Source: Patescibacteria group bacterium
GTDB taxonomy: Bacteria > Patescibacteriota > Gracilibacteria > UBA1369
Direction of reading: 5' to 3'
NCBI GenBank assembly: GCA_963169655.1
Contig: CAUJCM010000004.1
Span: 186,001-250,000, forward strand
Length of the DNA: 64,000 nt
The notes beneath the pieces were generated by a model, which saw nothing but the letters and a program-made list of their open reading frames with translations, was not told the DNA's origin and ran no database searches. Both the position numbers and the translations under genes were made by a program. Shown piece after piece: positions 1 to 64,000 of this stretch; within the stretch, counting starts at the first letter, position 1; every line of letters begins with the position of its first letter.

Positions 1-1236
1 TCTCAGAAAATTCTCGGAAGTAAACTCTTTATTGCGCTTGATATTGGAACTGAAGAAATTAAAGCATTAATATGTTCTGCTGAAGGTGATCGAGGTAGAA
101 TCTTGGGAGTTGGAAAACATAAACAAAGGCTTGGAGATATGTCTAGCGGTGCAGTAACAGATATTGGAGCAGTTATAAATAATTGTAATGAGGCAATAAG
201 AAAAGCTGAAAAAATGGCTGGTGTTTCTAGTGATCAATTAATTATGGGTATTGCAGGAGAATTGGTAAAAGGCTCAACAACAACCATTTCTTATACAAGG
301 AGAGAACCTGATACAAAAATTGATTTATCTGAGTTAAAAAATATTGTACATAAAGTTCAATGGAAAGCTTTTGATGAAGTGAGGTCAGAACTAGCTTTTG
401 AAACTGGATATAACGAAATTGATATTAAACTTGTAAATGCGGCAATTGTAGATGTGAGAATTGATGGTTACAAAGTTTCAAATCCATTGGGCTTTCAAGG
501 GAAAGAAGTGACTATAAGCATTTTTAATGCCTTTGCTCCCTTAGTACATTATGGTTCACTTCAAACTATTGCTGCAGAATTAGATTTAGATTTAATTGCT
601 ATTACTGCAGGACCATACGCATTAGCCAGATGCCTCGGTAATGAAGATGGTGGAAATTTAAGTGCAATTTTTATTGATATTGGAGGTGGAACTACTGATA
701 TTGCTGTGGTGAATAATGGTAGTGTAGAAGGAACTAAAATGTTTACTCTTGGTGGAAGAACATTTACAAAAAGACTAGCAAATGCTTTGTCTATTAGTTT
801 TGAAGATGCTGAAAAAATTAAATTAGCTTATTCAAACGAAAAATTAGAAAAACAATCACAAAGAATTGTTAGAGAAGCAATGAAAAGTGATTGTGATGTT
901 TGGCTATCTGGTGTTGCTTTAACATTAGCGGAAATTGAAAATTTGGATACTATTCCTTCTAAAATTTATCTTTGTGGTGGAGGCAGTCAATTGCCAGAGA
1001 TTAAAGAAGTACTTGATAGTCGTGAATGGATACAACAATTACCTTTTCCCAAAAAACCAAGTATTACTTTTTTAGAACCTAAAATGATTTCTAATTTAAC
1101 AGATGAGACAAAATTATTAAAAACTCCAATAGATGTCCCCTCTTTAGCTCTTGCTAATATTGGATTAGAGTATGTTGGTGAAGAACAAATTTTAGCTAAA
1201 TTACTTAAAAAGGTTGTTCGATTAATGCAAATTTAA
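1..1236 (+). CDS. FtsA-like actin-fold ATPase (5' end cut by window edge)
   Basis: The reading frame is open from base 1. The first ATPase motif (LDIGTEEIKALI) is encoded at about 37-72, so the ATG at 103 is not the start and the N-terminus lies outside the window. A second phosphate-binding motif, DIGGGTTDIAVV, lies near 676-711. Between them is an SHS2/1C-like stretch (IDGYKVSNPLGFQGKEV) typical of FtsA rather than MreB or DnaK. The extreme C-terminus (AKLLKKVVRLMQI) looks like an amphipathic membrane-targeting helix, as FtsA has. FtsA-family proteins tether FtsZ to the membrane; PilM is a related alternative. The stop overlaps the next start as TAATG, so the two genes are translationally coupled. 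Family call is firm; the division role is inferred. Confidence 0.85.
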   Translation, partial: SQKILGSKLFIALDIGTEEIKALICSAEGDRGRILGVGKHKQRLGDMSSGAVTDIGAVINNCNEAIRKAEKMAGVSSDQLIMGIAGELVKGSTTTISYTRREPDTKIDLSELKNIVHKVQWKAFDEVRSELAFETGYNEIDIKLVNAAIVDVRIDGYKVSNPLGFQGKEVTISIFNAFAPLVHYGSLQTIAAELDLDLIAITAGPYALARCLGNEDGGNLSAIFIDIGGGTTDIAVVNNGSVEGTKMFTLGGRTFTKRLANALSISFEDAEKIKLAYSNEKLEKQSQRIVREAMKSDCDVWLSGVALTLAEIENLDTIPSKIYLCGGGSQLPEIKEVLDSREWIQQLPFPKKPSITFLEPKMISNLTDETKLLKTPIDVPSLALANIGLEYVGEEQILAKLLKKVVRLMQI

Positions 1237-3053
1237 TGGCAATACAAAAAAGAAAAATTAGGGAAGATGATAAAGATCGATTAGAACCTCAAAAGGTAAA
1301 AAAAATTACCAAGAAAATTTTGTATGTAGAGATTGATGATGAAGTGACAACTATTTATGAAAAGCTTTCAAGACTAAAGATAAAGAATATTTATCTAGTT
1401 ATACCTCAAAGAGCTGTAATTTTTCAAAGTGCAATTAATTTGAAAATTTTAAAAAGGAAAGCAGATGACTTAAATAAAAACATCTATATTATTACAAATG
1501 ATGATGCTGGATTTAATCTGGCCAAAAGAATTGGAATGGAAGTATTTGATAAATTAGAAGGACATGAACATCCTTCACTAGTTAGCGGTAAATTCAAAGA
1601 AAATGAAGAAGAAAAAATTACTCCTCTAAAAGCCTCAGTAAATAGCTTAACTGAGGATTCACCTAGTAGAAGTAGTGAAAAAAAATTATCTATTTCAGAA
1701 CTTGTTAAAAGTGGACGTAGCTCAATCAAAATACTACCTAAAAACTTAATTTTATCTGGTAAAGACAAGATAAAAAAGCAAAATAAGAATACTAATAAAT
1801 CTACTTTAGTTTTAGTTTCTCCAAATAAAAAAGCTTTGTTCACTTTAGTTAGCGTCAGTTTGATGTTATTACTTGTTATTTCTTATATAGCTTTACCTGG
1901 TGCCACTTTAACATTAACTCCAAAGTCTAGCGTGATTGAAGTACCAAAAAATGTTATTTTAGCAGATGCTGATAGAAATCGTGCAGAACTAGATACACAT
2001 CCTGCAAATATCATTCCAAGTTATAAAGTGACAACAGAAATTGAAAAAGTATTTACTTATCAATCTACGGGAAAAAATGCTGAAGGTGGACAAAATGCCA
2101 AAGGAATTATTACTGTTTTAAATACTAGTCCAAATGATTGGCCTCTTGTACCCAAAACTCGCTTCCAGACAGCTGAGGGTATTGTTTATAGAATTGATAG
2201 ATCTGTCACAATTCCAGCTGGCAGTGTTGATCATCCAGGAACTTTAGACTTAGAAGTTATTGCTGACCCATTAGATTCTTTTGATCAACCAGTTGGGGAA
2301 AGAGGTAATATTAAAGCTGAAACAAAGTTCTTTTTGCCTGCTTTAAGTGCTGAAAATCAAAAGAAGCTCTATGCTATTGGTAAAACTGATTTTGCAGGTG
2401 GAGTAACAAATATTATTAAATTTATTAGTAAAGATGATGTAGAAGGGGCAAAAGCTAAAATGGAAAGTGACTTAAAAGATTCAGGAGAAGTTGAGTTAAA
2501 ATCTGTAATTAGTAAGAAGAATGAGAGTCAAGGTACTAATTTAGTTTTAATGACAGGGAAAGATTTAATGGAATTTGGCAAAGTTAATATTCAAATTCCA
2601 CCAAATATAGAAAATCAAAAGCTAGAATCTTTTGATGTTAAAGGAAAGGTTGTAGTTAGTGGGATTGCTTATAATAAAGATGATATGATGAGTATTTTGA
2701 AAAGAGAATTACAGATGAAGAAAAACCCAGAGAAATCACTTGCGAATATAGATGAAGACTCTTTTTCTTATAAGATCGTAGAAAATGATAAAAATGCACA
2801 AAAAATTACAATTACTGCGACAATACAAGGTGTAGAAGTTTATGAATTAAGTCCAAAGAAAGAAAATGGTGAGAGATTAGTTAAAAAAATTAAAGAAAGT
2901 ATAGTTGGTAAAGAAATTCAAGTTGCTAGGGATTTTATTCAAAATTTGCCTGAAATTGAAAAAGTTGAGATCGAATCTTGGCCTGCTTGGGCTCCGACAC
3001 TTCCATCGGTTCCAGATAATATTAAAATCGAGATAAAGTATCCAGTTAAGTAA
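1236..3053 (+). CDS. Membrane protein with baseplate-J-like extracytoplasmic domain
   Basis: A 605-residue protein with a charged cytoplasmic N-terminal region (residues 1-200), one transmembrane helix at about 203-222 (LVSVSLMLLLVISYIAL), and a large exterior domain. The first 110 residues contain a small alpha/beta module (VEIDDEVTTIYEKL...IYLVIPQRAVIF) seen in similar proteins from uncultured bacteria. The exterior region (about 275-400), with GIITVLNTSPNDWPLVPKT and RFQTAEGIVYRIDRSVTIPA, fits the baseplate J/gp47-like family. It starts inside the FtsA-like stop codon, so the pair probably acts together at the membrane. No other phage structural genes are adjacent, so a phage role is unlikely. 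Function unknown. Confidence 0.7.
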   Translation: MAIQKRKIREDDKDRLEPQKVKKITKKILYVEIDDEVTTIYEKLSRLKIKNIYLVIPQRAVIFQSAINLKILKRKADDLNKNIYIITNDDAGFNLAKRIGMEVFDKLEGHEHPSLVSGKFKENEEEKITPLKASVNSLTEDSPSRSSEKKLSISELVKSGRSSIKILPKNLILSGKDKIKKQNKNTNKSTLVLVSPNKKALFTLVSVSLMLLLVISYIALPGATLTLTPKSSVIEVPKNVILADADRNRAELDTHPANIIPSYKVTTEIEKVFTYQSTGKNAEGGQNAKGIITVLNTSPNDWPLVPKTRFQTAEGIVYRIDRSVTIPAGSVDHPGTLDLEVIADPLDSFDQPVGERGNIKAETKFFLPALSAENQKKLYAIGKTDFAGGVTNIIKFISKDDVEGAKAKMESDLKDSGEVELKSVISKKNESQGTNLVLMTGKDLMEFGKVNIQIPPNIENQKLESFDVKGKVVVSGIAYNKDDMMSILKRELQMKKNPEKSLANIDEDSFSYKIVENDKNAQKITITATIQGVEVYELSPKKENGERLVKKIKESIVGKEIQVARDFIQNLPEIEKVEIESWPAWAPTLPSVPDNIKIEIKYPVK

Positions 3054-3108
3054 TTTTGCAGATTTGGCTTTGTTTTCTTTAAATTCTGATTTATTCTAAA
3101 CGAGTAAG

Positions 3109-3152
3109 CCAACCCCGTCAGCTTTTAGCTGAAACCCTCAATGAGGGGAATT
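3109..3152. repeat. Interspersed two-hairpin palindromic element, copy A
   Basis: The order is CCAACCCCGTC, a first palindrome TCAGCTTTTAGCTGA, then ACCCTCAATGAGGGG and GAATT. The layout matches the copies at 50678, 54306 and 57415, but the first stem has a different sequence and is still self-complementary. It sits in a 250-base gap between genes. Confidence 0.7.
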
Positions 3153-3245
3153 ACCGTAACTATATAGCCTTTGTCCGTAATTTCCCGCCAGCCTATCCAA
3201 TGAAGAAGATTCCTTGTGAAGTATTATATTTAAACTCTCTTTATA

Positions 3246-3274
3246 TTGACTAAATTAATAGAATGTGTTATAAA
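3246..3274 (+). promoter_or_regulatory. Promoter for the PKD-domain gene
   Basis: TTGACT, a 17-base spacer and TATAAA, with TG one base before the -10 (extended -10). It lies about 30 bases before the GTG start at 3304. Confidence 0.6.
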
Positions 3275-3303
3275 ACTATCTTCAATTCTATTAAATTAAA
3301 ATT

Positions 3304-4623
3304 GTGGATAAAGAGCTACAAACAAAGGAATATGAACAATTAGACTATGATAAAAGAGTAAAATTTTTAATTAAATTGGAAAATGCCTTTAATTTGATTA
3401 AAAGACTTTTTCTTATCCTTTTACTAAGCTTAATTTTGGGTTTTTTGTTCTCAGCTGTTGCTAAAGCGAGTGCTATTGAAGATTTTCTAATTCCAAATGT
3501 GAGATTAACACAAATGGGGGCTACAATTTTTCATGGACAAACTGATTCTTTTAATAATCAAAGCCTAATTAATAATAATAAAAATAATGATTTAAATAAT
3601 TTTGATTCAAATAGTAATTATACTAATAATAATTATATTTCTCCAAAATATGATGCTTTTAAGCCTGAAAGTTTAAATCAAAAAATTCCAGTAATTGATG
3701 AAAATACTAGTAATATTAACCAGGTAGATTTTGCAATTAGAAATGATATATATGGATCTCAAACCAGTAATTATGGAACAACTCAAACTACATTTACTTT
3801 CATTGCATCTGTAAATACTAATGGAATCCCTAGAGATAGTTTAAGGTATAGATGGGATTTTGATAATGATGGAAATATAGATAGTTATTTTTCAATATAT
3901 AATAATGCTTCTTATCGATATAAGGAGCCAGGAACTTATGAGGTGAAACTAGAAGTTTTAGATCAAAAAGGTAGAATTTCTACAAAAATACATAAGATTC
4001 TAGTGGTAAAAAATGAGCCTCCCAAAGCGGTCTTTCAAGTAGATAAAATTAAAGCTCCTAAGAATTCTATTTTTAAATTTGATACATCTCTTTCTAGTGA
4101 TGATCAATATGGTAAATATGATTTATATTATAGATTCGATTTTGATGGAGATGGCGAATTTGATACTACTTTTCAAAACAAAAATATTTGGAATCATGCA
4201 TATAGTGAGGTGGGAAAATATAAAGTAAGGATGGAGGTTAGGGATAAAGAAGGTTTAAGTAGTTTTGCAGAAATTGAAGTAGAAATTTTAGATGACAATA
4301 AGCCAATAGCAATGATTAATATAGAGAATTTAAATGATAGACAATTTAAATTTGATGCGAGTCAATCTTATGATGATTTTACTGAATCTAGAAAATTAAA
4401 ATATAGATGGGATTTTAACTATGGTGGCGCAAATGATATTGTTTTTGATACTAGCTGGTCCAACTCGCCTTACTATACAGGTAATTATAAATTAGGAGGA
4501 TTAAAGAAAATTAGACTGCAAGTTATGGATGAACAAGGATTTATTGGAGAGAGTTTTGCCCAAATTGATGTGCCAATGTCTAATAAACTATTAAATTTAG
4601 CCTATAAAGTAGTTGTGAAATAA
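3304..4623 (+). CDS. Membrane-anchored PKD-domain surface protein
   Basis: The protein has 439 residues and starts at GTG. A charged N-terminus is followed by a hydrophobic helix at about 37-55 (LFLILLLSLILGFLFSA) that is a signal anchor or signal peptide. Next comes an Asn-rich low-complexity linker (about 85-130) and three PKD-like immunoglobulin-fold domains (about 150-235, 240-330, 335-425). The first two carry acidic loops, DFDNDGNID and DFDGDGEFD, that resemble calcium sites; the third has DFNYGGAND instead. PKD domains usually mediate extracellular protein or glycan contacts. It has its own strong promoter and precedes two fibre-like genes, so a shared cell-surface role is inferred. 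No enzymatic domain was seen. Confidence 0.75.
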   Translation: MDKELQTKEYEQLDYDKRVKFLIKLENAFNLIKRLFLILLLSLILGFLFSAVAKASAIEDFLIPNVRLTQMGATIFHGQTDSFNNQSLINNNKNNDLNNFDSNSNYTNNNYISPKYDAFKPESLNQKIPVIDENTSNINQVDFAIRNDIYGSQTSNYGTTQTTFTFIASVNTNGIPRDSLRYRWDFDNDGNIDSYFSIYNNASYRYKEPGTYEVKLEVLDQKGRISTKIHKILVVKNEPPKAVFQVDKIKAPKNSIFKFDTSLSSDDQYGKYDLYYRFDFDGDGEFDTTFQNKNIWNHAYSEVGKYKVRMEVRDKEGLSSFAEIEVEILDDNKPIAMINIENLNDRQFKFDASQSYDDFTESRKLKYRWDFNYGGANDIVFDTSWSNSPYYTGNYKLGGLKKIRLQVMDEQGFIGESFAQIDVPMSNKLLNLAYKVVVK

Positions 4624-4634
4624 TTTAAGGCTTA

Positions 4635-4663
4635 TTGATATTATTGAAGTCTTTTGTTATAAG
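4635..4663 (+). promoter_or_regulatory. Promoter for the S74-type fibre gene
   Basis: TTGATA, a 17-base spacer and TATAAG with TG one base upstream of the -10. It begins just after the preceding stop and lies 28 bases before the ATG at 4691. Confidence 0.6.
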
Positions 4664-4690
4664 AATATAGATAAAATTAAAAATAAAATT

Positions 4691-6226
4691 ATGAAAAATA
4701 AAAAACTATCTTTCCTATCATTAGTTGGTCTTGCTATATTAATATTTGGAATTCAAAGTGTTTTTGCTGCTCCTACTGATACTCCTCCATCACCTAATGC
4801 ACCTGATGCAACTTTTAACAGCATTACGGCAATTAATTCTACTATACCAAAAGTAGATATTTTAGAGGCTTTTTGTAGAATAATGAATTTTGGTGCAAAT
4901 AATTCTGATCCTGATAGTTTTACTATGGTATCAAATTCTAGTCCTTGCACAATTAAATTCAATAAAGTAGCAGCTGATAATAAAACTAATTGTGAAAATC
5001 TTGGAGGAATTTTTGCTAATGGTACAAGAGAATGCAGTTGGAATAAAGATCAAGAATTTTCAAATACTGTATTTTGTATGATGGCTGGTTCTCCAAACCC
5101 TTATGTTTCAAATAATGCTTGTATTTGGAGTTCAGTAGTAGCTAATTTCAAAGGTGGTATAAAGGTTTCTGGGCCAATTCAAAACGAGAATTATAATAAT
5201 CCTATTAAACTCAGTAATTTAGGTGGTTTTCAAATTTATGCTAGAGAGCCAGAAAAAAATATTTATGTTAAAGTCCATGAAGAATATGGAAAAAATGGTG
5301 AAATAGGTTATACAGACGGAGTAACTGGTGGTAATGATGGACTATCTATTTTGGCTCCAAAAGGTATTCAATTGTTTTCTTTCTCAAAAGTTAAACCTCA
5401 AATGAACTTAAGTATATCTAGTTCTTTTTATGGATTAACTGGAAAATATAGTAATTTAATTGCTAGTTATAATGAGCAGTCTAAAAATACTCCTGTAATG
5501 TTTGAAGGTATAGATGTAGATGCAATTTATAATTCTGGTGTGGGTGGTTCTGGATTACTAGATAAAGACGGTCAAAGTGTTGGAATAAGAACAAATGGAC
5601 ATAGAGCTGGAATAATTGCTACCGTTAATAAACAACTTGGTGATGCTACTCAAAGTAGTACATATACATTATTTGGACAATCATTTGCTGGTGCTGGGAT
5701 TTTTGCTAGTGGACCAAGTTCTGTTAAAAATGCTGGTGCTGGTTTATTTGTAGGTACAGGCTCGAGCGTTAATACAAGATTAGCATTTTCTGATAGCACT
5801 GGTAAAATCTGGGCAATGAATGCCAATGGAGATATTAGAGTTAATGGAAATGCCACAAAAACTACTGGGGGTGCATCATGGACTGTTGCTTCTGATAGCA
5901 GATTGAAAAATGTCAAAGAGAATTTTTCAAGAGGGCTTGATGACTTGATGCAAGTTAATCCAATTGTTTTTAAATATAAAAAAGATAATGTTTTAGGCTT
6001 AAATAGTGATAGTGAAAATGTTGGAGTAATAGCACAAGAAGTTCAAAAAGTAATTCCAGAAGCAGTTGATATGAATGATAGTGGATATTTAACTGTAAAT
6101 AATGATCCAATTATTTGGACAATGCTAAACTCAATTAAAGAACTTAAAAAGGAAAATGATAAGCTTCAAAAAGATAATGCAGATTTAATGAAAAGAGTTG
6201 AAATTTTAGAGGAAAAATTAAAATAA
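4691..6226 (+). CDS. Secreted fibre-like protein with C-terminal S74 intramolecular chaperone domain
   Basis: The 511-residue protein has a signal peptide (about 1-26, ending VFAA) and then a short segment PNAPDATFNSI that recurs in the gene at 6683. The middle is Gly/Asn/Ser-rich beta-type sequence. The C-terminal 110 residues match the intramolecular chaperone of endosialidase (peptidase S74): SDSRLKNVKENFSRGLDDL, then NVGVIAQEVQKVIPEAV and a final coiled coil (ELKKENDKLQKDNADLMKRV). In tail fibres this domain drives trimerisation and then cleaves itself off at a Ser in the SDSRLK region. The region 95-145 has five or more Cys. It is probably a trimeric surface fibre; its binding target is unknown. 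Confidence 0.8.
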   Translation: MKNKKLSFLSLVGLAILIFGIQSVFAAPTDTPPSPNAPDATFNSITAINSTIPKVDILEAFCRIMNFGANNSDPDSFTMVSNSSPCTIKFNKVAADNKTNCENLGGIFANGTRECSWNKDQEFSNTVFCMMAGSPNPYVSNNACIWSSVVANFKGGIKVSGPIQNENYNNPIKLSNLGGFQIYAREPEKNIYVKVHEEYGKNGEIGYTDGVTGGNDGLSILAPKGIQLFSFSKVKPQMNLSISSSFYGLTGKYSNLIASYNEQSKNTPVMFEGIDVDAIYNSGVGGSGLLDKDGQSVGIRTNGHRAGIIATVNKQLGDATQSSTYTLFGQSFAGAGIFASGPSSVKNAGAGLFVGTGSSVNTRLAFSDSTGKIWAMNANGDIRVNGNATKTTGGASWTVASDSRLKNVKENFSRGLDDLMQVNPIVFKYKKDNVLGLNSDSENVGVIAQEVQKVIPEAVDMNDSGYLTVNNDPIIWTMLNSIKELKKENDKLQKDNADLMKRVEILEEKLK

Positions 6227-6235
6227 AAGAAATAA

Positions 6236-6263
6236 AAAAAGCCTCTTTAGTTAAGAGGCTTTT
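6236..6263. terminator. Bidirectional rho-independent terminator
   Basis: The stem AGCCTCTT / AAGAGGCT (6240-6247 with 6253-6260) has an A-run on the left and a T-run on the right. It serves the convergent genes ending at 6226 (+) and 6285 (-). Confidence 0.75.
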
Positions 6264-6284
6264 AAAATATCTGAAAATTCATTT

Positions 6285-6593
6285 TTATTGAACTACTTCT
6301 GATTCACCTTGAGATTTACTAAATTTGTCATAACAAAGGGATTGGATATTGGCTGGTAGGTTTGGACAATCTTCGCGTGAATTTATATTTAATATTTCAA
6401 CTATTTTATTAAAGTAAGCTTGTTCTTCATCTTTATCCATTGGAGGTAAAGAAGTGACTGGAGTGATATTTACTGTTTGATCTGAATTTTTTGTATTGTC
6501 ATCACTTTTAATTTCATCAGTTTTAGTTGTAGTAGAGATGCTACAAGCTGTGAGAAATGTGATTAAACTCAAAATAATAATTGTTTTTTTCAT
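6285..6593 (-). CDS. Small lipoprotein
   Basis: A start at 6593 gives MKKTIIILSLITFLTAC, a textbook lipoprotein signal peptide with lipobox LTAC. A longer frame starting at 6635 would put 14 unlikely residues before it. The mature part (about 85 residues) is Thr/Asp/Asn-rich, then has a compact segment with a Cys pair (EDCPNLPANIQSLCYDKF). The same pairing appears in the lipoprotein at 8406. Function unknown; it is probably a membrane-attached partner of the neighbouring surface proteins. Confidence 0.65.
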   Translation of the reverse strand: MKKTIIILSLITFLTACSISTTTKTDEIKSDDNTKNSDQTVNITPVTSLPPMDKDEEQAYFNKIVEILNINSREDCPNLPANIQSLCYDKFSKSQGESEVVQ

Positions 6594-6619
6594 ATTTATT
6601 TTATTTATAAAGATATTCA

Positions 6620-6648
6620 TTGATAAATATAGCAAAAAATGATAAAAT
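6620..6648 (+). promoter_or_regulatory. Promoter for the second fibre-like gene
   Basis: TTGATA, 17 bases, TAAAAT, with TG one base before the -10. It follows the same pattern as the promoters at 3246 and 4635, and the -35 overlaps the 5' region of the divergent lipoprotein gene. Confidence 0.5.
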
Positions 6649-6682
6649 AAAAAGATTTATATTCAAAAAAACAAAATAAATT

Positions 6683-8392
6683 ATGAAAAATATTAATAAA
6701 ATATTAACAATTACAGCTTCAGTTTTAGGGATTGCAGTTATTGGATCATCCGTAATGGCGGCTCCTTCAAATAATCCAGCAGATAATAATTTGCCGGATG
6801 CAAAGTTTAATAGTGTGGAGGCTACAACTAATGGTGATTTTGCTATTGAGGGAAATTCAAAAAATAATTATGGTGTTGTTGGTATTTCAGAAAATGAAAG
6901 TGGGGTGTATGGATCTTCAAATGGTAGTGCTTCAAGATCTGGAGTTATTGGCCAAACAAAAAATGGAAATGGGGTACTTGGAGTTTCAACAGATGGGGTA
7001 GGAATTTATGGAATAATAAACAATACTAATACAAATATATTTGCAAAAGCAGGAGAATTCAATAATACAAAATATAATACAATTGTATCTTTAGGTACAA
7101 AAGATAATGCAATTCAAGCTATTTCTAATTCTATATTAGATCCATATAGTACTATTAAATCAATTCAAAATGGAACTTTAGGCTTGGCAGGTGAATTTGT
7201 TAATACAGTAAGTAATAATAGTATAAAATTAGGTGGAAATGATTTTGCAGTTAATGCTGAAGGTAAAGGGGGTAGTACAGGTGTTAAAGGTTCCTCTGAA
7301 TCTTTTATAGGTGTTCAAGGTACTTCAAAATCTGGAATTGCAGTTTCTGGTGTAATTAATGCTGCAGATGGTACTATTTCTTCTAAAGCAGGAAGTTTTA
7401 TTAATTATAAATCTGGAAAATCCGCTATTTTAGGAACAAATGATTATGCTATTGAAATTGGTGGTGATATTAAAATGAGTAGTAGTGATAAAGGAGTAGT
7501 CCTTAATAATGCTGATAGACCATTAATTACTAGAAGCTGGGACGTATTTACCTCTGGCACACTAACTGGTGTAGGCAGATGGGGACTATTTATGCAACCT
7601 AGTTTTATCACTACAGGCTTTGCAAATTTAACAGGTAAAGGGTTTAAAATCACAGCTTTTAATAGTGACAGTACAACCAAGGATTTATTAACAGTAAAAA
7701 ATAACAATTCTCCAACTGCAAGTACAGATAGAGGTGAAATAATTGCTAACGCCAATGTTACAGTTAATGGAGACTCTATGTTCAATGGTTCAAGATTCTC
7801 AATTAATACTACAAAAGATAATGACCCTGGTATAGTGATGAATGGTTATTTAGGACCATTGATTACCAAGATGTATTCATCATTTAGTAGTGGAGAATAT
7901 AGTGGTTTAGGTAGATATGGTTTATTTGTAGAACCAAGCACCATGATTTTAGGATTTCCTAATTTAGTTGGTAGAATGGCAAAAATAGTAGCATATAATG
8001 CTGATAGTACTTATCAAGATGTAGCGACTTTTGGTATAAATAAGGTGCAAATTCATACACCTAACTTAGAAGTGACAGGTCATATTAAAGCTAGTAATGG
8101 TATGGGACAATTAAAAGTTGTTTCTTTAGCGGCAAATAGTATTGCACCAGGTACAGAAAGACAAATACAATTAATTTGTCCACCTAATAATATAATATAT
8201 AGCTGTTCGATGGCACAAACTCCAGACCCTAAAATATTAACTTCAGCAAATATGGCTCAAACCGCCGTATATTATGGACATAATGCAACTACGAAAGAAG
8301 TTACAGATCACTGTTCTGTCTTTGTTAAAAACAATGCGCCCACAACTGGATTTGCAACCGCACTTGCTCTATGTTTTGATTCTAATGGATAA
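6683..8392 (+). CDS. Secreted fibre-like repeat protein
   Basis: The 569-residue protein has a signal peptide (about 1-27, ending VMAA) followed by DNNLPDAKFNSVEA, the same start as the protein at 4691. Residues about 60-115 are short GVxG-type repeats (YGVVGISENESGVYGSS). Two copies of a roughly 70-residue unit lie at about 275-345 and 385-455: GVVLNNADRPLITRSWDVF against GIVMNGYLGPLITKMYSSF, both with a G(V/L)GR(W/Y)GLF core. The C-terminal 80 residues have four Cys (LICPP, YSCSM, DHCSVF, ALCFD), probably a disulfide-bonded cap. Unlike its neighbour it lacks an S74 chaperone. Probably a surface fibre or adhesin. Confidence 0.65.
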   Translation: MKNINKILTITASVLGIAVIGSSVMAAPSNNPADNNLPDAKFNSVEATTNGDFAIEGNSKNNYGVVGISENESGVYGSSNGSASRSGVIGQTKNGNGVLGVSTDGVGIYGIINNTNTNIFAKAGEFNNTKYNTIVSLGTKDNAIQAISNSILDPYSTIKSIQNGTLGLAGEFVNTVSNNSIKLGGNDFAVNAEGKGGSTGVKGSSESFIGVQGTSKSGIAVSGVINAADGTISSKAGSFINYKSGKSAILGTNDYAIEIGGDIKMSSSDKGVVLNNADRPLITRSWDVFTSGTLTGVGRWGLFMQPSFITTGFANLTGKGFKITAFNSDSTTKDLLTVKNNNSPTASTDRGEIIANANVTVNGDSMFNGSRFSINTTKDNDPGIVMNGYLGPLITKMYSSFSSGEYSGLGRYGLFVEPSTMILGFPNLVGRMAKIVAYNADSTYQDVATFGINKVQIHTPNLEVTGHIKASNGMGQLKVVSLAANSIAPGTERQIQLICPPNNIIYSCSMAQTPDPKILTSANMAQTAVYYGHNATTKEVTDHCSVFVKNNAPTTGFATALALCFDSNG

Positions 8393-8405
8393 AATAATTT
8401 ATCTG

Positions 8406-8951
8406 TTAGTTCTTCTCTATATTCATATCACACATTGATTTAGTATGCTCTAAAGTCAATTGTTTGCACATTTCAAGATCTCCTTTGTCTATAGCCTTTT
8501 GCATAATAGCCATTTCCTTTGCTTCTAACTCTTCCTTATCCTTCTGTGCTTGAATAGCTTTATTCTCAATTTCTTTCCTTAATTTACAAGCATCTTTTTG
8601 GTCTTGAGTTTGATAACTTTCACAATCTTCTTCTTTAACTACTTGTTCTTCTGGTTCCTTAAATAGATTTTCACATTGTTCTTTAAGTGATGGAGAGTTA
8701 ATTTTTTGACAATAGCTTTGATCATTTAAAGTTTGTGCTCCCTGTAAAGCAACTTGATCTACTTCTGAAGGAATATCTAAGTTTTCAAGAGCCTCATTTT
8801 CTGAGACGACTTGATTTTGAGTGTCTACAACATTTTGTTGATTTTGACCATTATTTGTAGAATTTGAATTATTATTTGTTTGATCAGTAGCATTATTTGT
8901 ACATGCAGTTAGTAAAAGTACTGCAGTGATTAAAATGAGTGATTTTTTCAT
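8406..8951 (-). CDS. Lipoprotein with Cys-pair motifs
   Basis: The 181-residue protein begins MKKSLILITAVLLLTAC, a signal peptide with lipobox LTAC. An Asn/Gln-rich tether (about 18-55) follows, then an acidic, helical segment with three Cys pairs (YCQKINSPSLKEQCENL, DCESYQTQDQKDACKL, MCKQLTLEHTKSMCDM). The spacing resembles the Cys pair in the lipoprotein at 6285, which suggests a family built from a repeated helix-hairpin unit. It is convergent with the fibre gene ending at 8392 and lies downstream of two co-oriented genes. Function unknown. Confidence 0.65.
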   Translation of the reverse strand: MKKSLILITAVLLLTACTNNATDQTNNNSNSTNNGQNQQNVVDTQNQVVSENEALENLDIPSEVDQVALQGAQTLNDQSYCQKINSPSLKEQCENLFKEPEEQVVKEEDCESYQTQDQKDACKLRKEIENKAIQAQKDKEELEAKEMAIMQKAIDKGDLEMCKQLTLEHTKSMCDMNIEKN

Positions 8952-8984
8952 AGTTTTATTTTAAATAATTATTAGAAATATTTT

Positions 8985-9455
8985 TTATAATCCAAGCGAT
9001 TTGCGGATTTCGTCAGCTTTGGCATTGTCTTCTTCTTTACGGACACTTGCTGTATATGCAGTTTCAATATCCACCCAATCTTGATATTGTTGTTTAACCA
9101 TCTTTTCAAGTTGAGGAACATGTTTTTTAGATAATTGAGCAAATTTTTGAATTTCTTCTTCAAAAATTCTAATTAATTCATCTATTTGTACTTGTTTTAA
9201 TTTTGGAACTGAATCAATAATTCTTTTCTTTTCCTCTTTATTTAGAGAAATAGAACCGGCCAAAAGTCTTAAAAACTTATTCTCATCAAATTGTAAATTA
9301 TGAGCTGGAATTTTGACTTTGATTTCCATAGGGATAAGATGTCCAATTTGAAAATTTGCTGGAGCATTATCCTCTTGACTTGCTTGATTGCCACCACCAG
9401 TATTTGTAGCTGATTGATTATCATTAATTGGATTTTTGTCATCTGTATTAGCCAT
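8985..9455 (-). CDS. Uncharacterised helical protein, paralogue of the protein at 30045
   Basis: The 156-residue protein has a Gln/Asn-rich N-terminus with no signal peptide, then a helical core. The core LNKEEKKRIIDSVPKLKQVQ and EELIRIFEEEI-like helices align without gaps to MDDQERQYWFQILPIMTPEQ in the protein at 30045. Both also share a long charged coiled coil. It is ten bases downstream of the membrane protein at 9466 and probably co-transcribed with it. I do not recognise a named family; a small cytoplasmic or membrane-associated partner is plausible. Confidence 0.6.
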   Translation of the reverse strand: MANTDDKNPINDNQSATNTGGGNQASQEDNAPANFQIGHLIPMEIKVKIPAHNLQFDENKFLRLLAGSISLNKEEKKRIIDSVPKLKQVQIDELIRIFEEEIQKFAQLSKKHVPQLEKMVKQQYQDWVDIETAYTASVRKEEDNAKADEIRKSLGL

Positions 9456-9465
9456 AATTTGTTGA

Positions 9466-10089
9466 TTATGAATTGTTGTGATTATTTAATTTAAAGAAAG
9501 AATATATGCTTAACAAATATGCTCCCCATAAAATAGTCATAATGATAGTATCAAAAAAGAGGTAATTTTGGAAATCTAAAGGTAAATCAATCTGGAGTTT
9601 TTGAATATTGGAAACGAAATGATATGGAAGTACCAACAAAATCATTAAAAAATAAAACCATTTATATAATCGTGGTTGTCTTGCAGCGTGAAAAAACATT
9701 AAACTTACTAAAAAAGAAAACATTGCAGCTATTTCTAATAAAAAGAAAGAAGAAAAATTAGTGTCGAAAGGTAAAGTAAAAAAAGGTTTAATAATTTTAA
9801 AATCACTAAATAATCCAATAAAAGAAATTATTGAAAATGCTAAAAAATATAAGCCATTAAGGAAGAAAGCAACTCTAGCAGGGATTAACCATAAACTGTA
9901 TTTATACTCTGTTTCGATTTTGGAAATAGGTTTTTGTCTTCCAATAGTTTTTACTTTTTCTACTTTCTTTTGAATTTTTTGTTTTTTTTGAAGACTACGG
10001 ATTTTGCTTTCTTTTAGCGGTTTTGTTTTACTCTGGCTAATGGAAGTTTGTATATCTTTTGAGGCTCCTAAATTCTTAATCCTGACCAT
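9466..10089 (-). CDS. Four-helix integral membrane protein
   Basis: The 207-residue protein has a strongly basic N-terminal tail of about 60 residues (QKKQKIQKKVEKVK). Hydrophobic helices follow at about 68-92, 112-135, 143-160 and 178-200. No family motif was recognised. It starts an operon with the helical protein at 8985 and is divergent from comF with a 59-base gap. Confidence 0.55.
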   Translation of the reverse strand: MVRIKNLGASKDIQTSISQSKTKPLKESKIRSLQKKQKIQKKVEKVKTIGRQKPISKIETEYKYSLWLIPARVAFFLNGLYFLAFSIISFIGLFSDFKIIKPFFTLPFDTNFSSFFLLEIAAMFSFLVSLMFFHAARQPRLYKWFYFLMILLVLPYHFVSNIQKLQIDLPLDFQNYLFFDTIIMTILWGAYLLSIYSFFKLNNHNNS

Positions 10090-10148
10090 TCAGTAATAAT
10101 TTAAGAAATATTTAATTTTAAGGTTATTTTGCTGATTTATATCATTAA

Positions 10149-10898
10149 ATGCAAATGATTTTTACTTATTTAAAAAAATTAAGGCAATTTATAATCAATT
10201 TTCTCTTTCCAATTACTTGTATTAACTGCGAAAAAGAAGATTGTATTGTCTGTGAAAAGTGCTGGTTGGAAGTAAAAGAAATTCAAGACATAATTTGTCC
10301 ATATTGTGAGCAAAAAAGCCTTCAAGGAAAAATTTGCCAAATATGTATAGAAAAAAATAATAATATATTTTATTTAAATTCTTTAAATGTTTTATGGGTT
10401 TATGAAAAACATAGAATTTTAGCTAAATTATTACATGGTTTTAAATATGATTTGCTTTTGGAGTATGGGTATTTTTTAGCAGAAAAATTTGTGAACAAAG
10501 CATCTCAAGTAATTAAAATTAATTTTAATATAACAGATTTAATAATTACTTATATTCCAATAAGCCCTCAAAAACTTAAGCTAAGAGGTTTCAATCAAAG
10601 CCAAATCCTTGCTAATGAGTTAACTAAATTTTTGGGAATCAAGTGCTATCCCCTACTTTTAAAAATTAAAGATAATCAGGCTCAAATGACTTTAAAAAAT
10701 AAAAAACAAAGAGAAGAAAATGTAAAAAATGTTTTTCAATTTAATAAGAACTATAAAGACTTGGATAAGGCAAAAAGAATTTTAATTATTGACGATATTG
10801 CAACAACTTTGTCTACCTTAATAGAAGCCACCAAAATATTGAAGGAAAATGGATTTACCCATATTGATGCTCTTGTTGTTGCTAGACAAAAACATTAA
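10149..10898 (+). CDS. comF: ComF-family phosphoribosyltransferase-like protein
   Basis: The 249-residue protein has an N-terminal zinc-finger region with CINCEKEDCIVCEKCW and CPYCEQKSLQGKICQIC, then a phosphoribosyltransferase fold. The PRPP-binding signature is RILIIDDIATTLSTL near residues 212-226. Length and order fit ComF/GntX proteins, which support uptake and processing of single-stranded DNA in competence. The pilin-like genes at 43401-45924 are consistent with a DNA-uptake machine, but the link is inferred. It stands alone between a divergent membrane protein and a glycosyltransferase. Confidence 0.8.
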   Translation: MQMIFTYLKKLRQFIINFLFPITCINCEKEDCIVCEKCWLEVKEIQDIICPYCEQKSLQGKICQICIEKNNNIFYLNSLNVLWVYEKHRILAKLLHGFKYDLLLEYGYFLAEKFVNKASQVIKINFNITDLIITYIPISPQKLKLRGFNQSQILANELTKFLGIKCYPLLLKIKDNQAQMTLKNKKQREENVKNVFQFNKNYKDLDKAKRILIIDDIATTLSTLIEATKILKENGFTHIDALVVARQKH

Positions 10899-10943
10899 AT
10901 TTATGTAAAGTTTTATCTTGATTTAGAGAAATTAAATTTACAA

Positions 10944-12077
10944 ATGAAAATAGGGATTGATACATCGAGATACCAAGTTAAAGAGCCAACTGGAGTTGAG
11001 TGGTATTCATTTCATTTATTAAATTCATTGATACCTATTTTAGGGAGAGACCACAATTTAGATGTAAAATTATATACTCAAGAAAAAACTGATTTTGAAG
11101 TTGAGCTTCCATTTAATGTTAAAGAACAAATTATTCCTCACAAAAGGCTATGGACAATGTTAAGGCTCTCTTTAGAAATGCTTTTTCATCCTGTAGATTT
11201 ACTTTTTGTTCCCTCTCATATATTACCTGTATTTCTGCCTAAAAAAACTGTGGTAACTATTCATGATATTGCCTTTCAAGTTCCTGGTTTTGAAAAAGCC
11301 TATGATTTTAAAAATAAGTTGCTGTTAAAGTGGAGTACGAAAAGAGCAGTTAAAAAAGCTTATAAAATTATTGTTCCAAGTGAAGATGTTAAAAATGAAT
11401 TAATGAAGTATTACAATTGTGATGCTGAGAAAATTAAAGTAATTTATCATGGTGGACCAGATTTGACTGGGGAATTAAACCCACTATTTACAAAATGGAC
11501 TGCTCAAGACAAAAACAGAATTTTAGAAAGGCTAAAACTGAATAATAAAGATTTAATAATTTTATTTGTTGGCAGAATAGAATTTAAAAAGAATTTAACA
11601 AAATTAGTTGAAGGATTTTCTAGATTTATAAAAGAATATCCAGACTGGAAATTAGTTTTAGCAGGGAAAAATGGTGTTGGTGCTGAGGAAGTTGAAAATA
11701 AAATTACAGAACTTAATTTAGATAAAGATGTAGTTTTAACTGGGTATATTAGTGAGGAGGAAAAAAGATTTTTACTGGAAAAATGTCGTGTATTTGCTTT
11801 CCCTTCAAAATATGAAGGTTTCGGGTTACCAATACTAGAAGCTTTTGCTTATAGAAGGCCAGTTCTTACTTCTAAAGTTAGCTCGATGCCAGAAATAGCT
11901 GGTAAAGGAGCCTTTTTAGCTGATCCAGATAAAGTTGAAGAAATTAGTGTAGGGCTTAAAAGACTTGTTGCTGATGGAGTTTATATTTCAAGATTAATTA
12001 GTGAAGGAGAAAAACAATTAGAAAAATTTAATTGGGAAGATTCTGCAAAACAAACTTTTGAAGTATTAATTTCTTAA
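10944..12077 (+). CDS. Family 4/1 glycosyltransferase (GT-B fold)
   Basis: The 377-residue protein begins MKIGIDTSRYQ with a Rossmann-like N-terminal domain. The C-terminal nucleotide-sugar domain carries ILFVGRIEFKKNL, LVLAGKNG, VVLTGYISEEEK and the EX7E-type signature FPSKYEGFGLPILEAFAYRR. These are hallmarks of retaining GT4 enzymes such as mannosyltransferases. The acceptor cannot be told from sequence; a surface polysaccharide or glycolipid is likely. It is separate from the pentose phosphate operon by about 100 bases with a palindrome and promoter. Confidence 0.8.
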   Translation: MKIGIDTSRYQVKEPTGVEWYSFHLLNSLIPILGRDHNLDVKLYTQEKTDFEVELPFNVKEQIIPHKRLWTMLRLSLEMLFHPVDLLFVPSHILPVFLPKKTVVTIHDIAFQVPGFEKAYDFKNKLLLKWSTKRAVKKAYKIIVPSEDVKNELMKYYNCDAEKIKVIYHGGPDLTGELNPLFTKWTAQDKNRILERLKLNNKDLIILFVGRIEFKKNLTKLVEGFSRFIKEYPDWKLVLAGKNGVGAEEVENKITELNLDKDVVLTGYISEEEKRFLLEKCRVFAFPSKYEGFGLPILEAFAYRRPVLTSKVSSMPEIAGKGAFLADPDKVEEISVGLKRLVADGVYISRLISEGEKQLEKFNWEDSAKQTFEVLIS

Positions 12078-12108
12078 ATTCTATAAAGAAAATTTATTAG
12101 TTCATTTG

Positions 12109-12122
12109 GAAAGTTAACTTTC
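12109..12122. promoter_or_regulatory. Candidate operator palindrome upstream of gnd
   Basis: A perfect 14-base palindrome, GAAAGTTAACTTTC, ends exactly where the candidate -35 of the gnd promoter begins. A second short palindrome, ACTTAAGT, lies at 12126-12133 inside the spacer. A binding site for an unknown regulator is inferred. Confidence 0.4.
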
Positions 12123-12151
12123 TAGACTTAAGTTATATTTACTCATATATT
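12123..12151 (+). promoter_or_regulatory. Candidate promoter of the gnd-zwf-pgl operon
   Basis: TAGACT (four of six to the -35 consensus), a 17-base spacer, then TATATT. It is followed by a 25-base leader to the ATG at 12177. Confidence 0.4.
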
Positions 12152-12176
12152 AGTTGCGTATTTAATTTTTTTTATT

Positions 12177-13547
12177 ATGAGTGATAATCAAATTGGTATT
12201 ATTGGTTTAGCGGTTATGGGTGCAAACTTAGCTAGAAATTTTGCCTCAAGAAATATTAAAACAGCAGTTTATAACCGAACATTTCAAAGGACTGAAGAAT
12301 TAATTAATAATCACGGAAATGAGTTTTTAAATGGATATGAGAAAATTGAAGATTTTGTAAATTCACTAGCAAAACCTAGAAAAATTATTTTAATGGTTAA
12401 AGCAGGTGCTGCAATTGATCAAGTAATTGAAGAGTTAAAGCCGTTTTTAAGTGAAGGAGATTATGTTATTGATGGTGGAAATTCATTTTATGAAGATACT
12501 GAAAAAAGAGTTAAAAAATGTAAAGAATATGGTTTGAATTTTATTGGAATGGGTATTTCTGGAGGTGAAGAAGGTGCTTTAAAAGGACCAAGTCTAATGC
12601 CTGGAATTACAAAAGAAGATTGGCCTAAATTTGAAAATATTTTAGATCAAATTGCTGCTAAAGATTTTCAAGGACAAGCATGTGTGACACCACTTGGTTA
12701 TGGAGGAGTTGGTCATTACGTTAAAATGGTTCACAATGGAATTGAATATGCAATTATGCAAATGATTGCTGAAATTTATGATTATCATAGAAAGGTTAAA
12801 GGACTTGATGCAGGTCAAATTGCTGAAATCTTTGAAAAAATTAATCAAAGTGAAAATCAATCGTTTTTAAGTGAGATTACAGTACAGGTTTTGAGGAGAA
12901 AAGATATTGAAAGTGGAAAGTTTTTAGTAGATTTAATTTTAGATAGAGCTTCTCAAAAAGGAACAGGTGGATGGACATCAATTGAAGCTATTAAAAATGG
13001 AATTCCAACTACAACTATTATGGAAGCAACAATGTCTAGAAGTTTGTCATTTTTAAAAAATGAGAGAAATAATTTTAGTAAAATTATTGGAAGAACTTTT
13101 AACGATGATGAGGCAAGTGTAGATTGGAATCAAATTTATAGATTTGGAAGTTCTATTGCTTTTATTCAAGGTTTTGAGCTTTTAAAGGAAGCTTCTAAAG
13201 AACATAATTGGGATCTTGATTTTGTTGAAGTATGTAGAATTTGGCAAGGGGGTTGTATTATTAGAACTAAGATGTTAATTGAGCTTCAAGAAATGTTTAA
13301 GAAAGGACAAAAATGGGTAGAATTAATTCAAAATAATCTTGAAGAGGTTAAAAAATTCATTCTTAGTAGTACGCAAAATGAAATAGCTCTCCCAGCTTTT
13401 AGTGCAGCTTATAATTATTTTTTAAGTATGACTGATAAAGATCATCCAGCTAATTTAATTCAAGGACTTCGTGACTACTTTGGAGCTCATACTTTTGAAA
13501 GAATTGATAAAGAAGGAATATTTCATGAAAATTGGTTAAATGAATAA
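12177..13547 (+). CDS. gnd: 6-phosphogluconate dehydrogenase (decarboxylating)
   Basis: It oxidises 6-phosphogluconate to ribulose 5-phosphate plus CO2, normally with NADP, in the cytoplasm. The 456 residues are close to the usual 465-470. The cofactor motif is IGIIGLAVMGANLARNFASR. Substrate motifs include GISGGEEGALKGPSLMPG and HYVKMVHNGIEYAIMQ, which holds the catalytic Lys and conserved His-Asn. A late signature is LDRASQKGTGGWTSIEA. It is the first gene of an operon with zwf (8-base overlap) and pgl. All catalytic positions visible to me look intact. Confidence 0.93.
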   Translation: MSDNQIGIIGLAVMGANLARNFASRNIKTAVYNRTFQRTEELINNHGNEFLNGYEKIEDFVNSLAKPRKIILMVKAGAAIDQVIEELKPFLSEGDYVIDGGNSFYEDTEKRVKKCKEYGLNFIGMGISGGEEGALKGPSLMPGITKEDWPKFENILDQIAAKDFQGQACVTPLGYGGVGHYVKMVHNGIEYAIMQMIAEIYDYHRKVKGLDAGQIAEIFEKINQSENQSFLSEITVQVLRRKDIESGKFLVDLILDRASQKGTGGWTSIEAIKNGIPTTTIMEATMSRSLSFLKNERNNFSKIIGRTFNDDEASVDWNQIYRFGSSIAFIQGFELLKEASKEHNWDLDFVEVCRIWQGGCIIRTKMLIELQEMFKKGQKWVELIQNNLEEVKKFILSSTQNEIALPAFSAAYNYFLSMTDKDHPANLIQGLRDYFGAHTFERIDKEGIFHENWLNE

Positions 13548-14910
13548 TAACTTACAAATAATTATCTTTGGAGCTACTGGGGATTTGGCTTTTTTAAAGC
13601 TATTTCCTGCATTATTTGAATTATTTTGGCAAAAAGTATTACCCGAAGATTTTCAAATAGTAGGCTTTGCAAGAAGTGAATTTCAAAATGAAAACTTTAG
13701 AAATAAAGTGAAAGAAAGTTTACTACAAAATATAAAGAAAGAAGATTTAGTAAATCGATTTATTGAGCATATTTATTATCATCAAGGTAAATATGATGAT
13801 TTAAATAGCTTTGAAAAATTAAAAGAATTTCTAACTCAATTATACCCAGGAGAGGCTGATAAGATAGCTTATTTTTCAGTTCCTCCAATTGTTTTTGCTG
13901 ATCTAATTAGTAATTTAGCTGATACCTTTCAAAATGAAAAAGAAAATCTAAAATTAGTGATTGAAAAGCCTTTTGGAGAAGACTACCAAACTGCAGAAAA
14001 ATTATTTAGTTTAATTGAAAGTAAATTCAAAAATGACAATATATTTTTATTAGATCATTATCTTGGGAAAAGGCCTGTACAAAGTCTTTTAAAACTTAGG
14101 CAAGAAAATAATGTAGTGAATTTAATGATTAAAGGTAGTGAAATTGAGAAAATTTCTATCAAAGCTTTAGAAAAGAAAGATGTTGATAAAAGGATTGGAT
14201 ATTATGATCAAGTTGGAGCAACCAAAGATATGATACAATCTCACTTAATCCAGATTCTGGCTTTAGCAATTATGGATATTCCAATTAATTTGGATCTAAA
14301 TAATCTTCATCGTGAAAAAGAAAATCTGATTTCATCTTTAAAATTTTCTGGAAATATTGATGATATTAATATTGGTCAGTATCAAGGTTATCAGGATTTA
14401 GAAGGGGTAAAAGAAAATAGTAATACTGAAACTTTTGCAGAAATTAAATTATTTATTGATAAAAGAGATTGGTTTCAAGTCCCAATCATTTTTACTACTG
14501 GAAAATGTTTAAATGAAGATAAAACTGAAATAATAATTGAGTTTAAAAAATTAGCTTATCAAAACGAAAATATAACTAGAAACCAATTAGTATTTGAAAT
14601 GAAACCTCTTGAACAAATCAGTTTAAAGTTAATTCAAAAGGTAAATTTGAAAGATAAAGACCAAGAGGTGCAGTATGAGAATATAGATTTAACTCAATCA
14701 ATAGGCTGTAAAACTGACTTTTGTTTGGGAGATTATGCAAATTTAATATTTAATATTATTCATGGTGATAAAACTTATTTTTTAAGTCAGAGAGAAGTTT
14801 TAGAGGCTTGGAAACTGATAGATCGAATTATGGAAGTAATTAAAAAAAATAATTTAAAAGTGCAAATTTATGAAAAAGGAAGTAAAGGACCATCTAGTTC
14901 ACATATTTGA
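13540..14910 (+). CDS. zwf: Glucose-6-phosphate 1-dehydrogenase
   Basis: It oxidises glucose 6-phosphate to 6-phosphogluconolactone, the entry step of the oxidative pentose phosphate pathway. The N-terminal dinucleotide motif is IIFGATGDLAFLKLFPALF. The family signature appears as LLDHYLGKRPVQ (usually R-I-D-H-Y-L-G-K-E), so the catalytic His region is kept but the Glu after GK is Arg. EKPFGEDYQTAEKLF and GYYDQVGATKDMIQSHLIQ are other conserved blocks. At 456 residues it is slightly shorter than typical (about 490). It overlaps gnd by 8 bases and pgl by 41, and it ends in TGA. Confidence 0.9.
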   Translation: MNNNLQIIIFGATGDLAFLKLFPALFELFWQKVLPEDFQIVGFARSEFQNENFRNKVKESLLQNIKKEDLVNRFIEHIYYHQGKYDDLNSFEKLKEFLTQLYPGEADKIAYFSVPPIVFADLISNLADTFQNEKENLKLVIEKPFGEDYQTAEKLFSLIESKFKNDNIFLLDHYLGKRPVQSLLKLRQENNVVNLMIKGSEIEKISIKALEKKDVDKRIGYYDQVGATKDMIQSHLIQILALAIMDIPINLDLNNLHREKENLISSLKFSGNIDDINIGQYQGYQDLEGVKENSNTETFAEIKLFIDKRDWFQVPIIFTTGKCLNEDKTEIIIEFKKLAYQNENITRNQLVFEMKPLEQISLKLIQKVNLKDKDQEVQYENIDLTQSIGCKTDFCLGDYANLIFNIIHGDKTYFLSQREVLEAWKLIDRIMEVIKKNNLKVQIYEKGSKGPSSSHI

Positions 14911-15550
14911 AAAACAAAGTCAATGGACTCAAGAAGTTGCTAATCAAATAATTAAAGAATTTAAAAAAGGAGATCGACTCATTGGATTAGCTGGAGGTAA
15001 TACACCAAGACAAATCTATTTAGAATTATCCAATAATAAAGAGCTTTTGGAACAATGTAATTTTTTTATTGTTGATGAGAGAAATGTAAGTCAGACAGAT
15101 AAAGATTCTAATTATTTGATGATTAAAGAAAACTTATTTCAAACTCAAAATAATATTAAAAATTTATTTGGCTACGATACACATTTAAGTTCGAATGAAT
15201 GTATTAAAAACTATACAAAGATTTTAGAGGGGAAAGTAGTTAAAGGCTTGGATTTGGTTATTTTAGGGATTGGAAATGATGGGCATTTTGCATCAATTTT
15301 TCCAGGTTTCAATGATTGGGAAAATAAGGATTTAATTATAGCTACTGAAACTAATGATAATATTATTAAACAACGCTATTCAATGACTCCAAGCTATTTA
15401 TTGAAAGCAAAAAAAATAATTATTATTTTACAAGGTGTTTATAAGTTGAAAATGTTAGAAAACCTTTTTGATTCTAAAACTAAAAAGGAAAATTTCCCTG
15501 CTAAATTTTTATTAACTCATAAAAATCTAGTATTTTATTATACTAATTAA
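14870..15550 (+). CDS. pgl: 6-phosphogluconolactonase (DevB/SOL type)
   Basis: It hydrolyses 6-phosphogluconolactone and completes the oxidative branch with zwf and gnd. The 226 residues have the sugar-phosphate isomerase-like fold: LIGLAGGNTPRQIYLELSN near residue 40, FFIVDERNVSQTDKDSNYLM near 64, and the signature LDLVILGIGNDGHFASIFPG near 126. The start inside zwf, with a 41-base overlap, is supported because the first helix (HIFEKQSQWTQEVANQIIKE) is part of the family fold. Downstream lies a pair of 35-base direct repeats. Confidence 0.88.
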   Translation: MKKEVKDHLVHIFEKQSQWTQEVANQIIKEFKKGDRLIGLAGGNTPRQIYLELSNNKELLEQCNFFIVDERNVSQTDKDSNYLMIKENLFQTQNNIKNLFGYDTHLSSNECIKNYTKILEGKVVKGLDLVILGIGNDGHFASIFPGFNDWENKDLIIATETNDNIIKQRYSMTPSYLLKAKKIIIILQGVYKLKMLENLFDSKTKKENFPAKFLLTHKNLVFYYTN

Positions 15551-15555
15551 AAACT

Positions 15556-15654
15556 CTTTAATAATCAGTACTTAAGGGAAAATTATATTTTGCTAGTATA
15601 ATTATAAATTCATAAGGAGCTTTAATAATCAGTACTTAAGGGAAAATTATATTT
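15556..15654. repeat. Pair of 35-base direct repeats
   Basis: Identical 35-base copies at 15556-15590 and 15620-15654, each starting CTTTAATAATCAGTACTTAA, are separated by 29 bases. They fill the gap between the convergent pgl and hflX genes. Only two copies exist and no cas gene is present. Confidence 0.8.
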
Positions 15655-15662
15655 ATCAATAA

Positions 15663-16751
15663 TTATAGATAACTTTTAATTATTTCTTTTAACTGCCCCA
15701 GTCCATTAAAAGTATGAGTAGAAACAAAACATGGGTGAAATCTTTGATATTTTTCTTTTATTGGATTGAAATCAAAATCTGATGGTAATAAATCAGTTTT
15801 ATTAAAGACGTAAATTATTGGCTTAGATATTGCATGTAGATTTCCTAAAATTTCATTTACTGTATTAATTTTTTTCTCCCACCTATAATCATTTAAATCA
15901 ATAACATGAATTAATAAGTCAGCTTCAATTGTTTCATCAAGTGTAGATTGAAAAGATTTTATTAAATCAGGTGGTAAATCTTGGATAAATCCAATTGTAT
16001 CAGTAATTAACACTTCCCTACTTACATTTGGTAAAAATAATTTTCCTACTTTCGTGTCTAAAGTGGCAAATAATTTATCTGCAATATAAACATCTTTTTT
16101 AGTTAAAGCATTGAGTAAACTAGATTTACCAGCATTAGTATATCCAATAAGTCCAATATTAAAAAAGTTTTTCCTTTTGCGATTTTCCCGATGGAGAACA
16201 CGATTGTTGCGAGACTTTTCAAGATTTTTTTCAATTTTTTTAATATGTTCAGCAATATGTCTTTTCATTATTTCAGTATTGGTTTCACCAATTCCTCTAC
16301 CTCCAATTCCACCTCCTTGTCTTGATAAAATCATTCCCATACCATAAATTCTTGGGCCCATATGTTTGAGACTTGCTAATTCAATTTCAAGGAGAGCTTC
16401 TTTTGTTTTTGCATGCTTTTGAAAAATTTTTAAAATTAAGTCTATTCGATCCCAAACTTGTATATTAGCTTTTCTAAACATTTCACTAATATTATAAGTT
16501 TGAATGGGTTTTAATTCATTATTGATAATTAAAATATTTGCCCCAAGTTTTATCCCCTCTTCTTTTAATTCATTTAATTTACCTGTTCCAAGATAAGTTT
16601 TATAAATTGGTGCTATTTTTTTTTGATAAGTTTTTAAAAGAACTAGCCCACCATAAGTATGAATTAAGCTTTCAGCCTCAAGCATGCGTGACTTAGCGTC
16701 CTCTTTTGAGATTTCTAATGGCAATAAATCTATTAGTAAAGCTTTGAGCAT
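15663..16751 (-). CDS. hflX: HflX-family ribosome-associated GTPase
   Basis: The 362-residue protein has an N-terminal HflX domain with a Gly-rich stretch (ILSRQGGGIGGRGIGETNTE) and a coiled-coil segment rich in Arg/Lys. The GTPase domain then has G1 GYTNAGKSSLLNAL (near 200), a switch region LFATLDTKVGKL, G3 ITDTIGFIQDLP and G4 NKTD. HflX splits stalled or hibernating 70S ribosomes. It lies alone and converges with the pentose phosphate operon. Confidence 0.9.
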   Translation of the reverse strand: MLKALLIDLLPLEISKEDAKSRMLEAESLIHTYGGLVLLKTYQKKIAPIYKTYLGTGKLNELKEEGIKLGANILIINNELKPIQTYNISEMFRKANIQVWDRIDLILKIFQKHAKTKEALLEIELASLKHMGPRIYGMGMILSRQGGGIGGRGIGETNTEIMKRHIAEHIKKIEKNLEKSRNNRVLHRENRKRKNFFNIGLIGYTNAGKSSLLNALTKKDVYIADKLFATLDTKVGKLFLPNVSREVLITDTIGFIQDLPPDLIKSFQSTLDETIEADLLIHVIDLNDYRWEKKINTVNEILGNLHAISKPIIYVFNKTDLLPSDFDFNPIKEKYQRFHPCFVSTHTFNGLGQLKEIIKSYL

Positions 16752-16788
16752 ATTTAAATATTAATGATTCAAGCATAATGATAAATAT

Positions 16789-16815
16789 AAAAAAAGCCAC
16801 TAATTTCTTAGTGGC
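16789..16815 (-). terminator. Rho-independent terminator of the SLH/beta-propeller gene
   Basis: The stem GCCACTAA / TTAGTGGC (16796-16803 with 16808-16815) has a four-base loop. Read on the minus strand it is followed by a run of seven T. Confidence 0.75.
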
Positions 16816-16835
16816 CTTTCAAATATTTTGCTTAA

Positions 16836-19493
16836 TTAATTAAATAAATTTTCAATAAATTGACTTAAAGCTGATTTGGTAAATTGATCTTTTAGTTGAA
16901 TCTTTGAAATTTCTTTCAAATTATTATTTAGATCATTAGCTTTGACTACTTCTTGAGAAATTGTATATAAGGAATTTCCAATATAAATAATTCTGTCAAT
17001 TACTTTATTATAAGCTGTATTATAGCCATAAGCTAATAATTCATTTTGTTCATTTAAGTCTAAATGAGAAATTTTTCCTCTTAGAGTAAATCCTTTATTT
17101 AAATCAACTCCATAAACATAGGCTCCTTCAAACACTGCTTTTGGACTTTTAGATTGTACTTGTTGGCAACTATTGGCTCCATCACATGTATTGTCACATA
17201 TTCTGACTCCATTCTGAACTTCACATTTAGGGACGCATACTTTTCGACAGCTTGATGGACAAGATGAATAGGTAAAATCACTACATGCTGCTTCTTGTTT
17301 TGGTAATTCATATACCGAAATTGGGAAAGCAATTAAGTTTTTTTCTTTATCAAAAAGTAAAGCTTTATGATTGTCTAAAAGCTCTGAATAAGTGCCACTA
17401 TCGCCAATTATTTCTTTAGCAATTTCTTTTGGATGACTTGGGTCTGTGACATCAAATAATCCCATTTTAAAGCCTTGTACAGCTGTATAATAGATAAAGT
17501 CTTGGTCTTTTTCTACTTCTGCTGGATCAACATCTTTACCAAAACCTATAATATGATTTTGATCATAAGGGTGTAAATAATCACTGTAGCCTGGGATTTT
17601 TAATTCTCCTAATAACTTTGGATTTCTTGGATTACTTAAATCAAAAACCATAAATGGATCAATATATTTGAAAGTCACAATATAGGCTCTTTCCCCCATA
17701 AATCTGACAGAATAGATTTCTTCTCCTTTTGCGATATTATTTAATTTTCCGATTTGTTTTAAATTTTGATCTAAGATAAATAAATTATTTGAATGATAAG
17801 TTTCAAAGCGGTCATAAGAAGACTCAGTAGTAGCTATTCTAAAGTTACCTTGATATTCATCCATAGAAAATTGATTTAAAACATCACCTGGTACTGCTCC
17901 TTCTGCCACAAATTTGATTTTTTCCTGATCTAAGCTATATTTATAAATTTTTGTTTGGCTAATGCCACTATATCTATAAGCTCCTGTCCAATCAGATGAA
18001 GTAATATAGAGGTTTTTATCAGATGCATATATTTCTTCTCCAGAGCCAATTAACACTTCTCGAGAAACTTGTTTGTTAAAATCTTTAATCGGAATTGCTA
18101 CGGTTATTAATAAATTAAAGTTTTTAAACTTAGGAATATATTGGTAATCTCCACATGGAAGAATTAATTGGTCACTGATATTAGTAGAACTATCTGAGTA
18201 ATGAGGTAAATAATCTTCAAATTTTGGAATAGGTGTGTTGATGTCAACATAAGGGAACATTGGATAATCATTTAAAACTAAATAAACAAAATCCCCTACT
18301 CTTCTTGAATTTTGATAGTCACCATCCATACCTAGAGTTCTCAAAATTTTTGGATTTGCACGATCTTTAATATCAATAACATAAACTAATGAGTGAGATT
18401 TCTGATATGGATAAATATAAGTATTACCTTGGTCAAATATTTCTGGAGATCTTAAATTTTCACTACCAATTACAACTAAATAATCTCCATCTACATACAT
18501 ATCAATTGGATAAAATCCACCTTCAGTTCCTTCTAATTTAAAATTAACTAACTCACGCATTTTTTCAGCAGGATAAGCATTGATTATCCTTAAAGATCTG
18601 TCTTTCAAAATATAAATATATTTACCATCATTTTTAATGATATCTCCTTCGTCAACACCTTCTACTTGTGTATTTGTTTGAGAAAAATCAGGTGCGGCAT
18701 TTTGTTTTATATTTGGTGATGAAGTCATTAAATTTCCTGAGCTAGTAGGGAGTTCAAGATCTCTAGCAAAATCAGTGACATAATCTTCATCGTAAAAACC
18801 ATCACCTTTATTTAATTTGAGAGTTCTCATCCTTTCTTCTAAATCAGCACAAGATTTGATAGTGGAAATTCCATCTCCTTGGATTTCTTGAAAAGTTCTG
18901 CTGGCTTTGTTATTAATATTATTTGAAATTCTCCAGATCATTTCAGACATTTCACCTCTATTAATTTCCTGATCAAAGTATTCAACAGAAAGTGGAATAG
19001 CATTTTTGTTGCTTAATGAGTCAACAAATCCTTTAAACCATGGATCAATATTAATTTGATTAGAGTTTAACTGATAGGCATTAGCAATTATTTTAGATGC
19101 TTCAGCAAAATTAATATTTTCTGCTGGTTTAAAAGTACCATCAGGATAGCCATCAATTAATTTTAAAGACTTGGCTGTACAAACATAAGGTGCATACCAA
19201 TCGTCTTTAACATCTGGGAAACAATTGCTTCCTTTAATATTACTTTTTGCTACTGAATTTACCAAAATCTTAGTAAACTCTGCTCTATTAATTTCAGATT
19301 CAGGAGCAAAAGTTCCATCATCATATCCTGAAATAATATTACTTTCTTTTAAATTTTGAATAGCCCTTGTATATTGTGTAGAAGAATCAACATCTGTGAA
19401 AATATTATTAGATTGAGCTACTGTTGTGGCAGGAACCAAAATATTTACACTAAATAAAAATAAAAAGCTTTTTACTATAGGTCTATGTTTCAT
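16836..19493 (-). CDS. SLH-anchored secreted beta-propeller protein
   Basis: The 885-residue protein has a signal peptide (about 1-26) and two clear S-layer homology repeats (FTDVDSSTQYTRAIQNLKES and SGYDDGTFAPESEINRAEF, then FPDVKDDWYAPYVCTAKSL). A third, weaker repeat is at about 145-190. From about residue 265 it matches the secreted beta-propeller family (COG4880/Beta_propel), with the hallmark NTQVEGVDEGDIIKNDGKYI and repeated blades such as YLVVIGSENL and AYIVTFKYIDPFMVFDLS. Near residues 738-780 an insert carries eight Cys in about 40 residues. It is probably bound to the wall or S-layer. It has its own terminator and no operon partner. Confidence 0.85.
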   Translation of the reverse strand: MKHRPIVKSFLFLFSVNILVPATTVAQSNNIFTDVDSSTQYTRAIQNLKESNIISGYDDGTFAPESEINRAEFTKILVNSVAKSNIKGSNCFPDVKDDWYAPYVCTAKSLKLIDGYPDGTFKPAENINFAEASKIIANAYQLNSNQINIDPWFKGFVDSLSNKNAIPLSVEYFDQEINRGEMSEMIWRISNNINNKASRTFQEIQGDGISTIKSCADLEERMRTLKLNKGDGFYDEDYVTDFARDLELPTSSGNLMTSSPNIKQNAAPDFSQTNTQVEGVDEGDIIKNDGKYIYILKDRSLRIINAYPAEKMRELVNFKLEGTEGGFYPIDMYVDGDYLVVIGSENLRSPEIFDQGNTYIYPYQKSHSLVYVIDIKDRANPKILRTLGMDGDYQNSRRVGDFVYLVLNDYPMFPYVDINTPIPKFEDYLPHYSDSSTNISDQLILPCGDYQYIPKFKNFNLLITVAIPIKDFNKQVSREVLIGSGEEIYASDKNLYITSSDWTGAYRYSGISQTKIYKYSLDQEKIKFVAEGAVPGDVLNQFSMDEYQGNFRIATTESSYDRFETYHSNNLFILDQNLKQIGKLNNIAKGEEIYSVRFMGERAYIVTFKYIDPFMVFDLSNPRNPKLLGELKIPGYSDYLHPYDQNHIIGFGKDVDPAEVEKDQDFIYYTAVQGFKMGLFDVTDPSHPKEIAKEIIGDSGTYSELLDNHKALLFDKEKNLIAFPISVYELPKQEAACSDFTYSSCPSSCRKVCVPKCEVQNGVRICDNTCDGANSCQQVQSKSPKAVFEGAYVYGVDLNKGFTLRGKISHLDLNEQNELLAYGYNTAYNKVIDRIIYIGNSLYTISQEVVKANDLNNNLKEISKIQLKDQFTKSALSQFIENLFN

Positions 19494-19580
19494 AATAATA
19501 AATTAAGTTACGGTTAATATAACTAAATTCTACATTATTATTACTTATTCATATTGCCAGAATTTTAGACAATGGTTTAA

Positions 19581-20210
19581 CTAAAATAAAGAACCTTGTT
19601 CAACTACATTATTCTCAATTGTAGGGGATTTAAGGATAGGTTTATATAAATCATTTTTCAATAAAGCTTTCACACATCTAGAAAGCGCTTCTACATCTTT
19701 CTCTGCATTATGAGCTTCTTCAAAACTTTTATTTAACAAAAATTGATGTAATTCCATTAATTTAGGTGCTTTGTAGCCACTTCTACCAGGTAATTTACAT
19801 AGGTCTCTTGTACCTTCCATTGAATCAAAAACATTAATAGGCAAGAAGTTTGTTGAAAGACCTAATCTTTCAAATTCATAAGTTAATACTTCTTGGTCAA
19901 AACTAATATTATGTGCAACTGCTAGGTCTGAATCTTTGAAAATTTGTATTATCTGGTCTGCTACCGCTTGAAAGACCGGTTGATTAGCTACCATGTTCTC
20001 TGTAATTCCAGTAATTCTTTGACTGTCTAGAGAAATTGGACCAAGTGGTTTTATTAATTGATTATATCTAAAGACCTCAATAAAATCCCTATTTTGTTGA
20101 TCAAATTCAAAAGTTTGAGAAGCAAATTGAATAATATAAGGCTGTTGATCTAAACTTTTTCCACGAATTGGCAAATGAGTTGTTTCTGTATCAAAAATAG
20201 TAATTTTCAT
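19581..20210 (-). CDS. DEDDh-type 3'-5' exonuclease (DnaQ-like)
   Basis: The 209-residue protein is a stand-alone RNase-T-like exonuclease. The motifs are FDTETTHLP (Exo I, Asp and Glu), AHNISFDQEVLTYEF (Exo II Asp) and EEAHNAEKDVEALSRC (Exo III His and Asp). It could be a polymerase III epsilon-like proofreader or another DNA/RNA exonuclease; no polymerase lies beside it. The DUF488 gene lies two bases upstream, so the pair is an operon. Confidence 0.8.
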   Translation of the reverse strand: MKITIFDTETTHLPIRGKSLDQQPYIIQFASQTFEFDQQNRDFIEVFRYNQLIKPLGPISLDSQRITGITENMVANQPVFQAVADQIIQIFKDSDLAVAHNISFDQEVLTYEFERLGLSTNFLPINVFDSMEGTRDLCKLPGRSGYKAPKLMELHQFLLNKSFEEAHNAEKDVEALSRCVKALLKNDLYKPILKSPTIENNVVEQGSLF

Positions 20211-20212
20211 AG

Positions 20213-20557
20213 TTATTTTTTTAGGTATTCAATCAAAACCACAGCATTGTTATGGTCTTGATCTTTAGCACTGTAAAGTAAGGTTATATCTTGATGCTTT
20301 TTAACAATTTCTTCAAGTATTTTAAGATTTTCTGTATTATTTCTTAATTCTTGAAGAAATTTTCTATGAAATTCTGGCCATTTTTCAACTTGATGATTAA
20401 AAGATTTTCTTAATTCATTACTTGGCCCTATTTCTTTTAACCATAAATCAATATGTGCATTTTCTTTGGAAATACCTCTTGGCCAAAGCCTGTCTACTAA
20501 TATTCTGTACCCATCTTTACTATCATATTCCTCATAAATTCTCTTAATTTTAATCAT
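20213..20557 (-). CDS. DUF488 family protein
   Basis: The 114-residue protein matches the compact YeaO-like branch of DUF488. Diagnostic pieces are RILVDRLWPRGISKENAHID, WLKEIGPSNELRKSFNH and the end TLLYSAKDQDHNNAVVL. The biochemical role of the family is not established. It is the promoter-proximal gene of a two-gene unit with the exonuclease and lies just downstream of tRNA-Phe on the same strand. Confidence 0.8.
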   Translation of the reverse strand: MIKIKRIYEEYDSKDGYRILVDRLWPRGISKENAHIDLWLKEIGPSNELRKSFNHQVEKWPEFHRKFLQELRNNTENLKILEEIVKKHQDITLLYSAKDQDHNNAVVLIEYLKK

Positions 20558-20653
20558 ATATTACCAATAGAAATATAAACTCATATTAATACTATTTATA
20601 GAATTTCAAAATTAAATTTGAAATAATTATGATTAAGCAAAAACTTTATAAAA

Positions 20654-20728
20654 TGGTGCCGAGGGACAGAATCGAACTGTCGACGCAAGGATCTTCAGTC
20701 CTTCGCTCTACCACTGAGCTACCCCGGC
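20654..20728 (-). tRNA. tRNA-Phe (GAA)
   Basis: Read on the minus strand: acceptor GCCGGGG pairs with CCTCGGC (one G-U), D stem GCTC/GAGC, anticodon stem AAGGA/TCCTT with loop CTGAAGA, so the anticodon is GAA (Phe). The T arm is GACAG TTCGATT CTGTC. The discriminator is A at 20657 and CCA is encoded at 20654-20656. It is the only tRNA seen in the window. Confidence 0.95.
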
Positions 20729-20748
20729 ACATATTGGTGAGCGCGATA

Positions 20749-20777
20749 AATTTAGCTGAAATCAAATTATAATTCAA
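20749..20777 (-). promoter_or_regulatory. Candidate promoter of tRNA-Phe
   Basis: On the minus strand: TTGAAT, a 17-base spacer and TAAATT, followed by a GC-rich TTATCGCGC discriminator about 20 bases before the mature tRNA 5' end. Confidence 0.45.
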
Positions 20778-20894
20778 ATAAATTTTTAATATTCTAAAAA
20801 TTTAGTTTGTAAAATGAATTAATTATAAGATTAATACATTCTAAACTAGTTTTTTTTATTTATAAATTTAATTAAGATATTCTTTTTTCAAACC

Positions 20895-20923
20895 TTGACA
20901 AACTATAATATTTGTTTTATTAT
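20895..20923 (+). promoter_or_regulatory. Strong promoter in the long intergenic region
   Basis: A consensus TTGACA, 17 bases and TATTAT; an overlapping TATAAT lies three bases further on. It opens a transcript that would carry a leader of about 350 bases before the cupredoxin-like gene at 21291. Confidence 0.6.
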
Positions 20924-20953
20924 AATATGATGATCGTTAAAATATAGTTTTAT

Positions 20954-21003
20954 TTAGGGAGAAGTATGTATTTGAAAATAATCAAATATATTCTTTTCCC
21001 TAA
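20954..21003 (+). promoter_or_regulatory. Long leader hairpin enclosing a Shine-Dalgarno and start codon
   Basis: The arms 20954-20974 and 20983-21003 pair over 21 positions with one mismatch and two G-U pairs, and the loop is AAAATAAT. The left arm starts TTAGGGAGAAG and the right arm ends CTTTTCCCTAA. The paired left arm includes AGGGAG and the ATG at 20966. Further short stems follow: 21057-21072 (GAATGA/TCATTC), 21075-21093 (TTAGAG/CTCTAA), and a nested GCTGT/ACAGC with GCTTA/TAAGC just before the gene. Confidence 0.55.
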
Positions 21004-21058
21004 GTTAAGTATTGTAAAGAATCTATTTTTGAAGTTTTTTAAAATTAAACTTTTTTGA
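20966..21058 (+). CDS. Putative 30-residue cationic leader peptide or micro-protein
   Basis: The ATG at 20966 is preceded by AGGGAG with a four-base spacer, the clearest Shine-Dalgarno I can see in this window. Thirty codons then run to TGA at 21056-21058. The peptide begins MYLKIIKYILFPKL. It has seven Lys, no acidic residues, and is otherwise hydrophobic. It sits about 35 bases after a strong promoter, with its start buried in a long hairpin. A leader peptide or a type I toxin-like peptide are both possible; a chance frame in AT-rich DNA cannot be excluded. Confidence 0.3.
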   Translation: MYLKIIKYILFPKLSIVKNLFLKFFKIKLF

Positions 21059-21290
21059 ATGATTTTTCATTCTATTAGAGCTGGTCACTCTAATACTTTA
21101 TAATATTTAATTTAGGGTTTTTTATTTAATTTTTGTCTTTTAGAGGTCTCAAAGCATTCTAAAGCTTTAAAATACTAGCAACTAATTTTATAATTTGTAA
21201 AGCTGTATTTGCTTATCCTCTTAAGCACAGCCTATAAAAATTAGTCTTTTTATGATATTATATGAAGATTTCTCAATAAAAAACAAAAAT

Positions 21291-22346
21291 ATGTTAGATC
21301 CAAATAATACAAATACTGAAAATACAGATAATTACTATGATTTAGATAAAGATCATGGAGTAGATTTTGATATCTCACCAGATCAATTAAATCTTTTTGA
21401 AGAAAATGAATCTGAAAAAATAGATTTTGATATTGATGATGCTACTTATATGGATATCACTCATAAAAATAACGCAGAGGTAAATAAAGTAGTAAGTCCA
21501 ATCGATGGAAATTTGGAAGAAGAAGATGATGATGAAGAAATTGATGAAGATGAAGTGACTCCAAGTACAAAATTAAAAATTATTGCTACTTTAATTATTG
21601 TTGGTTTAGCAGGATATGCAGCTTATTGGGTTCAAGAGCCAGTACAAATTAAAGCTGATGTTTTAGGTTCAGATATTGAATCTAAAACTAATAGCGAAGA
21701 AAATTTAGCAAGTAACACATTGTTAGGTGTGAATGATAAAGAAAGTACAAAGTTAGCAGACTCTTCTCTTCAAAACAGTATTAGTGTGGATATGAGTGCA
21801 TTTGGATTTGAACCTGCAACTTTAAATATCGCTCCTGGAACTACAGTAGTATGGACAAACACATCTTCAGAAGATCAAACTATTGTTGGTTCTTCAGATA
21901 ATGGAGAAAGCTTTGTAAGTCCTGTATTAAGCAGTGGTGATTCTTTCAATTATACTTTTGAAAATAGTGATAATTTCGAATATTATTCGACTTTTAATCC
22001 TACAAAAAAAGCAAATATAATTGTTAAAAACAGTGCTGATAATTCATTTATGCAAGATGATTTAGCAGCATTTCCAGATGCTTTTGAATTTGTAGATGAT
22101 GAAAGTTCTCCTTTTGAAGAAAATTTAAAACCATCAGCAGAAGTAAATCCTGTGTTAATAAATGATAATGAATTAAAAACTAATAATTTAATAAATGAAG
22201 ATAGTGAAGAATTAAGGCCTGTAGCAGATGAAAATACTCCTAATAATCTTGCAAAAACTGGACCTGCTGAAACTTTATATGCATTTATTTTATTTGTATC
22301 ACTTTGGATTAATAGAAAGAAATTAACTAAAGTATTTAATAAATAA
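21291..22346 (+). CDS. Membrane-anchored cupredoxin-like protein with LAKTG sorting signal
   Basis: The start at 21291 is preferred because its A-rich leader matches neighbouring genes; an in-frame ATG at 21252 would add 13 residues. The N-terminal 90 residues are very acidic (LEEEDDDEEIDEDE). A transmembrane helix follows at about 94-112 (IIATLIIVGLAGYAAYW). A cupredoxin-fold domain lies at about 165-245 (FGFEPATLNIAPGTTVVWTN). The usual copper ligands are absent: Gln stands where the first His is expected (TSSEDQTIV), and YYSTFNP replaces the Cys/His loop. The C-terminus is LAKTGPAETLYAFILFVSLW plus a basic tail, an LPXTG-like sortase signal. The sortase at 29060 is the likely partner. Confidence 0.7.
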   Translation: MLDPNNTNTENTDNYYDLDKDHGVDFDISPDQLNLFEENESEKIDFDIDDATYMDITHKNNAEVNKVVSPIDGNLEEEDDDEEIDEDEVTPSTKLKIIATLIIVGLAGYAAYWVQEPVQIKADVLGSDIESKTNSEENLASNTLLGVNDKESTKLADSSLQNSISVDMSAFGFEPATLNIAPGTTVVWTNTSSEDQTIVGSSDNGESFVSPVLSSGDSFNYTFENSDNFEYYSTFNPTKKANIIVKNSADNSFMQDDLAAFPDAFEFVDDESSPFEENLKPSAEVNPVLINDNELKTNNLINEDSEELRPVADENTPNNLAKTGPAETLYAFILFVSLWINRKKLTKVFNK

Positions 22347-22384
22347 ACTCAAAGTTGTTGTTGAGTAGTTCATAATTTTAAAAG

Positions 22385-22407
22385 CCCCTTGTCAAAAAGG
22401 GGTTTTT
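22385..22407 (+). terminator. Rho-independent terminator
   Basis: The stem CCCCTT / AAGGGG (22385-22390 with 22397-22402) is followed by five T. It ends the cupredoxin-like transcript. Confidence 0.75.
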
Positions 22408-22420
22408 AAATGCTTTTTAA

Positions 22421-22448
22421 TTGCAAAAAGCTAAAACTCTCATAAAAT
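22421..22448 (+). promoter_or_regulatory. Candidate promoter of cdaA-cdaR
   Basis: TTGCAA, a 16-base spacer and TAAAAT, placed between the terminator at 22385 and the ATG at 22470. Confidence 0.35.
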
Positions 22449-22469
22449 ATTAATAATTTAATATTTGAT

Positions 22470-23330
22470 ATGGAATATTTAGGTAGTTTAATAGCAAAAT
22501 TTATTTTTAATTTGAGTGAATTAACTAGTGATTTTTGGGTAAATTTGAAATACACAGATATTAGTGCCTGGCAAATAATTTTAGATATTTTAATAGTAAC
22601 AGTAATCTTCTATTATTTATTAAAAATGCTAAAAGGATCACGAGCTAGTAATGTAGTGTTAGGACTAGTGATAATTGGAATTGTCTATTTGGTAAGTAAT
22701 TATTTAAAGCTATTAACTGTTTCTTGGCTTCTTGAACACTTTTTCACAATTATATTAGTTGCAATCCCCATTCTTTTTCAACAAGAACTCAGAATGGCCT
22801 TAGAAAAAATTGGAAATACAAATTTTTTTATTCAAGACAAACATTTAGCTATAGACTCTCTAATTACAGCAATCATTGAAAGTTGTGATTTTCTAGTCAA
22901 AAGTAAAGAAGGAGCATTAATAGTAATTCAACATGGAATATCATTGAAAGAATATATAGATAATGGTATAAAATTGGACTCTTTGGTCAACAAAGAATTA
23001 CTAATATCAATTTTTCGTGAAAAAGGACCATTACATGATGGAGCGGTAATTATTGTTAATGGTAGAATTGCTTCAGCAGGCTCAGTTTTACCTACTAGTT
23101 TTGACAATAAGGATAAAAACCTTGGAACCAGACATAAAGCTGCAATTGGGCTTACTGATCACACAGATGCAAGTGTTATTGTAGTGTCAGAAGAAAGGGG
23201 TTATATCAGTTTTGCTAAAAATGGGAAATTAGAAAAAAATATTGATCTCTCAAGACTACAACAGCTACTTAAAATAGTCTTAACACCAAATGATATTAAG
23301 AAAAAAGCAAAAAAATTAATAAGAAGCTAA
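22470..23330 (+). CDS. cdaA: Diadenylate cyclase CdaA (c-di-AMP synthase)
   Basis: It makes c-di-AMP from two ATP at the membrane. The 286 residues start with a helical membrane region (about 35-105), followed by the DisA_N catalytic domain. Motifs are LHDGAVIIVNGRIASAGSVL (DGA near residue 190) and GTRHKAAIGLTDHTDASVIV, where the usual R-H-R reads R-H-K. SEERGYISFA closes the domain. Length and topology match firmicute CdaA. The next gene, cdaR, starts right after its stop, the classic pairing. Confidence 0.92.
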   Translation: MEYLGSLIAKFIFNLSELTSDFWVNLKYTDISAWQIILDILIVTVIFYYLLKMLKGSRASNVVLGLVIIGIVYLVSNYLKLLTVSWLLEHFFTIILVAIPILFQQELRMALEKIGNTNFFIQDKHLAIDSLITAIIESCDFLVKSKEGALIVIQHGISLKEYIDNGIKLDSLVNKELLISIFREKGPLHDGAVIIVNGRIASAGSVLPTSFDNKDKNLGTRHKAAIGLTDHTDASVIVVSEERGYISFAKNGKLEKNIDLSRLQQLLKIVLTPNDIKKKAKKLIRS

Positions 23331-24305
23331 ATGAATATATATAAATACTTAAATATTAAGGTTTTAGCATTTTTGTCTGCAATTATTTTGTGGTTTTTTG
23401 TTGTAGGAGTTGAAAATTATGTATTTGTTTTTCCTCAGTCACTCGAAATAAAAGTTTTAAACCTGACTCCCGGTTTAATTGTTGCCCAAAAATTGCCTAC
23501 AGTGAAAGTAAATTATAAATTACTAGAAAAAAACCTTAATACACCAAATATTAGTGATTTTGATTTAAGCATTAATACTTTAGGTTTAAGTGAAGGCAAT
23601 TATCAACTACCAGTGTATTATTCAATCAAGAACCCAAAAATTAATATAGTTTCTATTGAGCCTGAAACAGTAACTATAGAACTAGTTAAACTAGCAAGTA
23701 AAGAGGTAGAAATTAAATCCAAGGTACAGGGTAAACCAATGCTAGGCTTTGAGGTACAGAAAGTTAGCTTGAGACAAAACAATGTTAAAATTACTGGCTT
23801 GCAAAGTAATATCGATAAAATCAATAGTCTAAATATTGATATTAATTTAGAAGGACAAGAAAAGAATGATTTTAGCAAAATAATTAATTTAAAAATTCCT
23901 GAAAATATTAATTTAAAGACAGAAGATATTACATTTGAACCAAATACGGTACAAGTTGATGTAAAAATAAATAAAATTGAGGAAAAAAATAACAATCAAA
24001 ATACTAATGATGATAATGTTATTCCTGATAATAATAACAAAAAAACTGTAATGGTTGATGTAGTAGCTGAAGATAAAATTAAAAGTGCAGTTAGAGAATT
24101 TGTACCTAATAATATTTTATTAACTATTGAAGGAAATGAGGAAGATTTGAAACAAATTAACGGACAAAGTTTCAAACTTAAAATTCATGAAAAAGATATT
24201 ATCAATGGGTTTTATGAAATAAAACTAAGTGATATAATTTCTCTTTTAGATTTAAAAATAAAAATGTTAGAAGTAAGTCCAAGTAAAATAGCAGTTAAAT
24301 TTTAA
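23331..24305 (+). CDS. cdaR: CdaR-like YbbR-domain protein
   Basis: The 324-residue protein has an N-terminal transmembrane helix (about 11-26, LAFLSAIILWFFVVGV) and then YbbR-type beta repeats (about 30-110, 115-205 and, after an Asn-rich linker, 235-320). It abuts cdaA with no gap. In other bacteria CdaR binds and tunes CdaA from outside the membrane and links c-di-AMP to the cell wall. The usual partner glmM is not present here. Confidence 0.85.
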   Translation: MNIYKYLNIKVLAFLSAIILWFFVVGVENYVFVFPQSLEIKVLNLTPGLIVAQKLPTVKVNYKLLEKNLNTPNISDFDLSINTLGLSEGNYQLPVYYSIKNPKINIVSIEPETVTIELVKLASKEVEIKSKVQGKPMLGFEVQKVSLRQNNVKITGLQSNIDKINSLNIDINLEGQEKNDFSKIINLKIPENINLKTEDITFEPNTVQVDVKINKIEEKNNNQNTNDDNVIPDNNNKKTVMVDVVAEDKIKSAVREFVPNNILLTIEGNEEDLKQINGQSFKLKIHEKDIINGFYEIKLSDIISLLDLKIKMLEVSPSKIAVKF

Positions 24306-24315
24306 ATTAATTTTT

Positions 24316-25404
24316 ATGAAAATAGGTATTGTGGGTCTTCCAAATGTGGGTAAATCTACATTGTTTAATGCTTTAACTAAATCAAGTACTGCAATGGCAG
24401 CTAATTATCCTTTTTGTACTATTGATCCAAATGTAGGGATTGTGGAAGTTCCAGATAGTCGATTGAAAAAATTAGAAGAATTAGTTAAACCAGAAAAAGT
24501 GATTCCAGCAGTTGTTGAATTTGTAGATATTGCAGGTCTAGTTAAAGGGGCTTCAGAAGGTGAAGGACTGGGAAATCAGTTTTTATCTCATATTCGTGAA
24601 GTTGATGCGATTGGACAAGTTTTAAGAATTTTCCAAGATGAAAACGTAATACATGTGCACGGTGATGTTGATGCTAAAAGGGATTTAGAGATTATTGAAA
24701 CTGAATTGATTTTGGCTGATTTACAAACTATTCAAAAAAGACTAGCAAAAGCTAAAAATGATATGAAATCTGGAGATAAAAATAAAGTTGCCTATGCCAA
24801 TTTGATTGAATTAATTGAAAAAAACTTACAAGAAGGGAAAAAGGTTCGAGATATTGAATTAAGTGAAGATCAATTAGGGTTAATCTCAGATTTACACTTA
24901 TTAACTGCAAAACCATTTTTATATATTTTGAATGCAGGAGAAGAAAATTTAAGTAATATTGATGTTGAAAAAGTAACAAAGGATTTAGGCTTGAAAAGTA
25001 GTAATATGATAGTGCCTATTTGTGCAAAAATTGAAGAAGAGTTAATTACCTTTAATGATGAAGAAGCAAAAGACTTTTTAAAAGATTTAGGTATTGAAGA
25101 AAGTGGTTTAAATTGTCTAATAAGGTCAGCTTATGAAACTTTAGGTTTAATGACTTATTTTACTGCAGGAGTGAAAGAAGTGAGGGCTTGGACTATTCAC
25201 AAGGGTGATACTGCTCCAAAGGCTGCTGGAGTTATTCATACAGATTTTGAAAAGAACTTTATTCGAGCTGAAGTAATTAGCTATCAAGATTTTGTAGCAA
25301 GTGGATCAGAATTAGCAGCAAAGGAAAAAGGATTACTAAGACTAGAAGGAAAAGATTATATTGTAAAAGATGGAGATATTATGCACTTCAGGCATAGTAG
25401 CTAA
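24316..25404 (+). CDS. ychF: Ribosome-binding ATPase YchF (Obg family)
   Basis: The 362 residues match the family length. The G1 motif is [19 protein letters not shown], followed by [21 protein letters not shown]3 [20 protein letters not shown], and the C-terminal TGS domain with [20 protein letters not shown] and [12 protein letters not shown]. YchF prefers ATP and acts on ribosomes and stress responses. It ends exactly next to the convergent rel-like gene, with no base between the two stop codons. Confidence 0.95.
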
Positions 25405-27816
25405 TTATTCTAGCTTTTTCTTTCCTTTATAGTAGATATATTGCATGGTCAAATAACCAAAGATTAAAGCTATGGTACCAAGTACCCAAGCCCAATCAAA
25501 AGTTAATTCTATTAAAAAGATTTCTAAAAATATAGTCATCAAGGCAAAACTACTTAAAATATAAGCCATAGTCCAGAACTTCTTTGTATCCCTAAACTCT
25601 GGCAAACTTCTTTCTGTGAAATGATTTAAAAGTAGGATTAAAGCAAAAATAAATAATAAACCAGCAAATAATACAATATTCGCTAATAAATTCTTAAAAC
25701 TTTCAGTAAGTTGTTGCTGACTAGCAATGAGTTTTAAAGCTAAGGGATGATAAATCCAAATTAAGAATGTAATAAAACTACCAAGGAAAAAAATAATTCT
25801 TCTTGATCTAAACAATCTTTGAACTTCTTCCACTCCATCAATATTTTCTAAATCACGACAAAGTAGAGAAATATATTTATAGTGTGTTGCTTTCATTGAA
25901 GTCTTAAAAATAAGCTTTTTTGAAAAAAAACCAGTTTTAACTTCACTTGAAAGTAATTCTATATTGTCTTTATATTTTTGAATAATATTAAGGACATTAA
26001 TTGGATTAACTACTTGCTTACCAATCAGACGTAAATTGAATTTAGTAGGTTTAACTTCCTTTATAGAAATTGCTTCTTTTGGAGAATGGCCTTTATATTT
26101 TGATTTTATGCCACTTTGAGTAAAAGAATTAACAACCTCAAGAGGAGAAATTGATCCCTCTGCTACATTAACAAAAATATCTTCAGTGGTTTGTATATTT
26201 AATGATGGGTGTGCTTCTGAAAGTAATTGTATTCTCCATTTTGGTAAACTGTTGATAACTCCTATTCCAGCACGGTCAAACTCTTTCTGTAATATTTTTC
26301 TTCCCAATTGGACTTTTGCTGGATAACTTTCTTTTTTAAAATAATCTTTAATTCTCTTGATAGCTATGGTTGTTTTGGCATAGTTAAGCCATTCATAACT
26401 AGGAGCTTTAGGATAATCAGTAGTGATAATTTTAACTATATCCCCTTTCTTTAAAATATAATCTAAGGATGTATTATGGCCATTCACTATGGCACACATT
26501 GCTCTGTGACCTACTTCTGTATGAATATTATATGCAAAATCAATTGCTGTTGAGCCGATAGGTAATTCGAGGATTTTACCATGAGGTGTAAGAACATTAA
26601 TACGATCTTTTAATAAACTATTTTTTAACTCATCTAAATACTTTGATTCAAAACTTTTATCTTGTTGAAACTGTAAAACTTCTTCAACCCAGCTAGCTCT
26701 TGTAGCAGTAGAGATGGGTTTTTTACCTTTATTTTCAAAATAACTAGCTGCAATACCATATTGTGCTTCATAGTGCATTTCGGTAGTTCGAATACAAAAT
26801 TTAGTTGTAATACCTTTAATCCCAAAAACTGTAGTATGAATACTTCTATATCCATTGGCTTTGGGTAGAGAAATATAATCTTTAAACTTAGATGGTTTCA
26901 TTTTATACAAGCTATGTACAATACCTAAAGATTGATAACACTGTGAAATTTCAGAAACGATGATATTAACAAATAAAATAGTTTCTATGTCTTCAATTTT
27001 CTGATTTTCTCGTTTCATTCTTTTGTAGGTTCTATAAAGATTTTCTTGATAAGAATAAACGATAGCATCAATATCATAATCTTTTAGTGATTTTTCAGTA
27101 TCAGAAACCATTTTGCTTAAATATTTCGAATTTTCCTTTTTAATTTCTTGTACTTTGTTCTTTAGATTTTTATAATCGTCAGGATATAAATGTAAAAAAC
27201 AGAGATCTTCTAGCTCCATTTGTATTTCCCTAATGCCAAGTAAATTTGCAATTGGAGTAAAAATTTCTAAAGTTTCTCTAGCTTTCCTTATTTTTTTTTC
27301 TGTGACATCCATGTATTCAAGAGTTCTCATATTATGGAGCCTGTCAGCTAATTTTATTAACATTGTTCTTGGATCTTCTGCAACATGAACAAAAAGTTTT
27401 TTCATACTTTCTATGTCTCTTTGTTGCATATCATGACGATAGTGAACTTTAGACAGTTTGGTAATCCCTTCAACCATATAAGCTATTTGCTTACCAAATC
27501 TTGTTTCAATATTTTCAAGAGTATAGGAAGTATCTTCAGGAACATCGTGTAATAAGGCTGCAATTAAAGTTGGCTCATCAGCATGAATTTGAGTTAATAT
27601 TTTAACTGTTTCAAATGGATGAATGATATATGGAAGATTCTCCTGTTTTCTTGTTTGTCCATGATGAGCAATAGTGGCAAAAACAAAAGCATCTTTAAAT
27701 TTTTTTTCGTTGAAGTCAGGGTTATAATCTTTAATAGTTTTAATTAAAGCATCTAAATCTACATTGTATTTATTTTTTAAATCAATAATTATATTTTCAG
27801 CTTCAATTAACTTCAT
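25405..27816 (-). CDS. Rel/SpoT homologue with degenerate synthetase and C-terminal membrane domain
   Basis: The 803-residue protein keeps the long RSH order. The HD hydrolase domain (about 30-180) looks intact: HHGQTRKQ, YIIHPFETV, LLHDVPEDT, IKLADRLHNMRTL. The synthetase-like domain (about 225-355) keeps YRSIHTTVFG and QIRT-like CIRTTEMHYEAQYGIAA. However, the usual FD before the R-x-x-R stretch aligns with ET/IL in EDIETILFVNIIV, and the Glu of EIQIRT aligns with Lys (TKFCIRT). TGS (about 408-470) and an ACT-like region follow. After residue 670 come four hydrophobic helices, which long RSH enzymes normally lack. A membrane-bound (p)ppGpp hydrolase is inferred. Confidence 0.85.
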   Translation of the reverse strand: MKLIEAENIIIDLKNKYNVDLDALIKTIKDYNPDFNEKKFKDAFVFATIAHHGQTRKQENLPYIIHPFETVKILTQIHADEPTLIAALLHDVPEDTSYTLENIETRFGKQIAYMVEGITKLSKVHYRHDMQQRDIESMKKLFVHVAEDPRTMLIKLADRLHNMRTLEYMDVTEKKIRKARETLEIFTPIANLLGIREIQMELEDLCFLHLYPDDYKNLKNKVQEIKKENSKYLSKMVSDTEKSLKDYDIDAIVYSYQENLYRTYKRMKRENQKIEDIETILFVNIIVSEISQCYQSLGIVHSLYKMKPSKFKDYISLPKANGYRSIHTTVFGIKGITTKFCIRTTEMHYEAQYGIAASYFENKGKKPISTATRASWVEEVLQFQQDKSFESKYLDELKNSLLKDRINVLTPHGKILELPIGSTAIDFAYNIHTEVGHRAMCAIVNGHNTSLDYILKKGDIVKIITTDYPKAPSYEWLNYAKTTIAIKRIKDYFKKESYPAKVQLGRKILQKEFDRAGIGVINSLPKWRIQLLSEAHPSLNIQTTEDIFVNVAEGSISPLEVVNSFTQSGIKSKYKGHSPKEAISIKEVKPTKFNLRLIGKQVVNPINVLNIIQKYKDNIELLSSEVKTGFFSKKLIFKTSMKATHYKYISLLCRDLENIDGVEEVQRLFRSRRIIFFLGSFITFLIWIYHPLALKLIASQQQLTESFKNLLANIVLFAGLLFIFALILLLNHFTERSLPEFRDTKKFWTMAYILSSFALMTIFLEIFLIELTFDWAWVLGTIALIFGYLTMQYIYYKGKKKLE

Positions 27817-27890
27817 ATATATTGGTTGAATCTATAAATATATTAACATAATTAAGCTAAATCTAAAACTTTTCTATGATTTCAAACTGA

Positions 27891-28958
27891 TTATAAAATT
27901 GTGGCAGATCCGAGGCAAAGTCCTTCTGCATAAAATACTGCAAATTGACCAGGAGCAAAGCCTTGGTCTGAACCTGAAATTTGTACCGTCAATAAATCCT
28001 GATCAAGTATTTTGCAATCATAAATATTCTCTCCATGTCTAACTTTGACTTTTAAATTTTTTAACTGATTATCTCCAGGCTTTTCAGTAATCCAATGTAT
28101 TTGTCCAATGCTGAAATGGTTTCTTGGCTGTGATTCAAAATAATGATTAGAAATAAAAACTTGATTCTTTGGTATGTCTTTTTTAACTATATACCATGGC
28201 CCTCCGCTCAATTTAATCCCCTTTCTTTGTCCAATAGTATAAAAATAATAACCTTGATGTTCTCCTACTACTTTTCCAGTATTAATATCAATAAGTTCTC
28301 CTTTTTTTTCACCCAAATGATATTTCACAAAATCATTGTATTTAATTTTGCCTAGAAAGCAGATTCCTTGACTATCTTTACGATTAAAATTTGGTAAATT
28401 AAAATTTTTAGCTAATTCTCTTACTTCAGATTTTAGGTATGGACCTAATGGAAAAATGACTTTTTTAAGCTGATGATGACTTAAATTTGCTAAAAAGTAT
28501 GTTTGATCTTTAAAAGAGTCTTTAGCCATTTTTAAAAAGTGTTTTTCTGATGAATTTTCATTTTTGGGAATTATTAATTTATCTGCATAATGCCCACTAG
28601 CAACTAAATCAAAATTGTTATTTATTACTTCAAGAAATTTTCCAAACTTAATTTGGGAATTGCATAAAAAATCTGAATTTGGAGTTCTACCTGCTCTAAT
28701 TTCATCTAAGGCATATCCAACAACTTCTTGATGATACTCTTTTTGAAAATTAATAATCTCTAATGGAATATTGCTTTGACTACAAATTTGTTGTACAAAA
28801 TCTAAATCTTCTTCCCATGGGCAATCACCCAAAAAACTAAGCTCATCTTCTAGCCATATTTTTAAATAAAATGCTGTAATATCATGTCCTTCCGCCTGTA
28901 ATAATTTTAAGGCAACTGAACTATCTACCCCTCCCGATACTAAAACTGCAATTTTCAC
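27891..28958 (-). CDS. mnmA: tRNA-specific 2-thiouridylase MnmA
   Basis: It thiolates U34 of tRNAs for Lys, Glu and Gln. The PP-loop is VLVSGGVDSSVALKLL at the N-terminus. The first catalytic Cys lies in GRTPNSDFLCNSQIKFGKFL and the second in DSQGICFLGKIKYNDF. The C-terminal region has the beta-barrel sequences GQRKGIKLSGGPWYIVKK and GFAPGQFAVFY. The 355 residues are a normal length. No sulfur-relay partner lies nearby. Confidence 0.93.
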   Translation of the reverse strand: MKIAVLVSGGVDSSVALKLLQAEGHDITAFYLKIWLEDELSFLGDCPWEEDLDFVQQICSQSNIPLEIINFQKEYHQEVVGYALDEIRAGRTPNSDFLCNSQIKFGKFLEVINNNFDLVASGHYADKLIIPKNENSSEKHFLKMAKDSFKDQTYFLANLSHHQLKKVIFPLGPYLKSEVRELAKNFNLPNFNRKDSQGICFLGKIKYNDFVKYHLGEKKGELIDINTGKVVGEHQGYYFYTIGQRKGIKLSGGPWYIVKKDIPKNQVFISNHYFESQPRNHFSIGQIHWITEKPGDNQLKNLKVKVRHGENIYDCKILDQDLLTVQISGSDQGFAPGQFAVFYAEGLCLGSATIL

Positions 28959-29059
28959 TATTAAAGTTTTTAAAGATGTTGAAAGTATTAATAACCTTTA
29001 ATTTAAAAGTCAAATAATCAAATTCTTCTTAATTAAATTGAAAGTAATAACTATTTTTA

Positions 29060-30037
29060 TTAACTCACTGAAATCGGCCTTGCTAACACAATCAAACGAT
29101 TTAAATCAGTTCCTACAGGAGTACAAGTAATTAATGTAAGTCGAGTTTCACCTGATTGTGTTAAAACTTCAATTTCACTAGGTTTAACTACTTTTTTTGA
29201 ATATACTTGATAAACATATTTTTTTTGATTGTGATAAACGACAACTTGATCACCAACATTTACTTGATGAAGTAAGGCAAATACATCTTTAAAACGTCCT
29301 GGATCCCAGGGAAAATAAGAACTATGACCAGTGACAACAACATTTCCTTTTTCCCCTGGATAAGCTGTTCCTGGATAATGAACCACACCAAATCTCAAGG
29401 CATCTTGAACCTGGTTTTCTAATGCTTTCCAATCTTTTCTAATCAATGCATCAGTAGAAATTTGAACTATTGGAACGTTTTGGCTAATTCTCGGAATTAT
29501 AACTCTGTCATCGGGAGGTGCTATTTCCATACTTAAAGGTGGAATCTGTTTTTTTGCTTGAGTAGTATTAATTGCAATTGGGAGTGGTTTTTGTCCTTCT
29601 TTAGAAGCATTTTGCTGAGCTATAAGCTCTTGTTGGCTATATGGGTTTTGATTAAACTCTCCTCTTAGTTGATTTAATTTAGTAAGAAATAATTGACTGT
29701 AAGAAGTGAAATTTAAAATAAAAAAGAAAATAGTAAAAATAATTGCAGACACACTAATAAACTCTAAAGTATGCCATATTTTATTAAAAACCTTATTTTG
29801 CTTCTTAACAGTTCTAGGCTTTTGATTATTTAAGTTAGAATTATTGTCTGGTACACTAGAAGATGCGATTTGAGATGAAGTATTAGGTGAAGTTTTATTT
29901 TGATTCTGAACTTCTACAGTTTCTCCTTTTTTAGCACCTAAATTAAAAATAATTTCTCCATCTTGAATAGGAATTTTACGGGATGGTTTTTTGGGATTTT
30001 GATCCTTAATGTCACCAAATTTATATTCTGACATCAA
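29060..30037 (-). CDS. Membrane-bound sortase
   Basis: The 325-residue protein has a Gln/Asn-rich cytoplasmic N-terminus (about 1-88), a transmembrane helix at about 92-110 (SVSAIIFTIFFFILNF), and a sortase domain from about 180. The catalytic His is in VVTGHSSYFPWDPGRFKD, Cys in RLTLITCTPVGTD, and Arg in LNRLIVLARP. The triad is complete, and class D/E-like spacing is suggested. It would join LPXTG-like proteins to a cell-surface acceptor; the LAKTG protein at 21291 is the only obvious substrate in the window. It is the last gene of a three-gene operon. Confidence 0.88.
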   Translation of the reverse strand: MMSEYKFGDIKDQNPKKPSRKIPIQDGEIIFNLGAKKGETVEVQNQNKTSPNTSSQIASSSVPDNNSNLNNQKPRTVKKQNKVFNKIWHTLEFISVSAIIFTIFFFILNFTSYSQLFLTKLNQLRGEFNQNPYSQQELIAQQNASKEGQKPLPIAINTTQAKKQIPPLSMEIAPPDDRVIIPRISQNVPIVQISTDALIRKDWKALENQVQDALRFGVVHYPGTAYPGEKGNVVVTGHSSYFPWDPGRFKDVFALLHQVNVGDQVVVYHNQKKYVYQVYSKKVVKPSEIEVLTQSGETRLTLITCTPVGTDLNRLIVLARPISVS

Positions 30038-30044
30038 AAACTAA

Positions 30045-30656
30045 TTAAATATCACTTAATTTAGCAAGCAATTCAGCTTCTTCAGCTTGTTCTTGTTCTT
30101 TACTTTTTGCTTCAGCTTCTCTCAATGATTTAGATTTTTCTTTTGTTTCAAATTCTTTCCATTCAATTAAATGTTTTTCATTTAATCGATTTAATTCATT
30201 TTCATATTCTTTGTCTAATTCAGCTAATTGATTCTTTTCAGTAGCTAAAATATTTCTGAACTTCTCGACTTGCTCAGGAGTCATTATTGGTAAAATTTGA
30301 AACCAATATTGTCTTTCTTGATCATCCATTGATTCAGTAGTTTTGATAAGATCTACTAAATCTGAATATTTTTCCATAACCATTTTAGGTATGGCAAATT
30401 TTTCTGGCTGAATATTACCTGCACTATTTTCTGTACCTTCAGTTAAATCAAAAGCTCTTCTATTTGTATTTACAGTATTAGTTTGAGATGTTGTGGAATC
30501 TACTGGAGCTGGAGTAGTTGATGATGTAGTAGAGCTATTTGCTGAACCTGTTGTTTGATTGGAAGTAGTTGATGATGTACTAGAATTAGCAGTATTTTGA
30601 AGGCCTGCAATTACAATATCATCATTTGTTTGGGTATTTTGTGGGTCGTTTTGCAT
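30045..30656 (-). CDS. Uncharacterised coiled-coil protein, paralogue of the protein at 8985
   Basis: The 203-residue protein has a Ser/Thr/Asn-rich disordered N-terminus (about 1-80), a helical core (MDDQERQYWFQILPIMTPEQ and VEKFRNILATEKNQLAELD) and a long charged coiled coil. The core aligns without gaps to the protein at 8985. There is no signal peptide. It lies seven bases upstream of the sortase gene. Function unknown; a link to the sortase or envelope is inferred only from position. Confidence 0.6.
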   Translation of the reverse strand: MQNDPQNTQTNDDIVIAGLQNTANSSTSSTTSNQTTGSANSSTTSSTTPAPVDSTTSQTNTVNTNRRAFDLTEGTENSAGNIQPEKFAIPKMVMEKYSDLVDLIKTTESMDDQERQYWFQILPIMTPEQVEKFRNILATEKNQLAELDKEYENELNRLNEKHLIEWKEFETKEKSKSLREAEAKSKEQEQAEEAELLAKLSDI

Positions 30657-30715
30657 ATTTTTATTTTTTCTATCCTTTTATTTTACCATTTTTATGAGAT
30701 TTTTTAAAGGGTAAA

Positions 30716-31222
30716 TTAAATGATAAATACATCCCCCTCAATATTTTCAATACCTTCTTTTGCTATTCTTAAAGACTGTACTAAATTTAAAATTTGATAA
30801 CTATCTTTGTCACCACTATCCCATAGCTTCTTAATAGCTCTAATTTTATTTAATATTATTAAAATATCATAATCAGCTTTTGCTTTATGAGTAGATGATA
30901 AATTGTTATAAACAGATAAATTTAATAAAGAGGATGGGGTAAATAGCTTGATAGTTCCACTTTCTATCTTTTTTATTAACTCTTCTAAAAATTGAAGATC
31001 TTTTGGATCTGATTGAAATTTTTTATCGGAAATAGGTAAAGGCTTATTTAACATTTGCTGAATTTCGGGAGCAATATCACCAGTAACTGACAAGCTTCCT
31101 TCTAAATAAGCTTTTCTTATTAAAAATAACACTTTTTGACCTTCATTTTTAATTAATAAAGGTTGTCCATTTAAACTCATTTCAATATTATTTTCTTTTT
31201 GCTGTTTGTTAGGAAAAACCAT
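30716..31222 (-). CDS. Uncharacterised protein, first gene of the sortase operon
   Basis: The 168-residue protein has no signal peptide or membrane segment and no family I recognise. It is mixed alpha/beta and then alpha, with VLFLIRKAYLEGSLSVTGDI and LNKIRAIKKLWDSGDKDSYQ as distinctive stretches. The gap to the next gene is 59 bases, so co-transcription is likely but not certain. Confidence 0.5.
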   Translation of the reverse strand: MVFPNKQQKENNIEMSLNGQPLLIKNEGQKVLFLIRKAYLEGSLSVTGDIAPEIQQMLNKPLPISDKKFQSDPKDLQFLEELIKKIESGTIKLFTPSSLLNLSVYNNLSSTHKAKADYDILIILNKIRAIKKLWDSGDKDSYQILNLVQSLRIAKEGIENIEGDVFII

Positions 31223-31303
31223 AGAATAAATTGCATTAAACTAATATTATTTTAGCATATTAAATTCAAATATTGAAAGCAAACTGGTTTTTGATTAAAG
31301 TAA

Positions 31304-33385
<2,082 letters not shown>

Positions 33386-33394
33386 TTAATTTAT

Positions 33395-34519
33395 ATGGTT
33401 TTAAAACAACAAAAAAATATCAAGGTGGCAATTGTTGCCGAGTTATTAATCAGGCTTGGAGGAGCAGAAAGAGTAGTTAAATCTTTAATGGAGATTTATC
33501 CTGAAGCCAAAATTTTTACTCTTTTGTATGATGAAGAAAAATGTGGTAATGATTTTCCAAAAGATAAAATTCAAACTTCCTTTTTACAAAAATTTCCAAA
33601 ATTTATCCGTAAAAGATATAGATGGCTAATCAAATTGATGCCGTATGCAATTGAGTCTTTTGATTTTACAGATTATGATTTGGTAATTAGTTCAAGTTCA
33701 GCTTTCGCTCATGGAGCTTTAACAAGTTCTGAAACTTTACATATTTGCTATTGTCATTCACCAATGCGTTATGCCTGGGATTATTCACATCAATATTTAA
33801 ATGATAAGTGGTTTAATCCAATAAAAAGATTTTTTGCAAGAAGGGCAATAGAAAAGATTAGGATTTGGGATAGAGTAGCTGCTGATAGAGTAGATTTTTA
33901 TGTAGCTAATTCTAAACATGTTCAAAAAAGAATTGAAAAATATTATAGATTACCCTCAGAAGTTATTTATCCTCCAGTTAATGTAGATAAGTTTCAATAC
34001 AATAACTCTTCAAAAGATTATTTTATTATTATTTCTACTTTAACTTCTTATAAAAAAATTGATTTAGCCATTAACTTGTTTAATAAGATTGGGAAAAAAT
34101 TAATAATTGTTGGAGATGGACCAGAAAGAGAATTTTTGGAAAGTATTGCTGGAGAAAACATTGAATTTAAGGGTAGGATTAGTGATTTAGAGGTACAAAA
34201 ATTACTAGAAGAAAGTAAAGGTTTGATATTTCCTTCTGAAGAGGATTTCGGTATTAGTATGATTGAGGCAATGGCAGCTGGAAGACCTGTATTGGCCTAT
34301 AAAGCTGGGGGTGCTTTAGAATTTATTGAAGCTGGAATTAATGGAGAGTTTTTTAATGAACAAAATTTAGCTTCAATGGAAGATGCTTTAGCTAGATTAA
34401 TAAATAATGAAAATAAATATTCACGAGAGATCATAAGAACAAAAGCCGAAAAATTTTCAGAAGAAATATTTAAAAATAAAATACAAAAATTTATAAATGA
34501 AAAAATTAAGGCTTATTAA
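33395..34519 (+). CDS. Family 4 glycosyltransferase
   Basis: The 374-residue GT-B enzyme has an N-terminal acceptor domain with AELLIRLGGAERVVKSLMEI and YCHSPMRYAWDYSHQYL, and a C-terminal donor domain with KLIIVGDGPEREFLE, IEFKGRISDLEVQKLLEES and the signature FPSEEDFGISMIEAMAAGRP. The motif order matches mannosyltransferase-like GT4 enzymes of polysaccharide synthesis. It starts nine bases after ligA and is probably transcribed with it, without a functional link. Confidence 0.82.
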   Translation: MVLKQQKNIKVAIVAELLIRLGGAERVVKSLMEIYPEAKIFTLLYDEEKCGNDFPKDKIQTSFLQKFPKFIRKRYRWLIKLMPYAIESFDFTDYDLVISSSSAFAHGALTSSETLHICYCHSPMRYAWDYSHQYLNDKWFNPIKRFFARRAIEKIRIWDRVAADRVDFYVANSKHVQKRIEKYYRLPSEVIYPPVNVDKFQYNNSSKDYFIIISTLTSYKKIDLAINLFNKIGKKLIIVGDGPEREFLESIAGENIEFKGRISDLEVQKLLEESKGLIFPSEEDFGISMIEAMAAGRPVLAYKAGGALEFIEAGINGEFFNEQNLASMEDALARLINNENKYSREIIRTKAEKFSEEIFKNKIQKFINEKIKAY

Positions 34520-34631
34520 TAAAGTAAATCTATATTTATTAATTGATAGGCAATATTTTCGTTTAATAAGCAATTTTTAAATTCAGTAAAATAAGATATT
34601 TTACTACTATAAAATTTCACCATTTTAAAGG

Positions 34632-36152
34632 ATGTCTTTATATAGAAAATATCGACCTAAAAATTTTTCATCTTTAATTGGTCAAAACCATATTAAAACG
34701 ACATTATTAAATGCTATTTTGTCTAATCAGCTGGCTCATGCCTATTTATTTGCTGGACCTCGTGGAACAGGAAAAACTTCTACAGCCAGATTACTTGCTA
34801 AAGCCATAAATATAGAGGGAATGACTGAGCAAGGAGAGTTTGAAGAAAGTGATTTGACTCAAGATATAGATCAAGGAAGACTCATTGATATTATTGAAAT
34901 TGATGCGGCATCAAACCGCGGTATTGATGAAATGAGAGATTTAAAAGAGAAAATTAATTATTCCCCTACTCGTGTAAAAAATAAGGTTTATATTATTGAT
35001 GAAGTGCATATGTTAACAAAAGAAGCATTTAATGCACTTTTAAAGACCTTGGAAGAACCACCTAGTTTTGTATATTTTATTTTAGCAACAACGGAAATTC
35101 ATAAAGTGCCAGAAACGATTATTTCGAGATGCCAAAGATTTGATTTTAGAAGAATAACTGATGAGAATATTATTGAAAGGTTAAAAGAAGTAGCGACAGC
35201 AGAAAATATTAAGGTGGAAGAAGAGGCATTAAAAATTATTGCAAAACAAGCACGTGGAGGACTTCGAAATGCTTTAACTTTGTTAGAACAATTTATCTTT
35301 AATGGAAAAGTAGAAACTGAACAAGTTAAAAAGCTACTTGGTATCAGTAATTTACAAGCTTGTGAGGATATTTATGGTTTATTAGAAAGTTGTCAGACAA
35401 ATTTAGCTATTGAAAAACTAAATCTTTTATTTGATGTTGGTGTGGATTTACAACAATTCAATAAGGATTTTTTAGATTTTTTGAGGAATCAAATGATTGA
35501 AAATATTCGAGAAAATAATCATCAAAAAACTTTAAGGATTTTGGAGATACTTGAGTACTTCCAAGAATCTTATGAAAAACTAAAATACTCTTATATTCCT
35601 GAACTACCTCTGGAGGTTGCAATCGTTAAATCTTGCCTTGGAAAAAACCAGAAAATAGATCAGGGCTCAAAAAAAAAGCCTGATATAACCGAAGAAATTA
35701 AAGCTGATGAACAGGCAGTGGAAAGTATACCAAATACTCAAGCTAATGAAGAGAATAATACAGAAATTAGTATAGAAAAAATATCAGACACAAAATATAC
35801 AGATTTAACTTTAGATCAAATTACTGCAAAATGGCATCAGGTTTTAGGAAGGGTTAACACTCCTTTAACTAAAAGATGCTTAATGGCAGGAAAACCAGTT
35901 GAATCTTCGCAAGGTAAAGTAGTTTTGGCTTTTAGTAGTAATTTTCATAAAGATAAATTTTTTGCTAATGAAGTCTTAGTAGAAAGTGAAGAAGCTTTCT
36001 TACAAGAATTTAATCAAAGAATAGCTTTTGACGGCATTATTGATGCAAGTTTATTTGGAGATGCAGTTGGTCTTGAGTCTAATAAAAAAGATCAAGTACA
36101 AGGAAATGTAAATTCAGCTTTAGCTGTGTTTGGAGGAGAAATTGTAAATTAA
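34632..36152 (+). CDS. dnaX: DNA polymerase III subunit gamma/tau
   Basis: It is the clamp-loader ATPase of the replicase. The 506 residues begin MSLYRKYRPKNFSSLIGQ. Walker A is AGPRGTGKTSTARLLAKA, Walker B IIDEVHMLTKEAFNALLK, and sensor 1 is around FILATTEIHKVPETIISRC. The zinc module that normally follows Walker A with four Cys is absent; the stretch AINIEGMTEQGEFEESDLTQ has none. The C-terminal part (about 380-506) resembles a tau-like domain. The start has AAAGG directly before ATG. No recR or YbaB-like gene follows. Confidence 0.93.
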   Translation: MSLYRKYRPKNFSSLIGQNHIKTTLLNAILSNQLAHAYLFAGPRGTGKTSTARLLAKAINIEGMTEQGEFEESDLTQDIDQGRLIDIIEIDAASNRGIDEMRDLKEKINYSPTRVKNKVYIIDEVHMLTKEAFNALLKTLEEPPSFVYFILATTEIHKVPETIISRCQRFDFRRITDENIIERLKEVATAENIKVEEEALKIIAKQARGGLRNALTLLEQFIFNGKVETEQVKKLLGISNLQACEDIYGLLESCQTNLAIEKLNLLFDVGVDLQQFNKDFLDFLRNQMIENIRENNHQKTLRILEILEYFQESYEKLKYSYIPELPLEVAIVKSCLGKNQKIDQGSKKKPDITEEIKADEQAVESIPNTQANEENNTEISIEKISDTKYTDLTLDQITAKWHQVLGRVNTPLTKRCLMAGKPVESSQGKVVLAFSSNFHKDKFFANEVLVESEEAFLQEFNQRIAFDGIIDASLFGDAVGLESNKKDQVQGNVNSALAVFGGEIVN

Positions 36153-36289
36153 GATGGTGACGTCAGATTTAAAGTAGAGCAAGCATAAACTAAGAGGGTA
36201 AGAAATTAAGAGAGAGTCGTAAACCAAAAGAATGTGGTACTTAAATTTAGAAAAAGTGTAAATAAAATATCGAAATATAAATAAAATAA

Positions 36290-36317
36290 AAAAGCGAGAT
36301 TTAAATCTCGCTTTTTT
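36290..36317. terminator. Bidirectional rho-independent terminator
   Basis: A perfect palindrome, GCGAGATTT / AAATCTCGC (36294-36302 with 36303-36311), is flanked by A and T runs. It separates the convergent dnaX and pnp genes. Confidence 0.8.
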
Positions 36318-36333
36318 ATTAAAATCACTAATT

Positions 36334-38451
36334 TTATTGTTGTGTTTCTGTACTAACTGCTTGTTTATGAGATAGTTTATACCTACCCTGATCATCAATA
36401 CCAATAAGTTTAACTTTGATAATATCTCCTTCTTTAACAACATCTTCTACTTTATTAACTCTTTGATTTGCAAGTTCTGAAATATGTACCAAACCATCTT
36501 TACCTGGACTTATCTCTACAAAAGCTCCAAAGTCAGTAATTCTTACTACCTTCCCACTAAAAATATCTCCTACCTCTGGCTCATAAGTGATTTGTTTAAT
36601 CCAAGATTTTGCTTTTTCAGCAGCTTCAGCATTAACTGAAGTAATCATAATTAATCCAGTTTCTTCAATATCTATTTCTACACCTGTCTCTTTTGTAATT
36701 TTCTGAATAGTTTCACCACCCTTTCCAATAACATCTCTAATTTTTTCTGGGTCAATTTGTATTGAAATAATTCTTGGAGCAAATTTTGATAATTCGCTTC
36801 TAGGCTGAGAAAGAGTATTAGCCATTGAATCTAAAATTTCACTTCTAGCTTGTTTTGATTGAGATAAAGCTTCTCTCAACAAATCAATTGAAAGTCCTTT
36901 TACTTTGATATCCATTTGTAGAGCTGTAATACCGTCTTTTGTACCTGCTACCTTGAAGTCCATATCTCCTGCAAAATCCTCAAAACTTTGAATATCTGTT
37001 AAAATTTTATAACCATTTTTTAAATCTCCATCATAAGTAACTAGTCCCATAGCAATACCTGCCACTGGGTTTTTAATTGGAACCCCAGCGTCCATTAAAG
37101 CTAGTGTTGAACCACAAACTGAAGCCATAGAGCTAGATCCATTACAAGTCATAATTTCTGATACAACCCAAATGGTATATGGAAAATCTTTTCGATCTGG
37201 AATCACAGGGACCAATGCTCTTTCAGCCAACATTCCATGTCCAATATCTCTTCGAGAAGGACCTCTTAAAGGTTTAGTTTCTCCAACTGAATAAGGAGGA
37301 AAATTATAGTGATGGAAATAATATTTTTCAGTATCTTCATCCATAGTTTCTACAACCTGTGCAGAGCCCGGAGAACCTAGTGTACAAATTGATAATGCTT
37401 GGGTTTCTCCTCTTTGAAATAAGGCAGATCCATGAGTTCTTGGTAATAAACTGACTTGAGAACTTAATGGTCTAATTTGAGTAAGTTTTCTTCCATCCAG
37501 CCTCTTCTCTTCTTCTAAAATATTTTTTCTCATATTTTTTTCAAAGAGAGTCATCAAATCTTCTTTTAAATCTTTCTTAGAAAATTTGCCTTCATTTAAT
37601 TCATTTTCAAACTTTTCAAATAGTTGTTTTTCAATTTCTTTTAATTTTAATTTGATAGCACCTTTAGTAGGACCAGCAACACCATCTAACATTTCCTTAT
37701 TAACAAAACTAGTTACTGCTTCTAGAGATGATAAATTTTCTGGAGCAAAAGCTACTTCTAAATCTGGTTTTTTATATTTAGCTGCAAAAGACTTTTGTAG
37801 TGCACATATTTTTTTAATTTCAGAATGAGCTAAATCTAAAGCTTTTAACATTGTTTCGTCGTCGATATTTTTTGCACCAGCCTCAACCATTGTAATTGCT
37901 TCTTCAGTACCAGCTACAACTAAGTCTAAATCTCCAGATTCCTCTTGAACATAAGTTGGATTAATAATTAATTCTCCGTTAACCAACCCGATTCTAACAG
38001 CACCTACTGGTCCGGCAAAAGGAATACCAGAAATTGAAATAGCAGAAGATGCAGCTATAAGTCCGAGTATAGATGGGTCAACTTCCATATCAGCAGATAA
38101 AACTGAGACAATTAATTGAACTTCATTAGTCATTCCTTTGGGGAATAAAGGTCTAATTGGCCTGTCAATCATACGAGAACTTAGAACAGCTTTATCAGTT
38201 GGCCTAGATTCATTTCTCTTCATAAATCTTGAACCTTTGATTTTTCCTGTTGCATAATATTTCTCTTCAAAATCTACAGTTAAAGGGAAAAAATCTATAC
38301 CTTCCTTTGCTTCTCCCATAACTACACTAGCAAAAACTACGGAATCGCCTAAAGAAACTGTGACTGCACCACTGGATTGATTTGCAAGTAAACCTGTTTC
38401 TATTTTGAGTAATCTACCTGCAATATCCATTGAAAATATTGTCTGATCCAT
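36334..38451 (-). CDS. pnp: Polyribonucleotide nucleotidyltransferase
   Basis: It is a phosphorolytic 3'-5' RNA exonuclease. The 705 residues have two RNase PH domains; the second holds ETMDEDTEKYYFHHYNFPPY, GPSRRDIGHGMLAERAL and SSSMASVCGSTLALMDAGVP. A KH domain (DVIGKGGETIQKITKETGVE, about 560) and an S1 domain (GDIFSGKVVRITDFGAFVEI, about 625) follow. It lies about 100 bases downstream of rpsO, the standard rpsO-pnp order. Confidence 0.96.
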   Translation of the reverse strand: MDQTIFSMDIAGRLLKIETGLLANQSSGAVTVSLGDSVVFASVVMGEAKEGIDFFPLTVDFEEKYYATGKIKGSRFMKRNESRPTDKAVLSSRMIDRPIRPLFPKGMTNEVQLIVSVLSADMEVDPSILGLIAASSAISISGIPFAGPVGAVRIGLVNGELIINPTYVQEESGDLDLVVAGTEEAITMVEAGAKNIDDETMLKALDLAHSEIKKICALQKSFAAKYKKPDLEVAFAPENLSSLEAVTSFVNKEMLDGVAGPTKGAIKLKLKEIEKQLFEKFENELNEGKFSKKDLKEDLMTLFEKNMRKNILEEEKRLDGRKLTQIRPLSSQVSLLPRTHGSALFQRGETQALSICTLGSPGSAQVVETMDEDTEKYYFHHYNFPPYSVGETKPLRGPSRRDIGHGMLAERALVPVIPDRKDFPYTIWVVSEIMTCNGSSSMASVCGSTLALMDAGVPIKNPVAGIAMGLVTYDGDLKNGYKILTDIQSFEDFAGDMDFKVAGTKDGITALQMDIKVKGLSIDLLREALSQSKQARSEILDSMANTLSQPRSELSKFAPRIISIQIDPEKIRDVIGKGGETIQKITKETGVEIDIEETGLIMITSVNAEAAEKAKSWIKQITYEPEVGDIFSGKVVRITDFGAFVEISPGKDGLVHISELANQRVNKVEDVVKEGDIIKVKLIGIDDQGRYKLSHKQAVSTETQQ

Positions 38452-38553
38452 TTGATTTTATATTAATTATTATTGATTATTTTTTTAAAAAAAGCCTAGC
38501 TTTTATTGGAGCGTAGACTTAATTATCAAGTTAAGGTAATTATAAATTGAATT

Positions 38554-38814
38554 TTATTTTAAACTTAATTTTCCAGTAAGCTCTGAATAATTATCTTTAT
38601 CATTCAATTTCAAATAATTGAGTAGTTTCCTTCTCTTACCTACCATCATTAATAGCCCACGTCTAGAATGATTATCCTTTGGATGAGATTCTAAATGAGC
38701 TGATAATTGTTTAATTCTTTCTGTTAGAATTGCAATTTGAACTTGTGGTGAACCCGTGTCTTTTGGGTGTACCGCAAATCCTGCAATTACTTGTTTCTTT
38801 TCACTCCTTTTCAT
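38554..38814 (-). CDS. rpsO: 30S ribosomal protein S15
   Basis: The 86-residue protein is slightly short of the usual 88-89 residues but holds all the S15 landmarks: [40 protein letters not shown] and [10 protein letters not shown]. It binds 16S rRNA in the central domain and in many bacteria represses its own mRNA. It is the first gene of rpsO-pnp. No Shine-Dalgarno motif precedes the ATG. Confidence 0.96.
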
Positions 38815-38929
38815 TAGCTTATTACAATTAAAAAACGAATATTTTACGCGAGCTATAATCTAGCAGAAGAATTATTCATTGGCAAGCTAAACTTTTTGTG
38901 ATAGTTCTTAAGTAGTTTATTTTTACTTA

Positions 38930-39862
38930 ATGAATTACAAAGCTTTAGTAGCAGAAGCATGGGATTTTACTCAAGAACATAAGAAGTTAGCTCTTTATTA
39001 TGGGGCTGTACCAGCGTTTTTTACAACAGGGGTAGGAGTTGGATATATTATTTATCAATATTATTCTTTTTTATCCTCTCAACTTTTTCAAAATTGGGAA
39101 CATAAATTTTTAACTGTTGTACTTGAATATGCTTTTAATTTTTTGATTAATAAGACCTATTTACTTTTTCCTTTAATAATTACCGCTATCATTGTTTTAA
39201 TAGGTTATTTTATTTTACCGGTGATTTGCCAAGGAGCTTTAATTCAATTAGTGGCAAGAAGAAAAAATGGGCAAATTGTGCATGGAAGAAAAGGAATTAA
39301 TTATGGACTGTTATCTTTTTTACCTCTTTTTGAATATAGACTTTTAGTTCAAACATTTAGTATAACATCTGTATTTTCAACCGTAGCTCTAGCCTTGAGA
39401 ATTATGGGATGGAATATTATGACAACTATAGTCCCATTAATGGTTTTTGTAGCAATATTAGGTGTTGTTTTAGCTTTGTTTTTAACTTACACAGAATTTT
39501 TTATTGTAATTGATGGAGAAAGCGTTTTTACATCTATGACCAAAAGTTTTAGCTTAGTTATTAAAAACCTAGAAGAAACACTTTTAGTAACTATTTTAAT
39601 GTTAATAATCGGACTTAGAATTATTATTCAAATTCTCTTCGTTTTACTTATCCCAATTTTAGTTATTGCTGGGATATATTTAATGACATTAGCAAATTTA
39701 CCTCACTTAGGAATTATAGTTGGGGCAATTATGGGATTAGTGGGACTAATTATTGCATCTTACTTAATTGGAATAATCCATACTTTTACAGTTATAGTGT
39801 GGACCTTCACTTTCTTAAAATTAACTGGAGAAAAAGAGTCCGACGCCAGGAGTGAAGCTTAA
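38930..39862 (+). CDS. Polytopic membrane protein
   Basis: The 310-residue protein has about six hydrophobic segments (near 25-45, 80-105, 145-165, 172-195, 220-250, 255-290). A short amphipathic N-terminus (YKALVAEAWDFTQEHKKLAL) and the loop FVIDGESVFTSMTKSFSLVIKN resemble DUF7847/GPDP membrane-like proteins, which lack a known catalytic role. Its end overlaps the convergent DUF3307 gene by 42 bases. Confidence 0.6.
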   Translation: MNYKALVAEAWDFTQEHKKLALYYGAVPAFFTTGVGVGYIIYQYYSFLSSQLFQNWEHKFLTVVLEYAFNFLINKTYLLFPLIITAIIVLIGYFILPVICQGALIQLVARRKNGQIVHGRKGINYGLLSFLPLFEYRLLVQTFSITSVFSTVALALRIMGWNIMTTIVPLMVFVAILGVVLALFLTYTEFFIVIDGESVFTSMTKSFSLVIKNLEETLLVTILMLIIGLRIIIQILFVLLIPILVIAGIYLMTLANLPHLGIIVGAIMGLVGLIIASYLIGIIHTFTVIVWTFTFLKLTGEKESDARSEA

Positions 39863-40423
39863 GAAAAAAATTAAATAAATCAAAGTTATTATAAATAGTC
39901 TTTTAAGCATTTTTGATGTATCTAATTTATCTTTCTTATTTTCTCCAATCATATTTTCATTAAAAGAGCTGTATTCAACTGTTAAAGTGACAAAAATAGC
40001 TAAACTAATATAAGTAATTAAGAAAGTATTAAAATAAAAAGCATCAAAAATATTTTGCCAATTAATGTCTCTTACGGCGAAATATCCCTTACAATTTACA
40101 AAAAGTGTAGCCAAAACTAATACGGAAATATGTGCTAGCTGATCTAACCAATAATGTATCTTTTTGCTATTTTTTTGAGATTTTTTATTAGTATTTAATT
40201 TTACTGAATCAATAAAAAAATGCGAGATTGCTATAATTAAACCTAAATACAGTACTTTATAACTAAAAGTATATAAGTAGGCTAGTAAAGAAATAATAAT
40301 AAAGTGTACAAAAGAATGAGCAAAAATTCCCCAAGGTGAATTTTTTTTCCATTTAACTAACTTACTGGGTTGAAAAATATAATCAGCTAATTGATGTCCA
40401 AAATATAAATACAAAAATAACAT
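39821..40423 (-). CDS. DUF3307 family membrane protein
   Basis: The 200-residue protein opens FLYLYFGHQLADYIFQPSKL, with an internal GIFAHSFVHFIIISLLAY and ISHFFIDSVKL, all conserved in DUF3307. The conserved His and Asp in membrane helices are suggestive, but the family has no assigned function. It lies 22 bases after the cyclic-nucleotide-binding gene, so the two form an operon. Confidence 0.75.
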   Translation of the reverse strand: MLFLYLYFGHQLADYIFQPSKLVKWKKNSPWGIFAHSFVHFIIISLLAYLYTFSYKVLYLGLIIAISHFFIDSVKLNTNKKSQKNSKKIHYWLDQLAHISVLVLATLFVNCKGYFAVRDINWQNIFDAFYFNTFLITYISLAIFVTLTVEYSSFNENMIGENKKDKLDTSKMLKRLFIITLIYLIFFLSFTPGVGLFFSS

Positions 40424-40445
40424 AAAAATCTCTCAATTAACTAAA

Positions 40446-40904
40446 TTATAAATTCTTTTCTCTAGTATTTTCTTTGACTCTATCTAAAAACTCTTTACTA
40501 ATTTGTTCTGCCATTTGTGGATTTGATGAAATTAAATTTAAAAAGTCATCTTTTGTAATAATAAATACTTGAGTTGGCTCGATAGTTTTTGCAGTTGCAT
40601 TGCGAAGTGCCTCAGAAATTAATGCCATTTCTCCAAAAAAATCATTATCTCCTAAAATAGCAATCTCTTTATCAAAACTAGGTGTGTCACCTGCATGAAA
40701 AATTCTAACCATGCCATTTTTAATGATAAACATTTTATCCCCACTATCACCTTCATTAAATAAAATATAATTTTCGGGATAATATTCCATATTCACTCTT
40801 TTGATAATTTCTGAATGAATATTTTCGTCAAGAGTTGCAAATAATGGTATTGTTTTTAATAAATTTGTTATAATGTGTAAGTCTTGCTCGTTTTGATTTG
40901 ACAT
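40446..40904 (-). CDS. Single-domain cyclic-nucleotide-binding protein
   Basis: The 152-residue protein consists of one CRP-like cNMP-binding domain with no DNA-binding domain. Typical pieces are ILFNEGDSGDKMFIIKNGMV, DNDFFGEMALISEALRNATA (phosphate-binding cassette, Glu and Arg present) and FIITKDDFLNLI. Such domains sense cAMP or other ligands; the output here may be the membrane protein encoded just downstream. A cyclase for cAMP was not seen in the window. Confidence 0.8.
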   Translation of the reverse strand: MSNQNEQDLHIITNLLKTIPLFATLDENIHSEIIKRVNMEYYPENYILFNEGDSGDKMFIIKNGMVRIFHAGDTPSFDKEIAILGDNDFFGEMALISEALRNATAKTIEPTQVFIITKDDFLNLISSNPQMAEQISKEFLDRVKENTREKNL

Positions 40905-40935
40905 GTTAATTTAATTTAAAAATATCTTTATATTA

Positions 40936-40941
40936 TATAAT
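40936..40941 (+). promoter_or_regulatory. Candidate -10 element of leuS, suggesting a near-leaderless transcript
   Basis: TATAAT ends five bases before the leuS ATG at 40946, so transcription would begin at or next to the start codon. No good -35 sits at the usual distance. The divergent gap is only 41 bases. Confidence 0.35.
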
Positions 40942-40945
40942 AAGT

Positions 40946-43381
40946 ATGCCTAAATATCAAGCCTCTGAGATAGAGAAAAAGTGGCAAGAAGATTGGGAAA
41001 AAAATCAGGTTTATCAAACAAATGGACAAAACCACAGTAAGCCTAAGTTTTATGTTTTGGATATGTTTCCTTATCCTTCTGGATCTGGACTACATGTTGG
41101 TCATCCTAAAGGCTATATCGCAACTGATATTGTTAGTAGAATGAAAAGACAAAAAGGATTTAATGTCCTCCATCCAATGGGCTTTGATGCTTTTGGACTA
41201 CCTGCTGAAAATTTTGCATTAAAAAATAAAGTTCATCCAAGAACTTCTACTGAAAAGAATATTGAAACTTATATAAGACAATTAAAGTTGATTGGCTTGG
41301 ATTATGATTGGGATAGGATGATAAGTACTATTGATCCTGATTATTATAAATGGACTCAATGGATATTTATTAAATTTTTTGAAAAAGGGCTTGCTTATGA
41401 GTCTTTTGAGCCAATAAATTGGTGTCCCGTAGATAAAACTGGTTTAGCAAATGAAGATTTAGAAAATGGAAAATGTGAAAGATGTGGCTCATTGGTAGAG
41501 AAAAAGCTAATGAGACAATGGGTTTTAAGAATTACTGACTATGCTGATCGATTACTTGAAGATATTGAAAAATTAACTGATTGGGAACCATCAATTAAAG
41601 AGATGCAAAGAAATTGGATTGGAAGAAGTGAAGGAGCTGAAGTTAATTTCCAAGTTAAAGGTTTTAATCAAATAATTAAGATTTTTACAACTAGGATAGA
41701 TACAATTTTCGGCTGTACTTATGTTGTTTTGGCCCCAGAAAATAAATTAATTGAAGAATTAAAATCGCAAATTTCAAATTGGGTAGAAGTAAATAAATAT
41801 ATTGAAGCTGTTAAAAATAAATCCGATTTAGAGAGAACTGATTTAAATAAAGATAAGACAGGAATTATTTTGGAAGGAATAAAGGCAATTAATCCTTTTA
41901 ATAATCAAGAAGTTGATATTTACATTGCTGATTATGTATTAAATTCTTATGGAACGGGAGCTGTAATGGCTGTTCCTGCACATGATGAGAGAGATTTCGA
42001 GTTTGCTACCAAATATAAAATTGAGATTAAGAAATCAATTGAAGCTGAAAATCAAAATAATTTACCCATGACTTTAGATGGAATTTTGGTTGATTCTGGA
42101 GAATTTAGTGGACTTAAATCCACTGAAGCTAGAAATGAAATGATTAAATGGCTGGAAGATAGGGAGCTCGGTTCTAGGAAGATAAATTATAAAATTAAAG
42201 ATTGGGTTTTCTCACGACAAAGATATTGGGGCGAACCTATTCCAATTATTCATTGTGAAAGTTGTGGACCTGTAGCTGTACCTGAAAAAGATTTACCAGT
42301 TCGTCTTCCAGAAGTTGATCAATATGAACCAAGTGGTACTGGTGAATCACCGCTTGCCAATATGACTGATTGGGTAAATACCAAATGTCCAAAATGTGGA
42401 GGAACTGGAAAAAGAGAGACTAATACAATGCCTCAATGGGCTGGATCTTCTTGGTATTATTTGAGGTTTATAGATCCAAAAAATGATCAACAATTAGTAA
42501 ATAAGGAATTAGAGAAGTTTTGGTCACCTGTAGATTTATATGTGGGAGGTGCAGAGCATGCAACAAGACATTTAATTTATGCTAGATTTTGGCATAAATT
42601 CTTATTTGATATTGGAGTAGTTAATCATGATGAACCTTTTATCAGACTTCACCATGTTGGTATAATTATGGGGGAAGATGAAAGAAAAATGAGTAAAAGA
42701 TGGGGAAATGTGATTAATCCTGATGATGTAATTAAAGAGTTTGGAGCTGATAGTTTGAGGCTATATGAAATGTTTATGGGACCTTTCGAACAATCTGTAA
42801 GCTGGAATACAAAAGGATTAGTAGGAATTAAGAGATTTCTAGATAAAGTATTTGATGAAGTAAATAAAGTAGCTCAAGGTAATTTAGAATTTGATGAAAA
42901 AGATTTGAAAAAAGCTTTAAATATTTTACATAAAACTATACAGAAGGTAGAAAAAGATATTGAAGAATTTAAGTTTAATACTGCTGTTTCACAAATGATG
43001 ATTTTTGTGAATAGTGTGATGACTTTGAAACTTGGAGATGAGGCAAGAATAATTTGGAAAGATTTTTTAAAAATTTTAGCTCCTTTTGCTCCACATTTAT
43101 CTGAAGAGCTTTGGCATTTATTAGGAGAAAAAGATTTTATTGTTTTAAGTTCTTGGCCAAAAGTAAATGAAGAATATTTAATGGATGATACTTTAAATAT
43201 TGTAATTCAAGTAAATGGAAAACTTCGTGAAGAAATTGAGGTTGATAAAGATTTAACTGAAAAAGAAATAATAGAATTAGCTAAAAAACAAGAAAATGTA
43301 ACTAAATTTTTGGATCAAAAGCAAATTATTAAAGAAATTTATGTAAAAGGAAAATTGATAAGCTTTGTTGTGAAAGATTAA
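40946..43381 (+). CDS. leuS: Leucyl-tRNA synthetase
   Basis: The 811 residues match bacterial LeuRS. The HIGH motif is in SGSGLHVGHPKGYIATD, and KMSKR in EDERKMSKRWGNVINPDD (about residue 581). A four-Cys zinc site (CPVDKTGLANEDLENGKCER) and the CP1 editing domain (TTRIDTIFGCTYVVLAPE, AVPAHDERDFEFA) are present. The C-terminal anticodon and tail regions are complete. It is divergent from the cNMP-binding gene. Confidence 0.97.
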   Translation: MPKYQASEIEKKWQEDWEKNQVYQTNGQNHSKPKFYVLDMFPYPSGSGLHVGHPKGYIATDIVSRMKRQKGFNVLHPMGFDAFGLPAENFALKNKVHPRTSTEKNIETYIRQLKLIGLDYDWDRMISTIDPDYYKWTQWIFIKFFEKGLAYESFEPINWCPVDKTGLANEDLENGKCERCGSLVEKKLMRQWVLRITDYADRLLEDIEKLTDWEPSIKEMQRNWIGRSEGAEVNFQVKGFNQIIKIFTTRIDTIFGCTYVVLAPENKLIEELKSQISNWVEVNKYIEAVKNKSDLERTDLNKDKTGIILEGIKAINPFNNQEVDIYIADYVLNSYGTGAVMAVPAHDERDFEFATKYKIEIKKSIEAENQNNLPMTLDGILVDSGEFSGLKSTEARNEMIKWLEDRELGSRKINYKIKDWVFSRQRYWGEPIPIIHCESCGPVAVPEKDLPVRLPEVDQYEPSGTGESPLANMTDWVNTKCPKCGGTGKRETNTMPQWAGSSWYYLRFIDPKNDQQLVNKELEKFWSPVDLYVGGAEHATRHLIYARFWHKFLFDIGVVNHDEPFIRLHHVGIIMGEDERKMSKRWGNVINPDDVIKEFGADSLRLYEMFMGPFEQSVSWNTKGLVGIKRFLDKVFDEVNKVAQGNLEFDEKDLKKALNILHKTIQKVEKDIEEFKFNTAVSQMMIFVNSVMTLKLGDEARIIWKDFLKILAPFAPHLSEELWHLLGEKDFIVLSSWPKVNEEYLMDDTLNIVIQVNGKLREEIEVDKDLTEKEIIELAKKQENVTKFLDQKQIIKEIYVKGKLISFVVKD

Positions 43382-43400
43382 AGTCTTTGCTAATATCTCA

Positions 43401-44096
43401 ATGAAAACAAAATTATTTAAAAAAGTGATTAAGTTTAAATATTTAAAAAATAAACAAAAAAAAGCTTTTACATTAGTTGAATTAATTATCGTAATGGCTA
43501 TTTTAGTTGTTGTTTTTGGTATAGCTCTTGGATCTGTGAATCAATCTCAATCTTTGCAGATTTTTAATAATAATTTTGATAAAATTATGTCGATGATTGG
43601 TACCATGAGAAGCCAGGCAATTACAGGAAAGGGACAATTAGATTATGTTGATTTTGATAATGATGGTTGTAATGAAAGTGGAGGAGATAATTGTGGTGGG
43701 CCTGACTTTGTAATTCCTGCACATTACGGTGTTTATTTTGATGCAACAAATGGTAAAATAATAACTTTTGCGGATATGAATGTGCCAAAATCTGGGGCTA
43801 TTGGTAAAGTTGGCAAGTTTGATGAAATTGGAAGTTATAAGACTGGTAAAGATCTTGTTTTAGAAACGAGAAGTTTACCTGAAAATTATCAATTAACTAT
43901 TTTTGATAACGATGAAAATGCTCCTTTTACAAAGGGAGGAATATTCTTTACTCCAAATTATGCTGATATTAGTTTTGAAAATTTTACTGCAAGCCCATTT
44001 TTAAATATCAAATTAATAGATACAAAGGCTAATCGATGTAGGATGATTACCATTCATAAATTAGCAGGAATACCTGAAGTTAAATTTTGTAATTAA
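43401..44096 (+). CDS. Type IV prepilin-like protein (GspH/FimT-like)
   Basis: The 231-residue protein has a basic leader, then the prepilin peptidase site and N-methylation motif KKAFTLVELIIVMAILVVVF, with Glu at mature position 5. The ectodomain has an acidic loop, DFDNDGCNESGGDNCG, that could bind calcium or form a disulfide. It is first in a run of three overlapping prepilin genes, so a minor pilin or pseudopilin role is inferred. The assembly ATPase, platform protein and peptidase are outside the window. Confidence 0.8.
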   Translation: MKTKLFKKVIKFKYLKNKQKKAFTLVELIIVMAILVVVFGIALGSVNQSQSLQIFNNNFDKIMSMIGTMRSQAITGKGQLDYVDFDNDGCNESGGDNCGGPDFVIPAHYGVYFDATNGKIITFADMNVPKSGAIGKVGKFDEIGSYKTGKDLVLETRSLPENYQLTIFDNDENAPFTKGGIFFTPNYADISFENFTASPFLNIKLIDTKANRCRMITIHKLAGIPEVKFCN

Positions 44097-44806
44097 TGTT
44101 TTTAAAAAATTATAAAAAAAAGTTAAATAAAAAAGGAGAAACTTTAATTGAAGTTTTAATAGCACTTTTTGTTGTAACACTTGGTGCTACTACTGCTACT
44201 AGCTTAATTGTTACAGCACTCAGATCTAATCAATTTAATAAAGATTCTTTAATAGCCTTAAATTTAGCTCAAGAAGGTTTAGAATTTATGAGGAATTTAA
44301 GAGATAGTAATTGGTTAAGGTTTAGTGCTAATACACAAGGCTGTTGGAATATGAAACCTGGAGTTGAAACATGTAAAGACAGTGATATGCTTGAAGAGAA
44401 TAATGATCAAAATGGATATACTTTAGGTTGGGATGCGGACCAAATTGATGGTTTTTTTTTAGAGAAGTTAGATACAAAACTAAATCTAAAAGATGGAATT
44501 GATGAAGATGAAAAAAAATATCGTTTAAATCAATATGTGATTGATGAAGATACTGGAAATTTTTTTACAGGAAGCAGCTTTATTGGTAGTGATGGCAATC
44601 CTCTAACGGCTGATGCAGTAACTAAATTTTATAGAATGATTGAGATAGATTATAAGACTATAAGTGCTTCTGCTCCTTGGAATATTTCTCCGGCAGCTAG
44701 TGCTCAAGTTGCTGATATGATGGTAGTAACTTCAACTATCTATTGGATGGAAGGTGGCGCTCAGCATGAAGTAAAATTATCAAGTGCTTTGACTAGATAT
44801 AAATAA
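44096..44806 (+). CDS. Type IV prepilin-like protein (GspI/PilV-like)
   Basis: The 236-residue protein has the prepilin motif KKGETLIEVLIALFVVTLGA, where Phe at mature position 1 is replaced by Glu (cleavage after Gly). The Glu5 equivalent is kept. It overlaps the previous stop as TAATG and the next gene by one base. The Glu at +1 is also seen in some minor pilins. Confidence 0.75.
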   Translation: MFLKNYKKKLNKKGETLIEVLIALFVVTLGATTATSLIVTALRSNQFNKDSLIALNLAQEGLEFMRNLRDSNWLRFSANTQGCWNMKPGVETCKDSDMLEENNDQNGYTLGWDADQIDGFFLEKLDTKLNLKDGIDEDEKKYRLNQYVIDEDTGNFFTGSSFIGSDGNPLTADAVTKFYRMIEIDYKTISASAPWNISPAASAQVADMMVVTSTIYWMEGGAQHEVKLSSALTRYK

Positions 44807-45924
44807 TGAAATTAGAAAAAATAAAATTAGGTTTTACATTAGTAGAAGTAATTGTTGCCGTGTCATTATTTGCAACTGTTGGACTATTAGTTTTAACGGT
44901 GTTTGTGAATATCACAAAGATCCAAGGAAGACTTGCAATGGAAAACGCAATCTATGAAGATGCGAGATTTATGATGGAAAGAATTTCTCGTGAAATTAGA
45001 AATAATGCTATTAACTTTGAGGAATATTTTAATAAGGATTTACAAGAGAACAATACTTATGGGGAGACTTTTGGATGTTATGCTGCTCAATTTTATAATC
45101 CAGGGTTAGATATAGATAATTCTTCCACTCCTAAATCACCACCTGGTTCATTAGGAGCTTTTTGTAATAATGGAGATCCATATATTGGTCAAGATTGTGT
45201 AGTTTATAAACCTTCTGTGGACTTAAATACTGGCCAATACCCTTATTTAGGTGCTCCAAATCCTACATTATCAAATGCTTTCTGCCCTAAATATCCTACT
45301 TCTCTTGGTGCCGGAGGTAGTGCTTTAACTTGTAATCCAGAAAATTTAAATAGCACTGATGAGCTTTATTTAATCAATAAAGATGGAACTATAGCTACAA
45401 TCTTTGCAAAAAAGAAAGTTACTGACGATCAATATGCTTTAGGAATGTTGAAATTAGCTGGGGAAGATCAAAATAAAGATGGAGTTTTTGAAACTTGGAA
45501 AGGATGCACCGGCAGAGATTTTTGTTGTGCTGATGGATTTTCTTGCCCTTTTGGAGTTGGAGGACTTACTAAATTGGAAGATTCTTTAGACTTTTCAAAA
45601 GCTGGCAGTGGTATTTATACTGGATTTGTGCCTATCAGCCCTTTAAGAAGTAATATAGTTTCGCTTGAATTTATAGTCACACCTGGGGAAGACCCTAGAA
45701 AAGCTTTTGCAGAATTTGGCTCAATTACACAACCTATGGTGAGAATTTCTTTGACTGTTCAACCTTCAAAAGATCAACTAGCAAAATTTGGAAACCCAAG
45801 TGATGAAAATATACCTACAATTGTTTTACAAAACACAATTTCTTCAAGAATACAAACTGAAGTTAAAAGTTATATCGGACCTGATACACAGAAGCTAGCT
45901 AAATGTAAATTGTCTAATTCATAG
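44806..45924 (+). CDS. Type IV prepilin-like protein (GspJ/PilW-like)
   Basis: The 372-residue protein has the motif KLGFTLVEVIVAVSLFATVG with Glu5, then a long ectodomain with several Cys clusters (CYAAQFY, CNNGDPYIGQDC, CTGRDFCCADGFSC), suggesting several disulfides. By position and size it resembles the largest minor pilin of a tip complex. It is third in the operon. The tsaB-like and rsmI genes follow closely. Confidence 0.75.
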   Translation: MKLEKIKLGFTLVEVIVAVSLFATVGLLVLTVFVNITKIQGRLAMENAIYEDARFMMERISREIRNNAINFEEYFNKDLQENNTYGETFGCYAAQFYNPGLDIDNSSTPKSPPGSLGAFCNNGDPYIGQDCVVYKPSVDLNTGQYPYLGAPNPTLSNAFCPKYPTSLGAGGSALTCNPENLNSTDELYLINKDGTIATIFAKKKVTDDQYALGMLKLAGEDQNKDGVFETWKGCTGRDFCCADGFSCPFGVGGLTKLEDSLDFSKAGSGIYTGFVPISPLRSNIVSLEFIVTPGEDPRKAFAEFGSITQPMVRISLTVQPSKDQLAKFGNPSDENIPTIVLQNTISSRIQTEVKSYIGPDTQKLAKCKLSNS

Positions 45925-45930
45925 TAACAA

Positions 45931-46356
45931 ATGATAACTTTAATTATACAAACTATATTTGATAGAGCAGATTTAATTTTGCTGAGAGATGATAAAGTAA
46001 TCAATTCTAAAAGCTGGAAATCTCAAAGAGATGAGATAAAAACTATTTTACCTGCAATTGAAAATTTATTGAAAGAAGAGGGCTTGGAATTTTTTGATTT
46101 AAAGAGAATTGTGATAACAGTTGGTATTGGTAATTTTTCTGCTACTAGAATTGGGGTGACAATTGGCAATACTTTAGCCAAAACTATCAATTCAGATATT
46201 TTTTCATTAAAATTGGAAGAAGAAATTAGTACTGAGGAATTAATTAAATTAGTTATTGAAAAATTTAAAAATAATTGGCAGAAAGTGGATTTAGCAATTC
46301 CAGAATATCGTAGCGAGCCAATGATTTCTCAATCTAAAAAGAAAAAATTTACTTAA
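45931..46356 (+). CDS. Short TsaB-like protein
   Basis: The 141-residue protein carries the TsaB-type motif IVITVGIGNFSATRIGVTIG (family usual: G-P-G-S-F-T-G-L-R-I-G), after a strand-rich start. TsaB proteins of the t6A tRNA-modification complex are about 220-230 residues, so this one would keep mainly the N-terminal domain. It lies six bases after the pilin operon and six before rsmI. A divergent TsaB or an unrelated actin-fold fragment are both possible. Confidence 0.55.
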   Translation: MITLIIQTIFDRADLILLRDDKVINSKSWKSQRDEIKTILPAIENLLKEEGLEFFDLKRIVITVGIGNFSATRIGVTIGNTLAKTINSDIFSLKLEEEISTEELIKLVIEKFKNNWQKVDLAIPEYRSEPMISQSKKKKFT

Positions 46357-46361
46357 AAATT

Positions 46362-47027
46362 ATGCTTTATATAGTCGCAACACCGATTGGAAATTTAGAA
46401 GATATTAGCCAAAGAGCTTTGAGAATTTTAAAAGAAGTAGATTTAATTGCCTGTGAAGATACTAGGACTTCAGGAATTATGCTTAAAAAATATCAAATAG
46501 AAACTGCAAAAATATCTTTTCATTCATATTCGGATCAAGGGAAAATTGACCAATTAATTGATTTATTAAAAGAAGGTAAAAATATAGCTTTAATATCAGA
46601 TGCAGGAACTCCTGGTATTTCAGATCCAGGTTTTCTCCTAATACAAGCTGTTAGACAAGCTGGTATTGCTGTCTCCCCTATCCCAGGACCTTCTGCTTTT
46701 TTAACAGCACTTTCTGCTAGTGGCCTACCAATTAATCACTTTTTATATTTAGGCTTTTTACCTGTTAAAAAAGGTAGACAAACATTACTTAAAAAATTAC
46801 AAGAAGAAGAAAATACAATTGTATTTTACGAATCTCCACATAGAATTTTAAAGACTTTAAAAGAATTTAATGAATATTTTCCAGAGAGGAAATTAGTTAT
46901 TGCTAGAGAGTTAACTAAAATATATGAAGAATTTCAAAGTGGGTCAGCAAAGGAATTATTAGATTATTTTAGTAAAAAAACTCCTAAAGGGGAGTTTGTA
47001 GTTATTATGGCTGGTAAAGACTTTTAA
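46362..47027 (+). CDS. rsmI: 16S rRNA (cytidine1402-2'-O)-methyltransferase RsmI
   Basis: The 221-residue SAM-dependent enzyme opens MLYIVATPIGNLEDISQRAL, with ACEDTRTSGIMLKKYQI, ISDAGTPGISDPGFLL and VSPIPGPSAFLTALSASGLP, all diagnostic. The C-terminal extension found in longer family members is missing. It overlaps the convergent gene at 47024 by four bases. Confidence 0.93.
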   Translation: MLYIVATPIGNLEDISQRALRILKEVDLIACEDTRTSGIMLKKYQIETAKISFHSYSDQGKIDQLIDLLKEGKNIALISDAGTPGISDPGFLLIQAVRQAGIAVSPIPGPSAFLTALSASGLPINHFLYLGFLPVKKGRQTLLKKLQEEENTIVFYESPHRILKTLKEFNEYFPERKLVIARELTKIYEEFQSGSAKELLDYFSKKTPKGEFVVIMAGKDF

Positions 47028-47290
47028 TTTCGTTTTTTATTTTTCCTGCTTTGTTTAAATATTTCTTTTCTTTGAATATGAAGTGAAAGAACCTGATTCC
47101 TTGTGTCTTGTAATAATTGCATTACTTCCCTGTCTTTAATATTCCCACTTTCTGCATATTGATTTAACCTTTTAGAAATTTTTTTAACTTCAACTTTAAG
47201 ATTATCCAATTTGTTCTTAGGCTTTGGAGAATGTTTTTTCTGAATTTTTATTTTTATTGAAGAACTCTCTTCAAAAGGTAATGGTCTCAT
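47024..47290 (-). CDS. Small basic protein of unknown function
   Basis: The 88-residue protein is rich in Lys/Arg, with a helical middle (KLDNLKVEVKKISKRLNQYA) and a basic tail. No family was recognised. It starts five bases after the amidase/SpoIID gene on the same strand, so it is probably co-transcribed. Confidence 0.45.
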   Translation of the reverse strand: MRPLPFEESSSIKIKIQKKHSPKPKNKLDNLKVEVKKISKRLNQYAESGNIKDREVMQLLQDTRNQVLSLHIQRKEIFKQSRKNKKRN

Positions 47291-47295
47291 ATTTT

Positions 47296-50200
47296 TTAAT
47301 TTGAGCTTTTGGTTATTTCTACTCCTGAATAATAATGTTTAATAATTTGATCATAAGTATATCCCTGCTGAGCCATTGTATTAGCACCACAGCCAGAGAG
47401 ACCTACTCCATGTCCTGCATATTCATTAGAATTACAGAAAGAGTCATCTACACTTTGTAAGAATGGAGTATCAGTCCAACCCCATTTATCTTTAGCAGAA
47501 ATTGTTGTTTTACCATTTGATCTGCTGAAATATGGAGTTTTAATTAATTTGCCCTGGAAAGTTACATACATACCTTCAGTGGCTTTAACTTGAGCTACAG
47601 TTAATGGCATATTGATCTCATAACTATAACCTAAATATTTTTGTGAATATTGAGGATCGTCATTTAAATCAAATGGTGCGCCTGGGAATTTTTTAGCTAC
47701 TTCCATATAAAACCTAGCATAAGTTCTAGCGATAATCTGCATTGCTTTGATTTTTTCTACTGGTTCTCGATCATTTTCTTCTGCTAAACCTCGAAGATAA
47801 TCTTCCATTGGCAATTCATTGACTAGATGTAATTCACCATCATAAACTATTGCTTCCAAGACTCCTCTAAACTGATTATAAGTTATATTACTAGTAGTTT
47901 TTCTATCCCAATTATCTATTCTTAAAATTGAGTTAGAGGCTGGGATAAATCTTGGCTTAGCAGATATATTATAAGTTTTGGTGTTATCAACGGTGATGAT
48001 GAAAGAACCATTTTCATATTTTACAGTAGCTTTTTGATTTGCATTAAGATCTGTAATTTTAACCGCCCCTTGATATAAGCTATAAGGTCCTGATGAAGCG
48101 ATTGTTGCTGGATTTCCACGATAAGAAAGGTCTATACGAATTGGTCTTAAATAAGCATTGGTATTTAAAGTAGTTGTTGCAATATTTACTGTATTTGAGC
48201 CAATAGGTGTTGGATTAACAGGTGCAGGAACTGAGGCTGGGGCTGGGGCTGGGGTTGGGGTAGGAGTTGGGTTTGCAGGTGCGGGGTTTTGGACATTTGT
48301 ATTATTATTTACTCCTGTATTTCCAATTTGAATCAAAATATAAGAATCATTATTATTCATCCATTGAATACCTTCTACTACTGGAGTGAAATATTCTTTA
48401 TAAACTCCATCTTTCTCAGGGACTTTTATTTGGAAAGTAAATGTACCAATTTCACCTGAAGCGACTCTAGATTCTTGTAAAGTTGCATATCGATTTGATG
48501 GAGTGACTAATAAATTATTTTGATGATCTCTTGGCTTGTCTGCTCCCAAAGTGACTTTATTTTCTCCATTATTTAACCAAGGTTGAATGCCTATATTTCG
48601 TAGTTTAACTGTTGCTGTGACAATATCCCCTTTATTTAGTGTTTCCTTGCTATAAATAATACTCATTAATTTATAATCATATTTTACTTTTGGAGGAGGT
48701 GTATTGACTTTAAGACCAAAAGCAATTGAGCCTTCTTGTAATGATCCATTTATAATTGGTTGCAATTCAATTAAGCCAGAGCCACTTGTAACGGTAGTAT
48801 TAAGTAAAACTTGAACTGTTGCTGATTCTCCGGGTTGCAAGTCTTTAGCCAAAATGCCAGTTAAAATATTATCTGAATTTCTTAAAAATGTTTTAGCATT
48901 TTGATTATTTTTTACTTTAAAATAAATATCTTTGCTTAAAACTTGAGTGCTACTATTTTTAATAGTTAAATTACCCATTTTCTTGCTACTTGGATTGATA
49001 GAAATGATTGGTGGAATATCACTATTCCATGCAAAGAGACTTGATTTTGCTGAAGTTAAAGTATTGGTAGTGGAAACTTTGGACAATTCTCTAATTAATG
49101 GAATTAAGTCATAAAGTTTTTCTCCAGGACAAGCAGTAGACATGAAGTCTTTATGTCCCAAAATATTATAAGTAAACTCACCTCTAAACATAGAGCTTCC
49201 TGTCGTATCTATATTATAAAGTTGTGCTTTATTTTTGATTAATTTGACTAAGGCATTAAGTACTTCTTCAGGTGGCTCATTATCTTGATAATTTCCTAAA
49301 AGCGCAATACCGATTGAGCCAAAATTACCAGTTCCTGAGTGAGCGCCGACAACCATTTCTCCACCAAATCTACCTTCATAAATATTTCCTTGTTGATCAA
49401 TAATATAGTTATAACCTATATCTCCCCAACCTCTAGATAAGGTATGCCACATATAAATATCTCTAATAGCTTTTTGTGGATCATCTAGATCTTTAGTTGT
49501 TGCTGTATGGTGAATGACAATTTTTTTAATTTCTTGTGGATAAGAAAGTGGCCAAGTTAGTTGATTCCCATTAGAATCTGATTCTACTCTTAAACTTTCC
49601 TGTAATTCATTAGCAAATCTTGTATAATAATCGTCTGGTAATTTAATTAATTCTGGATCCTTTAAATCTCCTTTATACAATCTTAAACTTTCATCAGCTC
49701 CCCACTCTGAGCGAGTAATAATATCTAATCCTGAAGCAGTAACAGCTGTTCCGGGACCAAAATTTGAAGTATTGATCGAATTATTTGTATAGGTTTTAAC
49801 TGGAACTTTAATTGTTTTTTTGACTGAATCTGGGAAGACAGTGATTGACTCTGCTTGTGATACTTGAGTTGTAGATTTAACTAAAGAATTATTAGGATTT
49901 GATATCTTTTTAAAATCAATTTTTGGTTCGTTAATAGTATTTGCTTGATCTTTGGAAGCAATTAAAAGGGAAGTTTTTTCAGATGGTGAACCACCATTAA
50001 TAAAAGTAAATTTTAAATTATCAAAAATTGGAGTTTTACTATTTTCTTGAGATTTAAGTGTGACTCGGTATTGGTATCCGTCAGCGATATTTGTAGTTAA
50101 GAAAGAAGAAACTTTTGAATTGTCTAATATATTAAATTCATCGATTGAAGGTTCTAGTTGATACCATGATGAAAATTTACCTTTATTTTTAAGTCTAATT

Positions 50201-50496
50201 TCTAAAAGGATGGAAGTTTCTGGAGGTGTATATTGCTCCCATGTTGCTCCTATGCTAGAAAAAGAGATTGGAGCATCTTTTTCAGGTGATAGGTATGTGA
50301 CTTGAGGCTCATAGAAAAAAAACTCGTTAGCTGGGATTTCCTGATAAAATGGTTCGACTGGCTTGGATGGAATTTTTTCATTCTGTTGAGCAAAAACTTG
50401 TGGAACAATAATTAAAAAAGCTGTAAAAAATGTAATTATAAATGATGGAAATTTTACTGTTCGTTGATATTTGTTTTGTAAGATTGGATTTTTCAT
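47296..50496 (-). CDS. Fused PGRP amidase and SpoIID-like cell wall protein
   Basis: The 1066-residue secreted protein has a signal peptide (about 15-36). An amidase_2/PGRP domain lies at about 255-470: IITRSEWGADESL, IKKIVIHHTATT (zinc His), YNILGHKDFMSTACPGEKL (second His and Cys). Beta-sandwich domains follow (about 490-730), then a Pro/Thr/Ala linker (PTPTPTPAPAPASVPAP, near 745) and a SpoIID-like domain (about 860-1058) with VNELPMEDYLRGLAEEND and KAMQIIARTYARFYM. It would cleave peptide cross-links and glycan strands; the SpoIID activity is known as a lytic transglycosylase. Both activities in one chain suit septal or division remodelling. It lies upstream of the 88-residue gene. Confidence 0.85.
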   Translation of the reverse strand: MKNPILQNKYQRTVKFPSFIITFFTAFLIIVPQVFAQQNEKIPSKPVEPFYQEIPANEFFFYEPQVTYLSPEKDAPISFSSIGATWEQYTPPETSILLEIRLKNKGKFSSWYQLEPSIDEFNILDNSKVSSFLTTNIADGYQYRVTLKSQENSKTPIFDNLKFTFINGGSPSEKTSLLIASKDQANTINEPKIDFKKISNPNNSLVKSTTQVSQAESITVFPDSVKKTIKVPVKTYTNNSINTSNFGPGTAVTASGLDIITRSEWGADESLRLYKGDLKDPELIKLPDDYYTRFANELQESLRVESDSNGNQLTWPLSYPQEIKKIVIHHTATTKDLDDPQKAIRDIYMWHTLSRGWGDIGYNYIIDQQGNIYEGRFGGEMVVGAHSGTGNFGSIGIALLGNYQDNEPPEEVLNALVKLIKNKAQLYNIDTTGSSMFRGEFTYNILGHKDFMSTACPGEKLYDLIPLIRELSKVSTTNTLTSAKSSLFAWNSDIPPIISINPSSKKMGNLTIKNSSTQVLSKDIYFKVKNNQNAKTFLRNSDNILTGILAKDLQPGESATVQVLLNTTVTSGSGLIELQPIINGSLQEGSIAFGLKVNTPPPKVKYDYKLMSIIYSKETLNKGDIVTATVKLRNIGIQPWLNNGENKVTLGADKPRDHQNNLLVTPSNRYATLQESRVASGEIGTFTFQIKVPEKDGVYKEYFTPVVEGIQWMNNNDSYILIQIGNTGVNNNTNVQNPAPANPTPTPTPAPAPASVPAPVNPTPIGSNTVNIATTTLNTNAYLRPIRIDLSYRGNPATIASSGPYSLYQGAVKITDLNANQKATVKYENGSFIITVDNTKTYNISAKPRFIPASNSILRIDNWDRKTTSNITYNQFRGVLEAIVYDGELHLVNELPMEDYLRGLAEENDREPVEKIKAMQIIARTYARFYMEVAKKFPGAPFDLNDDPQYSQKYLGYSYEINMPLTVAQVKATEGMYVTFQGKLIKTPYFSRSNGKTTISAKDKWGWTDTPFLQSVDDSFCNSNEYAGHGVGLSGCGANTMAQQGYTYDQIIKHYYSGVEITKSSN

Positions 50497-50546
50497 TATT
50501 AAACTATGCTTTAAAAAAAAGTTTCTTTAATTTATTTATTCTGTAA

Positions 50547-50575
50547 ATTATATCATAAAATTTAACACAAAATAA
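50547..50575 (-). promoter_or_regulatory. Extended -10 promoter for the amidase/SpoIID gene
   Basis: On the minus strand TGATATAAT gives an extended -10, with a weak TTATTT at -35 spacing 17. It precedes the ATG at 50496 by about 50 bases. Confidence 0.45.
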
Positions 50576-50677
50576 TGGGCTATGGGCTTAATGAGCTTGA
50601 CAGTTAAAAATAGTTGTTTTTGTGGGTATTGTAAAATGAAATAATATTTTTAAATAAAATTTTTGCATAATGATAAT

Positions 50678-50719
50678 CCACTATAGCCCTGCGGGATGCC
50701 ACCCCTCAAGAGGGGAATT
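50678..50719. repeat. Interspersed two-hairpin palindromic element, copy B
   Basis: A degenerate start, then GCCCTGCGGGATGCC, ACCCCTCAAGAGGGG and AATT. It lies directly beyond the terminator of the gene at 50775. Confidence 0.65.
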
Positions 50720-50754
50720 AAAAAAAATCCCGCTACTTATTTTAGTAACGGGAT
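50719..50754 (-). terminator. Terminator of the 1139-residue surface protein gene
   Basis: On the minus strand the stem ATCCCGTTACT / AGTAGCGGGAT (one G-U) is followed by a run of T. The terminator at 54420 is nearly the same sequence. Confidence 0.75.
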
Positions 50755-50774
50755 TCTTCTCAAATATTTGTTTT

Positions 50775-53700
50775 TTATTTACCTCCAAGTAAAGCAGGAT
50801 TTTCTTCGACTGCATCTTGGAAACGAGCAAGGAATCTTGCCATATCAGCTCTTGTTGCGTAATTTTGGATTGTTTTTGCATCAAACTCATTCTTTGAAAT
50901 GATATTAAATTCAATTCCAAAGGCAATAGCTCTATACATCCAAATTGTATCTGTATTATTTTTATAGGCTACTGCAAATGAAGGCATATCAATATCCTTA
51001 ACTTTTGGAGTATAACCAATTACAGAAGAAACTCCTTGGTCTAATAATGCAAATACTTCTATATATTTAATTCTATCTAGTGGAGCTAAAGTGACTTCAC
51101 TAGTATTAATATCTTTTCTTCCTCGAAGGATACTAGATGAGTAAACAGCTTTAAAGTTACTCAATTCTTCAGGGGATGCAATAGCAATTTCTTTAGCATC
51201 AGCAAGAGTTTTATACCAATCATTTGGTAAATTTTTAACCTTAATCTTAGAATTTAATTTTAATTTTTGAATAGTATCTGCAATTATTCTTTGAGTGAAT
51301 AAAGCTGTTGTATATCTAACCTGAGGAGTTTCTGGAGCTTGATCACTACGAGCTACTGTACTTCCGAGTGACTGTAAATCTTTACAATATGCTGAGTTTG
51401 GACCTTCTGCCAAATAGAATGTTTTATCTCCTACAATACAAGGTTGTGTTGATGGTTTTGTTTCCTTCAATTCAGGTTGAGTTGGTGTTTGATAGTAAGT
51501 GTAATAATTGTTTACCACAGTTGGGACTTCAATAGTTTTTTCAACTATCTTTTCAACTGGCACCTCTTTCACTACTACTACTTCTTCTTTATTTTGGGAG
51601 GTTGGAACTGGTTTAGGGGTTGGAGCTGGCGTTGGAGTTGGGGTTGATGTTGGAGTTGGGGTTGATGTTGGAGTCTCTACTTCATCAGCTAAATCTATGT
51701 TTTGAGACTGAGGGACTGCTTTAGGAATAATTTGAACTGTATATGATGAAATTGGAGAGTTTTCTACTTTTTTATCTTTACCAATTGCAAATAATTTAAC
51801 TGTATAAGTCGTATATGCTTTTAACCCTAAACTATCTGTTTTCTCAAAATTATTGTTAAATACCAATCTTGTAATATTTGAAGTAGCATCAATACTTGGT
51901 TCAAAAGATACAAAATCATTTAATCCTTTGCCAGTAAAACTGTTATTTGAAATAATATCTGAAGTTTGTGTCTTGAAACTATTACCTTCTATACTTAATC
52001 TAAACCCTCCTAAATTAGTAGGTAAATTTAATTTTGATCTTAAGTTTTGACAGATATTATCAACTATACCTAACTCTTCTTTTCCTTTAAATGCAGATAA
52101 CTGAGTTTTGAGTGTGGTAGGTGTAGGATTATTTAAATCATAAGTTAAAGATGAAGGATTAAATTTAATATTATCAACTTCAGTACATTTTGTAATAACT
52201 GGTTTAGAAGTACTGTCAGTTAATGTTATTGCATAATATGCATTTCCAATCTCTTGGCTATTCTCTGAGTTAATAAGCTTAATAGTATATTTTTTATTAA
52301 GATCTAATTTAAGTCTATCTTTAATTGACTGATTAATTGTAGTTGTAAATTTCAAACCTTGTTTATCTTCTGTTACTTTTAACAAACCTTCAAATCCTTC
52401 TTTTCCATCTATTAAATCTTTTAAATTAATAGATGGAAATTGATTTGACTCATCATATAATCCAACTAAAGTTTTTTGTGGACCTTCTTCTGAAATATTT
52501 AATACTTTCAAATCATCAGCACACATTCCATCAGGAATTCCATCATATTTTTGTTCTTTTTTATCGTACATTAATAAGGATGTAGTCTTAGAATCATTTT
52601 TAGCTACATCTAATGATAAAGAGTTAGGGTTAAATTCTACTTTACCAATGTCCTTACATAGAATTATGAGTTGCGATTGTCCTGGATCTTTTGCTTTAAA
52701 TTCTGCCTGGAAAACTAGAGCTGATTTTAGGTATCCTTTAGCATTTATTTGATATCCATCCTTGTACTCAGCTTTACTATAAGCAGATTGTGAAATTGTA
52801 ACTGGTAATTCATAATTAGACTTGAGTGCTCTATTTCCATTAATATTATTTGCTGATTTATCAGTATATTCAACTCCTTCTTCAAAATTATTTTCTGTTT
52901 TATAAGAAAAGTCTACATTAACTCCATTTACAGTGGCTTTTAGACTATCTACAAAATTAGCACAAATTGGATCATTATTTTTACTTTCTATAACTAGAGT
53001 ATTTTTGATTTCTCCATTTTCTACTACAACTTCTGCATCTTTAAATGTAGCTTTTACATCGTTTGTACAACTTTTAACTTCTTCATTTATTTTGAGTGTA
53101 TAACTGGCAACTGGTTTTTGAGAAACCTGATTATTTTCATCTACTACATATAATTCTACCGTATATTTTTTGTTAGCATCTAGCCATTTTAATAAACTGT
53201 CTAAATTATTAGTAAATTTAAATCTATTAATCTTATCGAGATTAGCTGTACTTGATGAAATTAAAATACTGTCATCATATAATCTAGTATTTTTATTTTC
53301 TGGTGTAATGAGTTGAGGTTTAGCAGCGTCTCTATTATTTTCATCTTTCACTGCTAATTTAAATCCAGTTATTTTATTGGGTAATCCAAAGTTCTGTTTT
53401 GAAGAATCACAAATTTGCTGACCACTAAATCCAATCTCTCCTGAATTAGTATAAATAGACAGGGAAGTATCTTTACTTTTAATACTATCATTTTTATCAA
53501 AAACCAGTTCACTTGAGTCAAATTTAATTTGATTAATATCTACACAGCTATCATCTTCAACTATAATTTTATAGGATGCAAAGATATAATCATAAGGGAT
53601 AGTTTGACTACTTGCTGTAATATTATTATTAATATCTTTTATTAGAGCTTTTAAGTCTACTTTATATTCTCCAGCTATGGCTGAAAGTGGAAAATCATTT

Positions 53701-54194
53701 TCAGTGGATAGAGCTTTAAGATTATGGTTAAATGAAATCGTTGAGCCTTTTTCTAACTTGAAAGTTAAAAATCCTTTAAACAATGATGTTGGAGGATTAT
53801 TATATAAATAATTATCTACTTGAGTTGGAGTATCTGTTGCACCTATTTTGCTAACTAAAACTTGAAAACCTAGAGGAACAATTAAAGTATCTTCTTGGTT
53901 AAAATAAATTTTTAATAAATCTTTTAAACAAGGGTTAGCTATACTAAAGCCATTTGTGCCTCCATCTTTTGTTTTTAAAATTAAATTATTTTTTAAAGAA
54001 TCATTTCTATTAGTATTATTAAATACTATACTTGGATTTTCAAAGTATATCTTTTCCATTCCAACACAATTAGACTGATTCGTAATATCTCCTTTAAATA
54101 ATCCTCCATTTTGATTGGAATAAACAGCGAGTCCTATGACTCCTACGACTAAAAATGCACCTAGTGCAATTAGCCATTTCTTTATATTTTTCAT
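50775..54194 (-). CDS. Large membrane-anchored surface protein, paralogue 1
   Basis: The 1139-residue protein starts MKNIKKWLIALGAFLVVGVI, a signal anchor. Five or so repeated beta-rich units follow (each beginning with Cys near KFDSSELVFD, EFNPNSLSLD or KFNPSSLTYD, near residues 205-900). A Pro/Thr linker (TPTSTPTPTPAPTPKPVPTS) and a coiled segment come next. The C-terminal 220 residues (from PCIVGDKTFYLAEGPNSAYC) are SLH-like: NLPNDWYKTLADAKEI, ILRGRKDINTSEVTLAPLDR, ATRADMARFLARFQDAVEEN. It shares the first 35 and last 220 residues with the gene at 54475, but not the middle. It may be an S-layer-like or anchoring protein; function unknown. Confidence 0.6.
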   Translation of the reverse strand: MKNIKKWLIALGAFLVVGVIGLAVYSNQNGGLFKGDITNQSNCVGMEKIYFENPSIVFNNTNRNDSLKNNLILKTKDGGTNGFSIANPCLKDLLKIYFNQEDTLIVPLGFQVLVSKIGATDTPTQVDNYLYNNPPTSLFKGFLTFKLEKGSTISFNHNLKALSTENDFPLSAIAGEYKVDLKALIKDINNNITASSQTIPYDYIFASYKIIVEDDSCVDINQIKFDSSELVFDKNDSIKSKDTSLSIYTNSGEIGFSGQQICDSSKQNFGLPNKITGFKLAVKDENNRDAAKPQLITPENKNTRLYDDSILISSSTANLDKINRFKFTNNLDSLLKWLDANKKYTVELYVVDENNQVSQKPVASYTLKINEEVKSCTNDVKATFKDAEVVVENGEIKNTLVIESKNNDPICANFVDSLKATVNGVNVDFSYKTENNFEEGVEYTDKSANNINGNRALKSNYELPVTISQSAYSKAEYKDGYQINAKGYLKSALVFQAEFKAKDPGQSQLIILCKDIGKVEFNPNSLSLDVAKNDSKTTSLLMYDKKEQKYDGIPDGMCADDLKVLNISEEGPQKTLVGLYDESNQFPSINLKDLIDGKEGFEGLLKVTEDKQGLKFTTTINQSIKDRLKLDLNKKYTIKLINSENSQEIGNAYYAITLTDSTSKPVITKCTEVDNIKFNPSSLTYDLNNPTPTTLKTQLSAFKGKEELGIVDNICQNLRSKLNLPTNLGGFRLSIEGNSFKTQTSDIISNNSFTGKGLNDFVSFEPSIDATSNITRLVFNNNFEKTDSLGLKAYTTYTVKLFAIGKDKKVENSPISSYTVQIIPKAVPQSQNIDLADEVETPTSTPTPTSTPTPTPAPTPKPVPTSQNKEEVVVVKEVPVEKIVEKTIEVPTVVNNYYTYYQTPTQPELKETKPSTQPCIVGDKTFYLAEGPNSAYCKDLQSLGSTVARSDQAPETPQVRYTTALFTQRIIADTIQKLKLNSKIKVKNLPNDWYKTLADAKEIAIASPEELSNFKAVYSSSILRGRKDINTSEVTLAPLDRIKYIEVFALLDQGVSSVIGYTPKVKDIDMPSFAVAYKNNTDTIWMYRAIAFGIEFNIISKNEFDAKTIQNYATRADMARFLARFQDAVEENPALLGGK

Positions 54195-54338
54195 TTTTAT
54201 TTTGTTATTAGAAATAAAATTATCATTATATTATACACTATTTTTAATTTTGGTCAAAGCATTGGTTTAAGAAAATTTTATTTTCATTTATAGTCTCTAA
54301 GTAATCCACCCCGTCAGCCCTGCAGGCTGCCACCCCTT
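54100..54338. repeat. Duplicated block, copy 1 (start codon region, promoter, part of palindromic element)
   Basis: This block aligns without gaps to about 57209-57447, at a constant offset of 3109, with only a few mismatches. It covers the first 30 codons, the promoter and the 5' half of the palindromic element. Confidence 0.8.
54230..54257 (-). promoter_or_regulatory. Consensus promoter of paralogue 1
   Basis: On the minus strand: TTGACC, a 16-base spacer and a perfect TATAAT. Confidence 0.7.
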
Positions 54339-54387
54339 GTCCACCCCGTCAAATTCTTCGAATTTGACACCCTCTAGAGGGGAATTT
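54306..54387. repeat. Interspersed palindromic element, copy C (one partial and one full unit)
   Basis: A first unit (CCACCCCGTC, CAGCCCTGCAGGCTG, CCACCCCT) stops without its second hairpin. It is followed at about 54341 by a complete second unit with a different first stem, TCAAATTCTTCGAATTTGA, and a CCCTCTAGAGGGG second stem. Confidence 0.7.
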
Positions 54388-54419
54388 TGTGCTCCGGAGA
54401 AATTATAAAGTTGCCCATC

Positions 54420-54452
54420 AAAAAATCCCGCTACTAGTTTAAGTAACGGGAT
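54420..54452 (-). terminator. Terminator of the 942-residue surface protein gene
   Basis: On the minus strand the stem ATCCCGTTACT / AGTAGCGGGAT is followed by a T-run. It is a near copy of the terminator at 50719. Confidence 0.75.
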
Positions 54453-54474
54453 TTTAACTTAAATATCTATTTTT

Positions 54475-57303
54475 TTATTTTCCTCCAAGTAATTTAGGAT
54501 TTTTTTCGATAGCATTTTGGAATCTAGCCAAGAATCTTGCCATATCTTCTCTTGTTGCAAATTCTTGAATTGTATTTGAATTGAATTCATTCTTTGTAAT
54601 AATGTTAAATTCAATTCCAAAGGCTATAGACCTGTACATCCAAGCTGTATCTGGATTATTTCTGTATGCTAATGCAAATGGAGGCATACTACTGTCACTT
54701 ACACTTGGTGTGTAGCCAATTACTGAAGTAATTGATTGATCAAGAAGGGCTAAGATTTCAATATATTTAATTCTACCTAATGGTGCTAAAGTGACTGCTC
54801 CAGTTTTAGGATCTTTTCTTCCTCTTAAAATTCCTGAAGCATAAACTGCTTTGAAATTAGCTATTTCCTCATCACTCGATGCTTCAATTTCTTTAGCATC
54901 TGTAAGTGATTTATACCAATCATTTGGTAAATTCCTTACCTTTATTCTTGTATTAAGTTTTAGTTTGGTAATTGTATCTGCCACAACTCTTTGAGCAAAT
55001 AGAGCTGTAGTATATCTTACTTGTGGGGTTTCAGGAGCTTGATCTACTCTGGCAATTTTTTCTCCTAAAGCTTGTAAATCTTTACAGTAAGATGAATCAG
55101 GACCTTCGGCTAAGTAGAATTCTTGATCACCTACTTTACAAGGAGTAATTGACACTTTTGTTACTACTGGGGTTGGAGTTGAAGTTGTGGTAGTGGTTGT
55201 GGTTGGTGTTGGAGTCGTAGTTGTTCCAGTGCCTTTATTGCCAGTATCGTTGTTGTTTGTGCCAGAACCTCCTTTGTTGCCAGTGTCATTATTGCCTAAA
55301 TCATCATCACTTTGAATTTGACTTGTCTTGAATGAGAAACTAGCTTCTGCTTTACCAAAGCTCAATGAATATGTTTTTCCTTTTTCGATTCCTTGTGGTA
55401 AATGAGCTGGGTCAAGAGCAAATTGGATAAATTCCTTCTTCATTGTAATACCTAAAAAATCATTATAATAAGTTTTTTCATTGAGTTCGTCATAAGGGAT
55501 TACTATTTTTGTATCAATAATTTTTGGAGATAAGGATGACTCAATCAAGGTTTTTAAATTGCTGTCATTTTTATTGTCTCCAAACCATTTAATTAAACTA
55601 GAATAACAAGCTCCATCTATACTCAATCCTACTGGATTATTATTTTTATCATAGAATTGATATGTGAAAGTAATTTTGTCAGTTGCATCTTTCTGAGAAG
55701 TTGGTGAAAATTTTGCAGAATCGAAAGCTATACATCCTGCTTTATCTTCAATATTATTGTCTTCTTGATTAAATTGATCTGCTTGCTCACTATTAGGATC
55801 TTCATCGTTACTATCAGGAATACTTTGAGCTTTATCGTCTTTTATTTTAAATAAATAAGCTAAATTTAATCTCTCATCATTTCCTTTTAATCCAATAATC
55901 TCCATTACATATAGAGTATTAGGATTCAATAATACATCTTCTGCTAATTTTAATTTATGAGTGGAGCTATCATAATATGTTTTAAAATTATTAACTAAAG
56001 CATAAGATCTACCGGATTTAGTGTTATCACTTGCTATGCTCTTTCTAGATATGAAACTATTTTGATTATATTTACTTGGATCTAAATTAAATGTATACAA
56101 AGTCTCTTTACCTTTTGTTTTGTTATATTCATCAAATAATTTTATATTAAATTTAAATTGAGTAATTGTATCTTCACATAAAGCTACTCCCTTCTCCTTA
56201 CTAACTACATTTAGAATATTTGTGATGGAATCTGATTGGCTACTTGAGTCATATTGCATAATCTTTGCATCTGGGGGGCTTTGTTTTTCTGTGAAAGAAT
56301 AGTTATTTAGAGTTGGATAAATCTCATCTGTACATTTTGTCTCTATAATTGGTTCTACTTTCTTTTCTTCATCCTGAACATCAAAGCGTAAATTCATTAA
56401 TATAGTTGGTGTACTATCTACTACATAACCAATACCTAAATCATAAATTTTATTTGTATCGTTTAAATTAATATTTAGATCTTTTAAATGAAAATAATTA
56501 ATAGTTTTTGTAGGATCAATTTCTATTAATCTCATTGATTTTAAAGAATCTAAAGGATTATTAGAATCTTCAGCAGCAAAAGCTTTTTCAAGATTCATAA
56601 AGTTAAATGAACTCTTGAATGTTCCTAAATTTTGTAATTGGTTTGATAATCCATTTTGTAGCATTGTGCCTCCTAATGGTACTGTTCCAGGAGTTAGAGC
56701 TTTTCCATTTTGTGTTTTTGTTGATCCTGAGCCTGTTTGTGGTGCAGTCATACCTTCAAGACCAGAGAAATTTGGTGCCAAGTCATTTGATGTTGAACTA
56801 CCTGCTATACCAAAATTAGTAGGGTTAACTTTTTCAAGTGTACCAGTTAGTGTATCATCTTCTTTAATAGAAAGAACAGGAGTTTTAACTATATCATTGC
56901 TGGGTAAAGTAACTATTGGTATCGTCTGGTTAATTGACAAACTACTTTTATCAAGTTCAAATTTAAATAATAAATCATTGGTATCTTTTTTATTAATAAT
57001 AGTAAATGCTGTATCCTTACCTGTGTTAATTTTAATTCTTCCATTATCAACATCATCTTTCCAGACTGATAATTTTGAATTACCTAACTCAGAGTTTTGT
57101 TCGCTTTTTATTTCATCAAAAACATAACTACTAAATGAAACTTTAGTGTTTTGGCTTTCAGAAAAAGGAATTTCTTGAGTAACTTCCTGTGTCGCCGCCC
57201 CCTTAAACAATCCTCCACTTTGATTGGAATAAACAGCGAGTCCTATGACTCCTACGACTAAAAATGCACCTAGTGCAATTAGCCATTTCTTTATATTTTT
57301 CAT
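54475..57303 (-). CDS. Large membrane-anchored surface protein, paralogue 2
   Basis: The 942-residue protein has the same N-terminal signal anchor as the gene at 50775 (one Asn/Ser difference in the first 35 residues). The middle (about 40-700) is largely different, with Cys-containing beta-rich units (KCTDEIYPTLNNYSF and AGCIAFDSAKFSPTSQKDAT). A Thr/Pro linker (TTTTPTPTTTTTTTSTPTPV) leads to the same SLH-like C-terminus (NLPNDWYKSLTDAKEI, ILRGRKDPKTGAVTLAPLGR, ATREDMARFLARFQNAIEKN). It is transcribed in the same direction as paralogue 1 with its own promoter and terminator. Function unknown. Confidence 0.6.
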   Translation of the reverse strand: MKNIKKWLIALGAFLVVGVIGLAVYSNQSGGLFKGAATQEVTQEIPFSESQNTKVSFSSYVFDEIKSEQNSELGNSKLSVWKDDVDNGRIKINTGKDTAFTIINKKDTNDLLFKFELDKSSLSINQTIPIVTLPSNDIVKTPVLSIKEDDTLTGTLEKVNPTNFGIAGSSTSNDLAPNFSGLEGMTAPQTGSGSTKTQNGKALTPGTVPLGGTMLQNGLSNQLQNLGTFKSSFNFMNLEKAFAAEDSNNPLDSLKSMRLIEIDPTKTINYFHLKDLNINLNDTNKIYDLGIGYVVDSTPTILMNLRFDVQDEEKKVEPIIETKCTDEIYPTLNNYSFTEKQSPPDAKIMQYDSSSQSDSITNILNVVSKEKGVALCEDTITQFKFNIKLFDEYNKTKGKETLYTFNLDPSKYNQNSFISRKSIASDNTKSGRSYALVNNFKTYYDSSTHKLKLAEDVLLNPNTLYVMEIIGLKGNDERLNLAYLFKIKDDKAQSIPDSNDEDPNSEQADQFNQEDNNIEDKAGCIAFDSAKFSPTSQKDATDKITFTYQFYDKNNNPVGLSIDGACYSSLIKWFGDNKNDSNLKTLIESSLSPKIIDTKIVIPYDELNEKTYYNDFLGITMKKEFIQFALDPAHLPQGIEKGKTYSLSFGKAEASFSFKTSQIQSDDDLGNNDTGNKGGSGTNNNDTGNKGTGTTTTPTPTTTTTTTSTPTPVVTKVSITPCKVGDQEFYLAEGPDSSYCKDLQALGEKIARVDQAPETPQVRYTTALFAQRVVADTITKLKLNTRIKVRNLPNDWYKSLTDAKEIEASSDEEIANFKAVYASGILRGRKDPKTGAVTLAPLGRIKYIEILALLDQSITSVIGYTPSVSDSSMPPFALAYRNNPDTAWMYRSIAFGIEFNIITKNEFNSNTIQEFATREDMARFLARFQNAIEKNPKLLGGK

Positions 57304-57447
57304 TTTTATTCTGTTATTAGAAATAAAATTATCATAATATTATACACTATTTTTAATTTTGGTCAAAGCATTGGTTTAAGAAAATTTTATTTTCATTTAT
57401 AGTCTCTAAGTAATCCACCCCGTCAGCCCTGCAGGCTGCCACCCCTC
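57209..57447. repeat. Duplicated block, copy 2
   Basis: It matches 54100-54338 at offset 3109 without indels; differences include CTGTTATT for TTGTTATT and one base near 57335. The match ends within the palindromic element. Confidence 0.8.
57339..57366 (-). promoter_or_regulatory. Consensus promoter of paralogue 2
   Basis: On the minus strand: TTGACC, a 16-base spacer and TATAAT, identical in layout to the promoter at 54230. Confidence 0.7.
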
Positions 57448-57458
57448 AAGAGGGGAAT
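57415..57458. repeat. Interspersed two-hairpin palindromic element, copy D
   Basis: The cleanest copy: CCACCCCGTC, CAGCCCTGCAGGCTG, CCACCCCTCAAGAGGGG and AAT. It lies upstream of both paralogue 2 and the divergent gene at 57581. Confidence 0.75.
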
Positions 57459-57580
57459 GTAACTGTGGCTAAAGCCCCCTCTAAACCTCGCATTTTTTAA
57501 AATATTAATTTTTAATTTGCTTTTATATAATTTCTTTGTATATTTGTTTTGCAATCATTCTGATTAAGGAATTTTAATTT

Positions 57581-58891
57581 ATGGCAGTCACTTATAGTGT
57601 TAAGTTCAAAAAATTGAACTTTTCAGGTAAAGTCTTAGTTGAAAAAGAAGGAGAAGTTGTTTTTGACCGTAAATATTTGCGTCTTAAAGGTAAAGGTGCA
57701 AATGATCATGGTGAAATAGTTAACTTCACCGATATTAAAGAAACTAAGGCAGAAAAAGAAAAATTTATTTTTAATACTTTTAATAAAGAGCAATTTGAAT
57801 TGTCGAGGTTTGGCGATAGCGTAGAGAATTTTTTAGTAGACTTCTATAAATTAAAAAATGAGTTTTTTGTAGAGAATATGTTTATGAGAATTGGTTCTTT
57901 ATTATCTAGTTTTGATTGTAGTGTGGAAATAACTAATCAATTTGGTAAATCTATTAATAAAGGTTTATCTCAACTTCATATTTATGAAGGTAGTTTAGTT
58001 TTCATTCCAAAAATGTCTGATGCTTTTGCTGTGAACTATAATTTTATGAAGAATCATCAATTTTTGGAAGATGAATATATTCTTCAACTTGAAAGTGATA
58101 GTGGAACAAAAATTAATATTTCAAGACTAGGTTCTCACTTTGAAGAAGTTCAAGAAATAATTGAGGACTGTTTAGAAAAACTATATCAAAAAGTCTTAAA
58201 TAATTTGAATCAAGTTCTTCCTGGATTCTCAATAGCTACTTTGCTAAAACTTGCCTATTTAATCAAAGAAGGAAAAGCTATTGAATTAAATGTACTAAAA
58301 AAAATTGATGCCGGACTGCCTAGTAAAATTATGGAATTGGCAATTGAAGGGAATCAAGAACTAGCACAAAAAATTCAGTTTTTAAGAAGTTTAGATAAAG
58401 ATGAAAAATTTTATCTTGGCTTTTCAATGCAAGAAGATAAAGAAGCAAGAGAAATTAAAATAAAAGCTTGGTTTTTATGTGCTTTGCCTACATTAAATAC
58501 AATGGCACTAGGTATCAGTAATGCTACAAATGATCATCGAGTATTCTTCTTTAGAATTGTGATGGAGCAAGGATTTGCAATAGAGAAAATGGAGGGAAAA
58601 GTTTTAGAAATTAATCAATGTATGGTTCTTTTTGATTATGATTTAAGTCCACTTTTAAAAAATAAATTTGAGCTAAGGAAAACTAAATATAAAGTTGCAA
58701 TTTTAAGAATGGCATTCTTGAGATTATTTAGAAGGTCACTACTTGGTTTTAGCCAATCTAGTAATTTGGATCAATTTAAAGATGATGCAAATCGCTATTT
58801 TACTTTAGCTAAAGTAATGCAAAAACCAACAATGAGGCATAGTCAAATTTTTAAACCTACTTTAAAGAATAAAAATCCTGATTTAGATTGA
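57581..58891 (+). CDS. Uncharacterised 436-residue protein
   Basis: The protein is predicted cytoplasmic with no signal peptide or membrane segment. The first 200 residues look like two PH/GRAM-like beta modules: VTYSVKFKKLNFSGKVLVEK, KYLRLKGKGANDHGEIVNFT, then LSQLHIYEGSLVFIPKMSDA and YILQLESDSGTKINISRLGS. The second half is helical and ends with a basic tail. I do not recognise the family. It ends in TGA and has its own upstream region after copy D of the palindromic element. Confidence 0.55.
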   Translation: MAVTYSVKFKKLNFSGKVLVEKEGEVVFDRKYLRLKGKGANDHGEIVNFTDIKETKAEKEKFIFNTFNKEQFELSRFGDSVENFLVDFYKLKNEFFVENMFMRIGSLLSSFDCSVEITNQFGKSINKGLSQLHIYEGSLVFIPKMSDAFAVNYNFMKNHQFLEDEYILQLESDSGTKINISRLGSHFEEVQEIIEDCLEKLYQKVLNNLNQVLPGFSIATLLKLAYLIKEGKAIELNVLKKIDAGLPSKIMELAIEGNQELAQKIQFLRSLDKDEKFYLGFSMQEDKEAREIKIKAWFLCALPTLNTMALGISNATNDHRVFFFRIVMEQGFAIEKMEGKVLEINQCMVLFDYDLSPLLKNKFELRKTKYKVAILRMAFLRLFRRSLLGFSQSSNLDQFKDDANRYFTLAKVMQKPTMRHSQIFKPTLKNKNPDLD

Positions 58892-58916
58892 TAGATTTTT
58901 AAAAGATGTCTAAAAT
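58888..58916 (+). promoter_or_regulatory. Promoter of trxA
   Basis: TTGATA, a 17-base spacer and TAAAAT. The -35 overlaps the stop codon of the gene ending at 58891. Confidence 0.55.
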
Positions 58917-58945
58917 GTTATTGATATTTTTTAAACAAAATCTTT

Positions 58946-59266
58946 ATGGCACTAGAATTTACTGATCAAAATTGGGACAAGGAAGTGATGCAATCTGAAC
59001 TTCCTATTCTTGTAGATTTTTTTGCAGAGTGGTGTGGACCTTGCAAAATGATGGGACCAATCATTGAAAAATTAGCTACTGAATATCAAGGAAAAATAAA
59101 GATTGGAAAATTAAATATAGATGAAAATGAAAAACCGGCAGAATTTATGATTCAAAGTATTCCTACATTGATTTTCATTAAAAATGGTGAAGTAGCTCAA
59201 GCTCCACTTATTGGATACAAAAGTGAAGAAGAATTAAGGAGTCATATTGAAAAAATAATTGCTTAA
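58946..59266 (+). CDS. trxA: Thioredoxin
   Basis: The 106-residue protein has the active site FFAEWCGPCKMMGPIIEKLA and the cis-Pro region MIQSIPTLIFIKNGEV, the normal thioredoxin layout. It reduces disulfides in the cytoplasm; no thioredoxin reductase is seen in the window. It is convergent with rnhA, whose 3' end contains its terminator. Confidence 0.95.
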   Translation: MALEFTDQNWDKEVMQSELPILVDFFAEWCGPCKMMGPIIEKLATEYQGKIKIGKLNIDENEKPAEFMIQSIPTLIFIKNGEVAQAPLIGYKSEEELRSHIEKIIA

Positions 59267-59275
59267 TCTATTCAA

Positions 59276-59773
59276 TTAAAACATAGAAGCCTGCTTATTT
59301 TTTTTAAGAAGCAGGTTTTTATTTTGTTTAGTTTTATTTTGTGATTTAGTTTTATTTTGAAATTCTTCAGCTTTTTTTAAAGCTAATTGGTCACAATAAT
59401 TATTATATATATTCTTATGATGAGCTTTTACCCAATCAATTTTAAAATTAATTTTTGGTAATATTTTATCTATCTCTAACCATAGATCTTGATTGGCTTT
59501 TTTCTTCCAACCCTGATTAATGGTTTGTACAATTAAATTTGAATCTGAATAAATTTGTAATTTTTTATCCGGATATTTTTTTAAAAAATATTTTAAGGAT
59601 TCTAAGAGAGCTGTCATTTCCATTCTATTATTTGTTGTATCAACTTCTCCACCAGATTTTTGATCAAAAATATCTTTAAGATTATTATTTTGCTCCTTTA
59701 AAACAATAAAGGCCCAACCACCTGGTCCAGGATTGCCAATACAACTACCATCTGTATAAACGATCATTTCCAA
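59276..59773 (-). CDS. rnhA: Ribonuclease HI
   Basis: It degrades the RNA strand of RNA-DNA hybrids. The 165 residues carry the four acidic residues: Asp in VYTDGSCIGNPGPGGWAF, Glu in TNNRMEMTALLESLKYF, Asp in QIYSDSNLIVQTINQGW and Asp in NIYNNYCDQLALKKAEE, plus the catalytic-loop His (VKAHHKN). The C-terminal 25 residues form a Lys/Gln/Asn-rich tail beyond the normal fold; its DNA includes a terminator for the convergent trxA. Confidence 0.94.
   Translation of the reverse strand: MEMIVYTDGSCIGNPGPGGWAFIVLKEQNNNLKDIFDQKSGGEVDTTNNRMEMTALLESLKYFLKKYPDKKLQIYSDSNLIVQTINQGWKKKANQDLWLEIDKILPKINFKIDWVKAHHKNIYNNYCDQLALKKAEEFQNKTKSQNKTKQNKNLLLKKNKQASMF
59290..59320 (+). terminator. Terminator of trxA, embedded in the rnhA coding end
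   Basis: The stem CCTGCTT / AAGCAGG (59290-59296 with 59309-59315) is followed by five T on the plus strand. It encodes part of the rnhA C-terminal tail on the other strand. Confidence 0.6.
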
Positions 59774-59879
59774 TGTTTTTTATTTTTTATAATATTTTTA
59801 TTTATCACTCTTTTAATTTAACAGAAGATAAAACTTTTTTAAATTATAAAATATATTCGTATATTATTAGATAATTTTG

Positions 59880-59909
59880 TTGCTATTTTTGTCAAAGTTT
59901 TGGTATTAT
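59880..59909 (+). promoter_or_regulatory. Candidate promoter of the histone-like gene
   Basis: TTGCTA, an 18-base spacer and TATTAT. A small hairpin, TTTTGG/CCAAAA (59917-59932), follows in the leader. Confidence 0.4.
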
Positions 59910-59959
59910 ATATTTGTTTTGGAAAACCAAAATAAATAATTATTTAAACACAAAAAATT

Positions 59960-60112
59960 ATGCCAGTAAAAAAGAAAGCAGTAAAAAAAGCTCCTGCTAA
60001 AAAAGTAGCTAAGAAAGTTGTAAAAAAGGCTCCTGCTAAAAAAGTAGCAAAGAAAGTTGTAAAGAAAGCTCCTGCTAAAAAGGTAGCCAAGAAAGCAACT
60101 AAAAAAAGATAA
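59960..60112 (+). CDS. Histone H1-like Lys/Ala/Pro repeat protein
   Basis: The 50-residue protein is too short for many gene callers. It starts MPVKKKAVKKAPAKKVAKK and contains three copies of a 13-residue unit (APAKKVAKKVVKK, the last one changed at its end), ending KKATKKR. There are no acidic or aromatic residues. It resembles the C-terminal tails of histone H1 and bacterial H1-like DNA-binding proteins (HctA/HctB, AlgP), so a nucleoid protein or RNA-binding factor is inferred. It has its own terminator and a promoter-like region. Confidence 0.7.
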   Translation: MPVKKKAVKKAPAKKVAKKVVKKAPAKKVAKKVVKKAPAKKVAKKATKKR

Positions 60113-60134
60113 TTGAATTTTATCAAAAAAAATG

Positions 60135-60158
60135 AGCCCTAAAATAGGGCTTTTTTTT
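60135..60158 (+). terminator. Rho-independent terminator of the histone-like gene
   Basis: The stem AGCCCTA / TAGGGCT (60135-60141 with 60145-60151) is followed by a run of eight T. Confidence 0.8.
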
Positions 60159-60225
60159 ATTTTCATTTTATGTGTTTCCTTGTATGCTAGGTAATAATAG
60201 AAAGTATTAGTGAAAAATAAATTAC

Positions 60226-62694
60226 ATGGCAAAGAAAAAAAAGAAAATTGAGAAGAGTAAAAAGAAAAATAAGTCTTTAAAAAAGCAGAAAAAAGTAGAA
60301 ATAAAAAAACCATCACTAGAAGTAACTAATAGTGATAAAAAAGAAATTAAAAAAGATACAATAAAAGTATTGGACAGTGAACAATTACTACCTTTGAAGG
60401 TTGTGGGGACAATAGATAGTGAAAATCTATCTCCTAGTAAAAAGCCTGTGAGTAAATGGAGGAAATTATCTTCTAAAACTTATGAAAGATTAAAAAGTTT
60501 ACTATTTCCTATAAAAATTATTTTAATAATTGTTCTCATATTTATAGTCTTAATAGGAATTGGAGTATTTACAGTCTTTCATATTTGGGGGCAAGACTTA
60601 CCAGATGTAAGAAGTTTAAAAGAAACAAATTTTGCAGAAACGACGACAATTTACGATAGGTCCGGGAATGTTTTATATAAGATTTTTGGAGAAGAAAACA
60701 GAACTTATTTACCTTTAAAATCTATAAATCAAAAAGTAATAGATGCTACAATTTCAATTGAAGACAAGAAATTTTATAGTCATTTTGGATTTGATCCGAT
60801 AGGTATTGTCAGAGCGCAATTAAATAATTTAAAAGAAGATAGTAAGATTCAGGGAGCTTCTACTATCACACAACAATTAGCTAGAAATCTATATTTATCT
60901 CCCGAGCAAACTATTGATAGAAAAATTAAAGAATTACTTTTGTCATTACAAATCGAATGGTATTTCACAAAAGATGAAATTTTAGAAATGTATTTAAATA
61001 AAATTCCTTATGGATCTAATGCTTTTGGAATTGAGGCAGCTTCAAAAACTTTCTTTAATAAACCTTCTTCTCAATTAACATTACTTGAATCTGCGGTGCT
61101 AGCATCTCTACCGAAAGGAACTTCAAGATACTCACCTTATGGGTCTCATGTACAAGATTTAATGGGATATTGTAAAGTTGAACAATGTAATTCGCCTGAT
61201 GATACTAACTATGTTTGGGGAAGGAAAGATTTTGTTTTACAAAGAATGCTTGAAGATAATAAAATAACTTTAGACCAATTTTTAGAAGCTTGGGAAGAAG
61301 GATTTGATTTAAAATTTGAAGTATTAAAACAAACTATTGTGGCTCCTCACTTTGTATTTTATGTAAAAGACTATTTAGAAAAAAAATATGGTCAAGAAAT
61401 GGTAGAAAGTGGTGGCTTAACTGTAATCACAACTTTAGACCCTACTTTACAAGAGAATGCTGAAAGAATTATTAATGAAAAATATGAAAGTAATATTAAA
61501 AAATATGGAGCTAATAATGCAGCTTTAGTTTCATTAGATCCTAAAACAGGAGGTGTACTTGCTATGGTTGGATCAGTTGATTATTGGAATAATGATATTG
61601 ATGGACAAGTCAATGTAACAACAAGTTTGAGACAACCTGGATCTGCATTTAAGCCATTAGTATATGCTAATGCTATAAATTCTTCTGGAATGGGATCTGG
61701 AACAATTTTGGCTGACTATAAAACTAAATTTGCAGACAATTATATTCCTGTGAACTCAGATAATACATATCAAGGTAGAATGACCATTAGAAAAGCATTG
61801 GCCACTTCAAGGAATATCCCTGCAGTTAAAGCTTGGTTTATTGGTGGTGGTGAAGAAAAATTATTGGAATTTTTAAATAAAGTAGGCGTTAAAAGTTTGC
61901 AAGAATATAAAGATAAATATAATAGTAATCCTGAACGAAAATGGGATTTTGCTTATGGACCTTCCATGGCTTTAGGTAGTGGAGAAGTAAAATTGTTGGA
62001 TTTGGTTGGGGCTTTTGCAACCTTTGCTAATAATGGAAGATATAATCCAGTTAATCCAATTTTAGAAATTAGAGATAGAAATGGAAATGTGATTGAAAAA
62101 CAAGAAGATAAGGGTGAACAAGTAATATCTTCTGAAACTGCATTTATTATTAATTCTATTTTATCTGATGTTAGTGCTAGACCTGCTGGTTCATGGAGAA
62201 ATAATTTAACTATTGCAGGTCAAAATATAGCTGTAAAAACTGGTACTTCTAATAAAAAAATTGGCAAAACTAATTACCCTAATAATTTACTAACAATTGG
62301 CTATACTCCCACTATTATTTCTGGAACTTGGGTTGGTAATTCTAATGGGAAACAAACTTTTTTAAGTGCCTGGGGACTTTATACTGCTGCACCAATTAAT
62401 ACTGCTTTCCTTGCTGCTGCCCTAGAAGGTAAAGAAATGGTTCCATTTGATCAACCAGAGGGAATTATAAAAGTAGGAAATGACTTCTACCCTCCAAATT
62501 GGGAAAAAAATAAAACTTATGATACATTCAAACCTTTAGTTTTAAAGGATTGTAGCGATGAAGATAGGAAAAAAGATCCTGTAGCATGTAAATCTGCTGA
62601 ACAACAGGCTAAAGATGATGCGGCTAAAAAGGCTACTGAAGATGCAGCTGCCCAAGCGAGAGGACCTGAAAGACCTTTAAATACAGGAGAGTAA
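60226..62694 (+). CDS. Class A penicillin-binding protein (PBP1A-like)
   Basis: The 822-residue bifunctional peptidoglycan synthase has a Lys-rich cytoplasmic N-terminus (about 1-90) and a transmembrane helix (about 99-120). The GT51 transglycosylase domain (about 150-320) includes EDKKFYSHFGFDPIGIVRAQ, GASTITQQLARNLYL and LNKIPYGSNAFGIEAA. The transpeptidase domain (about 430-720) has the active-site Ser in RQPGSAFKPLVYANA (about 472), SRN (about 530) and KTGT (about 670). The C-terminus is Ala/Asp-rich and low complexity. It is the only PBP in the window. Confidence 0.94.
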   Translation: MAKKKKKIEKSKKKNKSLKKQKKVEIKKPSLEVTNSDKKEIKKDTIKVLDSEQLLPLKVVGTIDSENLSPSKKPVSKWRKLSSKTYERLKSLLFPIKIILIIVLIFIVLIGIGVFTVFHIWGQDLPDVRSLKETNFAETTTIYDRSGNVLYKIFGEENRTYLPLKSINQKVIDATISIEDKKFYSHFGFDPIGIVRAQLNNLKEDSKIQGASTITQQLARNLYLSPEQTIDRKIKELLLSLQIEWYFTKDEILEMYLNKIPYGSNAFGIEAASKTFFNKPSSQLTLLESAVLASLPKGTSRYSPYGSHVQDLMGYCKVEQCNSPDDTNYVWGRKDFVLQRMLEDNKITLDQFLEAWEEGFDLKFEVLKQTIVAPHFVFYVKDYLEKKYGQEMVESGGLTVITTLDPTLQENAERIINEKYESNIKKYGANNAALVSLDPKTGGVLAMVGSVDYWNNDIDGQVNVTTSLRQPGSAFKPLVYANAINSSGMGSGTILADYKTKFADNYIPVNSDNTYQGRMTIRKALATSRNIPAVKAWFIGGGEEKLLEFLNKVGVKSLQEYKDKYNSNPERKWDFAYGPSMALGSGEVKLLDLVGAFATFANNGRYNPVNPILEIRDRNGNVIEKQEDKGEQVISSETAFIINSILSDVSARPAGSWRNNLTIAGQNIAVKTGTSNKKIGKTNYPNNLLTIGYTPTIISGTWVGNSNGKQTFLSAWGLYTAAPINTAFLAAALEGKEMVPFDQPEGIIKVGNDFYPPNWEKNKTYDTFKPLVLKDCSDEDRKKDPVACKSAEQQAKDDAAKKATEDAAAQARGPERPLNTGE

Positions 62695-62719
62695 AAATAT
62701 TATTTAGATTAAATTATTT

Positions 62720-63031
62720 ATGAAAGATATAGGGGTTATAAGTAAAGATATTATTACCAAAAATAGAATTATTTCAGCATTAAAAGAACAAGATTATAAT
62801 GTGACTGTGATAAATGGGGCTATATTTGATGAAAATGCATTTGACTATATTTTATTAGATTTAAATGATCCAATGGCTGATTTAATTATTAAAAATTATG
62901 CCAAAAAAATTATTGCTTTTGGTTCGGCAAGTGATGATAAGAAGTTAAAGATGGCAAAAGATGGAGGAAGTTATCGTGTCTATAAAAATGGAGAATTTTT
63001 TAAGAAAATCTTACTGAATTTTAAATTATAG
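62720..63031 (+). CDS. Receiver-like small protein
   Basis: The 103-residue protein looks like a shortened CheY-type alpha/beta fold: GVISKDIITKNRIISALKEQ, then DYILLDLNDPMADLIIKNYA with an Asp at the phosphorylation-site strand, then IIAFGSASDDKKLKMAKDGG. The acidic pocket near the N-terminus is not obvious, and the length is below the usual 120, so phosphorylation is uncertain. It lies 25 bases after the PBP gene and four before the methyltransferase. Confidence 0.5.
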   Translation: MKDIGVISKDIITKNRIISALKEQDYNVTVINGAIFDENAFDYILLDLNDPMADLIIKNYAKKIIAFGSASDDKKLKMAKDGGSYRVYKNGEFFKKILLNFKL

Positions 63032-63035
63032 TAAG

Positions 63036-64000
63036 ATGATAAGTGATTTAATTCAAAAAGCTTGGTTAAAAAGAAAAGATTATATTGAGAAAAACAAGAT
63101 TAATACTTTTAGACTAATTATAAAAGAGGAATTAAACTTGCCTATTGCTGTCGATATTTATCAGAATTTAGAGAGGAAAATTGCAATTTTACAAATCTAT
63201 CAACCAGATATTGACCAGAAAGCTTTGCGGAATTTAAAAGAAATCTTGAAAGTTAAATTTGATATTAGTGAATTCTTTGAGAAGAAAAGATATAAGGTTG
63301 AGAAAAAAGATATTTTTGGAGGAAATTTAAAGGAAGAAGCTGAAGAAATGATTATTGAAGAATATGGTCAGAAATTTATTATTAATTTAAATAATTATTT
63401 AGATACAGGGCTTTTTTTGGACCATAGAGAAACTAGGAAAATGGTTAAAGACTTTTGTGAGGAATTTGTAAAAAAAAATAATAGGAAGGCTACAATTTTA
63501 AATTTATTTGCATATACTGGATCTTTTTCAGTGTATGCTTGTAAAGGAGGAGCAGAAATGACACATACCGTAGATTTATCTAAAACATATTGTGATTGGG
63601 CGAGGAGAAATTTAGATTTAAATAAATGTCCAAGTGATAAAAACTGGATTTATAAAATGGATAGCTTTGAATTTTTTAAATATGCTGAGAAAAAAGGTTT
63701 GAGTTTTGACTTAATAATAATTGACCCACCAACTTTTGCGAGAAATAAAAGTATTAATTTCTCTGTACAGAGAGATCATAAAAAATTAATTTTAGAAGCA
63801 AGTAAGCTTTTGAAAAATGGGGGTAAAATTATTTTTTCTAATAATTGTTTGGATTTTATATTAGCTCGAGATTTAAGAGAAAAATTTAGAATTACAAATA
63901 TACAAAAGAAAACAATACCTATTGATTTTTATATTGAGGAGAAAGATTTAGACTTGAGTGGATTCAGAGAATCAACTTTTATAAATCAAATACACAATGC
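63036..64000 (+). CDS. RlmI/RlmK-like class I SAM-dependent methyltransferase (3' end cut by window edge)
   Basis: The frame opens at ATG 63036 and runs to base 64000 without a stop, about 321 codons. The SAM-binding motif I is ATILNLFAYTGSFSVYACKG, followed by the acidic VDLSKTYCDWARRNLDLNK. The catalytic-type motif is FDLIIIDPPTFARNKS, and NGGKIIFSNNCLDF follows. The N-terminal region (about 1-130) includes YLDTGLFLDHRETRKMVKDF. These fit the RlmI/RlmK 23S rRNA methyltransferases. The target base cannot be fixed from this fragment. Confidence 0.8.
   Translation, partial: MISDLIQKAWLKRKDYIEKNKINTFRLIIKEELNLPIAVDIYQNLERKIAILQIYQPDIDQKALRNLKEILKVKFDISEFFEKKRYKVEKKDIFGGNLKEEAEEMIIEEYGQKFIINLNNYLDTGLFLDHRETRKMVKDFCEEFVKKNNRKATILNLFAYTGSFSVYACKGGAEMTHTVDLSKTYCDWARRNLDLNKCPSDKNWIYKMDSFEFFKYAEKKGLSFDLIIIDPPTFARNKSINFSVQRDHKKLILEASKLLKNGGKIIFSNNCLDFILARDLREKFRITNIQKKTIPIDFYIEEKDLDLSGFRESTFINQIHN

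Follow-up and report, generated by a model that had tools for sequence, protein, structure and literature searches.

A probable family of free-standing, strand-exchanging structured RNAs in one family of Peregrinibacteria

Introduction

In the SRP RNA of E. coli, a transient 5' hairpin is resolved by strand exchange. The Peregrinibacteria RNA described here is similar in that it is free-standing and would exchange an early local hairpin for a long-range helix, but it differs in sequence and fold, it is built of modular repeats, and it has no Rfam SRP match. The OLE RNA, too, is a large structured bacterial RNA, but the present RNA has no Rfam match to it.

GOLLD and ROOL, large and ornate in structure, are RNAs found in phages and prophages, often near tRNAs (PMC12286853). 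The likeness lies in a size of hundreds of nucleotides, an elaborate fold, nearness to a tRNA and independence from the downstream gene. The Peregrinibacteria RNA differs in its position beside a single chromosomal tRNA-Phe gene instead of in phage tRNA islands, in its tandem homologous modules with a three-strand element (strands A, B and C), and in its confinement to one bacterial family. The yxjA purine riboswitch acts at the level of transcription by strand exchange (PMC9756952). The common feature is one strand that belongs to two exclusive helices, one of which ends in a U-run; the RNA differs from such strand-exchange riboswitches in that it is not a leader, most of its modules have no U-run after strand C, and it carries no ligand domain of a known class.

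It is probable that the RNA represents a free-standing structured noncoding RNA family of one Peregrinibacteria family, which folds by strand exchange and has one of its smallest copies in the window. The window is a stretch of 64,000 nucleotides, C4:186001-250000, in a genome (G000) of 1.02 Mb in six contigs.

The RNA of the window

About 560 gene-free bases of the window separate the gene of tRNA-Phe (GAA), which is at 20657-20728 on the minus strand, from a cupredoxin-like gene. Between them lies, on the plus strand, the promoter TTGACA-17-TATTAT (20895-20923), from which a transcript would start near 20930. A preliminary description of this locus had proposed a consensus promoter, and the match to the consensus is indeed 11 of 12. 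The promoter is the top scorer among 20 candidates in 3 kb, but 19.5 candidates are expected by chance, so its support comes from conservation: TTGACA is kept in position in 12 of the 13 family genomes, several of which then carry a conserved GATGATCATTGAAA-like start.

The promoter and a U-run at 21118-21123 suggest 20930 and 21123 as the ends of a putatively noncoding RNA of one module and about 190-200 nt (plus strand), presumably transcribed from this promoter; its architecture is kept in relatives. The predicted folding energy of the 198-nt RNA 20930-21127 is -52.6 kcal/mol, compared with -29.2 +/- 3.5 kcal/mol for dinucleotide shuffles (z = -6.67), and none of 200 such shuffles matches it. 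In the RNAfold prediction, the arms 20954-20975 and 20982-21003 form hairpin P1 (20954-21003) with 11 + 10 = 21 pairs. Its 5' arm contains AGGGAG (20956-20961) and an ATG (20966-20968), in agreement with the preliminary description, and includes the purine-rich strand A (TTTAGGGAGAAG, 20953-20964), which pairs with strand B and covaries with it across 21 modules. Strand B (CTTTTCCCTAAG) with its 3' extension occupies 20993-21019, and complementarity and covariation identify its core, CCCTAAG (20998-21004), as shared by A and C. Strand C (CTTTATAATATTTAATTTAGGG, 21096-21117) is the 3' arm of helix P2 and a 22-nt complement, G-U pairs allowed, of 20998-21019. It is adjoined by the U-run, a likely terminator, which has the same position in the other complete modules of this type and in module 1 of G005.

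The loop of P2 would hold three hairpins. Two small ones, 21031-21053 and 21057-21072, are predicted by RNAfold and are missing from relatives. The third, P4 (21073-21095), has a variable stem and a 7-nt loop, CTGGTCA (21081-21087); the loop, YTGGTCR, is kept in six genomes while the stems change, and a P4-like hairpin appeared in 10 of 20000 Markov sequences. Further downstream, RNAfold places a second hairpin followed by TCTTTTTA (21180-21249), a possible back-up terminator directly before the promoter of the cupredoxin-like gene. A comparable hairpin with a U-run is seen by eye at the matching place in G002 and G010.

The preliminary description took the AGGGAG for a ribosome site buried in the hairpin and considered a leader-peptide switch, a type I toxin-like peptide and a structured RNA. 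In the two peptide readings, the hairpin would hide the ribosome site of a 30-codon frame at 20966-21058 (plus strand), which would encode a leader peptide or a small toxin; the AGGGAG is four bases 5' of the ATG, inside the hairpin, and the frame is cationic and hydrophobic. The frame, however, is confined to the window and absent in G001 and G012, where the AGGGAG corresponds to strand A of the three-strand element and no ATG follows. Shine-Dalgarno pairing is also hardly used in the window genome: a Shine-Dalgarno-like tetramer precedes 3 of 38 window ORFs, which agrees with the earlier remark that the other genes lack the motif. The frame is judged not to be a gene, and we find a peptide product extremely improbable. 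The gene arrangement, which makes the RNA a transcription unit of its own, also speaks against the leader-peptide switch. The structured RNA is the one of the three options that conservation, covariation and family-wide occurrence uphold.

Distribution and homology

A direct nucleotide search with the 396 bases of the window locus gave only short A+T-rich chance matches in relatives, and homologs were therefore reached via the neighbouring protein and tRNA-Phe. The cupredoxin-like protein is matched in 12 of the 13 family genomes, the window genome included; a search of genome contigs with this protein as query gave no match. The pattern TTTTGTCGCAAGACAAAG is found in 46 contigs, of which three Peregrinibacteria/Patescibacteria records (L049, L074, L079) are the RNA and the remainder belong to other phyla.

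Each of the 12 further genomes in the GTDB family has a counterpart of the RNA, although that of G011 is much reduced. In 10 of the 13 genomes the RNA is divergent from tRNA-Phe. In G008 the two are 12 kb apart on the same contig, and in G004 and G006 there is no tRNA within the stretch examined around the RNA. The size of the RNA varies from about 0.1-0.2 kb in G011, G012 and the window, the copy of which is thus among the smallest, to about 1.1 kb in G010, and is 0.7-1.1 kb in most genomes. Each RNA comprises one to three modules, in tandem in most copies. The interval between tRNA-Phe and the cupredoxin-like gene in G002, G003 and G010 spans 960-1340 nt and is full of structured sequence, arranged as module 1, a unit of about 390 nt that occurs once or twice in tandem, and then a window-like module 2. 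The window genome, G001 and G012 have the window-type module alone, with no match to module 1. The copy of G011, about 110 nt, consists, tentatively, of a promoter, an A:B-like hairpin and a terminator, and may reduce the choice among strands A, B and C to its minimum. The RNAs of these four genomes occupy the same place beside tRNA-Phe.

The retention of an RNA of up to 1.1 kb by the whole family, the genomes of which are about 1.1 Mb, makes an important role likely. The size series, from about 0.1-0.2 kb (G011 and the window) to tandem forms of 1.1 kb, offers a way to tell the essential part from the additions.

Several details of individual copies are worth recording. The tandem duplicates of module 1 are 88% identical in G003 (L010), where the duplication is recent, and 69% identical in G010 (L012). 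The A:B-like hairpin of G011 (L019, about 540-690) overlaps an arm of a local terminator, GCCCG-CTCTC-CGGGC-T8. The 3' ends in G008 (L132), G007 (L097) and G006 (L146) carry a strong terminator hairpin, GGAYUG...CAGUCCUCRAG, with an inner GGUCA...UGACC; this hairpin is partly common to module 2 of G002, G003 and G010 and to G009.

Covariance models extended the comparison. Model R1, the module-1 core built on five copies from three genomes, recovered three genomes outside its training set: G008 (E 3.6e-11), G007 (1.1e-9) and G009 (2.4e-7). Model R3, built on eight module-1 copies, added G004, G005 and G006 (E 1e-15 to 1e-25). With strict filters, which may lose diverged copies, R3 matches 9 of the 353 genomes of the class, all of them within the family (9 of 13), and none of the 340 outside it. 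As R1, when filtered strictly, overlooked genuine members of the family, the negative result for the class is taken from R3 instead. In an even sample of 40 genomes, searched with laxer filters, those from other families of the order gave no model match. A weak R1 match in G144 (E 5e-4, L133) turned out to be a long inverted repeat, which R3 did not recover. The window copy lacks a module-1 domain, and it belonged to the set on which model R2 was built. It thus has no independent model match, and its homology rests on its place, its promoter, the three-strand element, the YUGGUCR hairpin and the U-run.

Rfam 15 has no match to the RNA, whether the window is searched at the gathering score, the surroundings of the RNA with E up to 5, or the 12 family loci with E up to 0.5. 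Membership in GOLLD, ROOL or OLE, whose models match neither the window nor the 12 family loci, was accordingly rejected, as were the riboswitch classes of Rfam. RNase P RNA and tmRNA lie elsewhere in the genome (C1:138867-139300 and C3:72265-72677, respectively). The 6S RNA model has no match in the window or around the RNA, and the fold is multi-branched and modular, not a long hairpin with a central bubble. The literature searched on noncoding RNA in Peregrinibacteria, CPR and Patescibacteria describes neither such an RNA nor any structured noncoding RNA family specific to Peregrinibacteria, although an earlier description in subscription journals is possible. Thus, every sampled member of one Peregrinibacteria family (13 genomes) appears to carry an undescribed structured RNA.

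Covariation of module 1

The preliminary description had proposed a covariation analysis with homologous regions. In 12 copies of module 1, aligned by fitting to the model, which favours structure (three of the included genomes were found by the model and not used in training), 87.8% of 509 cells are standard pairs. Two-sided changes occur at 38 of the 43 pairs, in 132 cells compared with 51 in shuffles, and none of 500 shuffles reaches the observed value in any of five covariation measures. When the register is slid as a control, pairing falls to 36-54%. U-G pairs are frequent in module 1, one of them being kept in 10 of 12 copies, which indicates that the constraint acts on the RNA of the given strand and not on the DNA. 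The strongest sequence motifs of the module are two hairpins, one capped by a GCAA tetraloop (GUCGCAAGAC) and one containing GGUGG...AGGCC; in module 2 the motif is YUGGUCR, a loop of 7 nt on a stem that varies. The base pairs covary more than chance and the relatedness of the copies would account for, which is a mark of a structured noncoding RNA.

A strand with two partners

In every module (n = 21), strand B is complementary both to the upstream strand A and to the downstream strand C, and the two helices are mutually exclusive. The core of B varies (CCCUAA, CCCUGG, CCCCGG, CCCUGA, UCCUAAG, CUCUGGA), and its two partner strands follow these changes. Over the 7-nt core in the 21 modules, 86% of the cells are paired in A:B and 95% in B:C, and the doubly changed cells number 24 for A:B and 25 for B:C. 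None of 2000 strand-swap controls reaches these percentages or these numbers of doubly changed cells, although the excess is somewhat inflated since the registers chosen for A and C were those that best matched the B of the same module. The outcome was similar with a 12-module set. A and C are near copies of each other, and B is specific to the A and C of its own module. The combination of the three strands with a U-run was found in none of 20000 Markov sequences of the composition of the window RNA, so chance does not explain it.

According to the energy predictions, the RNA can fold in two exclusive ways, with A:B or with B:C. The predicted energy of the C state minus that of the A state ranges from -7.0 to +3.4 kcal/mol, with a median of about 0 (14 modules). 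Double complementarity would, however, also be seen if a single one of the states occurred in the cell. Strand C is followed by a U-run in all five complete copies of the window-type module and in module 1 of G005. In these six modules the RNA may work, in part, like a strand-exchanging riboswitch, A:B being set against B:C with its U-run. In most modules (module 0, module 1), C is not followed by a U-run. The RNAs of G004, G006, G007 and G008 end in an A:B-type hairpin with a U-run, not in B:C, and termination by B:C is therefore not general. An advantage of the three-strand element is that it makes a folding pathway directly testable on an RNA of 200 nt.

An independent transcription unit

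The cupredoxin-like gene has a -10 region at about 21254-21260 in the window, which together with a short leader spans 21252-21290 (plus strand). In relatives, the ATG of this gene is directly preceded by the -10, a start that resembles GAAGATTT, and a short leader rich in A, and the same promoter is found in G004, G006, G007 and G009, where the RNA sits elsewhere. As the conserved -10 overlaps the ATG at 21252, the true start of the gene is probably 21291. A convergent SNase-fold gene (PF00565, Pfam) follows the RNA in G011 and G006, and G004, G005 and G007 show the same arrangement of a convergent nuclease gene as judged by sequence. The next gene is co-directional with the RNA in the window genome, G002, G003, G010 and G012. 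No long ORF was found to run through the large copies of the RNA. The independent promoter of the cupredoxin-like gene and the convergent SNase gene in five relatives support, at the level of gene arrangement, that the RNA is its own transcription unit. A cis-acting leader or riboswitch, which must share the transcript of the gene that it controls, was rejected on the same two grounds. The preliminary description was right in seeing more stems after the long hairpin, namely the three in the P2 loop and another at about 21180-21249, but their placement before the cupredoxin-like gene has to be revised in view of that gene's own -10 and probable start at 21291.

The cupredoxin-like protein (21252-22346) has a weak match to Cupredoxin_1/Copper-bind (E about 0.01, below the cut-off), an acidic N-terminal region and hydrophobic segments. 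Genes for CdaA (a c-di-AMP synthase), YbbR and the GTPase YchF lie at 22470-27816 of the window, with RelA/SpoT on the opposite strand. CdaA and RelA/SpoT place two second-messenger enzymes within about 5 kb.

The gene arrangement also bears on whether the RNA is a regulatory bistable switch, in which a ligand or protein would pick A:B or B:C and so decide between termination and read-through into cupredoxin-CdaA-YbbR. The balanced energies of the two states, the U-run that adjoins C in six modules, the five genomes with a co-directional next gene and the second messenger made by CdaA speak for such a switch. However, the SNase gene of five genomes is convergent to the RNA, most modules have no U-run after C, and the cupredoxin-like gene not only has its own conserved -10 but is separated from the RNA by the second hairpin and its U-run. 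A switch of this kind is thus quite unlikely.

Possible folding pathway and role

We infer the following order of folding, strand exchange and termination. The strong promoter of the RNA would drive transcription of one to three modules. The A:B hairpin would form first, once B has been made. Strand C would then nucleate on the 3' portion of B, which is not engaged in A:B, and oust A via branch migration, closing the module. In terminal window-type modules, closure by B:C would set the 3' end at the U-run; since C abuts the U-run there, closure and termination would coincide. The task of the RNA would then fall to the freed purine-rich strand A or to the multi-branch domain, closed by this step, in which the loops are conserved. 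The most likely role is structural or that of a scaffold, because the multi-branched modules, the GNRA loop and the fixed loops exceed the needs of a switch or an antisense RNA and because the downstream gene is not constant.

It is possible that A:B has no part in the finished RNA and only guides co-transcriptional folding, as a temporary helix that keeps B from mispairing with the A or C strands of other modules. The near identity of A and C, the specificity of B for the strands of its own module, and the presence of several modules with near-identical strands in one transcript fit such a function. RNAs with a single module, such as that of the window, nevertheless keep the device, although mispairing between modules cannot arise in them. 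We regard a mere folding guide as rather unlikely; it is a variant of the pathway set out above and not its opposite.

The RNA might instead act in trans, its strand B (CUCCCU-like) or A (GGGAGA-like), exposed in one of the two states, pairing with mRNAs or the 16S rRNA 3' end. In all modules B resembles an anti-Shine-Dalgarno and A a Shine-Dalgarno sequence, and it would depend on the state of the RNA whether A is exposed. On the other hand, a Shine-Dalgarno-like motif in only 3 of 38 genes argues that such pairing is not widely used, and A and B covary and drift between genomes (CCCUAA, CCCUGG, CCCCGG, UCCUAAG), a pattern more in keeping with internal pairing than with a fixed target outside the RNA. 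The large modules, moreover, hold far more structure than an antisense RNA requires. These points make a trans-acting RNA improbable.

A further speculation within the strand-exchange pathway is that a released strand A captures strand B of another molecule, whereby repeat units would join into RNA-only multimers. This is conceivable, if unlikely. If true, the conserved equality of A and C would serve intermolecular assembly, and the multimers would join GOLLD and ROOL as another way of building ornate RNA assemblies.

Another feature of the window

Two adjacent large ORFs, of 1139 and 942 amino acids, lie on the minus strand at 50775-57303. The sequences that precede their starts are nearly identical (TTTCTAATAACAAAATAAAA and TTTCTAATAACAGAATAAAA), which suggests that the pair arose by gene duplication.
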